A DNA stretch of 64,000 nt from Winogradskyella sp. (GTDB lineage: Bacteria > Bacteroidota > Bacteroidia > Flavobacteriales > Flavobacteriaceae). The DNA lies in contig NZ_RHLG01000004.1 of assembly GCF_003712105.1 (NCBI RefSeq), positions 62,001 to 126,000 of the forward strand, given 5' to 3'. The notes below the pieces were generated by a model. That model searched no databases, had not been told where the DNA came from, and was given only the letters and a program-made list of their open reading frames with translations. Each line of letters starts with the position of its first letter. Positions within the stretch are counted from its first letter, which is position 1. The position numbers and the translations under genes are program-made. Shown here in pieces: positions 1 through 64,000 of the stretch.

Positions 1-324
1 CGCCTTAAAATTAAGTACTATTTCGTTTCTCGTGCGCTGAAAGAAAATGTTTCATATACTTATGAGGATTTAACTCATGAGTTAATTAAATCGCACCAAA
101 TTATCATTAATTGCTCTCCTGTAGGTACACATCCTAACATTAATGAATGTCCAGATATTCCTTATGATGGTGTTACCAATGAACATATTCTGTATGACCT
201 TATCTATAACCCGGAGCAAACCAAATTTTTAAAACTCGGTGAAACTCAAGGCGCTAAAACGATAAATGGGATACGCATGTTAGAATTACAAGCAGATAAA
301 GCTTGGGATATTTGGAATCGTTAA
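1..324 (+). CDS. aroE: Shikimate dehydrogenase, C-terminal part (cut by window edge)
   Basis: An open frame enters from the left edge and ends in TAA, giving the last 107 residues. Shikimate dehydrogenase reduces 3-dehydroshikimate with NADPH in cytosolic aromatic amino acid synthesis. What is visible is the motif NCSPVGTHPN (compare NTTPLGM-P in the family), then YDLIYNP, and near the end NGIRMLELQADKAWDIW, which matches the usual C-terminal NGxxMLxxQAxxxFxxW helix. The N-terminal substrate-binding half lies outside the window. About 90 bases separate it from the DUF349 gene, which has its own promoter-like box, so the two may be transcribed separately. Identification is by motif only, but the motifs are characteristic. 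Confidence 0.88.
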   Translation, partial: RLKIKYYFVSRALKENVSYTYEDLTHELIKSHQIIINCSPVGTHPNINECPDIPYDGVTNEHILYDLIYNPEQTKFLKLGETQGAKTINGIRMLELQADKAWDIWNR

Positions 325-362
325 AAATACATCCAAACACGAACTAGTTTCAGCTTAAAGGC

Positions 363-392
363 TTTGTAATTATAAGGCATTTGTTATCTTTA
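363..392 (+). promoter_or_regulatory. Candidate promoter for the DUF349 gene
   Basis: TTTG at 363-366 and TATCTTTA at 385-392 are 18 bases apart, close to the Bacteroidota TTTG-N19-TAnnTTTG pattern with one mismatch in the last base. The start codon lies 25 bases further on. Confidence 0.5.
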
Positions 393-417
393 ACATCCAT
401 TATTAAATAAATGACCG

Positions 418-2355
418 ATGTCAGAGATCGATAACCTGCAAGAAGCAGATGGAAAAAAAGAAGTTGAAAATCCGATTGAAGAATCAACTCCAAAAAACGA
501 AGAAATAGAATTGGCTACAGAAGCCGAAGAGATAGCTGAACCAGAGACTTCTTCAGAAGAAGACCATGTGTCTGAAATTGAAAATTCTAACGCTGAAGAT
601 GCTGAGGACGAATCAAATGCCGAACGTCACAAACTAGAACAAAAGGATTACCATGCGATGGGTATGGACCAATTGGTAAGTGAGTTCGAAAAATTACTTA
701 AGAACCATAAAATTCAAACTATTTCGTCTCATGTTAATGAGATAAAATCTGAGTTTACTTCAAAATACAACGCACTCCTAGAAGAAAAAAAGGAACAATT
801 TGTTGCTGATGGTGGCAACCCTATAGACTTCTATTATTCTAATGACACAAAAAAAGCATTTAACTCTGCAGTAAGAGACTACAAGCAAACGATTAATTCG
901 TACTATAAAGACAGAGAAAAAGCATTAAAGCAAAATCTAGAAAATAGATTAGGAATCATTGAGGAAATTAAAATGCTTGTTGGTATCGATGAAAATATGA
1001 GTGATACCTATAAGCACTTTAAAGAACTACAAGAAAAATGGCGAAATGCTGGACCTATTCCAAGAGATAAATACAACAATGCCTGGAATACGTACCATCA
1101 TCATGTAGAGCGTTTTTATGACTTTTTGCATCTTAATCGCGATTTACGTGATATGGATTTTAAGCATAATTATGAGCAAAAGCTTAAAATCATTTTACGA
1201 GCTGAAGAATTAGCAGCCGTAGAAAACGTAAATCATTCTTTTAGAGAGTTACAAGTTTTACATAAACTATGGAAAGAGGAGCTCGGTCCTGTAGCTAAAG
1301 AGCATCGAGAAGAAATTTGGGAACGCTTTAGTAATGCCACAAAAATTATTCACGATAAGCGACAAGCCTATTACGCAGATTTAGACAAAGCTTATGAGAA
1401 AAATTTAGTGCGTAAGGAAGAAATTATTGAAAAAATAAAAGCATTAACTACTGAAGAATCTGCATCGCACAATATGCTTCAAAAACGTATTAAAGAACTT
1501 GAAGCGTTACGACAAGACTTTTTTAATGCTGGTAAAGTACCATTAAAGGTTAATGAAGCTACTTGGAAAAAGTTTAAAGATGCCGTCAGAACTTTTAATC
1601 GTAGTAAAAATAAATTCTACAAGAATTTAAAGAAAGATCAATACGCCAACCTTCAGCAAAAATTAGAGCTTATTAAAGTTGCAGAAGACAATAAGGATAG
1701 TGAAGATTTTGAGACCGTGACACCGCTGATGAAGCAAATTCAAAGTCAATGGAAGACTATTGGTCATGTACCTAGAAAAGATTCTGATAAGATTTGGAAA
1801 CAATTCAAAAACGCTTGTAATCATTACTTTGATCGCATGCATGCCGAGCGTAAAGCAGAGAATCAACATCTTTACGATGCATACGATAAAAAACAAGCAT
1901 TATTAGAGACCGTAAAGAATTTTAAATTCTCGGATGATGCTAAAACCGATATCGCAAAACTCCAAGATACTATTAAAACATGGAAATCTATTGGCTATGT
2001 GCCTCAAAACAAACGCTATATAGATGGTAAGTTTAATAAAGCTATAGATGCTGCTTTCGATAAGCTAAAAATGGAAAAATCGAAATTAGATATGATTCGA
2101 TTTGAAAGTAAGCTTGAAGGATTATCTAACCCTGATGATACGCGCCTATTAGATAATGAGCAAAACTTTATTCGCAAAAAAATAGATGACGTTAAATCTG
2201 AGATTAACCAATTAGAGAATAATCTACTCTTCTTTTCTAATGTAAAAGATGATAATCCTTTGGTAAAAGAAGTCCATAAAAATATTGCAAAACACAGATC
2301 CGCTTTAGAAACTTGGAAAAAGAAATTAAAGCGTGTAAGAGAAATGTATTCTTAG
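418..2355 (+). CDS. DUF349 repeat protein
   Basis: A cytosolic protein of 645 residues with no signal peptide or membrane segment. Residues 1-75 are strongly acidic and low in complexity. The rest is highly charged, helical and carries about five copies of the DUF349 pattern (W-x3-G-x-[VI]-P, then W-x2-F/Y and a basic helix), centred near residues 210, 290, 375, 450 and 530, for example KWRNAGPIPRDKYNNAW and QWKTIGHVPRKDSDKIW. The family has no firmly established function that I can name; it is widespread in Flavobacteriia, where it often follows aroE, as here. The C-terminus is basic (KKKLKRVREMYS). A rho-independent terminator follows directly, so this gene probably ends its transcript. The family call is firm; the function is unknown. 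Confidence 0.9.
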   Translation: MSEIDNLQEADGKKEVENPIEESTPKNEEIELATEAEEIAEPETSSEEDHVSEIENSNAEDAEDESNAERHKLEQKDYHAMGMDQLVSEFEKLLKNHKIQTISSHVNEIKSEFTSKYNALLEEKKEQFVADGGNPIDFYYSNDTKKAFNSAVRDYKQTINSYYKDREKALKQNLENRLGIIEEIKMLVGIDENMSDTYKHFKELQEKWRNAGPIPRDKYNNAWNTYHHHVERFYDFLHLNRDLRDMDFKHNYEQKLKIILRAEELAAVENVNHSFRELQVLHKLWKEELGPVAKEHREEIWERFSNATKIIHDKRQAYYADLDKAYEKNLVRKEEIIEKIKALTTEESASHNMLQKRIKELEALRQDFFNAGKVPLKVNEATWKKFKDAVRTFNRSKNKFYKNLKKDQYANLQQKLELIKVAEDNKDSEDFETVTPLMKQIQSQWKTIGHVPRKDSDKIWKQFKNACNHYFDRMHAERKAENQHLYDAYDKKQALLETVKNFKFSDDAKTDIAKLQDTIKTWKSIGYVPQNKRYIDGKFNKAIDAAFDKLKMEKSKLDMIRFESKLEGLSNPDDTRLLDNEQNFIRKKIDDVKSEINQLENNLLFFSNVKDDNPLVKEVHKNIAKHRSALETWKKKLKRVREMYS

Positions 2356-2364
2356 TTAAAACTC

Positions 2365-2394
2365 AAAACCCACTTGCCTAAACAAGTGGGTTTT
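2365..2394 (+). terminator. Rho-independent terminator after the DUF349 gene
   Basis: A 12-base-pair stem (AAAACCCACTTG / CAAGTGGGTTTT) with a 6-base loop starts 9 bases after the stop codon. Its ends are A- and T-rich, so it could also work leftward. The 170 bases between it and mazG contain nothing else I can recognise except a weak 7-bp inverted repeat (AATAGAA/TTCTATT, 2519-2547). Confidence 0.85.
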
Positions 2395-2565
2395 GCCCTA
2401 ACTAAACTAAATTAACCTTAATTACAACCGCTAAACAATAATTAAGATTCTACAAAGAAGAAACCATTCTCAGGCTTCTATTATAATTACGTTAGTGGAA
2501 TTAATTTGGATGTTTGTAAATAGAACTTTAACAGTTTTTATTCTATTAAAAATTAAAACAAGCTT

Positions 2566-3339
2566 TTATAGTTTCTTAGCTTCTTCCCAGTAGATATCCA
2601 TCTCAGCTAAGCTCATGTCCTTCAGTGATTTATTAAGTGATTTTGCCTTTTCTTCAAGGTATTGAAAGCGTTTAATAAACTTTTTGTTTGTGCGCTCTAA
2701 GGCATTCTCAGGGTTTACTTTAAGAAATCTAGCATAGTTAACCATTGAGAAAAGAACATCACCAAATTCATTCTCAATTTTATCAGTATTTCCAGCTTTA
2801 ATTTCGGCTTTTAATTCGGTGAGTTCTTCTTCAACTTTTTCAAATACTTGCTCTGGCTTTTCCCAATCAAAACCTACGCCTGCTACTTTGTCTTGAACAC
2901 GATTTGCTTTTACCATAGCTGGTAAACTTTTTGGTACACCTTCAAGTACACTTTTTTTGCCTTCTTTGAGTTTAAGCTCTTCCCAGTTTCGTTTGACATC
3001 ATCTTCATTGGATACTTCAACATCGCCATAAATATGAGGGTGACGATCAATTAGCTTATCGCATATAGTATTGCAAACATCAGCGATATCAAAAGCCTTA
3101 GTTTCACTTCCTATTTTTGCGTAAAACACAATATGCAATAGCACATCGCCTAGCTCCTTTTTTACCTCATCTAGATCTTTATCTAAAATAGCGTCACCAA
3201 GTTCGTAAACCTCTTCAATAGTAAGATGGCGTAACGACTCCATGGTTTGTTTTTTATCCCATGGACATTGCGCTCTAAGCTCATCCATAATGGTGAGCAA
3301 ACGGTCAAAAGCTTTTAACTGAGATGCTCTTTCCGACAT
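2566..3339 (-). CDS. mazG: Nucleoside triphosphate pyrophosphohydrolase MazG
   Basis: A house-cleaning enzyme that hydrolyses (d)NTPs to NMP and pyrophosphate in the cytosol. At 257 residues it has the usual two-domain MazG length (E. coli about 263). The first domain shows CPWDKKQTMESL, EEVYELGDAI and ELGDVLLHIVFYAKI, the Mg-binding ExxE...ExxD pattern. The second repeats it as EEELTELKAEIKAGN and ENEFGDVLFSMVNYARF. It is the last gene of a leftward group def - DUF5606 - mazG with gaps of 12 and 9 bases, so it is probably co-transcribed with them. The pairing of a deformylase and a nucleotide sanitiser looks like ordinary housekeeping clustering. Confidence 0.93.
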   Translation of the reverse strand: MSERASQLKAFDRLLTIMDELRAQCPWDKKQTMESLRHLTIEEVYELGDAILDKDLDEVKKELGDVLLHIVFYAKIGSETKAFDIADVCNTICDKLIDRHPHIYGDVEVSNEDDVKRNWEELKLKEGKKSVLEGVPKSLPAMVKANRVQDKVAGVGFDWEKPEQVFEKVEEELTELKAEIKAGNTDKIENEFGDVLFSMVNYARFLKVNPENALERTNKKFIKRFQYLEEKAKSLNKSLKDMSLAEMDIYWEEAKKL

Positions 3340-3348
3340 AATTAAAAT

Positions 3349-3774
3349 CTATTCTTCTTCGGTAGTATCAGATTCTTCATCGGTTTCTAACAAATCCAAA
3401 AGGTTATTTTTTTGAAGAATATTATACCATTGCACTACCTTCTTAATATCTGAAGCATAAACACGGTCTTCGTCATAATCAGGCAAGACATCAAAGAAAA
3501 ATTCTTCTAACTCGTCTTTACTCGCTTTATGACTTAAGGCAGTTTGTTCAGCACCATGCTTTACTTTAATAGTGTTTAATACATCTCTTAATGGCACTTC
3601 TTCAGTTAGTGTATATATTGCTATTTCGCTCAATATACTAATATTGCTGTGCGCACCAACAGTAATACGTTTCTTATCTAATAAAGATTCTACAACTGCT
3701 CCTGTACGTGTTTGGGTAACAATTTGGTATAATCCTGGTTTCCCAGAAATTGATAATATTTTTTCTAAACTCAT
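3349..3774 (-). CDS. DUF5606 family protein
   Basis: A small cytosolic protein of 141 residues. The N-terminus (MSLEKILSISGKPGLYQI) and the following SH3-like region (VTQTRTGAVVESLLDKKR) are what I recognise as the DUF5606 family, found in Bacteroidota. The C-terminal part is helical and ends in an acidic tail (ETDEESDTTEEE). No catalytic motif is visible and the function is not known. It sits between def and mazG with short gaps (12 and 9 bases), a linkage that seems common in flavobacteria, so a housekeeping role tied to translation or nucleotide quality is possible but unproven. Confidence 0.82.
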   Translation of the reverse strand: MSLEKILSISGKPGLYQIVTQTRTGAVVESLLDKKRITVGAHSNISILSEIAIYTLTEEVPLRDVLNTIKVKHGAEQTALSHKASKDELEEFFFDVLPDYDEDRVYASDIKKVVQWYNILQKNNLLDLLETDEESDTTEEE

Positions 3775-3786
3775 TTTGAATATTTT

Positions 3787-4377
3787 TTAGCGTTTTCGAC
3801 TCATTGCTGGAAAACGCATTTTGTAATCTGCTCTAATCTTACCTTTAGAAATATTTTGCAACTTCCCTTTTAGTAAACGTTTTTTAAATGATGATAATTT
3901 GTCTGTAAATAAAACACCTTCGACATGGTCATATTCATGCTGAATAACCCTGGCAATGAGACCATCATATTCTTCAACAAATGTATTAAATGCCTCATCT
4001 TGGTATTGTATTTTAATATTTGGTTGTCTAAAGACATCTTCTCTTACATCTGGTATACTTAAACATCCTTCATTAAAAGCCCATTCATCGCCTTCTTCTT
4101 CAAGAATTACTGGGTTAATAAATGTCTTTTTAAAACGCTTTAGTTGCGCTCTTTCGTCGTCAGACAAATTTTCATCCTCAGCAAAAGGACTTGTATCTAC
4201 CAAAAATAAACGTATAGCCAATCCTACTTGCGGAGCTGCCAATCCTACACCATATGCACCATACATGGTTTCATACATATTGGCAATTAATTCGTCTAGC
4301 TTGGGATAATCTTGAGTGATTTCTTTAGCCTTCTTCTTTAAAACTGGGTCACCGTATGCAACTATTGGTAAAATCAT
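3787..4377 (-). CDS. def: Peptide deformylase
   Basis: Removes the formyl group from the N-terminal methionine of new proteins; a cytosolic metalloenzyme. All three family motifs are present: GVGLAAPQ (residues 43-50), EGCLS (103-107, metal ligand Cys105) and QHEYDH (146-151, ligands His147 and His151, catalytic Glu148). At 196 residues it is slightly longer than the E. coli enzyme, with an inserted acidic loop around 65-80 (AEDENLSDDERAQL) as in other Bacteroidota. It has its own promoter-like box about 120 bases upstream and leads the def-DUF5606-mazG group. No formyltransferase gene (fmt) is adjacent in this window. Confidence 0.96.
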   Translation of the reverse strand: MILPIVAYGDPVLKKKAKEITQDYPKLDELIANMYETMYGAYGVGLAAPQVGLAIRLFLVDTSPFAEDENLSDDERAQLKRFKKTFINPVILEEEGDEWAFNEGCLSIPDVREDVFRQPNIKIQYQDEAFNTFVEEYDGLIARVIQHEYDHVEGVLFTDKLSSFKKRLLKGKLQNISKGKIRADYKMRFPAMSRKR

Positions 4378-4390
4378 AATCTAATTTTTA

Positions 4391-4403
4391 CTCGATAATC
4401 GAG
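4391..4403. repeat. Perfect 13-base palindrome in the def leader
   Basis: CTCGATAATCGAG is a perfect inverted repeat (6-base arms, 1-base centre) lying 13 bases upstream of the def start codon, inside its predicted leader. It could be an operator or a chance palindrome; nothing else supports either. Confidence 0.4.
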
Positions 4404-4494
4404 ACTTAAAATATTTGTAAACTCATTACTGAAATCTAAAAGCCAATATATTTTTAACTGCCTATAGTATCATCACATAAGTAATTTACGCGTG

Positions 4495-4502
4495 CAAAAA
4501 TA
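4495..4502 (-). promoter_or_regulatory. Candidate -7 box for def
   Basis: Reading leftward, TATTTTTG matches TAnnTTTG exactly. No good -33 TTTG is at the expected distance. If used, it gives def a leader of roughly 110 nt, long for this window. Confidence 0.5.
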
Positions 4503-4547
4503 CAATTCTTAGAGATTTATACTTGCGTTTTAGAAGAATAGTTAGTG

Positions 4548-4961
4548 TTAATGTTGCCCAGACATATAACTCTGAAGAATAAGTGTGGCACTTATCTCGT
4601 CCACTAGAGCCTTATTTCTTCGCTGTTTTTTACTCAATCCGCTATCAATCATGGTCTGAAATGCCATTTTTGAAGTAAATCGCTCATCTATTCTAATAAC
4701 AGGTATATCTGGAAATTCTTTTTTAAGATCAATGAGAAATTTTTGAATGTAAACTTCACTTTCAGAATCTGTATTGTCCATTTGTTTTGGCAAACCAACA
4801 ATAAAGCGTTCAATCGTTTCCTTAGAAATATAGTCTTTTAGAAAAATTATAAGTTGTGATGTATCTACAGTGGTTAAGCCTGAAGCAATTATCTGAAGCT
4901 CGTCTGTCACTGCTATACCAGTGCGCTTAGTACCGTAATCTAATGCTAATAATCTACCCAT
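4548..4961 (-). CDS. ruvX: Holliday-junction resolvase-like RuvX/YqgF
   Basis: A small RNase H-fold nuclease of the YqgF/RuvX family, implicated in Holliday-junction resolution and, in some bacteria, 16S rRNA maturation. MGRLLALDYGTKRTGIAVTD carries the first catalytic Asp in the typical LxLDxGxxRxGxAxxD pattern. VGLPKQMD and RIDERFTSKMA follow, and DEISATLILQSYM provides the final acidic residue. The start is set at the ATG at 4961 (137 residues, normal for the family). A longer frame opening at a TTG at 4973 would begin inside the -7 box TATCTTTG at 4978-4971, so it is rejected. Confidence 0.93.
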   Translation of the reverse strand: MGRLLALDYGTKRTGIAVTDELQIIASGLTTVDTSQLIIFLKDYISKETIERFIVGLPKQMDNTDSESEVYIQKFLIDLKKEFPDIPVIRIDERFTSKMAFQTMIDSGLSKKQRRNKALVDEISATLILQSYMSGQH

Positions 4962-4970
4962 ATATCTTGG

Positions 4971-4978
4971 CAAAGATA
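4971..4978 (-). promoter_or_regulatory. -7 box of ruvX, very close to the start codon
   Basis: Reading leftward, TATCTTTG is an exact TAnnTTTG match and ends 9 bases before the ruvX ATG. Transcription starting a few bases downstream would leave almost no leader. No clear -33 element is seen. Confidence 0.65.
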
Positions 4979-4992
4979 TATATAAAAAACAA

Positions 4993-5011
4993 CGCCCTAA
5001 GAAAAAGGGCG
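4993..5011 (-). terminator. Terminator-like hairpin with no obvious upstream gene
   Basis: CGCCCT / AGGGCG arms with a 7-base loop. Reading leftward, the stem is followed by TTGTTTTTTATA, as in an intrinsic terminator. The only gene to its right, dapD, runs the other way. It may end an unannotated leftward transcript starting within 5012-5150, or be a relic. The 5012-5187 stretch otherwise holds only the dapD promoter. Confidence 0.45.
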
Positions 5012-5129
5012 CCGTAAATCAATCAATCCATATATTAACCATGATTCTAAAACTTACAAACTCAAACCATGTGTTATTTATAATTAAGACACACGTATTT
5101 TAAATAGGTCACAATTTTTTCAAAATTTT

Positions 5130-5160
5130 TTTAAAACAGGTAATTCAGGACTTATCTTTG
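5130..5160 (+). promoter_or_regulatory. dapD promoter
   Basis: TATCTTTG at 5153-5160 is an exact TAnnTTTG box. TTTA at 5130-5133 is 19 bases upstream and resembles the -33 TTTG. The dapD ATG is 27 bases downstream. Confidence 0.65.
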
Positions 5161-5187
5161 GCACTAAATTTTTATTGACGATAAAAA

Positions 5188-6003
5188 ATGAATCAACTAA
5201 AACATATAATTGAAAGTGCGTGGAATGACCGTACAAAGCTTAAAGATAGTGAAACCATAGAGGCAATTAGAACTGTAATTAATCTCATTGATACTGGCGA
5301 ATTAAGAGTTGCTGAACCAATTGCAGATGGCTGGCAGGTCAATGAATGGGTTAAAAAAGCAGTAGTACTTTATTTCCCTATTCAAAAAATGGAAACACTT
5401 GAAGCTGGTATTTTTGAGTATCATGATAAAATGCCACTAAAAAGAGGTTACGAAGAAAAAGGAATACGAGTTGTACCAAATGCCGTAGCCAGACATGGTG
5501 CTTATATATCCAAAGGTGTAATTATGATGCCTAGTTATGTAAATATTGGTGCTTATGTTGATGAAGGCACTATGGTAGATACTTGGGCAACTGTGGGTAG
5601 CTGTGCACAAATTGGTAAAAATGTACATCTATCTGGTGGCGTTGGTATTGGCGGTGTTTTAGAACCACTCCAGGCGGCTCCTGTAATTATAGAAGATGGT
5701 GCATTTATTGGATCAAGATGTATTGTTGTTGAAGGTGTTCGCGTAGAAAAAGAAGCTGTACTTGGTGCTAATGTGGTACTTACAATGAGTACAAAAATTA
5801 TAGATGTTACTGGTGATGAACCTATAGAAATGAAAGGTCGCGTACCAGCGCGTTCTGTGGTAATTCCGGGCAGTTATACCAAAACGTTTAAAGCAGGCGA
5901 ATTCCAAGTACCTTGTGCCTTAATTATTGGGAAACGAAAAGAGAGTACAGACAAGAAAACGTCTCTTAACGATGCGCTTCGAGAGTATGATGTAGCTGTA
6001 TAA
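5188..6003 (+). CDS. dapD: 2,3,4,5-tetrahydropyridine-2,6-dicarboxylate N-succinyltransferase
   Basis: Transfers a succinyl group from succinyl-CoA to tetrahydrodipicolinate in the succinylase branch of lysine and meso-diaminopimelate synthesis. At 271 residues it matches DapD length (E. coli 274). The N-terminal helical domain runs to about residue 100 (RVAEPIADGWQVNEWVKKAV). A left-handed beta-helix of hexapeptide repeats follows (AYISKGVIMMPSYVNIGAYV, GTMVDTWATVGSCAQIGKNV), with the conserved GGVGIGGVLEPLQA active-site loop near 150. The C-terminus has IPGSYTKTFKAGEF. It stands alone between its promoter and the glycan genes. lysA, a later step of the same pathway, is at 42.4 kb. Confidence 0.96.
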   Translation: MNQLKHIIESAWNDRTKLKDSETIEAIRTVINLIDTGELRVAEPIADGWQVNEWVKKAVVLYFPIQKMETLEAGIFEYHDKMPLKRGYEEKGIRVVPNAVARHGAYISKGVIMMPSYVNIGAYVDEGTMVDTWATVGSCAQIGKNVHLSGGVGIGGVLEPLQAAPVIIEDGAFIGSRCIVVEGVRVEKEAVLGANVVLTMSTKIIDVTGDEPIEMKGRVPARSVVIPGSYTKTFKAGEFQVPCALIIGKRKESTDKKTSLNDALREYDVAV

Positions 6004-6036
6004 GCTATCAACACGTAAGATCTATTTACTTACCAA

Positions 6037-7098
6037 ATGAAAGTTCTAATAATTCAACAAAAAATGATTGGCGATGTACTCACGTCAAGCATATTATTTG
6101 AAGCTATTAGAACAACATATCCTGATGCCCAATTGCATTACCTCATCAATTCTCATACGTTTCCTGTTGTAGAAGGAAATCCAAATGTCGATGATTTTAT
6201 ATTTTTTACTCCTGAAATAGAAAAAAGTAAACGAAAATTACTAGCATTTGCTCAAGGCTTAAAAAAAGAAAAGTACGATGTTGTTATTGATGTGTACTCA
6301 AAATTTTCGAGTAATATCATAACACTTTTTTCTGGCGCTAAAACAAAAATATCTAAGTACAAGTGGTATACTTCTTTTATATATAGCCATACGCTTAAAG
6401 AAGCAAAAACATCAAAAACGTATGCTGGTTTGGCGGTTGAAAATCGCTTAGGTTTATTACAGCCTCTAGAGATTTTAATTGAAAACCCTATAAAACCTAA
6501 GATTTACCTTAGTGAAAAGGAAAAAAATCATGCAAAAAAAGTTCTAACAGAGAATGGTATCGATTTAACGCAACCATTATACATGATAGGTGTTTTAGGT
6601 AGTAGCATATCTAAAACATATCCTCATGACTATATGGCTACCGTAATTGACACTATTGTTAACAAGCAACCAAATGCTCAGATAATATTCAATTATATCC
6701 CAAAACAAAAAGCTGATGCCGATTCAATATTTAACTTGTGTAACGCTGAAACCCAACAGAGGATTCATTTAAACATTTTCGGTAAAAGCCTGAGAGAATT
6801 TTTAGCATTAACCTCTTTTTGCGATGCATTAATAGGAAATGAAGGCGGAGCAACCAATATGGCAAAAGCACTTCATATACCTACGTTCACGATCTTCTCG
6901 CCATGGATTTTAAAGAATGCATGGAATATGTTTGATGATGATAAGAGCTATCTTTCGGTTCACCTCAATGATTTTAAACCTGAACTATATACTAATGCAT
7001 CTTATAAAGATGCCAAGCAGGATTATAAATCATTTTATGAAGCCTTTTCTCCAGATTTATTTTCAAGTAAATTGAATGCGTTTATATCAAACCTCTAG
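6037..7098 (+). CDS. Glycosyltransferase family 9 (heptosyltransferase-like)
   Basis: A 353-residue GT-B enzyme of the family that adds heptose to the LPS inner core from ADP-heptose at the inner face of the cytoplasmic membrane. Visible are the N-terminal KVLIIQQKMIGDVLTSSIL (the family's KxLxIxxxxxGDxLxxxP region) with PNVDDFIFF, and the C-terminal DALIGNEGGATNMAKALHIP, the GT9 D-xxG-GxxHxAxA-like nucleotide-sugar motif with Asn in place of the usual His. It opens a group of glycan genes. Its 3' end overlaps the convergent GT2 gene by 4 bases. The exact sugar is not deducible. Confidence 0.85.
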   Translation: MKVLIIQQKMIGDVLTSSILFEAIRTTYPDAQLHYLINSHTFPVVEGNPNVDDFIFFTPEIEKSKRKLLAFAQGLKKEKYDVVIDVYSKFSSNIITLFSGAKTKISKYKWYTSFIYSHTLKEAKTSKTYAGLAVENRLGLLQPLEILIENPIKPKIYLSEKEKNHAKKVLTENGIDLTQPLYMIGVLGSSISKTYPHDYMATVIDTIVNKQPNAQIIFNYIPKQKADADSIFNLCNAETQQRIHLNIFGKSLREFLALTSFCDALIGNEGGATNMAKALHIPTFTIFSPWILKNAWNMFDDDKSYLSVHLNDFKPELYTNASYKDAKQDYKSFYEAFSPDLFSSKLNAFISNL

Positions 7099-7925
7099 CG
7101 TGTTGCTAGTTTTTCGATCCCATAAGGTGTTTTAGTGAGCTTATTCTGTTTCGTGGTTTTACGGATAGCTAAGTTTTTTTCAATCATTTCAGGTTTAACA
7201 TAACCTCTAGCATGATCTAGGTGAAGACAAATAGCACTATATCTTATTTGTTTTGCTTTTATGCCCATATTAAAAAGACGCTCACCAAGCTCTCTGTCTT
7301 CGCCACCATATTGCATACGTTCATCAAAGCCATTTGCTTCAACGATATCGGATTTATACCCAGATGAGTTATGTCCGTTCCAAGTTGCTGTAGTTGGTGT
7401 TAACGCATTAAGAAGCTTCTCCTTAATGCCTGTTGCTGTTATCTTATTGTTTTTGAATGATGATTTTAATCCCAAATTCTTAAGCCAATTAATATTAAAA
7501 CAGTCTTGACTCTCAATATCTTCTTTTGATATTTCAAGACTAATATTCATAGGTAATTTAAAATAACCGCCTGATAAAAAATAGCCGTCTTCTCTCCTAT
7601 CTACATGTACTTGTAAAAAATCGTTTCGGGCAATACAATCGCCATCCGTAAACACTAAATAAGAGCCTTTACTCGCAGTAATAGCTTTATTTAAAATAAT
7701 TGTTTTCTGAAACCCATTGTCCTCGTGCCACACATGCTGTATAGGATAATTAACTTGCTCAGTAATAGCACCAATTCTAGATTTAGTAGCTTCGGATGAG
7801 CCATCATCAGCAATTACAACCTCAAAGTTTTTAAAAGTTTGTACATTAAAACTCCACAATACTTTCTCTAGCCAATCTGGACTATTATACGTGCTAATTA
7901 TTACTGATATGTCGATTGTATTCAT
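7095..7925 (-). CDS. Family 2 glycosyltransferase with galactosyltransferase-type C-terminus
   Basis: A 276-residue GT-A enzyme. The N-terminus shows ISTYNSPDWLEKVL, then IADDGS (nucleotide binding) and DGDC (DxD-type metal site near residue 95). The C-terminal half has GYKSDIVEANGFDER and GGEDRELGERLF, the pattern of the Glyco_transf_7C domain, where the E-D pair is likely catalytic. No membrane segment is seen. It is a clear paralogue of the gene at 9519-10313 (shared WHEDNGF / WHEDRGF and DGDC). The start ATG at 7925 sits only 5 bases after an exact -7 box. It probably acts in LPS core or O-chain assembly; the sugar is unknown. Confidence 0.85.
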   Translation of the reverse strand: MNTIDISVIISTYNSPDWLEKVLWSFNVQTFKNFEVVIADDGSSEATKSRIGAITEQVNYPIQHVWHEDNGFQKTIILNKAITASKGSYLVFTDGDCIARNDFLQVHVDRREDGYFLSGGYFKLPMNISLEISKEDIESQDCFNINWLKNLGLKSSFKNNKITATGIKEKLLNALTPTTATWNGHNSSGYKSDIVEANGFDERMQYGGEDRELGERLFNMGIKAKQIRYSAICLHLDHARGYVKPEMIEKNLAIRKTTKQNKLTKTPYGIEKLATR

Positions 7926-7930
7926 TGCCC

Positions 7931-7938
7931 CAAAAATA
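7931..7938 (-). promoter_or_regulatory. -7 box of the GT2 gene at 7925, 5 bases from ATG
   Basis: Reading leftward, TATTTTTG is an exact TAnnTTTG match, and the ATG follows after 5 bases. On the other strand TATTTTTA at 7941-7948 could serve the divergent gene at 7968. The 42-base gap is therefore a compact divergent promoter. Confidence 0.55.
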
Positions 7939-7967
7939 GTTATTTTTACCCAACCATTATTAGGACT

Positions 7968-8732
7968 ATGATTAAGTTGTCTGGTGTTATTATTACTTAT
8001 AACGAAGAACGCAATATCGAAAATTGCATCTTATCTTTAATAGATGTTGTTGACGAGATAGTAGTGCTTGACTCTTATTCTACCGATAATACCAAGACAA
8101 TTTGTGAAAAACATAATGTAAAATTCTTTGAGCAAGAATTTTTAGGATACGTAACCCAAAAAAACAAAGCTGTAGAGCTTGCTTCGTACGACTGTATTGT
8201 TTCACTTGATGGTGATGAATCCTTATCAGATGAATTAAAATCATCCATAAAACATTTAAAAAGTAATTGGAGATATGACGGTTACTATTGCAATAGGCTT
8301 AACAATTTTTGTGGTCAGTGGATAAAGCATTCAGATTGGTACCCTAATAAAAAGCTTCGTGTTTTTGATAGAAGAAAAACCAAGTTTGTAGGACACATTA
8401 TTCATGAAAAACTAGATCTAGAAGATAGCAAAACAAAAGTTGGCCAGCTAAAAGGCGACATCCTACATAAAACCTATCAGACCTATTCTGAATTTAATCT
8501 TCAAACAGAAAAATTCTCAACATTATCAGCACAAGCCTATTTTGAAAAAGGAAAAACGTCGAATCTTTGGAAAATGACCTTTAATCCTGCTTGGGCATTT
8601 TTTAAAGCCTACTTTTTAAGACTTGGGTTTTTAGATGGTATTAATGGTTTTGTTATTTGTGCTCAAACAGCTAACATTACATTTTTGAAATACTCGAAGT
8701 TGTATGAGCTTCAGAAAAACAATACGAAGTAA
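7968..8732 (+). CDS. Family 2 glycosyltransferase, WaaE/KdtX-like
   Basis: A 254-residue GT-A enzyme of the LPS-core beta-glucosyltransferase (WaaE/KdtX) type. GVIITYNEERNIENCILSL opens the Rossmann part, IVVLDSYSTDNT provides the nucleotide-binding Asp, and SLDGDESLSDEL holds the DxD-type site near residue 88. The middle motif RVFDRRKTKFVGHIIHEKL resembles the family's R-x-N-x(n)-WxGxxHE region. A hydrophobic stretch near 205-240 (KAYFLRLGFLDGINGFVICA) may lie on the membrane. It diverges from the GT2 gene on its left and converges on the kinase-like gene, with a 4-base gap. Confidence 0.85.
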   Translation: MIKLSGVIITYNEERNIENCILSLIDVVDEIVVLDSYSTDNTKTICEKHNVKFFEQEFLGYVTQKNKAVELASYDCIVSLDGDESLSDELKSSIKHLKSNWRYDGYYCNRLNNFCGQWIKHSDWYPNKKLRVFDRRKTKFVGHIIHEKLDLEDSKTKVGQLKGDILHKTYQTYSEFNLQTEKFSTLSAQAYFEKGKTSNLWKMTFNPAWAFFKAYFLRLGFLDGINGFVICAQTANITFLKYSKLYELQKNNTK

Positions 8733-8736
8733 GAGT

Positions 8737-9495
8737 CTACTTTTTCCAGAATTTTAATTTCTTTTTTAATCTTCGTTTTTTGTGGAATCGCTCTTGGAAA
8801 TCTTGGGTTTCTTTCCACATCGTAGAAAAAACCTTGTCCTCATCTTCTCCAGAAACTTTTGCATACTCATTGCTCATGATTTTCACCATTGATTCATGAA
8901 TTGTGAGCTTAGATAGGTTTTTCATTCGTGTACTAAAATCCATAGGGCCAAACTTCATACGGTTTAAATCAACCAAATAAAATTTATAATCACCATCATT
9001 TAATTCTATCAAAGTATTGCCGGGCGAATGGTCTAAAAAGTGTATGTCTTTTTGATGAAGACTATACGTAAAACGCGTAAAAGCGCGAAGTATAGCTTCC
9101 CAATTTGGGTAATTAAAATCAAAGGTTAAATCTCTGTAGGTCAAATCTACTTCCAGATGCTCACTAGCATAAAAGCTCTCTTTAAAAGTAGCTATATCTT
9201 TATTTTCAAAATAGCCAAAAGGCTTAGGAGTACCTATATCATGTTGTTCAAGATATTGCGCGTATTCAAAAGAACGCTGTGCTTTAGATTTTCTAAAAAA
9301 ACGATAGGCAATTTTGTTCACAACATTGGGCACACGGAATGACTTTACATTAACTACAACACCTTCAATCTGCTTAGTCTTTATCACATTTCGGTCACCA
9401 TCAACAAACACTTGACCTTGGCTTTTAAAATTTGAAACAAAGTCAAAAAGCTTATCATTAAATTCTAAATTGTTCGAAGCAAACACTTTTTTCAT
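8737..9495 (-). CDS. Lipopolysaccharide kinase-like (WaaP/InaA/Kdo kinase family)
   Basis: A 252-residue protein-kinase-fold enzyme of the group that phosphorylates LPS core sugars. The catalytic loop is visible as HFLDHSPGNTLIE (Asp...Asn, near residue 155) and the metal-binding Asp in FYLVDLNRMKFGPMD (near 180). The N-terminus is glycine-poor, as in Kdo kinases, and the C-terminus is very basic (RFHKKRRLKKKLKFWKK), which would suit contact with the negatively charged inner membrane. Its place among glycosyltransferases supports a core-modification role. Kdo or heptose as acceptor is inference. Confidence 0.8.
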   Translation of the reverse strand: MKKVFASNNLEFNDKLFDFVSNFKSQGQVFVDGDRNVIKTKQIEGVVVNVKSFRVPNVVNKIAYRFFRKSKAQRSFEYAQYLEQHDIGTPKPFGYFENKDIATFKESFYASEHLEVDLTYRDLTFDFNYPNWEAILRAFTRFTYSLHQKDIHFLDHSPGNTLIELNDGDYKFYLVDLNRMKFGPMDFSTRMKNLSKLTIHESMVKIMSNEYAKVSGEDEDKVFSTMWKETQDFQERFHKKRRLKKKLKFWKK

Positions 9496-9518
9496 AATTG
9501 CATATAAGTTAAGATGCT

Positions 9519-10313
9519 TTAATGTTGTGACAAATATTGGTCAACTCCTTTTGGACTTTTTATAGTTTTATTCGCAATTGTTCTTTTTTCAATACTATCG
9601 TTTTCTGCCAAGTTAGCTTTTGACTTTTCTAAATGGTAAATGTGGTATACTATGCCTTTATACCTTAAACGTCTTGCCTTTAATCCATTATTATGAAACC
9701 TGATTGCTAACTCTGAATCTTCTCTTCCCCAACCCACAAAATTTTCATCATAACCGTTAATTGCTATAAAATCAGATTTATAAAACGACGTATTACAACC
9801 TCTATATTTGCTTGAAAAGGTATCTTTTTCTTTATAAAAATTGGCAAATAAAGGAATATGTAATGTGCGTGTTCTTTTCTTTATACCAGATGAAAGTACA
9901 TTAAAATCAATTTGCTCATTTTTAAACAAAGTATCTAAATGAGATTCTTGAATATTAACTCGACTACCATATAGATAGCTGTTCTTTTTTGCGAAACTTA
10001 TATGATCTTTCACAAAGCTTCTGTGTAAAATACAATCGCCGTCAACTTGTATAATATATTCTCCTTCAGATTGCGCCACGGCTTTATTTAAAATTTCGGC
10101 TTTTTTGAAGCCTCTATCCTCATGCCATATATGCCTCAAAGGCACACTTATTTTATCTTTATAACTATCAATGACTAATTTAGTGTCTTGTGTTGAACCG
10201 TCATCAGCAATTATGACTTCACTCGGTAATTTCAACTGATGTTGAACACTTTTAAGAACTAGGTGTAAAGCTTCTGGCCAGTTATATGTAGATATAATAA
10301 GTGAGGTTTTCAT
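9519..10313 (-). CDS. Family 2 glycosyltransferase with galactosyltransferase-type C-terminus
   Basis: A 264-residue GT-A enzyme and paralogue of the gene at 7095-7925. SLIISTYNWPEALHLVL, VIIADDGSTQDTK and QVDGDC (near residue 95) make the donor site; GCNTSFYKSDFIAINGYDE and GWGREDSELAIRF make the C-terminal catalytic half. Five bases separate it from the upstream FkbM gene, and 23 bases lie between it and the downstream kinase-like gene, so FkbM - GT2 - kinase probably form one leftward operon. Donor and acceptor are unknown. Confidence 0.85.
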   Translation of the reverse strand: MKTSLIISTYNWPEALHLVLKSVQHQLKLPSEVIIADDGSTQDTKLVIDSYKDKISVPLRHIWHEDRGFKKAEILNKAVAQSEGEYIIQVDGDCILHRSFVKDHISFAKKNSYLYGSRVNIQESHLDTLFKNEQIDFNVLSSGIKKRTRTLHIPLFANFYKEKDTFSSKYRGCNTSFYKSDFIAINGYDENFVGWGREDSELAIRFHNNGLKARRLRYKGIVYHIYHLEKSKANLAENDSIEKRTIANKTIKSPKGVDQYLSQH

Positions 10314-10318
10314 ATTAA

Positions 10319-11251
10319 TTATGAATTAAATATCTCATAACCTTTTAACGTCAGCTTCTCTTCAGGAATGATAAAAACGTTATCTAAATTTTTACAATCT
10401 TTATAAGATTCGGTTTTAATCCAATGACCATTATCGCTTCTATAAACTTGGTAATTTTCGGGCACTAGCCCTTTAAATGTTTCGTCTAAGTCAACACCTC
10501 TTGAAGCATAGTATGGTTTATTCACTTCCATAAGTATAGTTGGCCTATGCGAATTAAGCGTGTCCTGACTACCTCTTAAGAAAAAGTCTTCATGACCTTC
10601 GATATCTACCTTTACAAGGTCAATATTCGGTAAAGCATTAAAGTCTTTTGTCCATACCTCATCTAAAATTTCTAATCTAATTTCAGATAGTTTAAACCCT
10701 TCATCCAAAAATCCACCAGTAGGTATTGCTGCATTTCCCGTATTAGAACCATGTTTAAAATCTTCTCTAAGTGTAATCTGACTTGTTTTAGCTTCATCCG
10801 ACAGTCCATAATTGTTTATAGTACACACATTGCTAAACGCATTCTTCAAAATATTTGCTTCAAGTCTTTCAAAATTACCTTCAAATGGTTCAAAGGATAC
10901 TACATGACTATTTAGGGTATTCTTAGATATAAAATTACTCAGAGCTACAGAATAAAAGCCAATGTTGGCGCCAACATCTAAAAAAGTAGTGTTAGGTCGT
11001 AACATATTGAGCAGTGTATGTATTAAATCCTCATCGTAAATTCCTGTGTAAAAAGCTTCTCTTTCGGTGCGCGTTGTTAAATCAACAATTAACAAAGAAC
11101 CATCTTGCATTTTTGCGGTAACTATAGGATTAGCACCTAATTTTAAGAACAACCAATTAATGCGCTTATAAAGTTTTCTTAGGAATTTATTTTTGGGTAG
11201 TTTTCTAGTAATTTCAGAAGTGAAGTGTATAGTCTTTTGCACAAAGCTCAT
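10319..11251 (-). CDS. FkbM-family methyltransferase
   Basis: A 310-residue SAM-dependent methyltransferase of the FkbM family, which O-methylates sugars or polyketide products. Motif I is LDVGANIGFYSVALS (near residue 95). VVSFEPFEGNFERLEANI supplies the acidic ribose-binding residue, and the family signature IDLVKVDIEGHEDFFLRGS is near residue 210. No signal peptide; the N-terminal 35 residues are basic (SEITRKLPKNKFLRKLYKR). First gene of the leftward run FkbM - GT2 - kinase, which suggests it methylates a sugar of the same surface glycan. Confidence 0.85.
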   Translation of the reverse strand: MSFVQKTIHFTSEITRKLPKNKFLRKLYKRINWLFLKLGANPIVTAKMQDGSLLIVDLTTRTEREAFYTGIYDEDLIHTLLNMLRPNTTFLDVGANIGFYSVALSNFISKNTLNSHVVSFEPFEGNFERLEANILKNAFSNVCTINNYGLSDEAKTSQITLREDFKHGSNTGNAAIPTGGFLDEGFKLSEIRLEILDEVWTKDFNALPNIDLVKVDIEGHEDFFLRGSQDTLNSHRPTILMEVNKPYYASRGVDLDETFKGLVPENYQVYRSDNGHWIKTESYKDCKNLDNVFIIPEEKLTLKGYEIFNS

Positions 11252-11329
11252 GAAAAAAAATTTTTATAAAAATAACAATTCTTTGTATCTATTCTAGTCA
11301 TAGTGTTAGAATCTTCATTAACTATATTG

Positions 11330-11337
11330 TAAATTTG
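11330..11337 (+). promoter_or_regulatory. -7 box before the nucleotidyltransferase operon
   Basis: TAAATTTG is an exact TAnnTTTG match, 34 bases before the ATG at 11372. The surrounding region is a run of near-repeats of the box (TAATTTGA, AAATTTGA), so the exact start site is uncertain. Confidence 0.5.
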
Positions 11338-11371
11338 TAATTTGAAATTTGAGGTTGAAAAATTCCACTTT

Positions 11372-12787
11372 ATGACACATAAAAATGCTTTGCAACATGC
11401 AGTATTTAAAACTATTTCGCAATCTGCTGAAACACTAGGTTTAAACACTTATGTGATTGGTGGTTTTGTGCGTGATTATTTTTTAAAACGTGGTGATGCA
11501 AAAGACATTGATATTGTTGCAATTGGTAGTGGCATTGAATTAGCAAAACATGTTGCTGAAAATTTACCCAACAAGCCAAAGGTTCAAATATTTAAAACCT
11601 ATGGCACAGCTATGCTGAGGCATGACGATATTGAGATAGAATTTGTTGGTGCGCGTAAGGAGAGTTATACTGAAAATAGCCGTAACCCAATTGTTGAAAA
11701 TGGCACTTTAGAAGATGACCAAAACCGAAGAGATTTCACAATAAATGCTTTAGCATTGAGTCTCAATGAACATAACTTTGGCGAATTACTTGACCCGTTT
11801 AATGGTATTGAAGATTTAGAAAATGGTATTATAAGAACACCGCTTAATCCAGATATTACATACAGTGATGACCCGTTGCGAATGATGCGTGCTATACGCT
11901 TTGCAACACAACTCAATTTTAAAATAGAAGACGCTTCGCTCAAAGCAATAACTGCCAATAAGCAAAGAATTAAAATAATCACCAAAGAACGTATCGTAAC
12001 TGAGCTTCATAAGATCTTAGAAAGTAAAGAGCCTTCTATAGGCTTTAAACTTCTTGAAAAAACTAGGCTTCTAGAGTACATTCTACCTGAACTCACTGCG
12101 CTTAAAGGCATAGAAGAAATCGAAGGCCAGAAGCATAAAGATAATTTCTATCACACGTTAGAAGTTGTTGATAATATTTCCGAAACAACTGATAATCTTT
12201 GGTTACGTTGGGCAGCACTTTTACATGATATTGGCAAAGCACCAACTAAGAAGTTTAGCAAAAAAATAGGTTGGACCTTTCATGCTCACGAATTTGTTGG
12301 CGCTAAAATGGTTTATAAACTATTTAAGCGACTAAAAATGCCACTTAATGACAAAATGAAGTTTGTACAAAAAATGGTGTTAATGAGTTCAAGGCCAATT
12401 GTGTTAGCAAGTGAAGTTACAGATTCGGCTGTTCGAAGATTAGTATTTGATGCTGGAGATTATGTCGATGATTTAATGACACTTTGCGAAGCTGACATTA
12501 CAACAAAGAATCCTAAAAAGTTTAAAAAGTACCATAACAACTTTAAACTAGTGCGTCAAAAAATAGTTGAAGTTGAAGAGCGTGACAGAATTAGAAATTT
12601 TCAACCGCCTGTTTCTGGTGAAGAGATTATGAAAAGTTTTAATCTTAAACCTTCAAAAGAAATTGGTATTATAAAAGAAGCAATCAAAGAAGCAATTTTA
12701 GAAGGTGAAATACCAAACGAACATAATGCTGCTTTTGAACTCATGCTTGAAAAAGGTAAAGAATTAGGATTAGAAGTTTCCAAATGA
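11372..12787 (+). CDS. tRNA nucleotidyltransferase / poly(A) polymerase family with HD domain
   Basis: A class II nucleotidyltransferase of 471 residues that adds or repairs the 3' CCA of tRNA (or adds poly(A)). The nucleotidyltransferase head reads GGFVRDYFLKRGDAKDIDIV (G-x-R-D and DxD metal site, near residue 35). Then come RRDFTINALAL, the DPLRMMRAIRFA neck and, near 290, an HD domain with LLHDIGKAPTKKF and HAHEFVGAKM. The start is placed at ATG 11372; the longer frame begins with a TTG in an AT-rich stretch of promoter-like repeats. The stop overlaps the next start (ATGA), so the three genes to 14280 form an operon. Whether it makes CCA or poly(A) cannot be read from sequence. Confidence 0.9.
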   Translation: MTHKNALQHAVFKTISQSAETLGLNTYVIGGFVRDYFLKRGDAKDIDIVAIGSGIELAKHVAENLPNKPKVQIFKTYGTAMLRHDDIEIEFVGARKESYTENSRNPIVENGTLEDDQNRRDFTINALALSLNEHNFGELLDPFNGIEDLENGIIRTPLNPDITYSDDPLRMMRAIRFATQLNFKIEDASLKAITANKQRIKIITKERIVTELHKILESKEPSIGFKLLEKTRLLEYILPELTALKGIEEIEGQKHKDNFYHTLEVVDNISETTDNLWLRWAALLHDIGKAPTKKFSKKIGWTFHAHEFVGAKMVYKLFKRLKMPLNDKMKFVQKMVLMSSRPIVLASEVTDSAVRRLVFDAGDYVDDLMTLCEADITTKNPKKFKKYHNNFKLVRQKIVEVEERDRIRNFQPPVSGEEIMKSFNLKPSKEIGIIKEAIKEAILEGEIPNEHNAAFELMLEKGKELGLEVSK

Positions 12788-13236
12788 TAACGATAACAAG
12801 AGCAACATCTAAACATCAAGATTTTATCGATTTGGTAAAACAACTCGACGCATACTTAAAGGTTACTGATGGTGATGACCATGCGTTTTATAATCAATAC
12901 AATTCTATTGAAAGCTTAAACCATGTTGTTATTGCCTATTACGAAAATAAACCTATAGGATGTGGGGCTTTCAAAGAATTTAATGAGAATTCGGTTGAAG
13001 TAAAGCGCATGTATGTACTGCCTAAATCTAGAGTTAACGGTGTTGGAAAACAAATCTTAAATGCTTTAGAAATTTGGGCCAAAGACCTTGGATATAATTC
13101 TTGTGTGCTCGAAACTGGTAAACGACAAATAGAAGCTGTTCAGTTTTATAAAAAATGTAATTACACTTCCATTCCAAGATATGGGCAATATCAACAAATG
13201 GAAAATAGCCTGTGTTTCGAAAAACAACTGAAATAA
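12784..13236 (+). CDS. GNAT-family N-acetyltransferase
   Basis: A 150-residue acetyl-CoA-dependent acetyltransferase. The acetyl-CoA site is visible as VKRMYVLPKSRVNGVGKQILNAL (R/Q-x-x-G-x-G/A type, with VNGVGKQ, near residue 80). The last strand and helix are YNSCVLETGKRQIEAVQFYKKCNY. The central strand PIGCGAFKEF is also typical. No substrate can be assigned. Its start overlaps the preceding stop by 4 bases and the heme A synthase gene starts 3 bases after its stop, so translation is probably coupled through the operon. Confidence 0.88.
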   Translation: MITITRATSKHQDFIDLVKQLDAYLKVTDGDDHAFYNQYNSIESLNHVVIAYYENKPIGCGAFKEFNENSVEVKRMYVLPKSRVNGVGKQILNALEIWAKDLGYNSCVLETGKRQIEAVQFYKKCNYTSIPRYGQYQQMENSLCFEKQLK

Positions 13237-13239
13237 TAC

Positions 13240-14280
13240 GTGAAAAGAAGATTTAGAAAAACTGCAAAAATTGCATTAGTACTAGTGTATTTAGTAATAG
13301 TAGCTGGTGCTGTTGTACGAATGACAGGCTCTGGAATGGGTTGTCCAGATTGGCCTAAATGTTTTGGTTACTATATTCCACCGACAGATATATCAGAATT
13401 ACAATTCAAGCCTAATCACCAATACAAAAAGGGTATTGTAATTATAGTAGATGAAGCCCTACAAGTAGCAACTAAAGACTTTACTTCTGGTGAGGTACTA
13501 AACCTAAATAATTGGGAACCTTATACTGAGCACGACTATGCAATTTTTAATCCGTTGCATACTTGGGTTGAATATATTAATCGCCTAATTGGCGCGCTAT
13601 CTGGTTTACCAATTCTCATATTTACAATAATGTCCATATGGTTATGGCGAGACAGAAAACGATTTTTGCTGCTATCTGTGTTTACGGTATTAGCTATGGG
13701 CTTTCAAGCATGGCTTGGCAAAACTGTAGTAGATTCAAATTTAGCGCCCTATAAAATTACCATTCATATGGTAATGGCATTAGTGATCGTTGCGGTAATA
13801 TTGTATCTCATCTTTCTTTCTAAAACCAAGTACAGAACTCAAAAATTTGATTCAAAATTTAGAAATGTGTTAATTTTTGCTACTGCTTTGACACTTATTC
13901 AAATTATACTTGGAACTCAAGTAAGACAATTTGTAGATGTTCAAAATAAATTAAGTGGATACTTTAATTGGAGTATAATTGAACAAGCGCCGTTGGAGTT
14001 TTACATCCATAGGTCATTTTCAATTCTTGTATTGTTGGTTAATGCTTGGTTGTATGTACGAAATAAAAAATTAAATCTAGGTTATGGTAAATTTTTATTG
14101 GTGAGTATATGTATAGCCTTGGAGATATTTACTGGTATCGCTATGTATTACTTTAACTTCCCGTTTTCTAGTCAACCTATACACTTAGTTATTGCTACAA
14201 TTTTAATTGGTATTCAATTTTACATCATTTTAGAAAGTCATAATAGTAAACACCTAAAAAGTGATATCCAAACGACTTAA
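13240..14280 (+). CDS. ctaA: Heme A synthase (COX15/CtaA family)
   Basis: An inner-membrane protein of 346 residues that oxidises the C8 methyl of heme O to the formyl of heme A for cytochrome c oxidase. About eight hydrophobic segments are visible. The signature AGAVVRMTGSGMGCPDWPKCFGYYIPP region appears right after the first segment (about 22-48). Histidines in FNPLHTWVEYINRLIGAL, KITIHMVMA, LEFYIHRSF and SSQPIHLVIA fit the heme ligands, arranged as two symmetric four-helix halves. The start is GTG (MKRRFRKTAK), 3 bases after the previous stop; no ATG is nearby. No ctaB or oxidase subunit gene is present here. Confidence 0.92.
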   Translation: MKRRFRKTAKIALVLVYLVIVAGAVVRMTGSGMGCPDWPKCFGYYIPPTDISELQFKPNHQYKKGIVIIVDEALQVATKDFTSGEVLNLNNWEPYTEHDYAIFNPLHTWVEYINRLIGALSGLPILIFTIMSIWLWRDRKRFLLLSVFTVLAMGFQAWLGKTVVDSNLAPYKITIHMVMALVIVAVILYLIFLSKTKYRTQKFDSKFRNVLIFATALTLIQIILGTQVRQFVDVQNKLSGYFNWSIIEQAPLEFYIHRSFSILVLLVNAWLYVRNKKLNLGYGKFLLVSICIALEIFTGIAMYYFNFPFSSQPIHLVIATILIGIQFYIILESHNSKHLKSDIQTT

Positions 14281-14284
14281 ATTG

Positions 14285-14292
14285 TATCTTTG
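14285..14292 (+). promoter_or_regulatory. -7 box of the pRiA4b-like gene
   Basis: TATCTTTG is an exact TAnnTTTG match, 18 bases before the ATG at 14311. It overlaps the alternative TTG start at 14290, which decides against that longer frame. Confidence 0.6.
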
Positions 14293-14310
14293 CCATACCA
14301 AAATTTGAAT

Positions 14311-14829
14311 ATGATTTACAGATTTAGAGTCATACTTGATAACGATACTGAAGAAGATATTTTCAGGGATTTAGAAATCCGCGAAACGGATACAATGGAA
14401 GATTTGCATAACATCATTACACAATCTTTTGGTTTTGATGGTATGGAAATGGCGTCATTTTATGTTAGTGATGATGATTGGAATCAAGGCGAAGAAATTG
14501 CAATGTTCGATGTCAGCGAGGGCGCAAATAAAGTCAAAGTGATGAGCACCACTAAAATTAATGATATGGTGCATGAAGCCTCAACACGACTTATTTATGT
14601 TTACGATTTTTTAAACATGTGGACTTTCTTTGTGGAGTTAGCTGAGATTGTAGATGAAGCGCAAAGTACAGACTATCCAAACTTAATGTTTGTTCAAGGT
14701 CAAGTTCCTGATGAAGCACCAGTAAAAAACTTTGAAGCCGAAGATGATTTTGGAGAACTCAACGATTTTGAAGATGATATAGATGTTGATGATTATAGTG
14801 ATTTGGACTTCGATGAAAACTGGAATTAG
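14311..14829 (+). CDS. Plasmid pRiA4b ORF-3-like / IS1096 passenger (TnpR-like) family protein
   Basis: A cytosolic protein of 172 residues. The N-terminus MIYRFRVILDNDTEEDIFRDLEI and the pattern TMEDLHNIITQSFGFDGMEMASFYV are what I recognise as the pRiA4b ORF-3-like fold, whose general form is a short beta-strand unit, LxxLHxxIxxAFxWD, then FxxxD. The last 40 residues are extremely acidic (DDFGELNDFEDDIDVDDYSDLDFDE). The molecular role is not established. No transposase is nearby, so this is a resident chromosomal gene rather than part of a mobile element. ATG 14311 is chosen because an upstream TTG lies inside a promoter box. Confidence 0.75.
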   Translation: MIYRFRVILDNDTEEDIFRDLEIRETDTMEDLHNIITQSFGFDGMEMASFYVSDDDWNQGEEIAMFDVSEGANKVKVMSTTKINDMVHEASTRLIYVYDFLNMWTFFVELAEIVDEAQSTDYPNLMFVQGQVPDEAPVKNFEAEDDFGELNDFEDDIDVDDYSDLDFDENWN

Positions 14830-14838
14830 TTTTATTAC

Positions 14839-15564
14839 ATGGAGTGTCTAAATTGCAAAACTATTTTTGAAGGTAAATTTTGTCCACAATGTGGTCAAAA
14901 AAGTGAAACCAAGCGCTTTACATTTCAAAAAATTGCAAATGACACTGTGTCAACAATTACAGATACCGATAAAGGCTTCTTTTTCAATCTAAAAAATCTT
15001 ACACTTAATCCTGGCAAGAATATTAATGACTATTTGGACGGGAAACGAAAACACGTTTTTAATCCATTTAGTTATGCGGTTTTAGCTATTGGAATTTATT
15101 TGTTTGTCGATCATTATTATGATTATTCTATTTTTAAGAGCTTTACAAACAAAAATAGTGAGTATAAAAACCTAAGTCCTGGTGCATTTAATTTTGGTCA
15201 GAAAATAGGACATTTCATAGCTCAATACCTTAAATTCTTTTATTTGCTAAATATTGTTTACCTGAGTGTTATTACTTGGGCTATATTAAAAAAACGAAAC
15301 TTTGTTGAGCATCTAGTGAGTAATGCATTTATTATTGGGCATGCAGTAATAATAACTACACTGTTTATTCCTTTGTACAAAACACCAATTTTTTTCAATC
15401 CAATAACATTAATAAGTATTGCTATACTCATGTATTTCACCTATAAAAACTATGAAGAAAAGCTAGTCGTTTTTGTAACTATTTTTTTCGGAATGGTTGC
15501 CTCATTTTTATTGCAATTTATTGTCCCAGGAGTTATTATTTGGATTAAGAATTTAATCTTTTAG
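14839..15564 (+). CDS. DUF3667 membrane protein with N-terminal zinc ribbon
   Basis: A 241-residue protein with two CxxC pairs at its start (CLNCKTIFEGKFCPQCGQKSE, residues 3-22), which make a small zinc ribbon. TDKGFFFNLKNLTLNPGKNINDYLDGKRKHVFNPFSY follows, the typical DUF3667 core. Four to five hydrophobic segments lie at roughly 75-95, 125-150, 158-175, 182-198 and 210-238. The family is widespread in Bacteroidota and has no known function. It starts 9 bases after the pRiA4b-like stop, so the two are probably co-transcribed. Confidence 0.85.
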   Translation: MECLNCKTIFEGKFCPQCGQKSETKRFTFQKIANDTVSTITDTDKGFFFNLKNLTLNPGKNINDYLDGKRKHVFNPFSYAVLAIGIYLFVDHYYDYSIFKSFTNKNSEYKNLSPGAFNFGQKIGHFIAQYLKFFYLLNIVYLSVITWAILKKRNFVEHLVSNAFIIGHAVIITTLFIPLYKTPIFFNPITLISIAILMYFTYKNYEEKLVVFVTIFFGMVASFLLQFIVPGVIIWIKNLIF

Positions 15565-15584
15565 TGACATCAAAAATTGATAGA

Positions 15585-16643
15585 TTAATGAAAGGTATTC
15601 ACATTCTCATAATTACGTTTCACATAATTTAAGGCGTGTTTTACAATTAAGCCCATGGAGTTACTATTCTTGAAGTTTATATCTAGGGTATAATTATAAA
15701 TATCTTGGCGAAGTTGTTCAATATGTTTGTCAATAGAGATTTTGTCATTTTCCATACAATCAAGTAATCTACTAATTCTATTACTAAAACTAAGCATGCG
15801 TTTAGCCATGATAGAGCGTTCTTCGATTTTATATTGGTCAACAGAGGCTCTCTGTATTTTCTCTCTAACCATTTCTACCATCTTATAATTTTCTTTAAAA
15901 AATTGTGGTCTATAAATTTTTAGGTTGCCTTCATAACATTGTTGGTCAAAATCTATGGCTCTAATTTTATAGACTACATGGTCAAAGTCATGAGTCGGTA
16001 CAATGACGTAATTATACGAGCGCATATCACCTAGGAGTCTAATCATGCAACGCTCATTAAATTTTATAAATTCTTTTGCTATTTGTGATTTTTCTGAAGA
16101 ACTACAATTAGGCAACATATTTTTAATAAACTCATCTCCGGGAATACCAGCAATATGCTCTTCTATTAAAGTATCTTTAGATACTAAGAAGTTTAAATTA
16201 TATGGTGATAACATATGTTCTAACTCCAGTCCATAGACTCGAGACGCATCCGCCTTTTTTACGTAAAAATACGTGTAGTTATCATTCAAAATATTTCTAA
16301 CTTTTATTCGGAAAGGCTTTGAGTTTCCGAAGGTGCAAAAGTCGATTGCATCAATATTAAGGTACTTTAAAATGTACTCATTACCATCAGAAATTAATAT
16401 AGAATACACCTGCTTTAAACTCAAATCAATTTCTTCGCGTTCAAACTCATTATAATAAACCCTAACCCATAAGGTATCTTTATCATTTTTATCATACACC
16501 ACTACCGAACCTTGAAACCTCAGCAAATCCGAATAAAATATAGGAAGGTTTATCGTACGATTATAGTGCGACAAATAACCATCGAGTTTTTCAGAAATTT
16601 GATAGGATGGTTTTTTCTTTGATATTCTTAAATCCTCTTTCAT
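15585..16643 (-). CDS. Unrecognised protein with protein-kinase-like motifs
   Basis: I do not recognise the family. The 352-residue chain (from ATG 16643) nevertheless carries, in the right order, residues expected of a kinase or aminoglycoside-phosphotransferase fold. YTYFYVKKADASRVYG (candidate beta-3 lysines 129/130) is followed by LELEHML (candidate helix-C glutamates 140/142), the hinge-like IEEHIAG (about 162), LLGDMRSYNYVI (catalytic Asp206 with Asn211, like HGDxxxxN) and RAIDFDQQ (metal Asp231, like the DFG/DxD aspartate). There is no signal peptide. A longer frame with a TTG at 16736 adds 31 residues, but its DNA looks like an intergenic promoter region. It stands alone, convergent with DUF3667 and divergent from an ABC ATPase. 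Kinase activity is inference; substrate unknown. Confidence 0.7.
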   Translation of the reverse strand: MKEDLRISKKKPSYQISEKLDGYLSHYNRTINLPIFYSDLLRFQGSVVVYDKNDKDTLWVRVYYNEFEREEIDLSLKQVYSILISDGNEYILKYLNIDAIDFCTFGNSKPFRIKVRNILNDNYTYFYVKKADASRVYGLELEHMLSPYNLNFLVSKDTLIEEHIAGIPGDEFIKNMLPNCSSSEKSQIAKEFIKFNERCMIRLLGDMRSYNYVIVPTHDFDHVVYKIRAIDFDQQCYEGNLKIYRPQFFKENYKMVEMVREKIQRASVDQYKIEERSIMAKRMLSFSNRISRLLDCMENDKISIDKHIEQLRQDIYNYTLDINFKNSNSMGLIVKHALNYVKRNYENVNTFH

Positions 16644-16774
16644 AAAAATTCTAGCCGCTAGAACACGCTTTATTATTCGATTGTAAGGTAAATGTAGGTT
16701 TTTTATCACTAAGTGTGTAACAAAAAAATAAGTCAATCGTCTTACTCACATAAACCAATCAAAAATCAATCACA

Positions 16775-17674
16775 TTGGAGAACATCCTTACCATAAATAA
16801 CCTAACTAAAAAGTTCGGTTATCTGACAGCAGTTAAAGATTTAAGCTTTACAATTCAAAAAGGAAATGTTTACGGTATTTTAGGGCCAAACGGAAGTGGT
16901 AAATCTACTACACTTGGTGTTGTACTTAATGTAGTTAATAAAACCGAGGGCGACTTTCATTGGTTCGATGGTAGTATAAACACGCATGAAGCCCTTAAGA
17001 AAGTTGGTGCTATAATTGAGCGCCCAAACTTTTATCCCTACATGACTGCTGCACAAAACTTAAAATTGGTCTGTAAAATAAAAGGTGTAGATACAGCAAA
17101 GATTAATGAAAAGCTAGAAGTAGTAGGCTTACTTGATCGTAAAGACAGTAAGTTTAGAACCTATTCTTTAGGAATGAAGCAGCGGTTAGCTATTGCCTCT
17201 GCTTTACTAAATGATCCAGAAATATTAATCTTAGATGAGCCAACTAATGGTCTTGATCCACAAGGAATTCATCAAATTAGAGAAATTATAAAAAACATTG
17301 CATCATCTGGCACAACTATATTACTGGCTTCACATTTATTGGATGAAGTAGAAAAAGTTTGTACTCATGTGGTGGTTTTAAGAAAAGGTGAGAAATTATA
17401 TTCTGGGCGTGTTGACGAAATGATTAGTAGTCACGGCTTCTTCGAATTAAAGACTGATAAAGAAGCAGAATTAAAAGCAATCTTAGAAGCAGATAAACAT
17501 TTTGACAGTATAAAAGTTGAAGGCGATTTAATCACCGCATTTTTAAATACACCAATGTCAGCATCAGATTTTAACCAGCTTATGTTTGACAAAGGCATTG
17601 TATTGTCGCATTTAGTAAAACGAAAAGAAAGCTTAGAAGAGCAATTTTTACAACTTACAGACAACTTAAACTAA
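16775..17674 (+). CDS. ABC transporter ATP-binding protein (ABC-2 / NatA-type)
   Basis: A 299-residue ATPase. Walker A is GPNGSGKST (37-45), the signature YSLGMKQRLAIA is near residue 135, Walker B ILILDEPTNGLDP near 155, and the switch His is in LLASHLLDEVEKVC. The C-terminal 80 residues form the extra domain found in multidrug or lantibiotic-immunity-type exporters (BcrA-like). Its likely partner is the permease at 17787, 112 bases downstream across a palindromic repeat. It has a TTG start at 16775; the frame is closed by a TAA just upstream and no ATG is close. Substrate unknown. Confidence 0.88.
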   Translation: MENILTINNLTKKFGYLTAVKDLSFTIQKGNVYGILGPNGSGKSTTLGVVLNVVNKTEGDFHWFDGSINTHEALKKVGAIIERPNFYPYMTAAQNLKLVCKIKGVDTAKINEKLEVVGLLDRKDSKFRTYSLGMKQRLAIASALLNDPEILILDEPTNGLDPQGIHQIREIIKNIASSGTTILLASHLLDEVEKVCTHVVVLRKGEKLYSGRVDEMISSHGFFELKTDKEAELKAILEADKHFDSIKVEGDLITAFLNTPMSASDFNQLMFDKGIVLSHLVKRKESLEEQFLQLTDNLN

Positions 17675-17694
17675 AGAAGCTTAATTATAAATGA

Positions 17695-17773
17695 TTTGGT
17701 CGCTGAGCGAAGTCGAAGTGCCAATAAAATAAAGATCAATTAATTGTGATTTCGACTTCGCTCAATCACCAAA
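17695..17773. repeat. Long imperfect palindrome of dispersed-repeat type (TGAGCGAAGTCGAA core)
   Basis: Arms TTTGGT-cgc-TGAGCGAAGTCGAA (17695-17717) and TTCGACTTCGCTCA-atc-ACCAAA (17751-17773) pair over 20 of 23 positions with a 33-base spacer. It lies between the ABC ATPase and permease genes. GC-richer TTCGACTTCGCTCA palindromes are, to my knowledge, frequent intergenic repeats in Flavobacteriaceae genomes, comparable to REP elements. It could fold as a large hairpin in the mRNA and change the ratio of the two gene products. A related but shorter stem is at 63807-63838. Confidence 0.75.
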
Positions 17774-17786
17774 CCAATCAAAAAAA

Positions 17787-18614
17787 ATGATACGACTCAT
17801 ACAACTCGAATTACAGAAACTTTGGCTTAACAGAACAAGTAAGGTTCTTATTTTCATAAGCTTTATATTACCATTTACAGTATTAGTATTATCCTCTATA
17901 AAAATCAACTTTTTTGGTTTTTTTACTCTAGAACTTGGAGAGCTAGGGATATTTAATTTCCCTATTATATGGCATATTACAACCTTTTGTGCATCCTACT
18001 TTAAGTTCTTTTTTGCTATTGTCGTAGTGAGTATGATTGGCAATGAGTATAGCAACAAAACATTAAAGCAAAACCTCATTGATGGATTAAGCAAGAAAGA
18101 ATTTATTCTGTCTAAGTTTTACACCATTGTTTTCTTCTCCTTAGCTGCAACACTTTTAATAGGTTTAGCTACATTTTGTATAGGTATGTACTATTCTAGC
18201 TATACTGAGGCTAGTATTGTATTTAGAGAAGTAGAATTCTTATTAGCATACTTTGTAAAACTCGTTGGTTTCTTTAGTCTGTGTTTATTTTTTGGGATGT
18301 TATTAAAACGTTCTGCATTTGCACTAGCATTCTTATTTGTACTTTATATAGTTGAATGGCTAGTATTTTGGGGAGCATATGAGATCTTTGATAGCGCAGA
18401 TAAAGCATTTGAGGTTAAAAACTTAATGCCTCTAGAATCCATGTATAAGCTTATCGACCAGCCATTTCAACGTGTCGTTATGACCAAATTTCCTGACAAG
18501 GCGGAACTTAGTTATGACTATGCGGTTCACTTTAGTGAAATAGCAATTGTATTAGGTTGGACAGCACTTTTTATCTTTTTGTCTTACCGATTATTAAAAA
18601 AGCGCGATTTGTAA
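17787..18614 (+). CDS. ABC-2 type transporter permease
   Basis: A 275-residue inner-membrane protein with six hydrophobic segments, at about 20-40, 60-80, 110-135, 145-175, 180-200 and 245-265. The first membrane helix follows a short basic cytosolic start (MIRLIQLELQKLWLNRTSK), usual for the ABC-2 permease family. MIGNEYSNKTLKQNLIDGLSKKEFILSK is the conserved cytosolic coupling stretch with an ExxxxT-like core. Together with the ATPase at 16775 it would make a homodimeric exporter. A -7 box for the next gene begins right at its stop codon. Confidence 0.85.
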   Translation: MIRLIQLELQKLWLNRTSKVLIFISFILPFTVLVLSSIKINFFGFFTLELGELGIFNFPIIWHITTFCASYFKFFFAIVVVSMIGNEYSNKTLKQNLIDGLSKKEFILSKFYTIVFFSLAATLLIGLATFCIGMYYSSYTEASIVFREVEFLLAYFVKLVGFFSLCLFFGMLLKRSAFALAFLFVLYIVEWLVFWGAYEIFDSADKAFEVKNLMPLESMYKLIDQPFQRVVMTKFPDKAELSYDYAVHFSEIAIVLGWTALFIFLSYRLLKKRDL

Positions 18615-18622
18615 TATATTTG
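18615..18622 (+). promoter_or_regulatory. -7 box before the first surface-protein gene
   Basis: TATATTTG is an exact TAnnTTTG match that begins at the base after the permease stop; the ATG is at 18642. No good -33 box is seen. Confidence 0.5.
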
Positions 18623-18641
18623 ATAGCTTTTGCTATTAAAT

Positions 18642-21600
18642 ATGAAAAAGATAGTTTTTTTACTATTTGTACTCTTAAGTTCTACGCACTTAATTGCACA
18701 ACAAGAAGCCTCTAATTGGTATTTTGGTGATAATGCTGGGATACGTTTTAATCAAGATGGTACAATCACAGCCCTTAGTGACGGTCAATTAGCTACAGAC
18801 GAAGGTTGTACCAGTATTTCTGATGGTAATGGTAACTTATTATTCTATACAGATGGTAGAACAGTTTACGACCGTAATAATAACCAAATGCCAAATGGTT
18901 TTGGTTTAGCTGGTGACTCTTCCAGTACGCAATCTGCACTTATTGTTCCAAAGCCTCAAGACCCCGACATTTATTATATATTTACTGTAGACACTACTTT
19001 TTTTGGAGATCCTGATGTTGGTTTTAACTACTCTGAAGTTGATATGACATTAAATGGAGGAAATGGTGATGTAATTCAAAAAAACATTAACTTACTTCAG
19101 GACAGTTCTGAAAAGCTTAGTGCTGTACTTAAAGACTGTCAAACTCAATCTATATGGGTAGTAACTTTGGCCAATGAATTTGGTACAACGGTACCACCAA
19201 ACACACCAGGATTTAATACGTTTCATGCTTTTGAAGTAACTACTACCGGTGTTAATACAACAGCAGTAACATCAGTTTTTCCAACACTAAATATTGGTGA
19301 TCAACGCGGCTATCTTAAGTTTTCTCCCAACGGAGAGCAAATTGCCTGCGCAAATTCTAATAGCGGATTATATCTATTTGATTTTGATACGGCTACAGGG
19401 TTAGTCTCAAGCTCAACAGCTCAACCTCTTCGATTAAATATCAATGCAACGAACAATGCGGTTTTTCCTTACGGTGTAGAATTTTCTCAAAGCGGTCAAT
19501 ACTTATATGTATCATCGTCCAATAACTTTTTCGCTAATAATCCGCCTGGAGCAAATGACAATCCTGTAAATCATTTTGCGTCTTTAGTGCAATTTGATAT
19601 CAGGGCAGCAAATATTCAAGCCAGCCAAGTGTTAATTGATCAGCGTAATTCTTACCGGTCTGCTTTGCAATTAGGTCCTGATGGCAAAATATATAGAACC
19701 ACAAGTACTTCGTATGCAAATGGGACACCATTTTTATCTGTGATTAATAATCCCGATGCTCAAGGACTTGCCAGTAATTATGTACACAATGCAATTCCAC
19801 TTGCAAACAACTCTAGACAAGGTTTACCACCATTTATCACTTCATTTTTTGTTGAAAATATTGATATTATTAATGACCCTGATATTACAAGTATTAATCT
19901 ACCGCTTTGCACCGCGGACACTTATACTCTAAACGCCGAAAATATTCCTGGCGCAACATATACGTGGTCATTAGATGGTGTGGTACAGCCAACACCACCA
20001 ATACCCTATGAATTTGAAGTAATTCAAAATGGGCTCTATGAAGTCTTAATAGAACTGAATAATGGCGACTGCGAAACTCAAGAAGGTGCGGCTCTTGTGG
20101 AATATTTTACATTCCCGGAAGCTTTTACACCCCAAGATATTGATGTATGTGATACAGATGGTATCAATGATGGCTTATCTCGTTTCGATGACTTTGATCA
20201 GCAGACTACTGCCATACTTGGCGCAGCGCAGGATCCATCAGATTATATAATTAGATATTATCGCTCTCTTAATGACGCTGATCTGGGAAGAGATGAAATT
20301 ACTTTCCCTTTTACCAATACTGTAAATAATGAAGAGATTTTTGTTCGTGTAGAAAATATAGACAATGGTAACTGCTTTATAACTGATGATACAACTACTG
20401 GGCAAACCATTAGTTTTTTCCTTAATGTCTTTGACACTCCCGAAATTATAAGATTTGATGATATTGATGAATGCGACATGGATGGTGATACAACAGATGG
20501 TATTATAAGTCTAGTTCTTTCAGATTTTAATGCAGATATACTCGGTGCCGACCAGTCAGCAGCAGATTTTGACATTTCGTATCATGCTACTCAAGCCGAT
20601 GCACTTTCAGGGAATAGCCCTTTACCAAACAACTACCAAACTACCGCTTTTAGTGATAATATATGGGTTAGAATGGAAAATGTTAATAATCCTAGTTGTG
20701 ATGCTGTACAAGGCATTTCAATTATTATTAATTTGACTCCTGAAATCGTTAATACAGGCATTTTTCAATGTGATGAAGATGGCACTCCTGATGGTAGAAC
20801 TATTTTTAATATCTCAGAACTGAACGATACCATCACTAATGCTAATCCCAATTTCACGGTTGATTATTACTTGAATATCACAGATGCTACAGCAGAAACT
20901 AATGCCATAGATGCTACAAACTATACCAATGTATCTTCTCCTCAGTTAATTACTGCGAGAGTTACTGATACCACAAGTGGTTGTTTTAGTTTTAGTACTG
21001 TCACTTTAGAAGTTAGTGCTACAGCGGCAAATGATGCATACATTGGCGTATGCGATACAGATGGAGATGAAGATGGCTTTACGCTTTTTGATTTGTCTCT
21101 GGCTGATGATCAAGTTTTAGATGGTCTTCCTGCAGGTCTTGACTTGGTTTATTATGAAACCTTAGATGATGCATTAGTGGAGCAAAATCCTCTACCTAAT
21201 GATTACACGAACGAAGTGGCATTTAATCAGACCATTTTTGTCAGAGTAGAAAACGATAATAATTGTTATGGTATCAATGAAGTAGCGCTTGAGGTATTAA
21301 CATTACCTAATGTAGAAACTGAGTTTGAAACCCTATACTGCCTTAATGATTTCCCTGAACCAATTATCATCAATGGTGGTGTTTTTGATGCGGTTCCTAA
21401 TAACTTTTATTATGAATGGTCTACTGGTGAAACAACCATTGAGATTGAAGTTAACGAACCTGGCATATATACTGTAATTGTTAGAAACGTTGCTGGTTGC
21501 TCCAAAGAGCGCACAGTAACTGTTACTGCTTCAAATATTGCAACTATTACTGATATTCAGGTTACCGATGCTACCGAAAATAATACCATAACTGTATTGG

Positions 21601-22016
21601 TTACTGGTGAAGGCGATTATGAATTTGCGCTTGATGACCCCAATGGATTTTATCAAGACAGTAATGTCTTCAACAATGTATTACCAGGTATTTATTCAGT
21701 ATTTGTAAGAGATAAAAATGGTTGTGGCATTACAGAAGAGATGGTATCTGTAGTAGGCTTCCCTAAATTCTTTACACCAAATGGTGACAACCAAAACGAT
21801 TTCTGGCAAGTAAAAGGTATATCATCGCAATTTCAGCCAAATACTGTAATCTATATTTTTGACAAATACGGCAAACTTGTAAGTGAAATTAATCCCTTGG
21901 GCTCGGGCTGGGATGGCACATACAATGGCAATCCTTTACCAAGTAGTGATTACTGGTTTTCTGTAACACTACAAGATGGAAGACAATTTTCTAGCCACTT
22001 TGCTTTAAAACGATAA
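18642..22016 (+). CDS. Large secreted surface protein, propeller plus repeats, T9SS type B sorting domain
   Basis: A 1124-residue exported protein. It has a signal peptide (MKKIVFLLFVLLSSTHLIAQ) and then, to about residue 395, a beta-propeller-like region (SNWYFGDNAGIRF, YLKFSPNGEQIACAN, YGVEFSQSGQYLYVSSS). Next are an Ig-like stretch and four repeats of about 90 residues beginning CD-x-DG-(n)-F-D/N-x-L and ending FVRVEN-x-x-x-C (about 495-885). A WSTGE Ig-like unit and the gliding-motility-type C-terminal domain follow (FPKFFTPNGDNQNDFW ... GWDGTYNGN ... FALKR), the signal for type IX secretion. ATG 18642 gives a perfect signal peptide; the TTG at 18630 is rejected. From 21057 on, the DNA is almost identical to the next gene. 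The propeller suggests ligand binding or adhesion; the function is not known. Confidence 0.88.
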   Translation: MKKIVFLLFVLLSSTHLIAQQEASNWYFGDNAGIRFNQDGTITALSDGQLATDEGCTSISDGNGNLLFYTDGRTVYDRNNNQMPNGFGLAGDSSSTQSALIVPKPQDPDIYYIFTVDTTFFGDPDVGFNYSEVDMTLNGGNGDVIQKNINLLQDSSEKLSAVLKDCQTQSIWVVTLANEFGTTVPPNTPGFNTFHAFEVTTTGVNTTAVTSVFPTLNIGDQRGYLKFSPNGEQIACANSNSGLYLFDFDTATGLVSSSTAQPLRLNINATNNAVFPYGVEFSQSGQYLYVSSSNNFFANNPPGANDNPVNHFASLVQFDIRAANIQASQVLIDQRNSYRSALQLGPDGKIYRTTSTSYANGTPFLSVINNPDAQGLASNYVHNAIPLANNSRQGLPPFITSFFVENIDIINDPDITSINLPLCTADTYTLNAENIPGATYTWSLDGVVQPTPPIPYEFEVIQNGLYEVLIELNNGDCETQEGAALVEYFTFPEAFTPQDIDVCDTDGINDGLSRFDDFDQQTTAILGAAQDPSDYIIRYYRSLNDADLGRDEITFPFTNTVNNEEIFVRVENIDNGNCFITDDTTTGQTISFFLNVFDTPEIIRFDDIDECDMDGDTTDGIISLVLSDFNADILGADQSAADFDISYHATQADALSGNSPLPNNYQTTAFSDNIWVRMENVNNPSCDAVQGISIIINLTPEIVNTGIFQCDEDGTPDGRTIFNISELNDTITNANPNFTVDYYLNITDATAETNAIDATNYTNVSSPQLITARVTDTTSGCFSFSTVTLEVSATAANDAYIGVCDTDGDEDGFTLFDLSLADDQVLDGLPAGLDLVYYETLDDALVEQNPLPNDYTNEVAFNQTIFVRVENDNNCYGINEVALEVLTLPNVETEFETLYCLNDFPEPIIINGGVFDAVPNNFYYEWSTGETTIEIEVNEPGIYTVIVRNVAGCSKERTVTVTASNIATITDIQVTDATENNTITVLVTGEGDYEFALDDPNGFYQDSNVFNNVLPGIYSVFVRDKNGCGITEEMVSVVGFPKFFTPNGDNQNDFWQVKGISSQFQPNTVIYIFDKYGKLVSEINPLGSGWDGTYNGNPLPSSDYWFSVTLQDGRQFSSHFALKR
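21057..22016 (+). repeat. Direct repeat copy 1 (960 bp, about 99% identical to 23488-24447)
   Basis: From ACAGATGGAGATGAAG to the stop codon this stretch aligns without a gap to 23488-24447, with a constant offset of 2431 bases. By eye I count about eight base differences, giving only three residue changes (Y/F, V/L, N/D). It encodes the last ~90-residue repeat, the WSTGE unit and the whole T9SS sorting domain. Identity starts abruptly and ends inside the stop codon (TAA here, TAG in copy 2). Confidence 0.9.
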
Positions 22017-22017
22017 A

Positions 22018-24447
22018 ATGAAAACAACTTACAGTTATGCACTGGCATTGGTGTTTGTAGCTTTCATTAATACTATTGGGTATTCACAACAAGATTGTAT
22101 CGAATCAATTGTTGTTTGCGGAAATTCGAGTTTTGATTTAGATGTTAATGGCATTGGTATACAAGAAGTGTCTGGTTTAAATGCATGTTCAAGTCAAGAA
22201 AATAATAGCATATGGTTAGAGGTCAATATTGAAACCACTGGAACTTTAGCATTTACACTTACTCCTAGCAGTACTGCTATTACTGAAGACTATGATTTTT
22301 TTATTTTTGGACCCAATGCAACATGCAATAATTTAGGCCAAGCAATAAGATGTTCCACAACAAATCCTGCAGCTGCAGGTCAAGGTAATAATTTAACAGG
22401 TCTAAGTACAGCTTCTACCGATACAAGCGAAGGACCAGGCGCAAATGGAGATAGTTTCGTAAGTGCTATAAATGCTTTGGCTGGTGAAAGCTATTTTATA
22501 GTTATAGATAGACCAATCGGTGAAAGTCCTTTTAATTTAGAATGGACAGGTACTGCAACTTTTCCTAGTAACCCCATTAACCCTATTCCTCAAAATTTAT
22601 TATCCGCAAGCCTATGCGATAATATTCCTCCTTTTGATGATGGCATTTCAGAGTTTAATTTAACAGATTTACAAAATGACATTATCAATGGCCAACCCAA
22701 TGTTCAAGTGAGCTTTCACAATTCTGAGAGTGATGCAAACATTAATAATAATCCACTCGGCAGTATCTTTAACAGCAGCTCAGCCAATCAAACAATTTAT
22801 GCTAGAATTGAAAACTCAGGTACTGGTTGTTTTATCATAAACTCTATTGAATTAGAAACTCTTCAAAGTCCTTCATTTAATCAACCAACTCAATTTGGAG
22901 TATGTGATAATGATGATGACGGTGACAACACTAATGGCATTACTGAGTTTGATTTTAATGTCAAAACTGCCGAAATTACTGCAGGAATTACTGGGAATTA
23001 CAATGTATCCTATTATTTAAGCCTTAATGATGCTGAAAATAATACGTCTTCACTTCCTTTTATTTATACAAATCAAGCGCCTACGCCAACTACTATATTT
23101 GTTAGAATTGAAGACTTAGATTCTAATTGTATTGGATTCACTGATTTTCAAATTCTTGTCAATGAAATACCTGAAGCTAATAATGTAACCTTAGTGCAAT
23201 GCGACGAATTTGGAGCACAAGATGGAATTTCTATTTTTAATCTTAATGAATTTTATGACGAGGTCACAGGTAACACGCCAGATCGGTTTTTATCGTTTTT
23301 TTCTAACTTAAACGATGCTCAATTAGACAATAATAGCATTGACCCAATTGGGTATCAAAATTCAAGCCCGTTAGAAACACTTGTCGTTAAAGTAACCAAC
23401 AGTTCTACTCAATGTGCTAATTATGCCGAAATCACTCTTGACATAAGTTTTACTAATGCCAATGATGCAATTATAAGTGTATGTGACACAGATGGAGATG
23501 AAGATGGCTTTACGCTTTTTGATTTGTCTTTGGCTGATGATCAAGTTTTAGATGGACTTCCTGCAGGTCTTGACTTGGTTTATTATGAAACCTTAGATGA
23601 TGCATTAGTGGAGCAAAATCCTCTACCTAATGATTACACGAACGAAGTGGCATTTAATCAGACCATTTTTGTCAGAGTAGAAAACGATAATAATTGTTTT
23701 GGTATCAATGAATTAGCGCTTGAAGTATTAACATTACCTAATGTAGAAACTGAGTTTGAAACCCTATACTGCCTTAATGATTTCCCTGAACCAATTATCA
23801 TCGATGGTGGTGTTTTTGATGCGGTTCCTAATAACTTTTATTATGAATGGTCTACTGGTGAAACAACCATTGAGATTGAAGTTAACGAACCTGGCATATA
23901 TACTGTAATTGTTAGAAACGTTGCTGGTTGCTCCAAAGAGCGCACAGTAACTGTTACTGCTTCAAATATTGCAACTATTACTGATATTCAGGTTACCGAT
24001 GCTACCGAAAATAATACCATAACTGTATTGGTTACTGGTGAAGGCGATTATGAATTTGCGCTTGATGACCCCAATGGATTTTATCAAGACAGTAATGTCT
24101 TCAACAATGTATTACCAGGTATTTATTCAGTATTTGTAAGAGATAAAAATGGTTGTGGCATTACAGAAGAGATGGTATCTGTAGTAGGCTTCCCTAAATT
24201 CTTTACACCAAATGGTGACAACCAAAACGATTTCTGGCAAGTAAAAGGCATATCATCGCAATTTCAGCCAAATACTGTAATCTATATTTTTGACAAATAC
24301 GGCAAACTTGTAAGTGAAATTAATCCCTTGGGCTCGGGCTGGGATGGCACATACAATGGCAATCCTTTACCAAGTAGTGATTACTGGTTTTCTGTAACAC
24401 TACAAGATGGAAGACAATTTTCTAGCCACTTTGCTTTAAAACGATAG
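22018..24447 (+). CDS. Large secreted surface protein with T9SS type B sorting domain
   Basis: An 809-residue exported protein beginning one base after the previous stop. It has a signal peptide (MKTTYSYALALVFVAFINTIGYSQ). Residues about 25-190 make a beta-sandwich-like domain that opens with CIESIVVCGNSSFDLDVNGIG and includes DYDFFIFGPNATCNNL, a form I have seen at the start of other flavobacterial sorting-domain proteins. Four ~90-residue CD-x-DG repeats (about 195-570) and then the WSTGE unit and type B sorting domain ending FALKR follow. The N-terminal 490 residues are unlike the previous protein, but the last 320 are almost the same. It probably shares the transcript of 18642-22016. Likely an adhesin or matrix component. 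Confidence 0.87.
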   Translation: MKTTYSYALALVFVAFINTIGYSQQDCIESIVVCGNSSFDLDVNGIGIQEVSGLNACSSQENNSIWLEVNIETTGTLAFTLTPSSTAITEDYDFFIFGPNATCNNLGQAIRCSTTNPAAAGQGNNLTGLSTASTDTSEGPGANGDSFVSAINALAGESYFIVIDRPIGESPFNLEWTGTATFPSNPINPIPQNLLSASLCDNIPPFDDGISEFNLTDLQNDIINGQPNVQVSFHNSESDANINNNPLGSIFNSSSANQTIYARIENSGTGCFIINSIELETLQSPSFNQPTQFGVCDNDDDGDNTNGITEFDFNVKTAEITAGITGNYNVSYYLSLNDAENNTSSLPFIYTNQAPTPTTIFVRIEDLDSNCIGFTDFQILVNEIPEANNVTLVQCDEFGAQDGISIFNLNEFYDEVTGNTPDRFLSFFSNLNDAQLDNNSIDPIGYQNSSPLETLVVKVTNSSTQCANYAEITLDISFTNANDAIISVCDTDGDEDGFTLFDLSLADDQVLDGLPAGLDLVYYETLDDALVEQNPLPNDYTNEVAFNQTIFVRVENDNNCFGINELALEVLTLPNVETEFETLYCLNDFPEPIIIDGGVFDAVPNNFYYEWSTGETTIEIEVNEPGIYTVIVRNVAGCSKERTVTVTASNIATITDIQVTDATENNTITVLVTGEGDYEFALDDPNGFYQDSNVFNNVLPGIYSVFVRDKNGCGITEEMVSVVGFPKFFTPNGDNQNDFWQVKGISSQFQPNTVIYIFDKYGKLVSEINPLGSGWDGTYNGNPLPSSDYWFSVTLQDGRQFSSHFALKR
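23488..24447 (+). repeat. Direct repeat copy 2 (960 bp, about 99% identical to 21057-22016)
   Basis: Second copy of the shared 3' end. It is gap-free against copy 1. Most of the few differences are synonymous and cluster in the first 320 bases; the last 640 bases differ at one position only (GGT/GGC). That gradient suggests gene conversion that has been most thorough toward the 3' end. Confidence 0.9.
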
Positions 24448-24506
24448 GCATAAATCCCTATATTTAATATGTCAATCGATTTCAAATCTAGTAAACCTAT
24501 CTGTTT

Positions 24507-26285
24507 TTGAATTTTAAATCAATCATAAAAATTTGTCTTTTTGTATGCGGATTATCTTCGTATGCACAAGACATTTCATTATTTGAGCAATTCAATGGGA
24601 GATATGATTATATAGCAATTGGTAATACACTCAATATCAATGAGAATGGAGCCTTCGCAACTTGTGATATTTTAACAAGCTCTTCTGCTGAATTAACACT
24701 TGATCCTAGTCAGAATATTATTGCAGCCTTTTTGTACTGGGCTGGTTCAGGTGATGGTGATTTTAATATTACACTAAATGGAAATGATATCGTTGCAGAA
24801 CGGACTTTTAGTGACGAGTTAGATGGAGGCCGTGTATTTTTTGCAGCGTTTGCAGATGTTACAGATATTATTTTAGAGGATGAAAATGCAACTTATACCG
24901 TTGCCGATTTTGATATTAGTTCTGTTATCGCAGACTATTGTCCTACAGGCACAAATTTTGGAGGTTGGGCAATTACTGTGATTTACGAAGACAGCTCACT
25001 TCCCTTAAACCAACTCAATGTTTATGATGGTTTGCAAAGTGTTCCAGAATCTTTAACCATTACATTAGATAATCTTAATGTACTTGATAATGATAATGCA
25101 AAAATTGGTTTCGTAGCTTGGGAAGGCGACCGTTCATTAGCGGTGAACGAACAACTTACAATAAACGGCAATTTAATAGGAAATCCACCTTTAAACCCAT
25201 CAAATAATGCCTTTAACGGGACAAATAGTTTTACAGGGTCTACAGAATTATATAATATGGATATTGATGTTTACAATATTCAAGATAATATTTCTATTGG
25301 TGATACAAGCGCCACCATAAGTCTTACATCTGGGCAAGATTTTGTAATGATTAACAACATTATTACCGTACTAAATAGCCAACTTCCTGATGCTACAATT
25401 GTCATTGAGGATATCATTTTAGAATGTGATAGCAGAGATATCGTAGTTAATTACACCATAAGTAATGTAAATAGTACAGGTGTATTGCCAGAAAATACAC
25501 CTATTGCATTTTATGCTGATGGTGTTTTAGTTGGGCAATCGCAAACGGTAACAGACATTCCAATTGGTGGTTCAGAATCTGGTAGTACAGTTTTAAGTAT
25601 TCCTATTGAAGTCGCAGATATATTCAATTTGAGAATCATGGTAGACGATGATGGTTTGGGCAACGGAATTGTTACTGAAACGAATGAATTGAATAATGAA
25701 ACTTCTGAATCCGTAGGGCTCCTGATAATTCCAGAACCAACTGTACTTCCAAGTTTATTAGAGTGCAATCTGGGATTTGAAAAAGCAGAGTTTAATCTCC
25801 TTCAGGCAATCGATGGACTTGCTGAATTTGAGAATGCAAGTTTTCAATTTTACACAAATCTTGAAGATTTAAGAGACGAAGTTAATCCTATCGCTACACC
25901 AGACACTTATATAAATGATTCTAATCCTCAAACTATTTACATAAGGCTAGAGAATACTATCTGTTATGTAATTTTTCAATTTAATCTTGAAATCGAGAAT
26001 TGTCCTCCTACAATACCAGAAGGTTTTTCTCCCAGTGGAGATAGCATAAATGACTGGTTTAATATACAAGGGCTATACAATATTTTTATTTTACATGAGT
26101 TAAAGATTTATAATCGTTTAGGTACTCTAATCTTTGAAGGGAATAATGATAAACCTTGGGATGGAATCACAAATAGAGGTTTAAATTCTGGCAAATTAGT
26201 ACCCGTTGGAACCTATTATTATATACTAAATCTTAACGATTCTGACTACGAACCTGTTGTTGGTTGGGTCTATGTAAATTATTAA
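24507..26285 (+). CDS. Secreted protein with variant type B sorting domain
   Basis: A 592-residue exported protein. The only fitting start is TTG at 24507, giving the signal peptide NFKSIIKICLFVCGLSSYAQ. Residues about 25-290 form a beta-rich domain (GRYDYIAIGNTLNINENG, AAFLYWAGSGDGDF, GWAITVIYED), seen in secreted flavobacterial proteins. About 300-400 resembles a CARDB-type Ig domain (IVVNYTISNVNSTGVLPENTPIAFYADG). One diverged repeat-like unit follows (NPIATPDTYINDSNPQTIYIRLEN). The C-terminus has PEGFSPSGDSINDWF and PWDGITNRG, the type B sorting motif, but ends in VGWVYVNY instead of FALKR. It carries none of the DNA identity shared by its two upstream neighbours. Confidence 0.82.
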   Translation: MNFKSIIKICLFVCGLSSYAQDISLFEQFNGRYDYIAIGNTLNINENGAFATCDILTSSSAELTLDPSQNIIAAFLYWAGSGDGDFNITLNGNDIVAERTFSDELDGGRVFFAAFADVTDIILEDENATYTVADFDISSVIADYCPTGTNFGGWAITVIYEDSSLPLNQLNVYDGLQSVPESLTITLDNLNVLDNDNAKIGFVAWEGDRSLAVNEQLTINGNLIGNPPLNPSNNAFNGTNSFTGSTELYNMDIDVYNIQDNISIGDTSATISLTSGQDFVMINNIITVLNSQLPDATIVIEDIILECDSRDIVVNYTISNVNSTGVLPENTPIAFYADGVLVGQSQTVTDIPIGGSESGSTVLSIPIEVADIFNLRIMVDDDGLGNGIVTETNELNNETSESVGLLIIPEPTVLPSLLECNLGFEKAEFNLLQAIDGLAEFENASFQFYTNLEDLRDEVNPIATPDTYINDSNPQTIYIRLENTICYVIFQFNLEIENCPPTIPEGFSPSGDSINDWFNIQGLYNIFILHELKIYNRLGTLIFEGNNDKPWDGITNRGLNSGKLVPVGTYYYILNLNDSDYEPVVGWVYVNY

Positions 26286-26308
26286 ATAACTGCATTTCAT
26301 CGATATTT

Positions 26309-26339
26309 TTTGCATTTAATCTAATTTTTACTATTTTTG
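26309..26339 (+). promoter_or_regulatory. Promoter of the 1612-residue repeat protein
   Basis: TTTG (26309-26312), exactly 19 bases, then TATTTTTG (26332-26339): a textbook Bacteroidota promoter. The ATG is 58 bases downstream, leaving a leader of about 50 nt. Confidence 0.8.
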
Positions 26340-26396
26340 AAGCTGTAAATGCCTGAGTGCATGTTTTATATATAAATACAGTATTTAATTATTTAG

Positions 26397-29300
26397 ATGA
26401 AAACGTATTATAAACTCATTATATACCTAACTATATTTTGGTTTGCTAATAATGTTGCAGCTCAACAGATTAGTATAGACAATACGCTTAGTCCTCAAAA
26501 CTTAGTAGAAAGTACTATTGATGGCGAATGTTTGGAGGTCTCTAATATTAGCTCTCCAGTAAATGGTAATGCTTTTGGTTTTGGGAGTTATGGGTTCTTT
26601 CAGCGCGGCTCATCAAATTTTCCATTCGAAAGTGGAATGATTTTATCTACAGGTGATGCTGCTTCTGCAGGTAATATATTAAACAATGACAGACTTGATG
26701 AAGGTAATGATACCGGATGGGGAACAGATACTGACTTAGAAACAGTAATAGGAGTCTCCGATACTGAGAATGCAACATCTATAGAGTTTGACTTTATTTC
26801 TATATCAAACTCACTAGAATTTAATTATATACTGGCATCCGAAGAATATTTTGGTAATAATCCTTGTCAATATTCTGATGGAATTGCCTTCCTAATAAGA
26901 GAAGCTGGAACAAATAATCCGTATCAAAATATTGCAATTATACCAGGCACAAGTACTCCAGTAAATACAACTACTATTCATGATGAAATTGAAAATTTCT
27001 GTGATGCCGAAAACGAACAATTCTTTGAAGGCTACAATTTAGGAGACACAAATTTTAATGGTAGAACTACTGTATTAACTGCTATTGCTAATATTACACC
27101 CAATGTAACGTACAATATTAAACTTGTAATAGCTGACCAATCTGATGGAAATTACGATTCAGCTGTATTTATAGAAGCAAATAGCTTTACGCCTACAGTT
27201 GATTTGGGCAATGATTTTTCTACTTGTGCAGACAGTGTATTCTTAGATGGTGATATTAATAACCCAAATGCACAGTATTCCTGGTATCAAGACGGAACTA
27301 TTATTAATGGTGCCAACCAACCAACCTACGAAGTGGTTGATAGCGGAACATATCAAGTCGTTATTGATATTCCTTTAGGTGGTGGATTTTGTACAATTGA
27401 TGACGAAATTGTAATCGACCTAAGTAACACACAGAGTTCTACTCCAATGACAGATATGATACGTTGTGATGACTTAAGTAATGATGGTCAAGAGGTTTTC
27501 AATTTAAATTCAAAAATAAATCAAGCAATAAATTCAGTAGCTCCAGGTAATTACGATGTTACATTTCATACCTCTCAGTCAGATGCAGAAAATAGCCTAA
27601 ACCCTATAAGCGGTAATTACACAAATGCAGTTAACCCACAATTAATATTTGTAAGAATTGAGGATACTAATAGTGGTTGCTTAGCATTTAATCAATTTCA
27701 ACTAATTGTTAACCAAAGACCTGTAATTATAGATCCACCATTAATGGAAGTTTGTGATGACCAAGTTGTTGATGGCTTTACTACTATTGATTTAAATGAA
27801 AATAATGATGTCATTACCAACGGGCAAACAAACCTTGTTGTAACCTATCATTATACTCAAGCAGAAGCTGATAATGGTTCAAATCCTATACCAATGCCAT
27901 ATGTTAATGATACGCAAATGGATATGGTATTTGTTAGTGTTACTGATCCTAGTACAGGTTGTAATACTACCACTACTCTAGATATTTCGGTATTATTACC
28001 ACCTCAAATTCAAAATAACCAAAATTACTATATAGATGCTTGCGACCCTGATTATGATGGTTTTGCTGATTTTGATTTAACTGAAGTTGAAGCCCAAATT
28101 CTTAATGGTCTAACAAATGTTACGGTTACTTATCATCTTACGCAAGACGACGCTTTAACTGGAGCAAACCCTATACCTGACCCAACAAATTTTGGTAATA
28201 CAATACAAACAGAACAAGTTATTTACATAAGAGTTGTTGATAATATTACGGGCTGCCCATCAATAGCGCCTATAGAAATACACCCGAATCTTTTATTATC
28301 TGGGCCAAATTTTTCTGACGAAGTACTATGTGACTCAGGAAATGATGGAACAGAAGGTTTCGATCTACAAGCATTAACTGGTCAGATATTAGGCGACATC
28401 CCAAATGTTACTATTACTTTTTACGAAACTGAAGATGATAGAACCAATGCTGTAAATGCAATTGATACAAGCGTAGATTATTTTCCGCCTAGCGCACCGC
28501 AAACATTATATTTAACGTTAACAAGTCCGACATGTACAGAAGTGGAAGAAGTTATTTTAGATTTAGATCCTATAGCTGAGTTTCCAGATGTACCACAACA
28601 AACAGTTTGTGATCAGGATCAAGACGGGTTGGTAAATATCAATTTGTCAGATTATAACGATTTAATGTCTCAAGGTCAACCTGGTTTTGTCGTAACTTAT
28701 TTTGAAACACAGCAAGATGCAGATGACGATATTAATCAACTGCCAACAATATATCAAAATACTCAAAATCCGTTTACTGTTTTTGCAAGAATAACCTCTG
28801 GTAATACATCTTGTACAGATATTTCAAGTATAGAGATTTTAGTTAATCCTGCTCCACTGACGACAAACGCTAATCCTATTATTATCTGCGATGATGACCA
28901 AGATGGCTTTTTCATTGTAAATCTTGAAGCTTCAATCCCTGAAATTACGAGCACGACTACAGATATAGACATTTCATTTCATAATTCTGCAGGAAATGCT
29001 AATAACGGTACTAACCCAATCGCAAATCCTGACGTTTATAATGCTGAAACAGAAACAATCCATGTTCGAGTAGAAAATACATTAACAGGGTGTTTTTCAA
29101 GAGAGACTATTTCTATAATTGTAAATACACTACCGGTATTTCCAGATATTTCAGATTTCAATTTCTGTGAAAACAACACGGATAATGTTGGGGAATTTTT
29201 ACTTAGCTCTAAGGATAATGAAATTTTAAATGGTCAGACTGGCAAAGAAGTATTATACTTTTTATCAGAAGATGATGCCAATAATGGTGTTAACCCAATT

Positions 29301-31235
29301 GACAAGAATAGTGATTATCAAAACACAATTAACCCACAAACTATATATGTTCGTGTTCAGAATATAACTGATGCCAGTTGTTATGGTGTAGACTCGTTTG
29401 TATTAAACGTTGGCACAAATCCATTATTTAATGAACCTTCAGATATTTTTGCTTGTGATGACGGCTCTAATGACACATTTGCCACCATAGATTTAGATGC
29501 AAAAACATCTCAAATCACTTCTGGAATTGCAGACAACTTAGTAGTTACCTATTATGCAAACATCGAAGATTTTCAATCAAGATCTAACCCAATAGATGGC
29601 GGATTATTTACAAATACAAGCAATCCGCAAGAAGTATATTTAGAAATATCTAATGGTACAATATGTACATCTTCGACCTCATTTACTATGAATGTTATTC
29701 CTGTACCAACTGTAACAGAAATAGCGCCTTTTGAGGATTGTGATATAGACTATGATGAAAGCATAATGTGGGATTTAACAGAAGCCGAAATTAATATTTT
29801 AGATATTAGACAAGACAACGTCATTGTATCTTATTTCGTTTCGCAAGATGATGCAGATAACGATAATAATCCCATTCCAAACCCTGAAACATTTATTAAC
29901 ACGGCTAATCCACAGACGGTATTTGTAAAAGTAACCAATACAGATTTTAACTGTCCGTTGGTATTGCCTATAGAACTTAATGTAACTCCACCACCAACAT
30001 TTAATGATTTTGGTTCTACAACAATTTGTGATAATGATAATAATAGCTATGATTTATCTCAAATCAACACATTACTTGGAGATGTTTCTGCAGTCGTAGC
30101 AATCTCATACTATAGTAATGAACAAGATGCTATTGATAATAGTAATGCATTAGTAAATGATTATTCGTATCAAACCAATAGCGACATCATCTATGCACGT
30201 ATAGAAAATACAGTAACAAACTGTTTTTACGTTTATCCATTTATGCTTATTGTAAATGATAGACCAATTGCCAACACTCCTGATAACCTTGAGGAATGTG
30301 ACGATGATTATGACGAGCAGTTAATATTTAACCTAGAAGATCAAACAGATGCTATTTTAGGAAATCAAGACGACACCTTCTTAGAGGTGACATATCATAA
30401 TTCTGAAAACGAAGCCATAGCAAATCTTAATGCCATACAAAACCTTTATAATGGTACCAATGGTGAGACTATATTTGTTAGAGTTACTAATACAGACACG
30501 CAATGTTATTCTATAACGCAATTTGATATTATTGTTAACCGTAAACCATTTGTTGAATTTGAAGACCAAACCATTTGCCCTGAACGATTCCCCTTAATAG
30601 TCGATGCCGATACTGGGTTTTCAGACGACACCTATTTATGGTCAACCGGAGAAATCACCTCTGAAATCGAAATCAGAGTAACTGGCACCTATAGTGTTAC
30701 AATAACAACAGTTAATGGTTGTGAATATACAGATGAGTTTAATGTTATTATTTCTGAACCAGCAAATATTGAAGTCGTAGAAACTGTAGATTTTTCCGAC
30801 CCTAATAATATTACCATTACAGTAACTGGTCTAGGAGACTATCTTTTTCAATTGGATAATGGTCCATTACAATCTTCGGGGCTTTTTGAAAACGTTACTC
30901 TTGGATATCATGAATTAACCATAATAGATATAAATGGTTGCGCTTCTGTTACAAGAGAAGTACTTGTTATTGATGCCCCAAAGTTTATGACTCCAAATAA
31001 CGACGGCGCTCATGATACATGGCATATTGTTGGAGTAGAAACATTACCTGGAACTGTCGTTCATATCTTTGATCGTTATGGCAAACTATTAAAACAACTC
31101 AACCATGCTTCTGCTGGTTGGGATGGTACGTATAATGGTAACTTAATGCCATCGTCAGATTATTGGTGGTCTGCAGATGTTAAACGCGGTGATATTGAGT
31201 TTACTGCTACTGGTCATTTTGCATTAAAACGCTAA
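26397..31235 (+). CDS. Giant secreted adhesin-like protein, choice-of-anchor L plus 11 repeats, T9SS type B
   Basis: A 1612-residue exported protein. It has a signal peptide (MKTYYKLIIYLTIFWFANNVAAQ) and a choice-of-anchor L domain to about residue 270 (LSPQNLVESTIDGECLEVSN, FESGMILSTGDA, EFNYILASEEYFG). An Ig-like unit with SWYQDG follows. About 355-1390 hold eleven tandem repeats of ~93 residues, each with CD-x-D-x-DG/E, F/I-D/N-L, V-x-Y/F-x-x-S/T-Q-x-D-A, NPI, and ending V-x-V-x-N-x-x-T-x-C. A WSTGE unit comes next, and the sorting domain (APKFMTPNNDGAHDTWH ... GHFALKR) covers the last ~85 residues. The acidic D-rich loops suggest calcium binding. It has its own strong promoter. A role in attachment, gliding or matrix is inference. 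Confidence 0.88.
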   Translation: MKTYYKLIIYLTIFWFANNVAAQQISIDNTLSPQNLVESTIDGECLEVSNISSPVNGNAFGFGSYGFFQRGSSNFPFESGMILSTGDAASAGNILNNDRLDEGNDTGWGTDTDLETVIGVSDTENATSIEFDFISISNSLEFNYILASEEYFGNNPCQYSDGIAFLIREAGTNNPYQNIAIIPGTSTPVNTTTIHDEIENFCDAENEQFFEGYNLGDTNFNGRTTVLTAIANITPNVTYNIKLVIADQSDGNYDSAVFIEANSFTPTVDLGNDFSTCADSVFLDGDINNPNAQYSWYQDGTIINGANQPTYEVVDSGTYQVVIDIPLGGGFCTIDDEIVIDLSNTQSSTPMTDMIRCDDLSNDGQEVFNLNSKINQAINSVAPGNYDVTFHTSQSDAENSLNPISGNYTNAVNPQLIFVRIEDTNSGCLAFNQFQLIVNQRPVIIDPPLMEVCDDQVVDGFTTIDLNENNDVITNGQTNLVVTYHYTQAEADNGSNPIPMPYVNDTQMDMVFVSVTDPSTGCNTTTTLDISVLLPPQIQNNQNYYIDACDPDYDGFADFDLTEVEAQILNGLTNVTVTYHLTQDDALTGANPIPDPTNFGNTIQTEQVIYIRVVDNITGCPSIAPIEIHPNLLLSGPNFSDEVLCDSGNDGTEGFDLQALTGQILGDIPNVTITFYETEDDRTNAVNAIDTSVDYFPPSAPQTLYLTLTSPTCTEVEEVILDLDPIAEFPDVPQQTVCDQDQDGLVNINLSDYNDLMSQGQPGFVVTYFETQQDADDDINQLPTIYQNTQNPFTVFARITSGNTSCTDISSIEILVNPAPLTTNANPIIICDDDQDGFFIVNLEASIPEITSTTTDIDISFHNSAGNANNGTNPIANPDVYNAETETIHVRVENTLTGCFSRETISIIVNTLPVFPDISDFNFCENNTDNVGEFLLSSKDNEILNGQTGKEVLYFLSEDDANNGVNPIDKNSDYQNTINPQTIYVRVQNITDASCYGVDSFVLNVGTNPLFNEPSDIFACDDGSNDTFATIDLDAKTSQITSGIADNLVVTYYANIEDFQSRSNPIDGGLFTNTSNPQEVYLEISNGTICTSSTSFTMNVIPVPTVTEIAPFEDCDIDYDESIMWDLTEAEINILDIRQDNVIVSYFVSQDDADNDNNPIPNPETFINTANPQTVFVKVTNTDFNCPLVLPIELNVTPPPTFNDFGSTTICDNDNNSYDLSQINTLLGDVSAVVAISYYSNEQDAIDNSNALVNDYSYQTNSDIIYARIENTVTNCFYVYPFMLIVNDRPIANTPDNLEECDDDYDEQLIFNLEDQTDAILGNQDDTFLEVTYHNSENEAIANLNAIQNLYNGTNGETIFVRVTNTDTQCYSITQFDIIVNRKPFVEFEDQTICPERFPLIVDADTGFSDDTYLWSTGEITSEIEIRVTGTYSVTITTVNGCEYTDEFNVIISEPANIEVVETVDFSDPNNITITVTGLGDYLFQLDNGPLQSSGLFENVTLGYHELTIIDINGCASVTREVLVIDAPKFMTPNNDGAHDTWHIVGVETLPGTVVHIFDRYGKLLKQLNHASAGWDGTYNGNLMPSSDYWWSADVKRGDIEFTATGHFALKR
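27459..30566 (+). repeat. Eleven tandem ~280-bp coding repeats
   Basis: This stretch encodes eleven consecutive modules of about 93 residues. They keep the same skeleton (CD...DG at the start, a Y/F-x-x-S/T-Q-x-D-A core, NPI, closing Cys) but are well diverged at DNA level, unlike the recent 960-bp repeat upstream. The same module occurs four times in each of the proteins at 18642 and 22018 and twice in that at 31290. Confidence 0.85.
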
Positions 31236-31277
31236 AAACTTTAACAACTTATAAATCTTCATAACTAAGGGTATATT

Positions 31278-31285
31278 TATATTTG
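31278..31285 (+). promoter_or_regulatory. -7 box 4 bases before a GTG start
   Basis: TATATTTG is an exact TAnnTTTG match; the GTG start codon at 31290 follows after 4 bases. No -33 TTTG is seen at the expected place. If used, the mRNA would be essentially leaderless. Confidence 0.5.
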
Positions 31286-31289
31286 CACT

Positions 31290-33650
31290 GTGGTACAAAG
31301 GTTTATTTCACTCTTATTAGTTTGTTTTATTTGTCAAAATGTATTAGGTCAAAATATAACTGTTGATAGCCAATCGTTTACACCTCAACAACTCATAGAA
31401 GACATCTTAATTGATAGTGACTGTATAGAAAATGTTACAGTAACAAATGTGGTCACTGGTAATTTTGCTAATGGTCAGTTGAGTTATGGTTATTTTGATG
31501 GGACTGGGACTACATTTCCTTTTGAAAGAGGTCTAGTCATGAGCACTGGGCAATTGTTTAGAGTTCCTGGGCCTAATACCACATTAAGTGATGATGATGC
31601 ACCTGGATGGGATGGTGATAATGATTTAGAAGTAGCACTAAATGAAACTAACACTTTTAACGCAACAATACTAGAATTTGATTTTACGTCCATAACAAGT
31701 CAAATTAGCTTTAGATACCTATTTGCTTCTGAAGAATATCAAGAAAATAACTCAAACACTTGCATTTTCTCAGATTTATTTGGTTTTTTAATTAGACCTA
31801 CTGGAAGTACAGATCCGTACACAAACATTGCTCTCGTGCCTAACTCCAATACTCCAGTAAAAGTCACTACGGTGCACTCTGGAATACCTGGTCCAGGAGG
31901 ATGTCCTCCTATTAATGAGCAATATTTTGGATCATGGAACGGTGCTAATACACCAATAAATTTTAATGGACAAACTGAAATTTTAACGGCTACCGCTACA
32001 GTAATCCCAAACCAAAGTTATCATGTAAAGCTTGTTATAGCGGATGAATTTAATGCGCGTTTTGATTCGGCCGTATTCTTAGAAGCTGGAAGTTTTGAAT
32101 TAACTCGAGACTTAGGTCCAGATAGATTAATTCAGGCAAACAATGCGCTTTGTGAAAATGAGACATTAATCGTAGATGCAACAATTGCGGGTAATAATGG
32201 TTACGATTGGTTTAGAGATGGTGTTTTAGTTCAATCAGATCCTGTTGGCTGTACAAACTGTGGTACATACGAAATTACACAGGCCGGAACTTATAATGTC
32301 GAAATTAATTTAGACGGAAACTGTGGCGCTATTGGTACCATTACTGTTGAATATGCCCAAAACCCTATAGTATTTAATTCAACCTTGTCCGAATGTGACT
32401 TTGACCAAGATGGCCTAACGACGTACAATCTTTTTGATGGTGAAATTGGACTGACAAATAATAATCAAAATTTGGGAATAGTGAATTTCTTTTTATCGCA
32501 ATCTGATGCCGAAATGAACATTAATCCTATTCAGAGTCCAACCACGTTTGAAAATACGACACAAAACCAGATTGTATTTGCTTTAATCGAAAATATATCA
32601 AACTGTACCAGTATAGCCGAGTTAACCTTAAGCACTTCTAACAATAGTTTAAATATCCCAACATTAGAAGCATGTGATTTTGGTGATCTTGACGGTATTA
32701 CAACATTCAATTTAGATGCTGTTTCTTTAGCCATAGAAAATCAAATTCCAGCAGGTGCAACTATTAATTTCTTTACAAACGAAGCTGATGCATTATCAGA
32801 TGCAAATCCACTTCCAATTTTATTTGAAAACGATAGTCCTAATTCACAAACAATATATGTAAAAGTAGATGATGGCAATTCTTGCTATGCCATTGCAGAG
32901 GTTAATTTAGTGGTCAGCTTTACACCCGAAATTATGGAAGATGAAACAATCTATTATTGTTCAAATACATTCCCTGAAACAATTAGAATTATAGGTGGTG
33001 TTGTAAACGATGTACCAAATAACTATTATTACCAATGGCAACTTAATGGTCAGGATATAGAAGAAGATACAATTGAAATCGAAATTAATGACGTTGGTAC
33101 GTATACAGTTATAGTTACTCATCCCAATGGTTGCAGCAGTTCTAGAGACATAACAGTTTTACCATCAGAAATACCTACAATTGGTCCAATTGATGTTAAT
33201 GGTACGGACAACATTAATACGGTAACCATAAGCGCTTTAGGTAATGGTGATTACGAATTTGCGCTAGACAGTGAGGATGGTCCATATCAAAACGACAACG
33301 TTTTTACGAATATAACACCAGGTTTTCATACGGTCTTTGTAAGAGATAAAAACGGCTGCGGAGTTGCATCAGAGGTGTTTTCTGTCTTAGGGTTCCCTAA
33401 ATTCTTTACGCCAAATGGAGATACTCAAAACGATTTTTGGCAATTAGATGGTGTCAATTTTCAACGTTTTCCAAACCTTCAAGTCTTTATTTTTGACCGT
33501 TATGGCAAACTACTCGTAACCCAAGACTCCAATAGTTCAGGTTGGGATGGCACCTATAATGGTAACCTATCACCAAATACGGATTATTGGTTTACTGCTA
33601 ATTTTGGAGATGGTAGAACATTTACAGGACATTTTGCACTTAAACGCTAA
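31290..33650 (+). CDS. Secreted choice-of-anchor L protein with T9SS type B sorting domain
   Basis: A 786-residue exported protein. GTG start with signal peptide (VQRFISLLLVCFICQNVLGQ). The choice-of-anchor L domain runs to about residue 270 (FTPQQLIEDILIDSDCIENV, FERGLVMSTGQLF, SFRYLFASEEYQEN). An Ig-like unit with YDWFRDG is followed by two ~90-residue CD-x-DG repeats (about 365-550), a YQWQLNGQ unit, and the sorting domain FPKFFTPNGDTQNDFW ... GWDGTYNGN ... GHFALKR. Its N-terminus is a paralogue of that at 26397, and its C-terminal 280 residues resemble those at 18642 and 22018 but with many substitutions. It is the last gene of the five-gene surface-protein array. Confidence 0.88.
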   Translation: MVQRFISLLLVCFICQNVLGQNITVDSQSFTPQQLIEDILIDSDCIENVTVTNVVTGNFANGQLSYGYFDGTGTTFPFERGLVMSTGQLFRVPGPNTTLSDDDAPGWDGDNDLEVALNETNTFNATILEFDFTSITSQISFRYLFASEEYQENNSNTCIFSDLFGFLIRPTGSTDPYTNIALVPNSNTPVKVTTVHSGIPGPGGCPPINEQYFGSWNGANTPINFNGQTEILTATATVIPNQSYHVKLVIADEFNARFDSAVFLEAGSFELTRDLGPDRLIQANNALCENETLIVDATIAGNNGYDWFRDGVLVQSDPVGCTNCGTYEITQAGTYNVEINLDGNCGAIGTITVEYAQNPIVFNSTLSECDFDQDGLTTYNLFDGEIGLTNNNQNLGIVNFFLSQSDAEMNINPIQSPTTFENTTQNQIVFALIENISNCTSIAELTLSTSNNSLNIPTLEACDFGDLDGITTFNLDAVSLAIENQIPAGATINFFTNEADALSDANPLPILFENDSPNSQTIYVKVDDGNSCYAIAEVNLVVSFTPEIMEDETIYYCSNTFPETIRIIGGVVNDVPNNYYYQWQLNGQDIEEDTIEIEINDVGTYTVIVTHPNGCSSSRDITVLPSEIPTIGPIDVNGTDNINTVTISALGNGDYEFALDSEDGPYQNDNVFTNITPGFHTVFVRDKNGCGVASEVFSVLGFPKFFTPNGDTQNDFWQLDGVNFQRFPNLQVFIFDRYGKLLVTQDSNSSGWDGTYNGNLSPNTDYWFTANFGDGRTFTGHFALKR

Positions 33651-33681
33651 TTGATTCCTGCTAATCTTTATCGTAATTTTG
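33651..33681 (+). promoter_or_regulatory. uvrB promoter, -7 box 4 bases from ATG
   Basis: TTGA at 33651 and TAATTTTG at 33674-33681 have the spacing of a Bacteroidota promoter. The uvrB ATG at 33686 begins 4 bases after the box, so transcription would start at or next to the start codon. Confidence 0.6.
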
Positions 33682-33685
33682 TTTT

Positions 33686-35692
33686 ATGCGTTTTAAGATA
33701 GAATCAGAGTTTAAACCAACCGGAGATCAGCCCCAAGCTATTAAAGAGCTTTCTGACGGAATTTTAGAAAATGAACAATACCAAACATTACTTGGCGTAA
33801 CAGGTTCTGGTAAAACATTTACAATAGCTAATGTTATTGAAGAGGTGCAGCGCCCTACTCTAGTTTTGGCACATAATAAAACACTAGCCGCTCAGTTATA
33901 TTCAGAGTTTAAACAATTCTTTCCTAATAATGCTGTAGAGTATTTTGTGTCTTATTACGATTATTATCAACCTGAAGCCTACATACCTGTTTCTGGGGTT
34001 TATATCGAAAAAGATTTGTCCATAAATGAAGAAATTGAGAAGATGAGACTAAGCACAACTTCGTCGTTATTATCTGGTCGCAGAGATGTTTTAGTTGTTG
34101 CTTCTGTATCGTGTTTGTATGGTATAGGTAATCCTGTTGAGTTTCAGAAAAATGTAATTACTATCGAGAAAGATCAAGTAATTTCGAGAACCAAACTACT
34201 TCATCAATTGGTTCAAAGTTTATACTCACGCACAGAAGCAGATTTCAAGAACGGAAATTTTAGGATTAAAGGTGATACAGTAGATATTTTTCCTGGATAT
34301 TCTGACAATGCCTTCAGGATTCATTTTTTTGGAGATGAGATTGAAGAAATTGAAGCTTTTAATCCATATGAAAACAATGTTATTGAACAATATGATAGAT
34401 TAAACATATACCCGGCAAACATGTTTGTGACTTCTCCGGATATATTGCAAAATGCAATTAGAGATATTCAAGATGATTTGGTGAAACAACACGAATATTT
34501 TAAAGATATTGGAAAACATCTTGAGGCGAAACGGTTAAAAGAACGCACTGAGTTTGATTTAGAGATGATCCGTGAGCTTGGGTATTGTTCGGGTATAGAA
34601 AACTATTCGCGCTATTTAGACGGTCGTGCACCAGGGACTCGCCCATTTTGCTTATTAGACTATTTCCCTAAAGATTATTTAATGGTTGTTGATGAGAGCC
34701 ATGTTACGGTTTCGCAAGTTCATGCCATGTATGGTGGTGATAGAAGTAGAAAAGAAAATTTAGTCGAATACGGTTTTAGATTACCAGCAGCAATGGACAA
34801 TAGACCATTAAAATTTGAAGAGTTTGAAGCACTTCAGAATCAAGTAATTTATGTATCGGCTACTCCTGCTGATTATGAGTTGCAGAAAACGGATGGCGTT
34901 TATGTAGAACAGGTTATAAGACCTACCGGCTTATTGGACCCAATTATTGAAGTTCGTCCAAGTTTGAACCAAATAGATGACCTGATAGAAGAAATACAAA
35001 CTCGAGTTGAAAACGATGAACGCACACTTGTAACTACATTAACCAAACGTATGGCAGAAGAACTTGTAAAATATCTTTCTAGAATTGCTATTCGTTGCAG
35101 ATATATTCATAGTGATGTAGATACGCTTGAACGTGTAGAAATTATGCAAGACTTGCGTAAAGGAATTTTTGATGTTTTGGTAGGTGTTAACCTATTGCGA
35201 GAAGGACTGGACTTACCAGAGGTTTCTCTCGTTGCCATATTAGATGCTGATAAAGAAGGATTTTTACGAAGTAACCGTTCTCTAACTCAAACCGTTGGTA
35301 GAGCAGCACGTCATCTTAATGGTATGGCAATTATGTATGCCGATAAAGTAACTAATAGCATGCAAAAAACCATTGATGAAACCAATTACAGGCGCGAGAA
35401 ACAGATCGATTACAACACAAAAAATAATATAACACCTAAAGCCATTAATAAAAACTTAGACAACGCGTTGGCTAAAAACTCAGTAAGTACCTATAAAACT
35501 GAATTAGATGCAAGGTTAGCGGCAGAACCAGAAAGTAAGTATTTAACAAAAGGTCAAATTGAAAAGAAAATCAGAGATACTCGTAAAAAAATGGAGCAAG
35601 CTGCTAAGGCATTAGATTTTATGGAAGCTGCACGTTTTAGAGATGAAATAAGTGCGTATCAAGAACGTCTAGAAAAATTAAAAGTAAAGTAA
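33686..35692 (+). CDS. uvrB: Excinuclease ABC subunit B
   Basis: The damage-verifying helicase of nucleotide excision repair, working with UvrA and UvrC in the cytosol. At 668 residues it has normal length. Visible are the N-terminal KPTGDQPQAI, Walker A GVTGSGKTF (about 39-47), the beta-hairpin region SYYDYYQPEAYIP (about 90-102), Walker B VVDESHV, motifs YVSATPADYEL and LLREGLDLPEV, the helicase motif QTVGRAARH, and a C-terminal UVR domain (KALDFMEAARFRDEI) that contacts UvrC. It abuts the convergent TerB-like gene with no gap. uvrA and uvrC are not in the window. Confidence 0.97.
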   Translation: MRFKIESEFKPTGDQPQAIKELSDGILENEQYQTLLGVTGSGKTFTIANVIEEVQRPTLVLAHNKTLAAQLYSEFKQFFPNNAVEYFVSYYDYYQPEAYIPVSGVYIEKDLSINEEIEKMRLSTTSSLLSGRRDVLVVASVSCLYGIGNPVEFQKNVITIEKDQVISRTKLLHQLVQSLYSRTEADFKNGNFRIKGDTVDIFPGYSDNAFRIHFFGDEIEEIEAFNPYENNVIEQYDRLNIYPANMFVTSPDILQNAIRDIQDDLVKQHEYFKDIGKHLEAKRLKERTEFDLEMIRELGYCSGIENYSRYLDGRAPGTRPFCLLDYFPKDYLMVVDESHVTVSQVHAMYGGDRSRKENLVEYGFRLPAAMDNRPLKFEEFEALQNQVIYVSATPADYELQKTDGVYVEQVIRPTGLLDPIIEVRPSLNQIDDLIEEIQTRVENDERTLVTTLTKRMAEELVKYLSRIAIRCRYIHSDVDTLERVEIMQDLRKGIFDVLVGVNLLREGLDLPEVSLVAILDADKEGFLRSNRSLTQTVGRAARHLNGMAIMYADKVTNSMQKTIDETNYRREKQIDYNTKNNITPKAINKNLDNALAKNSVSTYKTELDARLAAEPESKYLTKGQIEKKIRDTRKKMEQAAKALDFMEAARFRDEISAYQERLEKLKVK

Positions 35693-36094
35693 CTAGTTGT
35701 ATTGAACCTTAAATATGTCTATAAGAAAATCTGGTGGAACTATTTTATTTGGAAAGCTTTCCATTAAGTCCAATACTCTACAAATTGATTCTTGACTTAA
35801 TCCCATACGTAACCCAAAATTATGAATTTTAACTACCTGCTTAGTTGATAGTTCTGAATCTAAATTCATAAGTAAAACAAGTCTATGGAATTGCACTATA
35901 CGCTCGCTATGAGACTTGAGATTTACATAAGTAACAGGATGTTCTATAAGGTAATTAAAATCCTCTTCAGATATTTCAAGTTGCCTAGCAATTCCGAGTA
36001 AAAAGTTGTACTCAATTGATTTGATACTGTCATCCTTCTGAGCAAATGCTATTAGCTCGGATAGTAAACTCAACTTTTCAATGCGATTAATCAT
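35693..36094 (-). CDS. TerB-like helical protein
   Basis: A 133-residue all-helical cytosolic protein. The N-terminal half, LSLLSELIAFAQKDDSIKSIEYNFLLGIARQLEISEEDFNYLIEHP, fits the TerB fold, which shows a helix, an acidic loop like D-x-x-x-x-x-E and a L-x-x-IA-x-x-L-x-I-x-x-x-x-F pattern. TerB-type proteins bind metal and are named from tellurite resistance, but flavobacterial relatives have no tested role. Its stop directly abuts the uvrB stop on the other strand. A -7 box (TAAATTTG, 36133-36126) lies about 30 bases upstream. A moderate call. Confidence 0.6.
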   Translation of the reverse strand: MINRIEKLSLLSELIAFAQKDDSIKSIEYNFLLGIARQLEISEEDFNYLIEHPVTYVNLKSHSERIVQFHRLVLLMNLDSELSTKQVVKIHNFGLRMGLSQESICRVLDLMESFPNKIVPPDFLIDIFKVQYN

Positions 36095-36125
36095 GAATAA
36101 TATTCGTGAGGGTTTTTGTTACTAA

Positions 36126-36133
36126 CAAATTTA
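36126..36133 (-). promoter_or_regulatory. -7 box of the TerB-like gene
   Basis: Reading leftward, TAAATTTG is an exact TAnnTTTG match, 31 bases before the ATG. The rest of the 180-base divergent gap up to 36275 shows no other clear element. Confidence 0.45.
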
Positions 36134-36275
36134 TATATATGTAGGATTTTATTGTCATGGATAAAATGTATCTTGTCGAAAAGATTAGTGTACTTAATCG
36201 GTAATATTGATATTTCATCAACATCTCACGATTGTTTTTTTAACCACATTTAATTGATAAACAGATATTTACAAC

Positions 36276-36539
36276 GTGACTAACAACGACATTTTCAAGA
36301 AACTTAGGGTTGCGCACAAATTGAGAGACGATGATATCGTCAAAATTTTAGCTTTAGTAGATTTTAGAATTTCAAAAAGTGAGCTAAATGCATTTTTTAG
36401 ACGCGAAGATCACCCGAAATATATGGAGTGTGGCGATCAAATTCTGAGAAACTTCCTTAATGGATTAATTATACACCTCAGAGGTCCTTTACCCAGTAAA
36501 CGAAATAATGATAAACAAAAAAAGAGCAACAATCGTTAG
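36276..36539 (+). CDS. DUF1456 (YehS-like) protein, single-domain form
   Basis: An 87-residue cytosolic protein. NNDIFKKLRVAHKLRDDDIVKILALVDFRISKSELNAFFRREDHPKYMECGDQILRNFLNGL matches one DUF1456 unit (family hallmarks NN-D-hh-R-h-RYAL, hhxLxxxxhSxxElxA-hRxxxhxx-xxC-D--hh-FLNGLI). E. coli YehS contains two such units; this one has one, followed by a basic, disordered tail (PLPSKRNNDKQKKSNNR). It starts with GTG. The last codons and the stop lie inside the terminator stem. Function unknown. Confidence 0.8.
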   Translation: MTNNDIFKKLRVAHKLRDDDIVKILALVDFRISKSELNAFFRREDHPKYMECGDQILRNFLNGLIIHLRGPLPSKRNNDKQKKSNNR

Positions 36540-36557
36540 TTTGGTTGTTGCTCTTTT
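36520..36557 (+). terminator. Bidirectional terminator overlapping the YehS-like stop codon
   Basis: A 13-base-pair stem (AAAAGAGCAACAA / TTGTTGCTCTTTT) flanked by A- and T-runs. The left arm encodes the last residues of the YehS-like protein. The convergent gene at 36578 ends 20 bases away, so it can serve both. Confidence 0.85.
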
Positions 36558-36577
36558 AAAGTCATAAAGGATAATAC

Positions 36578-36922
36578 TTATTCTGACTTTAACATCTTAA
36601 CTGGCACTTCGTAATATCTACTTCTACCCAATTCTTCAGAAACTTTCTTGTAGTTTAATCTACTTTTAATATAGTTCTCAACATTCTTATTTTCAGTATC
36701 TACAGATAACACAACTAGCTCATTGTCTTTGTTAATTGCAAGTTTTACCATTGCTTTTGTGTTTTCATTTAACTCAAAATAAGGGTTTTCTAATAGTTTA
36801 CTAACTGTTTTAGTAATTAACTCATTAGTCTCATCAGCTTTCTCTACTGGGTTTGTGCTTGCTGAAACAGCACTACTAAACGCGATTACCGCGACTAGTA
36901 CAAACATTTTTAATGCTTTCAT
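36578..36922 (-). CDS. Small exported protein of unknown function
   Basis: A 114-residue protein with a clear signal peptide (MKALKMFVLVAVIAFSSAVSAS, cleavage near 22). The mature part has a helix (ETNELITKTVSKLLENPYFEL) followed by VKLAINKDNELVVLSVDTENKNVENYIKSRLNYKKV. This resembles the C-terminal fold of TonB-type proteins, where a strand with N/D-x-x-G/E leads to a helix and a second strand, but is too short for a sure call. I recognise similar small proteins from flavobacteria without function. A sequence close to the ECF promoter element found at 61 kb lies upstream (36956-36983). Confidence 0.7.
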   Translation of the reverse strand: MKALKMFVLVAVIAFSSAVSASTNPVEKADETNELITKTVSKLLENPYFELNENTKAMVKLAINKDNELVVLSVDTENKNVENYIKSRLNYKKVSEELGRSRYYEVPVKMLKSE

Positions 36923-36954
36923 AATTGTTCGATTTTATTAGATTGATACTTAAA

Positions 36955-36983
36955 AGACTTCCTTATGAGGTTGTATGTTACAG
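36955..36983 (-). promoter_or_regulatory. Possible ECF-sigma promoter (third copy of the 61-kb element)
   Basis: Reading leftward, CTGTAAC, then 18 bases, then GTC, the same -35 word and spacing as the paired elements at 60935-61012. The -10 is AGTC instead of CGTC. It lies 34 bases before the ATG of the small exported protein. Weaker than the other two, and only one half matches fully. Confidence 0.4.
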
Positions 36984-37025
36984 GTGTTAACATAGTTTAA
37001 CTCAGGTTAGGAGATTATTAACAAA

Positions 37026-37051
37026 AAAGGCGCCAATAATTTGGCGCCTTT
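37026..37051 (-). terminator. Terminator after sucC
   Basis: An 11-base-pair stem AAAGGCGCCAA / TTGGCGCCTTT with a 4-base loop. Reading leftward it is followed by TTTTTT. It lies 26 bases after the sucC stop. Confidence 0.9.
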
Positions 37052-37076
37052 AATAATATATAATGGAGTACTATTC

Positions 37077-38267
37077 TTAAGAAAGTACAGCTTGTACTTT
37101 GTCTGCAGCTTCTTGAAATTCTGTAGCACTCAAAACATCTAAACCAGAATTATCAATTAATTCTTTTGCGATATCTGCATTAGTACCTTGTAATCTAACA
37201 ATTATTGGAACGTTAATATTACCCATATTTTTGTAGGCATCAATTACACCTTGTGCTACACGGTCACAACGCACAATACCTCCAAAAATATTGATAAGGA
37301 TGGCTTTTACATTTGGATCCTTGAGAATGATTTTAAATGCAGCTTCAACTCTTGCAGCGTCTGCAGTACCACCAACATCAAGGAAGTTAGCGGGATCTCC
37401 ACCTGCTTGCTTTATTAAATCCATTGTAGCCATAGCTAGACCAGCCCCATTTACCATACAACCAACATTACCATCTAAGTCTACATAGTTAAGACCTAAT
37501 TCTCCAGCTTCAACTTCAATAGGGTTTTCTTCTCTTTTATCTCTTAATTCGGCTAAATCTTTATGCCTGAATAAAGCATTACCATCTAAAGTTACTTTAG
37601 AGTCAACAGCCATGATCTTATCATCGCTAGTTTTTAACACAGGATTTATTTCGAATAAAGATGCATCAGACTTAACGTAGGCCGTATATAATGCCGAGAC
37701 AAATTTTGTCATTTCTTTAAAAGCTGCACCTGACAACCCTAAATTAAATGCTACACGACGCGCTTGGAATGGCAATAAACCTAATGCCGGGTCAATCTCT
37801 TCAGTAAATATTAAATGTGGTGTTTCTTCAGCAACCTGTTCAATATCCATACCACCTTCAGTAGAATACATTATCATATTACGTCCATTACTTCTATTTA
37901 ACAGTACAGACATGTAATATTCTTCTGGTTCATTATCACCAGGATAATAAACATCTTCAGCTATAAGTACTTGATGCACTTTTTTACCCTCTTTTGACGT
38001 TTGGGGTGTAACTAGATTCATACCTATTATCTGTCCTGCTAATTCTTCAACTTCTTGAAGATTTTTAGCGAGTTTAACACCGCCACCTTTTCCGCGGCCA
38101 CCAGCATGGATTTGTGCTTTAATAACATGCCATCCCGTACCAGTTTCTTCAGTTAATTTTTTAGCTGCTTCAACGGCTTCTGATGCAGATTGTGCTACAA
38201 TTCCACGTTGAATGCGGACTCCAAAACTGCTTAATAATTCTTTACCTTGATATTCGTGTAGATTCAT
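37077..38267 (-). CDS. sucC: Succinyl-CoA synthetase (ADP-forming) beta subunit
   Basis: The nucleotide-binding subunit of succinyl-CoA ligase in the TCA cycle; partner of SucD, which is not in this window. At 396 residues it has the normal length. The ATP-grasp start [39 protein letters not shown], the Mg/nucleotide segment FEINPVL, and the CoA-ligase end [14 protein letters not shown] and [11 protein letters not shown] are all present. It is a single-gene transcript with a strong promoter upstream and a terminator downstream. No sign of degeneration. Confidence 0.97.
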
Positions 38268-38292
38268 GAGTAATTAGAAATTTAATATTGCG

Positions 38293-38323
38293 CAAAAATA
38301 AGGATAGTAAAACGTTTCTCAAA
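38293..38323 (-). promoter_or_regulatory. sucC promoter
   Basis: Reading leftward, TTTG (38323-38320), exactly 19 bases, TATTTTTG (38300-38293): a perfect Bacteroidota promoter, 25 bases before the sucC ATG. Confidence 0.85.
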
Positions 38324-38332
38324 TAATTTTCA

Positions 38333-40717
38333 TTAATCAATAGTAATTATTTCCGAGACTAAACCATTGTCGTTAATTAGCCCTTCTAGATAAATTTTGA
38401 TTGGACCATCTATATCATTGACTTTAAAGTTGATAACACCATTTTCTAACTTCAGATTAGGCTTCCAATCTACGGCTCCAAATTCTTTATAAAACTGACT
38501 TTGGGTAGATCCATACTTAGGTGAATAATAGGTTTTAGGACTTGTAAAACTTAAAGGAATGTTATATTCTGTAAAGGAAATTGTCGGTGTTATGGACTTT
38601 CCCTTTTGGGGATCTGTATAAATTCTAATGACGCCGGCCGCTGCACGAATTCCTTCTCCCACGCCACTTTTATTGATTTCTACGTAGTCTACATTTTCCA
38701 TCGAAAAGTTGTTGAGAATATTATAATCTGATAAATAAACATCATTTAAAAATATCCTAGGTTCTCTAGTACCATTAATTGTGGCAACACTATAAGTTTC
38801 GATTTTGAAAAGTGACAAGTCCTTTGCTAATGAACTTCTGCCTCCACTTTGGTCGGCATCTTCACTCTTTGTAGTATTAACACTATATCCATGAGAACTT
38901 ATAAATTGTGCAAAAGTCCTGTATTGCTGCTTCATTTTTTCATCGAAATCATAAATTTTTCCAATCCTCTTATTTTGTAATTTTTCTATCCTCGTGTAGG
39001 TTTTAGTTTTATACAACCTCACTTCTTCTAACTCTTGTATCTTTTCTAGATTAGATAAAGAAGGCATAGAATCAACTTGATTTGTAAACTGTTTTCCTAT
39101 GTTTATGGAAAGTTCTTTATAATTTGTTTTAAAATCAGGAACCTCATTTTGCTCAAAATTGATAACTAAATTAGACTGAGTAACCTTGCCGTTTTTTTTA
39201 ATTACGCCAATTCTTAGCTTATCATCATCAAAGGGAAAAAAACCAAGTTTGTTGATAAATCCATTTGGGGAAATTGTAATAAGCTCTGTCTTAGAGTTAT
39301 AGTTGGGATAAATGATATAATCGTCTTGACTTTTTGAATTAGAAGAAATTCGGTAGTTTATACCATACTCAAAATCAAAAATTGGTTCAGGTTGATCATT
39401 AATTATTGTGTTCCAGTCGTATCTACTCCAACCCTGAGTAAGTAATACTTCGTTTAATTCTATTTGTTTTTTGATTGAAATATCCTTGAAAAAATAGTTA
39501 ACGTTTTCTATAGGAGTTTTAAGATAAGGTGTCAATAAAAAAGAGGACACTATATTGTTATTGTGATTATATGATTTAGTTAAGGATGGTAAAACAGAAG
39601 CACTTAGACTTTGATTTTTATAATTTAAAGCAGAATCTAAACCAAGCTGTATAGAAATACTGTCGTTTACTTTCTGGTAACTAACAGTTTTGGTTTTAAT
39701 TAAATTTATCCCTTGATAATTAAAAAAAATGCGTTCGGCAATTGGTTTACCCAGGGCATCGAATAATGTAAAAATATTTACACCCGGATATAAATCCTCG
39801 GCTTTAATTTTAAAGGATTGTGTTAGGTTGTTTTGGAACGTAAAAGTATAACCTGTAATATCAACACTATTGTGAATAGTTAATTTAAATCTCTGGTTAA
39901 TGAGGCTATTTAAACTTACAGAATTAGTTTTAACCTTAACATCTACAGAATCTCCTAAGTCCTTCAATTGCAATATAACCCCGTTAGTTTCTGTTTTTGG
40001 GAATGGCAATTCGAATTTAGTATTGTAATAATAATAGGATGCCGTATACTTTGCATCTGGTTTTGGATTTATATTAAACACACCTATACCGAGTTGATTG
40101 AGTTGAAGTTCTTTTAGTAGCTGTTGGTTTTCAAAAATCTTTACCCTAAGGTTTTTTACTGATTTTCCCAAGCTATCCTTGGCGATAATTCCAACTGTAT
40201 TTAATGTATTTTCTAAAAAATGCCCACCTTCTGCTAGTAATTGAACATCAATATTAGCATTTGAGTCTATTGGTTTATCGTATACCTTATCATCTGGATT
40301 TATTAGTTTTAGTTTAGCCTCGTAGTGGACATATTCATTAGCAAAGTTTTTGGACCAATTTGTGTAGCATTTAAGTGCATATTCTCCTGAGCGTAATGTG
40401 CTATCAATGTCAAACTCTCCATTGGCTACTCCACCATAAGCCAACAGCATTTTTTTCTTTACAATTTTATCATCAGAATCGTAAAGTGAACAATAGATAT
40501 TTGAAGTTTTATTAGACATCGACATATCATCTCTTAAAACCACGTATGTCTTAAACCAAATAGATTCTCCCGTTACAAATGTAGATTTATTTATATGTGT
40601 ATAAATTTGCTCTCTAGAGAGTTCTGCAAAGTCCTCAAAGGAATCCTCTATATCATCAAAATAATTCTGGGAAAAACTGGCATTTATAGTAATTAATAAT
40701 AGAATAAAATATCTCAC
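38333..40717 (-). CDS. Exported MG2-like protein with TonB-plug-like C-terminus
   Basis: A 794-residue exported protein (signal peptide MRYFILLLITINASFSQ). The N-terminal part, about 30-140, resembles an alpha-2-macroglobulin MG domain: EQIYTHINKSTFVTGESIWFKTYVV and LRSGEYALKCYTNW. Two or three more beta-sandwich units follow (AEGGHFLENTLNTVGIIAKDSLGKSVKNL). Near residue 640-740 is a plug-like region (EPRIFLNDVYLSDYNILNNFSMENVDYVEINKSG and GEGIRAAAGVIRIYT), as in TonB-dependent receptors, but no beta-barrel follows. Such proteins are common in flavobacteria and presumed to sit at the outer membrane. It lies 4 bases after the gene at 40722, so both form one operon. Confidence 0.75.
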   Translation of the reverse strand: MRYFILLLITINASFSQNYFDDIEDSFEDFAELSREQIYTHINKSTFVTGESIWFKTYVVLRDDMSMSNKTSNIYCSLYDSDDKIVKKKMLLAYGGVANGEFDIDSTLRSGEYALKCYTNWSKNFANEYVHYEAKLKLINPDDKVYDKPIDSNANIDVQLLAEGGHFLENTLNTVGIIAKDSLGKSVKNLRVKIFENQQLLKELQLNQLGIGVFNINPKPDAKYTASYYYYNTKFELPFPKTETNGVILQLKDLGDSVDVKVKTNSVSLNSLINQRFKLTIHNSVDITGYTFTFQNNLTQSFKIKAEDLYPGVNIFTLFDALGKPIAERIFFNYQGINLIKTKTVSYQKVNDSISIQLGLDSALNYKNQSLSASVLPSLTKSYNHNNNIVSSFLLTPYLKTPIENVNYFFKDISIKKQIELNEVLLTQGWSRYDWNTIINDQPEPIFDFEYGINYRISSNSKSQDDYIIYPNYNSKTELITISPNGFINKLGFFPFDDDKLRIGVIKKNGKVTQSNLVINFEQNEVPDFKTNYKELSINIGKQFTNQVDSMPSLSNLEKIQELEEVRLYKTKTYTRIEKLQNKRIGKIYDFDEKMKQQYRTFAQFISSHGYSVNTTKSEDADQSGGRSSLAKDLSLFKIETYSVATINGTREPRIFLNDVYLSDYNILNNFSMENVDYVEINKSGVGEGIRAAAGVIRIYTDPQKGKSITPTISFTEYNIPLSFTSPKTYYSPKYGSTQSQFYKEFGAVDWKPNLKLENGVINFKVNDIDGPIKIYLEGLINDNGLVSEIITID

Positions 40718-40721
40718 AATT

Positions 40722-42242
40722 CTAGCGTTTTAAGGGCGTATTCAGCCAATATTTACTTACTCCCGATTTCTCTACAATTTGAGCCTCAGATAATGGACTG
40801 TATTTATTAATAAATTGGGCATTGTTTGGTAAGGCTTTGTTTTCAAATATTTGTTGCGTAAAATATTCCCTAAATTGATATCCCTTGATTTGTTGTGTTT
40901 TAAATATTTTTCTGTTAGAAATGTCGTAAATATTTTTAATGCGATAGGTAAAACCTGACATGTCTGTACTCTCATCAATTTCCGGTAAAGACCAACCTTT
41001 AACTGTGACCTTTACATCATAATCAGTAACTAATTCAGCATCTTCAACTAATAGCTTTTTTTTGTTATAGCGAAACTTAAAATCTTTACGGTCAATTGAT
41101 TTTTGATCGATTTTACTATTAAATTTAACATAAAAGGCTTTTTCATTTGCGTCATAATCCACACTTACCACATCAAATTTAAAAGCGTCACTAATATTGA
41201 ATTGATTATTAAAAGATATATAGTTGAGATACATTAACTCGTTCGTCTTTTTATACTCAACTACAACTTCAAAAATAGTTTCTAAACTCGCTTTTTTTGT
41301 AACATTATAACTGAACTTATGTATGGCGTAGTCTTCTTTGGATATATATATCTTACCTTCTGCTTTATGGCTACTTTTGGTTAAGGATTCTTTCGCCTCA
41401 AAATCAATTTCATACAATATTTCATCATTAAGATATACTTTTTTTATGTTAATAAACTTATGATTATCAATGAATTTACGTTTGAAAACATAAACAAAAG
41501 AAAAACTTAAATGCTCATAATTCCTTATTGGGTTGTGAATATTTAAAATTCCCAACTCATTACCGCCTTGACCCGAGATTTTTGTGTCATCAATATATTT
41601 ACTAAAACCATCATAGGGCTGTATAAGTGTTGGATCTCTGCTAAATTCCGAGTTTTCAACATATTCATAAAGGACATTTTTATTTTTTGAATCCATGATA
41701 ATGTCAGACTTAAATCCATAATCAAAAGATTCGATAATAGCTTCATTTAGATTGTAATAGGTGTTATTAATTACTTGATAATCTCTATAGTAACCCACTG
41801 TTGAATAATTCTCTAACGGGTAATTTTTTTGAATGTTAAGAATTGCTTTCCTAACTATGTCTACAGCAGTTATATTATTAGAACCGTTAGACGTATTGGC
41901 ATTAATAACAACCTGATCTAGTAACTCTATCTTTGGGGTAAGTTTAATGACATTATCTTGTTTTAATACGATGTTTTTTAATTCTACAAACTTTGTCTTA
42001 TAACCTATACAACTTATCTCTAAAACATAATTGTTTATTTTATAGTTCTCTGGTATTCTAAAACTGCCATCATCGTTTGCAACAATGCCAATATTTTTAT
42101 CCTTAATCTGCACAGTTGCATAAGCAATCGGCATATTAGACTGTGAATCAATAACTCTAAAAAATATCTCTTTCGTATGATCTTGACTTTGAGAAGAAAG
42201 AAAAGTCAGAAAAAAAATAAAAATCAACTTATAGTTACGCAT
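40722..42242 (-). CDS. Exported carboxypeptidase-regulatory-like domain protein (paralogue of 43661-45223)
   Basis: A 506-residue exported protein from ATG 42242, which gives the cleanest signal peptide (MRNYKLIFIFFLTFLSSQSQ); earlier ATG 42251 and TTG 42260 are possible. Residues about 27-105 are a carboxypeptidase-D-like regulatory (CNA-B type) domain: DSQSNMPIAYATVQIKDKNIGIVANDDGSFRIP and ISCIGYKT. The long remainder is beta-rich with YSTVGYYRDYQVINNTYYNLNEAIIESFDYGF, SFSFVYVFKRKFIDNH, and ends QIKGYQFREYFTQQIF. This half has no function I know. It is the first gene of an operon with the MG2-like protein and a full-length paralogue of the gene beyond lysA. Confidence 0.78.
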   Translation of the reverse strand: MRNYKLIFIFFLTFLSSQSQDHTKEIFFRVIDSQSNMPIAYATVQIKDKNIGIVANDDGSFRIPENYKINNYVLEISCIGYKTKFVELKNIVLKQDNVIKLTPKIELLDQVVINANTSNGSNNITAVDIVRKAILNIQKNYPLENYSTVGYYRDYQVINNTYYNLNEAIIESFDYGFKSDIIMDSKNKNVLYEYVENSEFSRDPTLIQPYDGFSKYIDDTKISGQGGNELGILNIHNPIRNYEHLSFSFVYVFKRKFIDNHKFINIKKVYLNDEILYEIDFEAKESLTKSSHKAEGKIYISKEDYAIHKFSYNVTKKASLETIFEVVVEYKKTNELMYLNYISFNNQFNISDAFKFDVVSVDYDANEKAFYVKFNSKIDQKSIDRKDFKFRYNKKKLLVEDAELVTDYDVKVTVKGWSLPEIDESTDMSGFTYRIKNIYDISNRKIFKTQQIKGYQFREYFTQQIFENKALPNNAQFINKYSPLSEAQIVEKSGVSKYWLNTPLKR

Positions 42243-42405
42243 ATTATACATTAAATTCAATCTAAATATATTAATATTCAGGATAATAAGTGTTAAACAA
42301 TCTCACCATCTACTGTAAGGAATCATCAAATTTGTTATATAATTAACAAATTGTTTTAATTGTGATTTTTTCTATTTAAAATTATTAGAATTGCATTCAA
42401 AAAAA

Positions 42406-42413
42406 TAGCTTTG
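42406..42413 (+). promoter_or_regulatory. -7 box of lysA
   Basis: TAGCTTTG is an exact TAnnTTTG match, 14 bases before the lysA ATG. No good -33. The remaining 160 bases up to the divergent gene are very AT-rich with no other clear element. Confidence 0.55.
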
Positions 42414-42427
42414 ACCAATAATTTAGA

Positions 42428-43675
42428 ATGATGAACAGCGAACAATTATTACATATAGCAGATCTATACGAAAGTCCAGTTTATGTATATGATTCAGAAA
42501 AGATAATAAATCAATACAATAGGCTAAAGAATGCTTTTAGTAATGTAAACAACCTTAGACTTAACTATGCAGTTAAAGCATTATCAAATATTTCTGTACT
42601 AAAACTTTTTAAGACATTAAATTCAGGTTTAGATACAGTTTCTATTCAAGAAGTACAATTAGGACTCAAAGCTGGTTTTGAACCAGAATCAATAATATTT
42701 ACACCTAATGGAGTTTCACTAGAAGAAATTGAAGCCGTAGCTGCACTTGGTGTACAAATAAATATTGATAACCTTTCCATATTAGAACAATTTGGAACCA
42801 AGCATCCTAATATTCCTGTTTGTATACGTATTAATCCACATGTCATGGCAGGTGGTAATACAAATATTTCTGTTGGACATATCGATAGTAAATTTGGAAT
42901 ATCTATTCATCAAATACCACTGTTGTTGCGTATTGTTGAAAACACGGGTATGACAATCAATGGTATACACATGCATACAGGTAGTGATATCTTAGATATC
43001 GATGTTTTCTTATATGCCAGTGAAATTTTATTTGAAACAGCTAAAAACTTCAAAAATCTCGATTTTATTGATTTTGGGTCTGGATTTAAAGTACCATATA
43101 AATCTGGAGATATCGAAACTAATATCGAGGAACTCGGCGAAAAACTATCTGCACGATTTAATACATTTTGCGAAAACTATGGAAAAGAACTAACACTTGC
43201 ATTTGAACCAGGAAAGTTTTTAGTGAGTGAAGCTGGGGTCTTCCTAGCAAAAGTAAATGTGGTTAAGCAAACGACCTCAACTGTTTTTGCTCAGGTTGAC
43301 TCTGGTTTTAACCATCTCATCAGACCCATGTTATATGGGTCACAACATGAGATAATTAATATCTCTAATCCTGAAGGCAGAGAGCGATTTTATTCTGTAG
43401 TAGGTTACATCTGTGAGACAGACACTTTTGCTAATAATCGTAGAATCTCTGAAATAAGTGAAGGTGATATTTTATGTTTTAAAAATGCGGGTGCCTATTG
43501 TTTTACTATGGCGAGCAACTATAATTCTCGTTATAGACCTGCAGAAGTACTTATACATAATGGTGAAGCACATCTTATTAGAAAAAGAGAAACTTTTGAA
43601 GATATAATCAAAAACCAGATCGAAATAGAGTTAAATGTAGAAGAACCTAATGTTTCAGTTTTAATACCTGATTAA
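42428..43675 (+). CDS. lysA: Diaminopimelate decarboxylase
   Basis: Decarboxylates meso-diaminopimelate to lysine; a PLP enzyme of the alanine-racemase-like fold. At 415 residues it has the usual length. The PLP lysine is in LNYAVKALSN (Lys50 from the first Met). MHTGSDILD provides the conserved H-x-GS, FIDFGSGFKVPY the glycine loop, LAFEPGKFLVSEAG the E-P-G-R/K motif, and CFKNAGAYCFTMASNYNSR the C-terminal dimer-site G-A-Y. Two Met codons open the frame; the second is equally possible. Its 3' end overlaps the convergent gene by 15 bases. The same pathway's dapD is at 5.2 kb. Confidence 0.93.
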   Translation: MMNSEQLLHIADLYESPVYVYDSEKIINQYNRLKNAFSNVNNLRLNYAVKALSNISVLKLFKTLNSGLDTVSIQEVQLGLKAGFEPESIIFTPNGVSLEEIEAVAALGVQINIDNLSILEQFGTKHPNIPVCIRINPHVMAGGNTNISVGHIDSKFGISIHQIPLLLRIVENTGMTINGIHMHTGSDILDIDVFLYASEILFETAKNFKNLDFIDFGSGFKVPYKSGDIETNIEELGEKLSARFNTFCENYGKELTLAFEPGKFLVSEAGVFLAKVNVVKQTTSTVFAQVDSGFNHLIRPMLYGSQHEIINISNPEGRERFYSVVGYICETDTFANNRRISEISEGDILCFKNAGAYCFTMASNYNSRYRPAEVLIHNGEAHLIRKRETFEDIIKNQIEIELNVEEPNVSVLIPD

Positions 43676-45223
43676 TGGCGAATTTATAATATAATTTTGA
43701 GATATAGAATCATCTTTAATCTTTGGAGCTTTTAACCGTTGATTCTTATTTACTTTCTCAAAATCTCCATTAAAGGAATTGTCACTTTTTACCTCTTGCA
43801 CAAAATATTCTCTAAACTGATATCCTTTTATAGTATTAGGCTCATAGATTAGTCTACCATTTATATCGTAGACATCTTTTATAGCAACTTTTAAATCTCG
43901 AGTAGTTTCCGAATCGAGATTTTTAAGTGTGTCTATAAAGTCAGGAATCTTCAGTACAACTTGTCTTGCGCCATTTGTTTCAACAGATTTTACGAATACT
44001 CTTTTATTGTTATACTTAATTTTGAAGTGTTTCTTTTTAATCGTTTTCAAATCCAGGTTACTATTAAAATCTATAAGAAAACTATTGTCTTTCTTATTAT
44101 AAACTATTTTTGATTCCTTAAAGACATCCCTTTCAGCAATTACAAACCTATTGTTAAACGTAATGTAATTTAAATACATTTTACCATCCATCTTTCGGTA
44201 TTCATTCTTAATCGAGAATAATGGATTTTCTTTAAAACCATCTGTAACCGTATATTCTAAATAATAAATAGAAAAATCAATTAATGAAATTCTTATAACG
44301 CCATTTGGTTTATGACGGTAACCAATCTTTTTTGGTATACCCTCAAAGCTTATTTCAATAATAGGTTCATCATTATAAAAACTAACCTTACCTTTTTTGA
44401 ATTGATGATTTTTAATAAAATCTGTATTTAATCTATATACAAATGAATATGAAAGTCTATTATAATTACGGACAGCATCATGAACCATGAGTAAAGAATA
44501 TTCATTTCCACCATAAGGCAATATCGTGGCGTTTTGAATATATTTTGAGCCTTTGCTATAAGCAGATTCATAGTCTGAATTAGCTTTAAATCTCTTATTT
44601 TTCTGATAAGAGTGTAACACTGATACGTTTGAACTATCTGCTAATTTATCCGTTGAAATACCAGCATCAAAATCTTCTAATATACCTTCATTAAGATTAT
44701 AATACTCTCTTTTTACTATTTGATAATCTCTATAATAACCAATTGTAGAATAAGGGTTATTGGACATATTTTTTCCTACAGAGTTTACCGCAATACTAAC
44801 TATTTGATGGGCAGGGATTTTTTTTGCATTATCTATAGCATGTCTTAAGGATTTGTTTCTACCCTTTTTGGTTGTATTTATAACAACTTCTTCAAGTGTT
44901 TCTAGTCTAGGACTTAATTTTAAAACATTTAATTTATCGACAGATAGAGATTTTGAATCTATAATTAAAGTCGTATAACCTAAAGACGATATTTCGAGTA
45001 CTGGCAGATCTTCTTGAGTGTTAAAAGGTAACCTTATGATTCCATCAACATTAGAAATAAGACCTCTAGAAGTGCCCTGAAAAAGAACAGTAGCATAGGA
45101 AATTGCGTCATTATTACTTTCGTCTTGTAGCTGAATTTTTAATTCAGACTGAGCAGTTGCTACTCCTAATGTTACAATAAAAAAAAGGTTGAATAGTAAG
45201 AATCTGTAATAGCAATGCTTCAT
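43661..45223 (-). CDS. Exported carboxypeptidase-regulatory-like domain protein (paralogue of 40722-42242)
   Basis: A 520-residue exported protein (signal peptide MKHCYYRFLLFNLFFIVTLGVATAQ). Domain order equals its paralogue: a regulatory beta-sandwich at about 27-110 (DESNNDAISYATVLFQGTSRG, ISSLGYTTLII), then NPYSTIGYYRDYQIVKREYYNLNEGILEDFDAGI, SYSFVYRLNTDFIKNHQF and IKGYQFREYFVQEV. It is the last gene of a leftward operon whose earlier members are a small membrane protein, PPK2, an M28 peptidase and a DinB-like protein; 12 bases separate it from the last of these. Its end overlaps lysA by 15 bases. The function of the unnamed C-terminal region is unknown. Confidence 0.78.
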   Translation of the reverse strand: MKHCYYRFLLFNLFFIVTLGVATAQSELKIQLQDESNNDAISYATVLFQGTSRGLISNVDGIIRLPFNTQEDLPVLEISSLGYTTLIIDSKSLSVDKLNVLKLSPRLETLEEVVINTTKKGRNKSLRHAIDNAKKIPAHQIVSIAVNSVGKNMSNNPYSTIGYYRDYQIVKREYYNLNEGILEDFDAGISTDKLADSSNVSVLHSYQKNKRFKANSDYESAYSKGSKYIQNATILPYGGNEYSLLMVHDAVRNYNRLSYSFVYRLNTDFIKNHQFKKGKVSFYNDEPIIEISFEGIPKKIGYRHKPNGVIRISLIDFSIYYLEYTVTDGFKENPLFSIKNEYRKMDGKMYLNYITFNNRFVIAERDVFKESKIVYNKKDNSFLIDFNSNLDLKTIKKKHFKIKYNNKRVFVKSVETNGARQVVLKIPDFIDTLKNLDSETTRDLKVAIKDVYDINGRLIYEPNTIKGYQFREYFVQEVKSDNSFNGDFEKVNKNQRLKAPKIKDDSISQNYIINSPLIRY

Positions 45224-45235
45224 ACAAGTAACTAC

Positions 45236-45811
45236 TTATTGCTTCACTTTACCCGTAAAATGATTAACCTTAGGATTAATTGGGTTTCCTGAGGCGCGTC
45301 GATAACTTGCTAATTGTCCACAATGCCAAATAGCATCTGCAATTGGGCCATTAATTTGATTCCAAAACGGAATCTTTTGTTCTCCAAAGATGATTTTAAA
45401 CTCAGAAATATCATCACTTTTACGAAGAATATCTGCTGCTGTTTTCAAGTTATTTAGTATGGCGCTTCGCTTTTCTTCATAACCTAATTCATTGTTCTTG
45501 TTGCTAGAGTTTGGTTGCTTTAAGGTTGAATTGACTATAACTTTAGATAAATCGTAAATATGATTTATAGTTTCTTGAGTAGAACGTCCATCTTCATTTA
45601 ACTTATAGTTTAAATCCTTTTCAGATAAATTATGCGAAGCCCAATAAAATCTGAAACCCAAACCATCTACCATTCTTGCTGCCACAGTACCAGCTGTGAA
45701 TTCTTCTGAATATTCTGGAACTTCGTAATACGGCAATGTATTTTGGTCTTTCGTCTGTCCTAAAAGTAGAAAACTAAAAGTTAATGTTGCAATCAAAGCA
45801 ATTCTTTTCAT
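45236..45811 (-). CDS. Exported DinB-like four-helix protein
   Basis: A 191-residue protein with an N-terminal signal sequence (MKRIALIATLTFSFLLLGQ; no lipobox cysteine). The mature part looks like a DinB/YfiT-type metal-binding four-helix bundle. Three histidines stand at the expected places: His60 (RFYWASHNLSEKDL), His84 (TINHIYDLSKVI) and His163 (IADAIWHCGQLASYRRASGNP), whose last segment is the family's typical H-x-x-Q-x-x-x-x-R end. DinB-fold proteins are usually cytosolic thiol-dependent enzymes, so an exported one is unusual. It is 2 bases from the upstream M28 peptidase gene, so translation is probably coupled. Confidence 0.75.
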   Translation of the reverse strand: MKRIALIATLTFSFLLLGQTKDQNTLPYYEVPEYSEEFTAGTVAARMVDGLGFRFYWASHNLSEKDLNYKLNEDGRSTQETINHIYDLSKVIVNSTLKQPNSSNKNNELGYEEKRSAILNNLKTAADILRKSDDISEFKIIFGEQKIPFWNQINGPIADAIWHCGQLASYRRASGNPINPKVNHFTGKVKQ

Positions 45812-45813
45812 AC

Positions 45814-47226
45814 TTAATCTTTAATTTGTTGTTCGCCTTTTATTTGATTAACACCATATTTGTCAAACAAATACACTAAGGATGTCATAGTTGCCGCACC
45901 TAACTCTAATTCACGTTTATTAACGTGCTCAAAAGTATCGTTGGCAGCATGATGATGATCAAAATAACGCTGAGAATCTGGACGTAAGCCCGCTAATACT
46001 ATATTCTCATTTTTTAAAGGTCCAATATCTGCTCCGCTATAGCCTTTCTCAAAAAAATGAATCAAATAAGGTTTGAATAAGCTTTTCCATTGTTCTATTT
46101 GCGCTAAATTATTATCACTGCAATCAAAACTAAAACCTCTTGGTGTAAAACCACCAGAATCGCTCTCGAGAGCAAAAACATGATTTTCGCCGTTTTGCGT
46201 TGCTACTTCAGCATATTTTCTGCCTCCACGAAGACCATTTTCTTCGTTCATAAATAAAACCACACGAATACTGCGCTTTGGTTTAATACCACTTTCTTTA
46301 AGTAAGCGTAACACCTCCATTGATTGCACAACACCGGCACCATCATCATGAGCGCCATCTCCTAAATCCCAAGAATCTAAATGTCCACCTACGAGCATGT
46401 ATTCATTTGGGAATTCACTACCCGTAATTTCTCCTATGACATTATATGATAAAACATCATCGTATTGTTGACAGCTTTGCTTGAAATAGAATTCAAGATT
46501 TTTATCTTTTTTTAATAATTCTGAAAGCGTATTTGCATCATTAGTACTAATTGCAGCAGAAGGAATCCGCAAATTATTTGGTAAATCTTGATAACTCATA
46601 CTACCCGTATGCGGATAATCATCTTGGCGTAGACTTAAAGACCTAATAATAACACCAACAGCACCAAACTTTGAAGCCTCGTAAGCTCCAGAATATCGTT
46701 GTTTCGAACATCCTCCATACGCTTCAAATGTGTGTATTAAATCTGCTTGCATTGCTCCGTTGAAGAATACAATTTTGCCTTCAATTTCAGCTTTACCTAA
46801 AGCCTCTAATTCTTCAAAGCTTTTTACTTCTACAACTTTAGCTTGTAAACCTCTATCTGAAGTTGCTGTAGAACCTCCAAGTGCGCAAATGTTAACATCT
46901 ATTTTTATGGTTGAATTTTCATTATTCAGAATTATTTTACCTTCTTCCTTTTCTCCTCTAACCCATTTTGGCACCATAACTTCTTGTAACCAAACTTTAT
47001 CTAGACCTAAAGCTTCTAACTCGCTTTTGGTATATTCTACTGCTTTTTGGGCATTCTCTGAACCTGACAATCGACCTCCAATCTCATTAGACAAATAGTC
47101 TAGCCATTCATAACTTTTACCATTTGTTAAAGACTGTTTATAAATCGTCTTCAAGGTAGCTTCGTCATTTTGTGCATATGTAAACATGTATAAAAAAGCT
47201 ATGAGTACTGTAATTATTCTATTCAT
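45814..47226 (-). CDS. Exported M28-family zinc aminopeptidase/carboxypeptidase
   Basis: A 470-residue secreted metallopeptidase of the M28 (carboxypeptidase Q-like) type. Signal peptide MNRIITVLIAFLYMFTYAQ. All five expected zinc ligands are visible: His282 (GGHLDSWD), Asp294 (DGAHDDGAG), catalytic Glu328 with Glu329 (NEENGLRGG), Asp356 (ESDSGG) and His425 or a neighbour (FDHHHAANDTF). A protease-associated-like domain is inserted before (about 110-240). It overlaps the PPK2 gene by 8 bases and precedes the DinB-like gene by 2, so it belongs to a tight operon. It may process peptides in the periplasm or outside. Confidence 0.9.
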   Translation of the reverse strand: MNRIITVLIAFLYMFTYAQNDEATLKTIYKQSLTNGKSYEWLDYLSNEIGGRLSGSENAQKAVEYTKSELEALGLDKVWLQEVMVPKWVRGEKEEGKIILNNENSTIKIDVNICALGGSTATSDRGLQAKVVEVKSFEELEALGKAEIEGKIVFFNGAMQADLIHTFEAYGGCSKQRYSGAYEASKFGAVGVIIRSLSLRQDDYPHTGSMSYQDLPNNLRIPSAAISTNDANTLSELLKKDKNLEFYFKQSCQQYDDVLSYNVIGEITGSEFPNEYMLVGGHLDSWDLGDGAHDDGAGVVQSMEVLRLLKESGIKPKRSIRVVLFMNEENGLRGGRKYAEVATQNGENHVFALESDSGGFTPRGFSFDCSDNNLAQIEQWKSLFKPYLIHFFEKGYSGADIGPLKNENIVLAGLRPDSQRYFDHHHAANDTFEHVNKRELELGAATMTSLVYLFDKYGVNQIKGEQQIKD

Positions 47227-48097
47227 TTTCTAACTGTGATTTATACAATTCTATATTAGCTTTATCATCAGCTGGTAATTCTGGCTCAACAATATCTGTA
47301 TAATGTTTTAAGGTATCATACAGGATTTTTGCCACCAAGTAACGTGCTGTAGGTTTATCATCTGCAGGAATATTATACCAAGGTGCATGAGGCTTTGAAG
47401 TATGATTTATGGCATCTTCATAACACTCTTGATATGTATCCCAAAGCTTACGTTCTTTTAAGTCACTCGAAGAGAACTTCCATTGTTTGTCTGGTCTATT
47501 TAAACGTCTTAATAACCTGTTTTTTTGTTCGTTTTTAGATAAGTTTAAAAAGAACTTGAAGATTATTGTGCCGTTATCTGCGATATGCTGTTCAAAATTG
47601 TTGATTTCCTTAAACCGTCTTTGCCAAAACTCTTCTGTAACATCAGCTTCAGAATTAATGTCTGGCATATTTTCGTATTGAAGATAGTTAGGATGAACTC
47701 TAGTTACCAATACATTTTCATAATGTGTGCGATTAAAAATACCAAACTTTCCACGTGCTGGTAATGCAATATAATGTCTCCACAAATAATCGTGTTTAAG
47801 TTCTAAATCTGTTGGCTTTTTAAAACTATGGGCTACAATTCCTCTTACATTAAACTCCTTAAAGACCTCACGGATTAAACTATCTTTTCCTGCCGTATCC
47901 ATACCTTGAATACACATCAAAACCGCATATTTACCATGAGCATACATGGTGTTCTGAATCTCAGCTAATTTTTTACTGAGTTTATTCATCTTCTTTTCAA
48001 TCTCTTTTTCCTCAGCTTCTAAATCCAATTTCGTTGTTAAGTCTGCGATATTAATCTTTGAAGTAATCGCAAAGTCTTCTATGTTAACTTTTTTCAT
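47219..48097 (-). CDS. Polyphosphate kinase 2 family phosphotransferase
   Basis: A 292-residue PPK2 enzyme that moves phosphate between polyphosphate and nucleotides. Walker A is CIQGMDTAGKDSLIREVFKE (about 61-80). FGIFNRTHYENVLVTRVHP (about 117-135) holds the Walker-B-like acidic region, where the family has FNRSHYEDVL; here Thr and Asn replace Ser... and Glu-Asp becomes Glu-Asn. The lid segment is LSKNEQKNRLLRRL, then WKFSSSDLKER and PWYNIPADDKPTARYLVAKIL. Class (AMP, ADP or NMP substrate) cannot be fixed by eye. It overlaps both neighbours by 1 and 8 bases, placing a cytosolic enzyme in an operon of exported ones. Confidence 0.9.
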   Translation of the reverse strand: MKKVNIEDFAITSKINIADLTTKLDLEAEEKEIEKKMNKLSKKLAEIQNTMYAHGKYAVLMCIQGMDTAGKDSLIREVFKEFNVRGIVAHSFKKPTDLELKHDYLWRHYIALPARGKFGIFNRTHYENVLVTRVHPNYLQYENMPDINSEADVTEEFWQRRFKEINNFEQHIADNGTIIFKFFLNLSKNEQKNRLLRRLNRPDKQWKFSSSDLKERKLWDTYQECYEDAINHTSKPHAPWYNIPADDKPTARYLVAKILYDTLKHYTDIVEPELPADDKANIELYKSQLENE

Positions 48098-48453
48098 TAA
48101 TCTTTGAATTTATTGTTTAGTTTTTCCCATTTTTTGTTCCATAAAAACCCTAGAAGTAAATTTACCATTCCTAGTCCTGTGAGGATTGAGTCAGTAGTAA
48201 ATAAAAGCAAAATAAATGTTAGAAGTCCAGGAATTAGAAATCTAGCCACCATTAACTTCAAAGGTATAAAATAAATAAGATTGAAAACTGAAGAAACTAA
48301 AGTCACAATAACAGTCCCAATCAAACTTAAAACAATTAATCTTCCTGATTTTAAATAAGTTGACAAAACTATACTTAATAAGATACCAGCTAACAGTAGT
48401 ATTGGAATATTAAATAAATACTTTTTGATTAAAAAAGATCTTTTGTCATTCAT
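48097..48453 (-). CDS. Small four-helix membrane protein of unknown function
   Basis: A 118-residue protein from ATG 48453 (MNDKRSFLIKKYLF); a TTG at 48462 would add three residues and is less likely. Four hydrophobic segments follow at about 12-28, 37-58, 66-84 and 88-104 (IPILLLAGILLSIVLSTYL, LIVLSLIGTVIVTLVSSVFNLIYFIPL, LIPGLLTFILLLF, GLGMVNLLLGFLW), and the end is basic and cytosolic (NKKWEKLNNKFKD). I recognise no family. It leads the operon with PPK2, M28 peptidase, DinB-like and CPD-like genes and overlaps the PPK2 start by 1 base (TAATG type). Confidence 0.65.
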   Translation of the reverse strand: MNDKRSFLIKKYLFNIPILLLAGILLSIVLSTYLKSGRLIVLSLIGTVIVTLVSSVFNLIYFIPLKLMVARFLIPGLLTFILLLFTTDSILTGLGMVNLLLGFLWNKKWEKLNNKFKD

Positions 48454-48511
48454 CTTAATCAAAGCATATTAAGATTATTGCATACTTATTAGTCGCTAGA
48501 TCAGCATTAGT

Positions 48512-48529
48512 GTTGATCTCAACATCAAC
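48512..48529. repeat. Small hairpin directly after the regulator stop codon
   Basis: GTTGAT-ctcaac-ATCAAC, 6-bp arms, lies immediately next to the stop of the gene at 48530. There is no T-run, so it is at best a weak terminator between the two leftward operons. Confidence 0.3.
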
Positions 48530-49693
48530 TCATTTCGATGCAAAAGATTTTACATCTGCCTCGCTAACTTCACTTCCGCCAAGAATTATTAATCGCTCAA
48601 TTACATTTCTTAGCTCTCTGATATTACCGGTCCAATCGTATTCTTGTAATTGTTTTATAGCTTTATCTGAAAACGTCTTTGAAGCTGTTCCTTGTTCTTC
48701 CGATATTTTTTTAGCAAAATGAGATACTAATAATGGAATATCTTCTCTTCTATCATTTAATGCTGGAACTTCAATTAAAATTACTGCTAATCGATGGTAT
48801 AAATCTTCTCTGAATTTACCGTCTTCAATTTCTTTTTTAAGGTTCTTATTTGTGGCCGCAACGACACGGACATCAACCTTAATATCTTTATCACTGCCAA
48901 CACGTTGAATGCGGCTTTCTTGTAATGCACGTAGTACTTTTGCTTGTGCTGAAAGACTCATATCTCCTATTTCATCTAAGAAAATTGTTCCTCCATTGGC
49001 AGCTTCGAATTTACCTGCTCGGTCTTTGGCTGCAGATGTAAACGCACCTTTAACATGACCAAACAATTCACTTTCTATAAGTTCACTTGGGATCGCTGCG
49101 CAGTTCACCTCAATCATTGGTCCTTTACTACGCTCGCTTTTTTGATGCAACCAATGTGCTACTAATTCTTTTCCCGTACCATTTGGCCCCGTTACTAAAA
49201 CCCGCGCATCTGTAGGAGCAACTTTATCAATCATATCTTTAATACGGCCAATGGCGGGGCTATCTCCAATCATCTCGTATTTTTTAGAAACCTTTTTCTT
49301 GAGACGTTTATTTTCTACCACAAGTTCTTTTCTATCCAGAGCAATCCTAACTGTATTTAATAGTCTATTTAAATCTGGTGGTTTAGAAATATAATCGAAA
49401 GCGCCTAGACGCATTGTGTTCACAGCAGTATCTAAATCGCCATGACCCGAGATCATTACTATAGGAATTTCAGGTTTTATTTTTTTAACAGCTTCAAGGA
49501 CTTCAACACCATCCATTTTTGGCATCTTAATATCGCATAGTACCAAGTCATAGTCCTTTTTCTTTATTTTTTCTATACCAGCAAGCCCATCTTCAGCTTC
49601 TTCAACTTCATAATTATCACTTTCTTCAGAAAGAATTTTAACCAAAACGCGGCGGATAGCCGCTTCATCTTCTATTATTAATATATGTTGCAT
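48530..49693 (-). CDS. NtrC-type sigma-54 response regulator lacking the DNA-binding domain
   Basis: A 387-residue regulator. The receiver domain has phospho-acceptor Asp54 (LVLCDIKMPKMDG) and Lys104 (YISKPP). A sigma-54-activating AAA+ domain follows, with Walker A GPNGTGKE (169-176), the sigma-54 contact loop GAFTSA (216-221), Walker B GGTIFLDEIGD and the arginine-finger area FREDLYHRLAV. The protein ends soon after GNIRELRNVIERL at SEADVKSFASK, so the Fis-type helix-turn-helix of NtrC (about 450-470 residues) is missing. Only 67 bases separate it from the next gene, so no frameshifted helix-turn-helix is hidden there. It is the last gene of the ABC - OMP - regulator operon. No histidine kinase is adjacent. 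Confidence 0.9.
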   Translation of the reverse strand: MQHILIIEDEAAIRRVLVKILSEESDNYEVEEAEDGLAGIEKIKKKDYDLVLCDIKMPKMDGVEVLEAVKKIKPEIPIVMISGHGDLDTAVNTMRLGAFDYISKPPDLNRLLNTVRIALDRKELVVENKRLKKKVSKKYEMIGDSPAIGRIKDMIDKVAPTDARVLVTGPNGTGKELVAHWLHQKSERSKGPMIEVNCAAIPSELIESELFGHVKGAFTSAAKDRAGKFEAANGGTIFLDEIGDMSLSAQAKVLRALQESRIQRVGSDKDIKVDVRVVAATNKNLKKEIEDGKFREDLYHRLAVILIEVPALNDRREDIPLLVSHFAKKISEEQGTASKTFSDKAIKQLQEYDWTGNIRELRNVIERLIILGGSEVSEADVKSFASK

Positions 49694-50583
49694 TATAATC
49701 TAAATTTTATTCCTGTTCTAAGATAAAAGGCATTCGTCTGATCTAACTGAAGAATTCTATCTCGATCATCATTTCGTAAAATATTGTTTAACCTAAATGT
49801 ATATCCAGAATATAGGTAACCCACTAAATAATCCGTAAAAGAATACTCATATCCCAAACCTCCAACAATCACTGATAACGAAATGTTATTTGCTTCGTTT
49901 CCATCAACCATTATTGGGTTTTGTATGTTAGCAAAATAACCATCTACAGATGTAAAAAGCTGTAAAGTGCTAGATTCGTTAAAGTAATATTTTAAATTAG
50001 ATTTTGGAATACCTGCACTAACTGACCATTTTTGATTAATACGTCTGAAATAGTTAACAAAAGGTAATGGAAAAGGAATACCAGCTGTGGTGTTATATGT
50101 TACACCTATAATAAGCCTGTATGGTCTTTTAATATCCTTAGCTTTTGTTCTGTCTTTTATGAAAAAAACACCTCCATTTAAAAATATATCATCTTTGGTT
50201 ATAGTACTGTTTAGTGTTGACGCTATTCTTGGATTAACCTTAAGACCAATTCTCCAATTTTCATTAGATTTAAACGTGTATGCAATATTTAAATCAATAA
50301 TATTTAATGCATCAAGTCCAGAAACATCAAAAGGATAATCTTCTCTTAAATTAAGCAATACTCGGTTATATTCTGCACCTATAATGAGATAATTATCATT
50401 TTTAATCTTAATTGGATAATTTAATAACGCTCTTAGTCTTGTATATTGATCTTCTGACTTGCTACTAGGTATAAATGAATATTCTAAGCGTGCCAAATCC
50501 GTTAATTGAGCATTAAGGATATTACATCCAAAGAAAAGTGTAATTAAACATAACTTGATTGACAAACAATTATTCTTGAGCAT
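49693..50583 (-). CDS. DUF6268-type outer-membrane beta-barrel protein
   Basis: A 296-residue exported protein (signal peptide to about residue 25, ...LFFGCNILNAQ). The mature protein is a row of alternating amphipathic strands (ARLEYSFIPSS, YLIIGAEYNRVLLNL, NIIDLNIAYTFKSNENWRIGLKVNPRIAS, LYSGYTFRLNNI) and ends with the phenylalanine-rich last strand AFYLRTGIKFRL typical of outer-membrane barrels. I place it in the DUF6268 group from this general form; function unknown. Its stop overlaps the regulator's start (TAATG) and it is 19 bases from the permease gene, which suggests a shared job. Confidence 0.75.
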   Translation of the reverse strand: MLKNNCLSIKLCLITLFFGCNILNAQLTDLARLEYSFIPSSKSEDQYTRLRALLNYPIKIKNDNYLIIGAEYNRVLLNLREDYPFDVSGLDALNIIDLNIAYTFKSNENWRIGLKVNPRIASTLNSTITKDDIFLNGGVFFIKDRTKAKDIKRPYRLIIGVTYNTTAGIPFPLPFVNYFRRINQKWSVSAGIPKSNLKYYFNESSTLQLFTSVDGYFANIQNPIMVDGNEANNISLSVIVGGLGYEYSFTDYLVGYLYSGYTFRLNNILRNDDRDRILQLDQTNAFYLRTGIKFRL

Positions 50584-50602
50584 ATATTCTTCTAAACTGT
50601 AA

Positions 50603-51913
50603 TCAGTATTTTAACCATTTAATGATTGATTTATAAGACGGTTTCTTACCATACATTAGTATACCAACACGATAAATCTTTGCTGCAAACCACACTGTAA
50701 AAGTAAAAGTTCCGACTAATAACAATAAGCTAACCACCTGTTGCCAGAGTGGCACACCAAAAGGAATACGCATAAGCATAACAACCGGCGAAGTAAATGG
50801 TATAAACGAAAATACTGTAGATACGGTACCATGAGGGTCTTCAATCACGGTAAAAACACCAACATATACTGCTAATATAAGCGGCATTAATATCGGCAAC
50901 ATAAACTGTTGAGTATCGGTTTCATTGTCTACTGCTGCTCCAACCGCCGCATACAAAGAACTATACAATAAATAACCGCCAACAAAGAATAAAATGAAAG
51001 CGATGATTAAATTGGTTAGTGGTAAATTTTGAAAAGACTGTACAGCTAAAGTGATCTCATTTTGAATCTCAGAATTTTGTAAAGCCTGCTGAACCATTTC
51101 TTGCTGTTGGGTTTGTGAGGCTGTCAAATCAATCCCAAAAATTACACTTAGGACTGTTGACAGTATTCCTAAAAGTATAATCCAAATTGCAAATTGTGTA
51201 ATCCCTGCTAAAGACGTCCCAATTATTTTACCCATCATAAGTTGAATGGGCTTTACAGATGAGATAATGATTTCAATAATTCGGCTGGTTTTTTCCTCAA
51301 TAACACTACGCATTATCATATTGCCATAAATAATTATAAACATGAATAAAAGGTAACCTGCGATACCTCCAAATGCAAGCTTTAATACATTATCTATTTT
51401 AGAACTTTTCTCACCGTCAAAGGTTTCTTGGTCTATACGAACATTAGCTTTGGTTGCTTTTATTTGTTCCGTATCTAAACCATTAGCTATAAGCTTTAAA
51501 TCTCTGAGTTTACGTTCTATCTTATTTTCCAGACCAGAAATTATAGTTAATGAAGGTGAATCTTCTGAGAAAAATTTAACTGTTTCCGAAACAGATTCTA
51601 AATCACCTTTACCTATATACAGTAAACCATAATACTCTTCTTGCTTGACATCTGATTTAGCCTTATCTAAAGGTATATCATTAATGTACTTATAGGTAGT
51701 ATTGTCTGTATTCTCAAAAACCGAAGTAAACAATCCTGACTCATCTAAAATGGAAATTGTTCGCTTCTTATTATTATTTATTTGGGATAAATAAGCTACT
51801 ACTGCGATTAAAGCAATCATTATTAACGGACTTAAAAACGTCATTATAATGAAAGACTTATTCTTAACTTTAGTTAAGTACTCACGTTTTATAATAAGTG
51901 GTAAATGATTCAT
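50603..51913 (-). CDS. ABC-2 type exporter permease (NatB-like)
   Basis: A 436-residue inner-membrane protein. The first helix (SFIIMTFLSPLIMIALIAVVAYLS) follows a short cytosolic start (LIIKREYLTKVKNK), the typical entry of NatB/YhaP-type permeases. A 150-residue extracytoplasmic domain and five more hydrophobic segments (about 185-205, 230-255, 300-325, 340-360 and 395-420) follow. VIEEKTSRIIEIIISSVKPIQLMMGKIIG is the conserved cytosolic coupling helix with its EEKTxR core. It starts 2 bases after the stop of the ATPase gene. Sodium export has been shown for B. subtilis NatAB; here the substrate is unknown. Confidence 0.88.
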   Translation of the reverse strand: MNHLPLIIKREYLTKVKNKSFIIMTFLSPLIMIALIAVVAYLSQINNNKKRTISILDESGLFTSVFENTDNTTYKYINDIPLDKAKSDVKQEEYYGLLYIGKGDLESVSETVKFFSEDSPSLTIISGLENKIERKLRDLKLIANGLDTEQIKATKANVRIDQETFDGEKSSKIDNVLKLAFGGIAGYLLFMFIIIYGNMIMRSVIEEKTSRIIEIIISSVKPIQLMMGKIIGTSLAGITQFAIWIILLGILSTVLSVIFGIDLTASQTQQQEMVQQALQNSEIQNEITLAVQSFQNLPLTNLIIAFILFFVGGYLLYSSLYAAVGAAVDNETDTQQFMLPILMPLILAVYVGVFTVIEDPHGTVSTVFSFIPFTSPVVMLMRIPFGVPLWQQVVSLLLLVGTFTFTVWFAAKIYRVGILMYGKKPSYKSIIKWLKY

Positions 51914-51915
51914 TA

Positions 51916-52842
51916 CTAATTGTTTTGTACCGTTTGAATAAATATATCGTTAGCAGACGGAATAACCTCTACAAAATGATGCACTTCTGCTCTTGAGGAT
52001 AAAAATGATAATAAGTCATTAGAAGATGTACCTGGTTTAATTTTAACATTTAACTTAATATCATCATAGACATTTTTAAATGTTGCTGGTAACACTTCGA
52101 ACTTGCTTTTAATCTCTTCAATAACGCGCTTACTATCGTTAGATTGTAAGCCGACTTCAAAAGTATTAGACTTATACTGGCGCTTTATATCTATAAGGTT
52201 TCCATCTAATATTTTATTGGATTTATGAATTAGCGCTATATGGTCACATAGTTCCTCTACAGACTCCATTCTATGGGTAGAAAATATTACTGTAGCGCCA
52301 TCTTCTCGCAGTCTTAAAATTTCATCTTTGATAAGATTAGCGTTTATTGGGTCGAATCCAGAAAAAGGTTCGTCAAAAATCAAAAGCTTAGGACGATGCA
52401 GTACAGTTACTATAAACTGTATTTTTTGAGCTTGTCCTTTACTGAGCTCTTGAATCTTTTTATTCCACCAATCACCAATTTCAAACTTATCAAACCAAAT
52501 CTTAAGCTGTTTTTTTGCATCGGATTTAGACATTCCTTTAAGTTGCGCCAGGTATAAAGCTTGTTCACCAACTTTCATAGACTTATATAATCCTCGTTCT
52601 TCTGGCAAATACCCTATATCTCTTATATGTTCAGGTTGCAGATTTCTTCCATCTAATAAGACCTTTCCTTCGTCTGGAATCGTAATTTGATTAATTATTC
52701 TAATAAGTGTAGTTTTTCCTGCTCCGTTAGGTCCAAGTAAACCAAAAATACTTCCTTTAGGTACGGCGATAGAAACTTTATTTAAGGCTCTAAAATTTCC
52801 AAAATCTTTAGAAACAGAATCTGCAATAAGCAATTCACTCAT
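51916..52842 (-). CDS. ABC exporter ATP-binding protein (NatA-like)
   Basis: A 308-residue ATPase. Walker A GLLGPNGAGKTT (about 33-44), the Q-loop region YLPEERGLYKSM (the YxPEERGLY form is characteristic of NatA/YhaQ relatives), signature ELSKGQAQKIQFI, Walker B LLIFDEPFSGFDP and FSTHRMESVEELC with the switch His. The last 80 residues are an accessory domain. First gene of a leftward operon of four (ATPase, permease, DUF6268 barrel, NtrC-like regulator). A TATATTTA box lies about 35 bases upstream. Confidence 0.9.
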   Translation of the reverse strand: MSELLIADSVSKDFGNFRALNKVSIAVPKGSIFGLLGPNGAGKTTLIRIINQITIPDEGKVLLDGRNLQPEHIRDIGYLPEERGLYKSMKVGEQALYLAQLKGMSKSDAKKQLKIWFDKFEIGDWWNKKIQELSKGQAQKIQFIVTVLHRPKLLIFDEPFSGFDPINANLIKDEILRLREDGATVIFSTHRMESVEELCDHIALIHKSNKILDGNLIDIKRQYKSNTFEVGLQSNDSKRVIEEIKSKFEVLPATFKNVYDDIKLNVKIKPGTSSNDLLSFLSSRAEVHHFVEVIPSANDIFIQTVQNN

Positions 52843-52976
52843 AAAATACAGTTACATTGAAGTTATTAGGTGCGTAAATATATTAAATGTTGCACTGAAT
52901 ATGACACTAAAAACCAATATATATAGAATTGAAAAAAAGTTAAACAAAATCAGCCAAAATGCTTAAAAAAACAAAA

Positions 52977-53004
52977 CCCACCCTTATTACTAAATAAGGA
53001 TGGG
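52977..53004 (-). terminator. Terminator after dnaJ
   Basis: CCCA-C-CCTTATT / AATAAGG-A-TGGG, eleven pairs with one mismatch and a 4-base loop. Reading leftward, TTTTGTTTTTTT follows. It lies about 90 bases after the dnaJ stop. The 250-base gap 52843-53092 holds only this and the ABC gene's promoter region. Confidence 0.88.
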
Positions 53005-53092
53005 AAAAAATTGCTATGAAAAAGAAAAATTATCGCCAATTAGCATTAGCGATAGTTCAAATATACTCTTTTTTATGATATAGCCTTAAATT

Positions 53093-54202
53093 TTAAGAAA
53101 ACATATCTTTCACTTTTTCAAAAAATGACTTGTCTGAGCTTTCCGGTTTTGGCGAAAAATGCTCGTCTTCTCTCATTTCTTCAAAAAATTCTTTTTGCTT
53201 TTTGTTTAATGTTTTTGGTGTCCAGACATTAACATGAACCAATAAATCACCTTTACCATAACCATTAATACTTGGAATTCCTTTTCCTCTTAGGCGTAGT
53301 ATTTTACCAGACTGCACGCCTTGCTCAATTTTAATTCTCACTTTGCCTGAAACTGTGTCAATTTCTGTAGAAGAACCTAAAACAGCGTCTGGTAAACTTA
53401 CATACAAGTCGTAGTGTAAATTATCTCCTTCACGTTTTAAGGTTTCATGCTCTTGTTCTTGTATTGCTACTAACAAATCTCCAGAAATCCCGTTACCTGG
53501 AGCTGCATTACCTTTTCCTGTTACTTTCAGCTGCATACCATCAACTACACCAGCAGGTATTTTTACAGTTACCGTCTCTTCTTCAGAGATAAGTCCTTGC
53601 GCATCTGCATTACTAGGTCTTTTATCTATAATCTGACCAGCACCATTACAAGTAGGGCAAGTAGAGGCAGTTTGCATACGTCCTAAAATGGTATTAGTAA
53701 CTCTTGTAACTTGCCCTTGTCCATTACAAGTATTACAAGTCTTATACGTCACACCATCAGCTTGAACTTTGCGTTTTACTTTTATTTTTTTCTCAACACC
53801 AGTAGCAATTTCTTCTAAAGTAAGTTTAACTCTAATACGTAGATTACTACCTTTTACAACACGACGGCCGCCACCGCCAAATCCACTAAAACCTCCGCCA
53901 CCAAAAGCGCCGCCAAAGATATCTCCAAACTGACTGAATATGTCATCCATATTCATACCGCCGCCTCCAAAGCCACCACCTTCAAAGGCTTGGTGACCAA
54001 ATTGATCATAGCGTGCTTTCTTATCAGTATCGCTCAATACCTCATAAGCTTCAGCTGCCTTTTTAAACTTTTCTTCTGCATCTTTATCATCAGGATTTTT
54101 ATCTGGATGATATTTAAGCGCCATTTTACGGTAGGCCTTTTTTATCTCAGCTGCTGATGCACTTTTGTCAACTCCTAATATATCGTAAAAATCTTCTTTC
54201 AT
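53093..54202 (-). CDS. dnaJ: Chaperone DnaJ with a single zinc centre
   Basis: The Hsp40 co-chaperone that stimulates DnaK ATP hydrolysis. At 369 residues it has a J domain with HPD at 32-34, a Gly/Phe-rich linker (about 74-112) and C-terminal substrate domains I and II ending in a dimerisation helix. The zinc region is reduced: only two CxxCxGxG motifs remain (CNTCNGQG from Cys156 and CPTCNGAG from Cys182), matching the inner pair (zinc centre II) of E. coli DnaJ. The outer pair (centre I) is absent. This loss is, as far as I recall, usual in flavobacterial DnaJ. It follows grpE by 43 bases in the same operon. Confidence 0.96.
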
Positions 54203-54245
54203 ATTTACTGCCTAATTAATTGGCTATCTTTATAGTTAGTAGTCA

Positions 54246-54797
54246 TTATTGTTGACCGATTACAACTTTTGGAAAACGAATTACTTTTTCACCAAGTTTG
54301 TAACCATGCTCAATAACATCAATAATTTTGCCCTTTAAATCATCGCTTGGTGCAGGTATTTGTGTAACAGCTTCGTGGTCATCTGCATTAAAATCGTCAC
54401 CCTTTTTGATTTCAATCTTTGTTAATCCTTTTTGCCCTAAAGTGTTAACTAGTTTATTATAGATTAATAATACACCTTTACGAAGTTCTTCAGCTTCTTT
54501 ATCTTCTTCAATATGCATCAATGCACGCTCAAAGTCATCTAAAACTGGAAGAATGGCAACCATTACATCCTGGCTAGCCGTTTTAAATAAATCTAATCGT
54601 TCTTTGTTGGTTCGTTTTTTATAGTTTTCGAACTCAGCAAACAAACGCATAAACTTATCTTTCTCGGAAGCTAACTCATCCTGTAATTTCTCTTCAGGAG
54701 TTTGTTGTATTTCCTCCTTTTCTTCTATAGTTTCAGTAGCAGTTGCATCTACCTGATTATTTTCTATGTCTTCTTGTTTTTTGTCTTTCTTACTCAT
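54246..54797 (-). CDS. grpE: Nucleotide exchange factor GrpE
   Basis: The exchange factor that releases ADP from DnaK. At 183 residues it has a disordered acidic N-terminus (to about 35), a long coiled coil (EKLQDELASEKDKFMRLFAEFENYKKRTNKERL) and the C-terminal beta domain with HEAVTQIPAPSDDLKGKIIDVIEHGYKLGEKVIRFPKVVIG, the family's hallmark (GYxLxDRVLRPAxVxV form). First gene of the grpE-dnaJ operon. dnaK is not in the window. A promoter box lies about 40 bases before the ATG; no CIRCE-type HrcA operator was seen. Confidence 0.95.
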   Translation of the reverse strand: MSKKDKKQEDIENNQVDATATETIEEKEEIQQTPEEKLQDELASEKDKFMRLFAEFENYKKRTNKERLDLFKTASQDVMVAILPVLDDFERALMHIEEDKEAEELRKGVLLIYNKLVNTLGQKGLTKIEIKKGDDFNADDHEAVTQIPAPSDDLKGKIIDVIEHGYKLGEKVIRFPKVVIGQQ

Positions 54798-54837
54798 TGT
54801 ATTGATGATTCTTTTTAAATCTTCGATTTACAGATGG

Positions 54838-54870
54838 CAAAAGTACTGCCATTAATGAGAAAATGTCAAA
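54838..54870 (-). promoter_or_regulatory. grpE-dnaJ promoter
   Basis: Reading leftward, TTTG (54870-54867), 21 bases, TACTTTTG (54845-54838), an exact -7 box with slightly long spacing, 40 bases before the grpE ATG. This is the primary-sigma type rather than an E. coli RpoH-type heat-shock promoter. Confidence 0.55.
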
Positions 54871-54910
54871 ATGTCACAAGTATTTTTTTTAAAATATTTA
54901 TACCAATAAA

Positions 54911-54936
54911 AAACACCCACTTTTCAGCAGGTGTTT
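54911..54936 (-). terminator. Terminator after the fasciclin gene
   Basis: AAACACC / GGTGTTT stem with a 12-base loop. Reading leftward it is followed by TTTTTTATT. It lies about 28 bases after the fasciclin stop. Confidence 0.8.
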
Positions 54937-54963
54937 CTCTTTTCCATAGCAGTTTAACCTAGC

Positions 54964-55476
54964 CTATTTAGGCATAACCACTGTGTCAATTACGTGAATA
55001 ACACCATTATCAGCCTTTACATCTGTCGCCACTATTTCACTGTAATTACCGTTTTGGTCTTTAATCCAGATTTTGCCATTTTTAGACATTACTGTTAATA
55101 CTTGACCGTTAAGTCCTTTCACTTCAACCTTACCGTTGTTCTTTTTTAAGGCTGCTACAACGTCGCTAGCCATTAATTTAGCTGGTACAACGTGATACGT
55201 TAATACATTTGTTAAAGCTTTTTTGTTTTCTGGCTTTAATAAATTACCAAGAGCCGCTTTATCAATCTTTCCAAATGCTGCATTTGTTGGTGCAAATACT
55301 GTAAATGGTCCGTCACCTTGTAATGCTGATACTAAATCTGCAGCTTTTAATGCTGTTACTAATGTTGAGAAATCTTGGTTGCCTACTGCAACATCTACAA
55401 TTGTTTTTTGAGCTGTCGCTACGTTACTAAATGCTAACGCTACTACTGTTGTAAAAATGAATACTAACTTTTTCAT
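54964..55476 (-). CDS. Exported fasciclin-domain protein
   Basis: A 170-residue exported protein: signal peptide MKKLVFIFTTVVALAFSNVATAQ, then one FAS1 domain. Both conserved boxes are clear: H1 GPFTVFAPTNAAFGKI (about 58-73) and H2 NGVIHVIDTVVMPK at the end, with the central NVLTYHVVPAKLMASDV. FAS1 domains mediate adhesion or cell-surface interactions. No lipobox or sorting domain, so probably periplasmic or released. The gene diverges from an ECF sigma and RskA-type anti-sigma pair, the same partners as the mycobacterial FAS1 proteins MPT70 and MPT83. It has its own terminator. Confidence 0.93.
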   Translation of the reverse strand: MKKLVFIFTTVVALAFSNVATAQKTIVDVAVGNQDFSTLVTALKAADLVSALQGDGPFTVFAPTNAAFGKIDKAALGNLLKPENKKALTNVLTYHVVPAKLMASDVVAALKKNNGKVEVKGLNGQVLTVMSKNGKIWIKDQNGNYSEIVATDVKADNGVIHVIDTVVMPK

Positions 55477-55510
55477 AATTGTTTGTTTTAAATTTTTTGG
55501 TTAAATATTT

Positions 55511-55549
55511 AGCACCTGTTTTGTTTTTATGTGCTTTCAACTATATTTA
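55511..55549 (+). promoter_or_regulatory. Divergent promoter region, fasciclin / sigma factor
   Basis: The 101-base gap holds TTTG (55520-55523), 18 bases, TATATTTA (55542-55549), a near-match rightward promoter. It also holds a small inverted repeat AGCAC (55511-55515) / GTGCT (55531-55535) lying between the two genes, a possible regulator or sigma-recognition site. Neither is strong. Confidence 0.35.
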
Positions 55550-55577
55550 CACAAGCCCATAAGCCTTGGATGAACAG

Positions 55578-56156
55578 ATGGCTTTTTTTGGCAAATCTTT
55601 AACACAAATGCAAGAAGACGCACTTTTAATACAACAACTTAAAAACAAGGAAGAACGTGCATTGTCATTGCTTTACGATAAATATTCTGGGGCGTTGTAT
55701 ACCATGATTTTAAAAATAGTTAAGGACGAAGGTGTTGCTCAAGATGTATTGCAGGAAACATTTATTACCATTTGGGATAAGTCTGATCAATACAACCATT
55801 CTAAAGGGCGTTTTTACACTTGGGCATACCGTATTGCGAAGAACAAAGTGTTAAATTTAATACGAAAGCGAGAAATACTCATCCAAAAGGATGATTTAAG
55901 TGTATATAAAATTGAGGATGAACCTAAAAAGACAGATGAGGATATCACAAAACTAAAAGGCGCTATTTTGAAACTCGAAAAACACCATCAAAAGGCCCTT
56001 GAATTAGTTTACTTTCAAGGTTTAACTCATAGAGAAGCTTACAAAGAAATGGATGTACCTCTTGGCACATTTAAGTCGTACATTCAACAGGCTTTAAAAC
56101 AATTAAGACAGATTTATGGTAAAGCTATCATAGTTTTAATTTTAATATCACAATAG
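55578..56156 (+). CDS. ECF sigma factor (SigK-like, paired with RskA-type anti-sigma)
   Basis: A 192-residue group-4 sigma factor. Region 2 is ALSLLYDKYSGALYTMILKIVKDEGVAQDVLQETFITIWDKSDQYN with the SKGRFYTWAYRIAKNKVLNLIRKR -10 recognition helix. Region 4 is KALELVYFQGLTHREAYKEMDVPLGTFKSYIQQALKQLR. There is no extra C-terminal domain. ATG 55578 is preferred to a TTG at 55566; a third possible start (MQEDAL) lies 30 bases downstream. Four bases separate it from the anti-sigma gene. The QGLTHREAYKEMDVPLGTFKSYI form of region 4 is typical of SigK-like ECFs that partner RskA-type anti-sigmas. Confidence 0.9.
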   Translation: MAFFGKSLTQMQEDALLIQQLKNKEERALSLLYDKYSGALYTMILKIVKDEGVAQDVLQETFITIWDKSDQYNHSKGRFYTWAYRIAKNKVLNLIRKREILIQKDDLSVYKIEDEPKKTDEDITKLKGAILKLEKHHQKALELVYFQGLTHREAYKEMDVPLGTFKSYIQQALKQLRQIYGKAIIVLILISQ

Positions 56157-56159
56157 AAG

Positions 56160-56927
56160 ATGAAGATGACAAAGGAAGATATCATAAAAGAAGGATTACT
56201 CGAACAATATGTTCTTGGCGAGCTTAACGAAAAAGAAGAAAGTATTATTGAGCAGTTGCGTATTTCAGATTCTGAAATCGCAGCGCTTTTAGATGACATT
56301 GAACTTAATTTTGAAAACCTTGCTCAAGAGAATAGTATTAATCCACCAGAGTTTGTAAAACGGAATGTGCTACTAGGCATTAAAAAAACCGAAACTAGTA
56401 CATCTGATAGTTCAAAATTATGGTTGAGAGTTGCTGCAGGTTTCGCAGGATTATTTTTGTTAGGCAATATTTGGTTGTATTCTGAAATGGGTACGATAAA
56501 GAATGACTTAAAAATTGTTTCAGAACAGAATGAATCTTTGCAAAAAGACCTAAACAACATTACTCAAGATTATGTTGTTGTTAAAAATTGGAATGATGAA
56601 TTATCCAATCCTGATGCACAACAGTATATTTTAAAAGGCAATACATTATCTCCTGAAACCAAGATTGTGAGTTTTGTAAATCATGAGAATAAGTCTGTAA
56701 TTATTAATACTCAAGAACTACCAGAACTAGACAAAGATCATGATTACCAGATGTGGGCAGATGTTGATGGCGAAATGATAAATATGGGAGTAATAGCAAA
56801 AGATAAAACCTTGATGGCAATGACCTATATTGAAAACGCCGAATCTCTAAATGTTACTATAGAACCGCTAGGTGGCAACGATCACCCAACCGTTGAACGT
56901 TTAATAACTAATGTGTATTTGGATTAA
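56160..56927 (+). CDS. RskA-type membrane anti-sigma factor
   Basis: A 255-residue inner-membrane regulator. The cytosolic N-terminal domain (about 1-80: LLEQYVLGELNEKEESIIEQLRISDSEIAALLDDIE) is the anti-sigma helical bundle, without the HxxxCxxC zinc motif. One membrane helix is at about 86-103 (LWLRVAAGFAGLFLLGNIWLY). A coiled coil (about 108-135) and the periplasmic RskA C-terminal domain follow, with HDYQMWADVDGEMINMGVIAKD. Such proteins hold the ECF sigma at the membrane until cut by regulated proteolysis. It directly follows its sigma gene. Start at ATG 56160; ATG 56166 is also possible. Confidence 0.9.
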   Translation: MKMTKEDIIKEGLLEQYVLGELNEKEESIIEQLRISDSEIAALLDDIELNFENLAQENSINPPEFVKRNVLLGIKKTETSTSDSSKLWLRVAAGFAGLFLLGNIWLYSEMGTIKNDLKIVSEQNESLQKDLNNITQDYVVVKNWNDELSNPDAQQYILKGNTLSPETKIVSFVNHENKSVIINTQELPELDKDHDYQMWADVDGEMINMGVIAKDKTLMAMTYIENAESLNVTIEPLGGNDHPTVERLITNVYLD

Positions 56928-56944
56928 ATTTTTAATAGCATTAT

Positions 56945-57355
56945 ATGAACGAAGCCATTGAAAGCAAACTGAGAACATTTCAAATTTTATATCTAGTTAA
57001 AGGTATCCTAACACTTGTGTTTTCTTTATTCTTCGTGTTATATGCAGGTTTGGGTATGACGTTTAAGACTATTTTTGAAAATACGAGTACTGAAGATTTA
57101 CCTTTTAATCCAGGTTCAATTTTTGTTATTATTGGTATTATTGGATTTATCATCTGTGTTTCAATTGGAATTGTAACGTTATTAGCATCGAAATACATCA
57201 AAGAACGTCGCCAATATAACTTTATCTTTGTGGCAGCATTTTTAAATTGCTTAACTGGCATTTTGGGTATTTTACTTGGAGTATTTACGCTTATAGAAAT
57301 AACCAAACCTGAAACTAAAGCAATGTTCTTATCTCTAGAAACCGAAATCAACTAA
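56945..57355 (+). CDS. Small membrane protein of unknown function
   Basis: A 136-residue protein with three hydrophobic segments, at about 14-35 (LVKGILTLVFSLFFVLYAGLG), 53-75 (FVIIGIIGFIICVSIGIVTLLAS) and 88-110 (FIFVAAFLNCLTGILGILLGVFTLIEI). It resembles the general layout of flavobacterial proteins of the DUF4064 / membrane YIP-like type, but I make no family call. It lies 17 bases after the anti-sigma stop, and the DEAD-box helicase gene starts at the very next base after its own stop, so it may belong to a transcript running from the sigma gene through the helicase. Confidence 0.7.
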   Translation: MNEAIESKLRTFQILYLVKGILTLVFSLFFVLYAGLGMTFKTIFENTSTEDLPFNPGSIFVIIGIIGFIICVSIGIVTLLASKYIKERRQYNFIFVAAFLNCLTGILGILLGVFTLIEITKPETKAMFLSLETEIN

Positions 57356-58591
57356 ATGTCCTTCAAAGACCTAAAACTTAACAAACCACTATTAAAAGCT
57401 ATCGCCGAATCTGGTTATGACGAACCAACTTTGATTCAAGAACGTTGTATTCCTCCAATTTTAGATAAAAAAAATGTAATTGCCTCTGCCCAAACAGGAA
57501 CAGGAAAAACTGCAGGTTTTGCACTACCAATATTACAGTTATTATCAGATAAACAAGATGCACCGAAACGGCAAAAAAAAATTCGCTCGCTAATTGTTAG
57601 TCCTACTAGAGAATTAGCTGTTCAGATAAATGAGAATTTTAAAACCTACGCGAAGTATACTAACTTGCGTTCGTCTGTTCTATTTGGTGGCACATCTATT
57701 GAACCACAAATTGACATACTTAAAAAAGGAATAGATATTCTGATAGCAACTCCAGGTAGACTTTTAGATTTGCATAAACAAGATTATGTAAATCTAGATC
57801 ATGTTGAAGTCTTTGTGCTTGATGAAGCTGACTTGATGTTAGACATGGGGTTTATTGATGATATTAAAAAGATTGAACGCTTATGCCCAACTCACAAACA
57901 AAGCCTCCTTTTTTCAGCCACAATACCATACAAAGTTGAACAGCTTGCAAATTCAATCTTAGCAGAACCAATTCGTATCGATGTTACGCCTGAGAATTCG
58001 AGCATAAGCAGTATAAATCAAGTACTATATTACGTACCTAAACGCAATAAAATTGAGCTATGTCTTCATTTATTAAGGAATACTGTAAAAGGGAGAATTT
58101 TAATATTTAGACGTACCAAATTTGGAGTTGATAAGCTTGAAAAAACACTTCTTAAAAATGGCTATAAAGCAGATAGTATTCATGGCGACAAATCTCAAAG
58201 CGATAGGCAAACAGCACTTAATAAGTTTAAAACTGGGTACGTAAAAATTTTAATTGCTACAGATGTAGCAGCAAGAGGAATCGACATTAGTGAATTAGAT
58301 GCTGTCATTAATTTCGATTTGCCTAGCGTTCCAGAAACCTACATTCACCGTATAGGCCGAACTGGACGCGCAGGAAATATTGGAGCAGCTTTCTCCCTAT
58401 GTTCTGCTGATGAAAAGAGCTACATTAAAAAGATTCAAGAGGCCATTAACGTGCAAATTCCTATTGAAACTGAACATCCCTATCCATTAGACCCAAAGGC
58501 AAAACCTATAGTACACAAAAAGAAAGGTAGCAAGTACAAAAAAGGACGTAAAGGTTCTGGCTCAAAAAAGAAAAAGAAGCGCTGGTATTAA
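57356..58591 (+). CDS. DEAD-box RNA helicase (RhlE-like)
   Basis: A 411-residue ATP-dependent RNA helicase. All motifs are in order: Q motif (YDEPTLIQERCIPPIL, about 21-36), motif I AQTGTGKT (45-52), Ia PTRELAVQI, Ib TPGRLLD, II DEAD (about 155), III SAT, V ATDVAARGIDI and VI HRIGRTGRAG. The C-terminus is a disordered, very basic tail (HKKKGSKYKKGRKGSGSKKKKKRWY) that would bind RNA. It is close in length and form to RhlE. It starts at the base after the previous gene's stop. Cold or ribosome-assembly roles are typical of the family; which one applies here cannot be read from sequence. Confidence 0.93.
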   Translation: MSFKDLKLNKPLLKAIAESGYDEPTLIQERCIPPILDKKNVIASAQTGTGKTAGFALPILQLLSDKQDAPKRQKKIRSLIVSPTRELAVQINENFKTYAKYTNLRSSVLFGGTSIEPQIDILKKGIDILIATPGRLLDLHKQDYVNLDHVEVFVLDEADLMLDMGFIDDIKKIERLCPTHKQSLLFSATIPYKVEQLANSILAEPIRIDVTPENSSISSINQVLYYVPKRNKIELCLHLLRNTVKGRILIFRRTKFGVDKLEKTLLKNGYKADSIHGDKSQSDRQTALNKFKTGYVKILIATDVAARGIDISELDAVINFDLPSVPETYIHRIGRTGRAGNIGAAFSLCSADEKSYIKKIQEAINVQIPIETEHPYPLDPKAKPIVHKKKGSKYKKGRKGSGSKKKKKRWY

Positions 58592-58635
58592 ATATATGAT
58601 TATATTTAGTTTTTAATGCCAACTAATACAACCAC

Positions 58636-59961
58636 ATGAGCAAAGATTACAATAATCCTGCTTTCAAAAAGCTTTTAGAGAAGTTACAAGAAGAAAGCTG
58701 GCAATTAGAATTACTAATATCCGGTTTTGCAATATTTGGATTGTTTACAGCTTATGAGCCTATAATTATGTACCATAGCGAATCTATTGCTACTGGACAA
58801 GAGTATCAAAGAGCTGTATTTACGGTAGCAAGGATTTCTTGTATTATATTAATATTTAGCCTACTCATCCATGTCTTACTCAGAGGTATATGGATAGGTG
58901 CATTAGGACTTCGTTATGTTTCTGGAGAAATAGACTATGAAGAACTAAATTATAGTGAGAAATTCACCAAGTACCTAAAGAAAAAAGTAGGCTCTTTTGA
59001 TAAATATATTGCCACTTTAGAAAACTACTGCAGTATTATATTTGCTGCCTCCTTTCTTCTAATATTTTATGTCTTAGCTATGACCTTTGTAATTATTACA
59101 ATTGGGTTTATCGCCAACAATATACTAAGTAGTGATTTTTTACCTGACTGGATGATCGCCGTAATTGGCATACCGCTTATGTTATTTGTCGTGATAGGTA
59201 TGATACTCACCTTTATCGACTATGTTACTCAGGGGTTTTTGAAGAAAAAGAAATGGATATCAAAGATTTATTTTCCATTTTATTGGGTGTTTAGTTTTAT
59301 AACGCTGGCCTTTTTATATAGACCCATTGTTTATAATTTCTTGGATAATAAGTTTGGAAGGCGTTTTAGCATGTTGCTACTGCCCTTATTTATTATTATC
59401 GCTATCTCTTTCTCTTTAGAGTATAATTTCTCGAATTATTTCAGTACTGAAAACCAATCCAATGATTACATTTCTAATAGAGAAAACTATGAAGATTTGC
59501 TAGATGAGAAATCAGGATTTGTCGACAATGTTGTCATTCAATCTAAAGTGATAAAAGAGAACTATATCAAGGTATTTGTGCCTTATTCTGAACGTATTGA
59601 AAATAGAGTATTCGCATTTAATGAAGGTCTAAGACCAGAAAAAGATATTCGTGGTTTAGATACCGACATCATTGTTTTTAGTAATGGTAATAATGTGAGA
59701 AATAGAGACAGTCTAAGACGAGAATATTTGTCAACCTTTAATAAAATTTATTACACCAAAATTGATACGACAGTAGTTGATTCTGAATTTATTGTTAGCC
59801 AAACTAAAAAAGGTACTCTGGGTTTTGAGACGTTCTTATCAATTGAGGGACTACCGAAAGGCAAGCATGTATTAGAGTTCAAAAGAATGGGGTTAAACCG
59901 TAATAACGACACTGTATATTTTGGCATACGAAAAATACCGTTTTGGTATTTTCCTAACTAA
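58636..59961 (+). CDS. Multi-pass membrane protein of unknown function
   Basis: A 441-residue protein with about six hydrophobic segments in its first 265 residues: about 22-45, 52-80 (VARISCIILIFSLLIHVLLRGIWIGALGL), 130-160, 172-200, 215-235 and 248-262. A soluble domain of about 175 residues follows. That C-terminal part (about 265-441) is charged and beta-rich (KVFVPYSERIENRVFAFNEGLRP ... GLPKGKHVLEFKRMGL) and ends FGIRKIPFWYFPN. There is no signal peptide. I know similar flavobacterial proteins without function. It converges with, and overlaps by 4 bases, the anti-sigma-like gene. Confidence 0.75.
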   Translation: MSKDYNNPAFKKLLEKLQEESWQLELLISGFAIFGLFTAYEPIIMYHSESIATGQEYQRAVFTVARISCIILIFSLLIHVLLRGIWIGALGLRYVSGEIDYEELNYSEKFTKYLKKKVGSFDKYIATLENYCSIIFAASFLLIFYVLAMTFVIITIGFIANNILSSDFLPDWMIAVIGIPLMLFVVIGMILTFIDYVTQGFLKKKKWISKIYFPFYWVFSFITLAFLYRPIVYNFLDNKFGRRFSMLLLPLFIIIAISFSLEYNFSNYFSTENQSNDYISNRENYEDLLDEKSGFVDNVVIQSKVIKENYIKVFVPYSERIENRVFAFNEGLRPEKDIRGLDTDIIVFSNGNNVRNRDSLRREYLSTFNKIYYTKIDTTVVDSEFIVSQTKKGTLGFETFLSIEGLPKGKHVLEFKRMGLNRNNDTVYFGIRKIPFWYFPN

Positions 59962-60356
59962 AATTGTATTCTCTTATTGACATAAGATTTTAGGAAGGTT
60001 ACTTGCAGGCCTATCATTACAGCTAACACTACCATAGCGTACATCAACTTCTTAGGAAATGTAAAATTTAAGTCATTTAAAGGATTCAACTTTATTTGCG
60101 ACAAATTTAAGAGTTCTGAAACTCTTGAATCTGATTCTCCTTGGTTTAGGAAGACATATATTAAAAGCGCTATGAGAGATATAATTACAACGCCCCAAAC
60201 TTTTTTAGATATTAAAGGTTTGTAAGCAGTAATACGTGATTTGACCTCTAACTTTTCTACAATAGCATTTGTAAAATCTACTGATGGTTTATCTAATGTA
60301 TCATCAGCCATAAGCCTGTCTATAAATGCTTCAAGTTTCTTTTCATTAGGTTCCAT
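59958..60356 (-). CDS. Probable membrane anti-sigma factor (partner of the downstream-overlapping ECF)
   Basis: A 132-residue protein. The N-terminal 45 residues are charged and helical (MEPNEKKLEAFIDRLMADDTLDKPSVDFTNAIVEKL) and probably cytosolic. Two membrane helices follow (about 52-69 and 104-122), with a short extracytoplasmic loop between them. It has no zinc motif and no similarity to known anti-sigma domains that I can see. The call rests on context: its start overlaps the ECF sigma gene by 11 bases, the usual place for a dedicated anti-sigma. The small size means little sensor domain, so signal input might come through another protein. Confidence 0.6.
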   Translation of the reverse strand: MEPNEKKLEAFIDRLMADDTLDKPSVDFTNAIVEKLEVKSRITAYKPLISKKVWGVVIISLIALLIYVFLNQGESDSRVSELLNLSQIKLNPLNDLNFTFPKKLMYAMVVLAVMIGLQVTFLKSYVNKRIQF

Positions 60357-60924
60357 AACTACTTATTTTTTCTGTCTTTAGATGCTTTTCTAAAATTACA
60401 GCTAATTTTTTTCGAGCTCTAAAAAGTTTCACTTTTATTGTATTAGATGAAGCTCCAATTATTTCAGACATTTCATCTAATGATAATTCTTCAAAATAGT
60501 AAAGTGTTAATATATAACTATCATCACTAGGTAACATTTCAATACATTGTTTTATAAGGTTAGATTTTTCTGTTTTAATCATTCCTTCTAAAGCGTTATC
60601 TACAGATTCTAGTTTATTAAAACTAAATTCATCAATAGGAACATCATTAAAATGTTTCTTATTCTTTTTTATTCTATCTAAGCAGGTGTTATAAGTCACC
60701 CTATAAATCCATGTAGAAAATTTAGAATCTCCTTTAAATTTATTTAATGACCTATATACCTTTATAAATGCGTCCTGCGCAACCTCTTCTGCCTCTTCTC
60801 TGTGCTTCATCATACGTAACGACAATGTGAACACTAAATCCTTGTAACGGTCTACCAACTGCCCATAGGCACGATGGTCGCCATCAATAATAGATTTAAT
60901 AAGTTGATTGTCGTTAGTGGTCAT
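60346..60924 (-). CDS. ECF sigma factor, probably autoregulated
   Basis: A 192-residue group-4 sigma factor. Region 2 reads YGQLVDRYKDLVFTLSLRMMKHREEAEEVAQDAFIKVYRSLNKF, with KGDSKFSTWIYRVTYNTCLDRIKKNKK for -10 recognition. Region 4 is YILTLYYFEELSLDEMSEIIGASSNTIKVKLFRARKKL. Upstream lies an ECF-type promoter, CTGTAACCTAA-N11-GTCGTC (60962-60935), whose mirror image faces the divergent gene at 61059. This suggests the sigma factor drives its own operon and its neighbour. With the -10 only 10 bases from the ATG, the leader would be very short. Confidence 0.92.
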   Translation of the reverse strand: MTTNDNQLIKSIIDGDHRAYGQLVDRYKDLVFTLSLRMMKHREEAEEVAQDAFIKVYRSLNKFKGDSKFSTWIYRVTYNTCLDRIKKNKKHFNDVPIDEFSFNKLESVDNALEGMIKTEKSNLIKQCIEMLPSDDSYILTLYYFEELSLDEMSEIIGASSNTIKVKLFRARKKLAVILEKHLKTEKISSYGT

Positions 60925-60934
60925 TTATATTTAA

Positions 60935-60962
60935 GACGACCAAATAGTAAGTTAGGTTACAG
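60935..60962 (-). promoter_or_regulatory. ECF-type promoter of the sigma operon (mirror copy)
   Basis: Reading leftward: CTGTAACCTAA, 11 bases, GTCGTC. Seen as -35 TGTAACC, a 16-base spacer and -10 CGTC, it has the AAC and CGTC core of many ECF promoters. It forms a perfect 11-base inverted repeat with the copy at 60985. Confidence 0.75.
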
Positions 60963-60984
60963 AAATAAAAAAAAATAAAAAATG

Positions 60985-61012
60985 CTGTAACCTAATTTTA
61001 AAACTTGTCGTC
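60985..61012 (+). promoter_or_regulatory. ECF-type promoter of the DUF6249-like gene (mirror copy)
   Basis: CTGTAACCTAA (60985-60995), 11 bases, GTCGTC (61007-61012), identical in words and spacing to the leftward copy. The two -35 parts are back to back across a 22-base A-rich spacer (60963-60984). The ATG of the rightward gene is 46 bases downstream. Confidence 0.75.
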
Positions 61013-61058
61013 ATAAGCTATGAACACATTAAAAATAATCAATTAAATAACAAACATT

Positions 61059-61403
61059 ATGGATGAAGATATTTTAATACCTATCAGTCTATTTGCAGCA
61101 ATTTTCGGAATCGTTTACTTATACTTTTCTACAAGAAATAAAGAAAGACTTGCATTAATAGAAAAAGGAGCTGACGCTAGTATTTTTAACCTTGGAAAGC
61201 GAACAGGTTCATCTTGGAAAGTTGTGGTTCTAAACTTAGCTTTTCTTTTAATGGGCATCGGGTTAGGTGTCTTTATAGCTAATATTTTAGACACGTATTC
61301 TGGTTTAGACGACGAAGCTGTATATCCTGCCATGATATTCTTAATGGCTGGTGTAGGACTATATGTAGGCTTCACACAAACTAAAAAAGCATTAGAAGAC
61401 TAA
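61059..61403 (+). CDS. Small DUF6249-like membrane protein
   Basis: A 114-residue inner-membrane protein with three hydrophobic segments: about 5-22 (ILIPISLFAAIFGIVYLYF), 52-74 (VVVLNLAFLLMGIGLGVFIANIL) and 85-104. The loop RNKERLALIEKGADASIF after the first helix (the E-R-x-x-x-I-E-x-G signature) is what I associate with DUF6249. It is divergent from an ECF sigma gene and has the same promoter element, so it is probably a target of that sigma. Its stop is followed by a strong terminator. It might modulate the membrane anti-sigma, but that is conjecture. Confidence 0.75.
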   Translation: MDEDILIPISLFAAIFGIVYLYFSTRNKERLALIEKGADASIFNLGKRTGSSWKVVVLNLAFLLMGIGLGVFIANILDTYSGLDDEAVYPAMIFLMAGVGLYVGFTQTKKALED

Positions 61404-61423
61404 ACAAATCAATCAACCCAATT

Positions 61424-61463
61424 AAAAACGCCGCTATCATAATTATTGATAGCGGCGTTTTTT
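61424..61463 (+). terminator. Strong terminator after the DUF6249-like gene
   Basis: A 16-base-pair perfect stem (AAAAACGCCGCTATCA / TGATAGCGGCGTTTTT) with a 7-base loop, then more T. The best terminator of the window. Confidence 0.95.
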
Positions 61464-61478
61464 GTGTTAAGAAAAATG

Positions 61479-61486
61479 TATCTTTA
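61479..61486 (+). promoter_or_regulatory. -7-like box 5 bases before an ATG
   Basis: TATCTTTA (one mismatch to TAnnTTTG) ends 5 bases before the ATG at 61492 and follows the terminator directly, so the gene must have a promoter here. Confidence 0.45.
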
Positions 61487-61491
61487 ATATT

Positions 61492-62481
61492 ATGTTGAAA
61501 CAACTTAACCTCATCCTATGCTTCATAATTGTATTGCAAAGCGAAGCACAAATTACAATTATTGACTCCGAATCTAAACTGCCTGTATCTTATGCCTCTG
61601 TTTCTTTTGGCAACGGAAATGGAATTGTAGCCGATAATGAAGGCTATTTTCTATTTACAAAAAAACTTTACCCAGATATTGATTCACTTTTTATTTCAGC
61701 ATTGGGTTATAAGGACTTATCTATAGCTTCAAATAATTTAAAAACTGAATTATTTCTACGACCTCAAGCGGATGAGTTAGATGAGGTTATTATTGGTGTA
61801 AAACTCAATAAGACAACGAACAAAAAATACAAAACCACAAGTCTTAAACCATATCTAGATGATGATTATTACTCGTGTTGGTTACCAACTATTGAGTCTG
61901 AAATAGCCGTTTATTTCCCAAATAAAAGTGAAAAACTAAAACGTATTGCAGCAGTAAAATTCCCTATTGCACTTGAGTCTAAGGATTGGAAAAAACGTAA
62001 GCGAGCCAATAAGGATAAAAAGAAATTTTCAACGCTATTTAAGGTTAATCTTTATGAATATAAAGATGGCAAACCTGGGAAAAATTTAAATACCAATACT
62101 ATTGTTTTTCGAGCTACCGAAACAGATGGTGATTATTACAATCTAGACATTAGAGAAGAAGATATTGTAATGCCGAAAGAAGGTGTGTTTGTTTCTCTAC
62201 AAGTTTTAGGGTATACAGATAAGAATGGTAAACTATTGCCTAACAAAAAATACAAGGAAATAAATGGAAAAAATGGGATTGTAAAAATACCAACCAATTT
62301 TAGGCCACTTTTACCATTTACAGGTGAAATTAAAGAACATCGAACCTATGTGAAACGTGTATTTATAAATGGAAATAACTGGGTGTTATTTAAGAACGGC
62401 AATGGGTTTTCGTCAACATTACTTGGAAAAGGACTAAACAATTACGGTATAGGTTTGGATTTGGATATATTTAAAGACTAA
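61492..62481 (+). CDS. Exported carboxypeptidase-regulatory-like domain protein
   Basis: A 329-residue exported protein (signal peptide MLKQLNLILCFIIVLQSEAQ). Residues about 21-95 are a regulatory beta-sandwich of the kind seen in TonB-receptor N-termini: DSESKLPVSYASVSFGNGNGIVADNEGYFLF and ISALGYKDLSI, then DELDEVIIGVKL. The remainder is beta-rich and basic in the middle (SKDWKKRKRANKDKKKF); I do not recognise it. It is related in its first domain to the proteins at 40722 and 43661 but not in the second half. Convergent with the M15 peptidase gene, the two stops being directly adjacent. Confidence 0.75.
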   Translation: MLKQLNLILCFIIVLQSEAQITIIDSESKLPVSYASVSFGNGNGIVADNEGYFLFTKKLYPDIDSLFISALGYKDLSIASNNLKTELFLRPQADELDEVIIGVKLNKTTNKKYKTTSLKPYLDDDYYSCWLPTIESEIAVYFPNKSEKLKRIAAVKFPIALESKDWKKRKRANKDKKKFSTLFKVNLYEYKDGKPGKNLNTNTIVFRATETDGDYYNLDIREEDIVMPKEGVFVSLQVLGYTDKNGKLLPNKKYKEINGKNGIVKIPTNFRPLLPFTGEIKEHRTYVKRVFINGNNWVLFKNGNGFSSTLLGKGLNNYGIGLDLDIFKD

Positions 62482-63168
62482 TCACTCCGCAATTTCAAAA
62501 TTAAAAAAAGTATCAGGAAATGGTTCACCTCTGAGTGTAAAATGCCACCATTCTTTTGGGTAATTTCTAAATCCAAATTTTAACATGACATCCTGAAGTT
62601 TTTTCCTGTTTAGCTTTTGTTGTTCAGTTATATTTTGATAATCAACCCAAGAAGCTTCCCCAAAAAAATCGAAGGCACTTCCCATATCTAGAGGAATTCC
62701 CGTCTCGCCACTGATAATAGTTAAGTCCACAGTACTACCTCGGCTATGACCAGACTTGCTAGCTATATAACCTTCTTTAAATAGATTTCGTTTTTTAACA
62801 TCCGGATAAAACTCAGACTTTTTTAATGTATCATTAATCTGTCTTGCCCAACGTACAAAATGATTTACAGCACGCTGTGGTCTATAACCGTCGTAAACCT
62901 TAAGACACAAGTTTTCGTTCTGCAAATAATCATGTACAAGCTTCAATTGTGTTGCAGCAGCTTTTGTAAGGTATAAGGTGTTAGACTTATATCCTTCAAT
63001 AGTATCTCCAACAAAATTATGAGTAGAATAATATTTCAATTCCACATTTAAATCAGGAATAACTTCAGAAACTTTTATAAAGTCTTTTGGAATGGAATTA
63101 TCTTGACGTACTGCTAAAAGAGAATAGCAGACTAACAAAAGAAATAAGCTATTTTTGTAAAACTTCAT
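62482..63168 (-). CDS. M15-family D-alanyl-D-alanine dipeptidase (VanX/DdpX-like)
   Basis: A 228-residue zinc dipeptidase that splits D-Ala-D-Ala, for cell-wall recycling. A signal-like hydrophobic stretch opens it (FYKNSLFLLLVCYSLLAV). The metal site is complete: His141 and Asp148 (SGHSRGSTVD, the SxHxxGxAxD motif) and His209 with catalytic Glu206 (EWWHF). Arg96 in DGYRPQRA is the transition-state-stabilising residue. The length fits VanX/DdpX (about 200) plus a signal peptide, suggesting a periplasmic housekeeping enzyme. There is no vanH/vanA companion, so no reason to infer glycopeptide resistance. Confidence 0.9.
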   Translation of the reverse strand: MKFYKNSLFLLLVCYSLLAVRQDNSIPKDFIKVSEVIPDLNVELKYYSTHNFVGDTIEGYKSNTLYLTKAAATQLKLVHDYLQNENLCLKVYDGYRPQRAVNHFVRWARQINDTLKKSEFYPDVKKRNLFKEGYIASKSGHSRGSTVDLTIISGETGIPLDMGSAFDFFGEASWVDYQNITEQQKLNRKKLQDVMLKFGFRNYPKEWWHFTLRGEPFPDTFFNFEIAE

Positions 63169-63195
63169 TTGAAGCTAATTTAGTTAAAAATAGTT

Positions 63196-63801
63196 ATGGA
63201 TTTGTTCTCAGAAACACATCAACCATTAAATCTTCCTGATGCTGAGTTAATTTACATCCCAAATTTCTTTTCTCAGACAGAAGCAGATAATTATTTTAAT
63301 TCAATATTAAAACAGACAGATTGGCAACAAGATGATATTACTGTATTTGGAAAAACCTACAAACAACCAAGGTTAACTGCACTATACGGAAGCTCCTTAA
63401 GACCATATTCTTATTCTAATATTACAATGTATCCCAAACCGTTTCCAGGCTATATTCTGGATATAAAAAAGAGAGTAGAAAGTATTGCTCATCATGAATT
63501 CAATACAGTTTTGCTGAACCTTTACAGAAATGGAAATGATAGCAATGGCTGGCATTCAGATAATGAAAAAGAACTTGGAAAACATCCAATAATTGCATCG
63601 GTTACGTTTGGTGAAGAACGACCATTTCACTTTAAACATAGACAATTAAAAGAACAACGTCATAAAATAATTTTAAAACACGGTAGTCTTTTAATAATGA
63701 AAGGCACCATGCAATCGCATTGGTTACATCAGATAGCGAAAACAAGAAAGGTTATTGAGGAACGAATTAATCTTACTTTTAGAACTATAATAGGTATATA
63801 A
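63196..63801 (+). CDS. AlkB-like 2-oxoglutarate/Fe(II) dioxygenase
   Basis: A 201-residue DNA-repair-type dioxygenase that oxidatively removes methyl groups from bases. Iron ligands are His120 and Asp122 (NGWHSDNEKEL), and His178 in IMKGTMQSHWLHQI. The 2-oxoglutarate arginine is in the final ERINLTFR. LYGSSLRPYSYSNITMYPKPFP and PIIASVTFGEERPFHFKH are typical of the bacterial ALKBH2/3-like branch. It diverges from the M15 gene across 27 bases with no room for a long control region. No ada or alkA gene is adjacent. Confidence 0.92.
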   Translation: MDLFSETHQPLNLPDAELIYIPNFFSQTEADNYFNSILKQTDWQQDDITVFGKTYKQPRLTALYGSSLRPYSYSNITMYPKPFPGYILDIKKRVESIAHHEFNTVLLNLYRNGNDSNGWHSDNEKELGKHPIIASVTFGEERPFHFKHRQLKEQRHKIILKHGSLLIMKGTMQSHWLHQIAKTRKVIEERINLTFRTIIGI

Positions 63802-63806
63802 AAAAT

Positions 63807-63838
63807 GAGAAGTCGAGATCCCTCAATCTCGACTTCTC
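63807..63838 (+). terminator. Bidirectional terminator after the AlkB-like gene
   Basis: A perfect 13-base-pair stem (GAGAAGTCGAGAT / ATCTCGACTTCTC) with a 6-base loop, 5 bases after the stop. Leftward it is followed by ATTTTTTATA. Its GAAGTCGA word is like the palindrome at 17695. Confidence 0.85.
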
Positions 63839-63954
63839 TAATTTGCTTTGATTTTATGCCGGTAGATTCGGGATTCCTAAGCCAACAACATAATGCAAAT
63901 ATTTAATTAATTAATCCATTGAACTAAAAACTAATTTAGTACTCGACAAATATA
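63839..63954 (-). ncRNA. Candidate small leftward transcript between a -7 box and a terminator
   Basis: Reading leftward, TATATTTG (63954-63947) is an exact -7 box. About 110 bases later comes the stem at 63838-63807 followed by a T-run. No open frame longer than a few codons lies between on this strand. A -33 element is missing, so this is weak. Rightward, only a 16-codon frame (63856-63906) is present. The last 46 bases of the window show nothing further. Confidence 0.25.
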
Positions 63955-64000
63955 AACGGGGATTTTAAATTTACCGTTTAAAAACTCTATTTATCGATGA

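Follow-up and report, generated by a model that had tools for sequence, protein, structure and literature searches.

The window, a 64,000 bp stretch of a Winogradskyella sp. genome (3.15 Mb in 10 contigs), carries near its right-hand end a sigma factor gene and a gene for a DUF6249 protein, oriented divergently around an intergenic gap of 134 bp (Table 1). The coordinates originally given for these two genes were correct, judged from the open reading frames and from matches to Pfam. The product of the first is an ECF (group 4) sigma-70 factor of 192 aa, its matches to the Pfam families for regions 2 and 4, as well as to the TIGR02937 sigma70-ECF model, all exceeding the respective cut-offs; likewise, the product of the second scores 56.8 bits against PF19762, for which the cut-off is 33. 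The nearest solved relative of the sigma factor is Bacillus SigW, which gave both the best match in profile searches of the PDB (5wuq, E = 6.8e-35) and the best NCBIfam score, although at 139.5 bits the latter falls below the NCBIfam cut-off of 209 and the protein is therefore not called SigW. The same PDB searches with the DUF6249 protein and with the small protein encoded beyond the sigma gene returned nothing convincing. Further along the window lie what we take, by eye, to be a D-Ala-D-Ala dipeptidase-like gene (62482-63168, reverse strand) and an AlkB-like gene (63196-63801, forward strand). A scan with a consensus pattern listed no terminators; the support for the terminator-like hairpin in Table 1 is its folding energy.

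Within the gap, the sequence TGTAACC-N16-CGTC occurs twice, once on each strand, with the copies pointing away from each other. Each can be extended to CTGTAACCTAA-N11-GTCGTC, beginning at 60985 on the forward strand and at 60962 on the reverse; direct reading and a script agree that the two copies, and the equal spacing reported for them in the original prediction, are exact. In the window the 11 bp halves of the arrangement (60952-60962 and 60985-60995) form a perfect inverted repeat flanking 22 A-rich bases. The combination of an AAC-type -35 and a CGT-type -10 element is a recognised signature of ECF promoters (PMC3426412). The housekeeping promoter motif TAnnTTTG is absent from the window's gap. 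Across 79 loci, it occurs in the gap in 10 in the direction of the sigma gene and in two in the other, less often than in mononucleotide shuffles (17.1 and 5.1, respectively), and a housekeeping promoter of this type was accordingly rejected.

Table 1. Features of the sigma factor/DUF6249 locus, in coordinates of the window
Feature	Position	Strand	Basis
Candidate anti-sigma factor, 132 aa, hydrophobic stretches; start overlaps the end of the sigma gene	59958..60356	-	ORF and overlap
ECF sigma factor, 192 aa, sigma-70 regions 2 and 4	60346..60924	-	Pfam Sigma70_r2 1.2e-18, Sigma70_r4_2 5.9e-15
Predicted ECF-type promoter of the sigma operon, TGTAACC-N16-CGTC; CGTC to sigma ATG, 10 bases	60935..60961	-	Sequence and conservation
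A-rich 24-base spacer separating the two 7-base -35 words	60962..60985	.	Sequence
Predicted ECF-type promoter of the DUF6249 gene, TGTAACC-N16-CGTC	60986..61012	+	Sequence and conservation
A/T-rich conserved region, promoter to DUF6249 start codon	61013..61058	+	76 aligned DUF-side regions
DUF6249 protein, 114 aa, conserved loop RNKERLALIEKGADASIF	61059..61403	+	Pfam PF19762 2.4e-15; alignment of 32
Terminator-like hairpin 3' of the DUF6249 gene	61420..61466	+	MFE -25.0 kcal/mol

Conservation and arrangement of the paired sites

Conservation was assessed at 80 named loci, the highest-ranking of at least 299 relatives; the nearest named ones are Winogradskyella species with 82% identity in the sigma protein. 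Sites were picked as the best matches with a spacer of 15-17 bases, in ranges of 150 bases on the sigma side, where every row was kept, and of 200 and then 500 bases on the DUF6249 side. The sigma-side site was matched at 11 of 11 positions in 75/80 loci and at 10 of 11 in the remaining five (L125, L136, L145, L163 and L167), all of which have AGTC for CGTC. On the opposite side, 75/80 loci had an 11/11 site within 200 bases, one (L126) had a 10/11 site and four had none. The apparent loss in three of these four (L159, L163 and L172) was rejected when an exact 11/11 site was found within 500 bases, bringing the total to 78 exact sites and one at 10/11; in the fourth, L147, only 54 bases of contig were available. 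With that locus excluded for its contig end, both sites are present in 79/79 judgeable loci, so that the two elements anticipated to be conserved beside orthologous sigma genes both are. The spacer is 16 bases in 159/159 sites, with no ties at 15 or 17 among the 156 tested, and TGTAACC-N16-CGTC thus stands as the consensus originally proposed, with AGTC as its minority variant. By contrast, the seven more distant sigma matches (L026-L032) lack the pair, three of them having just one match, standing alone some hundreds of bases upstream.

The conservation is unevenly distributed. TGTAACC is identical in 80/80 sigma-side and 75/76 aligned DUF-side sites, as is the GTC of the -10 element in 156/156, whereas the other four bases of the 11 bp repeat are much less conserved across relatives and the promoter spacer on the sigma side is poorly conserved (mean identity 0.43). 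Past the -10 element the two sides differ, with CGTCTTA preceding the sigma gene and CGTCATAAGCTATGAAC preceding DUF6249. The inverted repeat reported for this locus, although perfect in the window, is consequently not what has been maintained: across the aligned relatives, the conserved unit is the 7-base -35 word together with its own -10 element.

Nevertheless, a perfect inverted repeat whose 7-base words are nearly invariant is also what would be expected if TGTAACC/GGTTACA were an operator bound by a dimeric regulator, whether repressor or activator, instead of serving as two -35 elements. The words lie 24 bases apart in the window and 19 to 203 bases apart across the 79 named loci, with a further genome (G193) at 16: the value is 19-35 in 68 loci and 43-44 in five, the others having 66, 132, 142, 162, 186 and 203 (the last three obtained by subtraction). 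That the separation of the words drifts, while the interval between a word and its own -10 element (CGTC or AGTC) is 16 in all 159 sites, indicates two promoters and not one operator; the neighbouring gene, moreover, encodes an ECF sigma factor. The operator reading was rejected as very improbable on these grounds. Most of the distances cluster at 27-35, and a few loci group at 19-24 or at 43-44, which raises a separate question of helical phasing.

The number of individual sites carries little information. The only two exact N16 matches in the genome are those in the gap, but the reversed control pattern is equally frequent, also occurring twice (four times when N15-17 is allowed), which makes the single-site number uninformative. 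It is the mirrored placement that goes beyond what chance would give. Of 397 Flavobacteriaceae genomes, 108, representing 81/237 genera, carry the mirrored pattern, always at one place each, and none carries the corresponding control; all 30 of these 108 loci that were read sit between homologues of the ECF sigma and DUF6249 genes. In a set of 395 genomes from across the phylum, a slightly relaxed pattern was present in 10/41 members of the family and 1/354 others, with no control matches. This sole match outside the family (L231) is likewise neighboured by homologues of the sigma factor (39%) and of DUF6249 (33%).

Probable recognition by the adjacent sigma factor

The distribution of the pair follows that of the sigma gene. 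Across the 37 Winogradskyella genomes common to both searches, the exact pair is present in 22/23 of those with the sigma factor (E = 7.5e-74 or better) and 0/14 of those without (best E = 2.6e-31); the 23rd sigma-positive genome, G008, has CGTAACC on the DUF6249 side. A sample of 120 family genomes was divided at a threshold drawn after the scores had been seen, 52 having an orthologue at E = 1.2e-50 or better and one (G096) a partial gene at 1.3e-43, with the rest at 3.5e-41 or worse. Here the exact pair was found in 36/53 sigma-positive genomes and in 0/31 of the sigma-negative genomes listed by name; the other 36 sigma-negative genomes also lack it, provided that they are the remaining handles of G091-G209. 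Of the 17 sigma-positive genomes that lack the exact pattern, 15 still carry the two sites, each with 10 or 11 matching positions out of 11 and a spacer of 16, but either the gap falls outside the range of the pattern or the first base of a -10 element is changed. The other two, G106 and G202, have the sigma-side site alone within 500 bases, with a spacer of 15 in the former. Fisher's exact test returns 2.5e-9 for the genus and 6e-18 for the family when all 67 sigma-negative genomes are counted, values which are too optimistic because the genomes are related and the counts hence not independent. Some genomes also duplicate the records behind named loci: four of the 17 above, G135, G156, G172 and G175, correspond to L131, L125, L145 and L136.

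In four sigma-positive genomes (G203, G186, G167 and G111) both -10 words are AGTC, as expected if one sigma factor reads both sites. The occurrence of AGTC on both sides in these genomes, and on the sigma side of the five named loci given above, may also reflect a shift in sigma factor specificity.

This genome contains 24 sigma-like matches at E <= 0.001, the window's own included, and the 37 genomes of the genus each contain between nine and 30. One or more paralogous ECF sigma factors, perhaps several with overlapping specificity, might read both promoters, with the neighbouring sigma gene merely being a target; overlapping ECF regulons have been considered possible in Flavobacterium psychrophilum (PMC9723704). 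Against this, the 14 sigma-negative genomes of the genus have other sigma-like genes and no exact pair, and the 31 named sigma-negative genomes of the family lack the pair too, making recognition by a paralogue improbable. Instead, the comparison of genomes supports the original proposal that the sigma factor encoded at 60346-60924 recognises the element and controls both its own operon and the DUF6249 gene. We put at roughly 0.88 the probability that the gap holds two divergent ECF promoters of the same consensus, read by this sigma factor and generating positive feedback on its own operon along with the DUF6249 gene.

Such a circuit would very probably have the sigma factor activating itself and a single neighbouring gene. 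RNA polymerase carrying it would initiate leftward into the operon of the sigma and small protein genes, and rightward into the gene for the putative DUF6249 membrane protein. Once the small protein, a likely membrane protein, released the sigma factor, expression of both arms would increase in concert through positive feedback. The small protein is a candidate anti-sigma factor. In 79/80 named loci an ORF of 131-143 aa starts within a stretch that runs from 38 bases ahead of the sigma stop codon to 98 bases past it, and 57 of these proteins were aligned with that of the window. The 80th locus, L158, gave an artefact owing to a frameshifted sigma gene. The small protein was also detected by tblastn at 23 of the 30 pair loci read. 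The window's small protein matches no Pfam family over the cut-off, and RseA_N has a weak match in 2/58 members (best E = 0.016), amid many that resemble chance.

As an observation in its own right, at L158 (Winogradskyella endarachnes, on the same contig as L025) both promoter sequences are intact beside the apparently frameshifted sigma gene.

Predicted transcripts and extent of the regulon

The distance from CGTC to the sigma ATG stays within 9-12 bases over the 80 loci, being nine bases in two loci, 10 in 45, 11 in 28 and 12 in five, such that the sigma mRNA is probably nearly leaderless. Similarly, the mapped start of the Bradyrhizobium japonicum EcfF promoter, six bases past the -10 box, overlaps the annotated ATG, and its authors moved the start codon (PMC3420878). 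In the window, the next methionine of the sigma factor is residue 38 and is preceded by conserved residues, making the upstream ATG more likely to be the real start. Leaderless transcripts constitute 5.5% of the mapped mRNAs of F. psychrophilum (PMC9723704).

The DUF6249 gene, by contrast, is preceded by around 45 conserved A/T-rich bases between the promoter and the start codon, as seen in 76 aligned regions. Over its first 14 bases this leader has a mean pairwise identity of 0.74, higher than in the promoter spacer (0.59) or in the opening 42 bases of the gene (0.52). The sequence TTAATCAATTAAAAA followed by ATG was found in 37 rows (33 places) across 68 genomes of the genus, compared with one for the control. 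Ten such places lie elsewhere in the genomes, and the leader word is thus largely, but not wholly, tied to the DUF6249 locus; the window's own leader lacks the exact word. The leaders are unstructured, with a mean folding energy of -0.32 kcal/mol. A candidate hairpin, CATA...TATG, suggested by apparent covariation in a handful of leaders, was rejected: counting Watson-Crick pairs only, its outer four pairs form in 62, 52, 54 and 69 of the 76 leaders and a fifth in 10. A leader peptide was similarly dismissed as the conserved unit, since 33/76 leaders have no ATG though their nucleotides are conserved; of the 43 with an ATG, 31 have it in frame with a conserved stop (ATG...TAA, approximately eight codons).

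The expectation that the pattern would provide a key to a wider regulon was not borne out. Allowing up to one mismatch, a scan of the whole genome found 33 sites, including the two exact ones, against 38 for the control. A weight matrix built from 156 sites was applied to the two exact sites and 28 of the 31 with one mismatch, and the best of the others (L178), scoring 18.4 where the lowest training score was 17.6, lies inside a coding sequence. Hence no convincing further promoter of this type was identified in the genome, and the regulon is probably small, in this genome probably confined to the two divergent transcripts, with weaker sites possible.

The one doubtful candidate, TGTAACC-N16-TGTC (G000:C6:846836-846862, or L240 3836-3862, reverse strand), has a matrix score of 6.2 and lies 54 bases upstream of a second, diverged module (G000:C6; L240 1456-3782, reverse strand), raising the possibility of a link between the two; at the counterpart of this module in another genome, G024 (L241), no matrix score exceeds 2. 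The second module is a co-directional run of genes for a hydrolase-like protein of 366 aa (named by eye), a DUF6249-like protein, whose 27.9 bits fall short of the cut-off (33), an ECF sigma factor and a 107 aa protein. G024 has the same layout, its DUF6249-like protein scoring 25.9 bits. This recurrence in another arrangement supports an association between DUF6249 and ECF sigma factors.

It also bears on the role of the DUF6249 protein, which might be a signalling partner, as a sensor or co-anti-sigma factor, and not the system's output. The placing of DUF6249-like, sigma and small protein genes in a single run in both genomes is in keeping with this idea, as is the near-invariance of the charged loop of DUF6249 in the alignment of 32 proteins. 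Yet a conserved neighbouring target would also fit an effector, as illustrated by the partner genes of ECF41 (PMC3426412), and DUF6249 matches also occur outside such loci, in the Caulobacter, Bacteroides and Haloferax control genomes. We regard the signalling role as plausible, at a little under even odds. More speculative, and on balance unlikely, is a fuller version in which the locus is a self-contained ECF switch of two transcripts only, with a leaderless sigma mRNA and DUF6249 as an unrecognised membrane partner (sensor or co-regulator), inherited as one unit through the Flavobacteriaceae and, on the evidence of one genome, beyond.

Relation to characterised ECF systems

The sigma factor lacks defining features of the two ECF groups whose promoters most resemble those described here. 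ECF16, exemplified by BcrS of Brucella melitensis and EcfF of B. japonicum, shares the -35 word TGTAACC and a similar spacing. One site upstream of bcrS and another upstream of bcrX have been predicted, on opposite strands and at a distance of 38 bases from each other (PMC8315932), which would constitute a mirrored pair according to our interpretation of the coordinates in the published table. However, ECF16 has CGAA as its -10 element and, as its anti-sigma factor, a DUF1109 protein that spans the membrane with six helices (PMC8315932), whereas the -10 element here is CGTC, rarely AGTC, GGTC or TGTC, and no DUF1109 was present among the matches listed for the adjacent proteins (the first 25 of 71 families). 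Furthermore, the partner genes of ECF16 serve in oxidant resistance, and 36 genes are differentially expressed in the case of BcrS (PMC8315932).

ECF41 shares the -10 element and spacer length, recognising TGTCACA-N16-CGTC, and its detected targets are neighbouring genes only (PMC3426412). It differs in its -35 word, in having a fused C-terminal regulatory domain and in having no obvious anti-sigma factor. In the present case the -35 word is TGTAACC, region 4 of the 192 aa protein extends no further than residue 174, and a small, probable membrane protein is encoded alongside. Closer in phylogeny, promoters mapped in F. psychrophilum, of the same family, include a set with a CGT box at -10 ascribed to ECF sigma factors (SM6), one of which precedes a sigma/anti-sigma operon; the resemblance extends to the -10 box, the available text giving no -35 word (PMC9723704). 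By contrast with the locus described here, SM6 spans several genes, including components of type IX secretion (PMC9723704).

A literature search found no description of a sigma factor/DUF6249 module, although an ECF group number for it may exist, and DUF6249 is not mentioned in the available portion of a regulatory study of Bacteroides thetaiotaomicron (PMC12596196). ECF16 and ECF41 are precedents, with the present locus representing a new, uncharacterised case in which conservation of a mirrored, probably autoregulatory promoter pair is unusually strong. Within the Flavobacteriaceae, it gives a group of ECF sigma factors a firm consensus for their promoters, as well as a genetic landmark. The locus could serve as a compact divergent promoter part that comes with its own sigma factor, and it gives DUF6249, for which the one literature mention found concerned plant kinases, a context.
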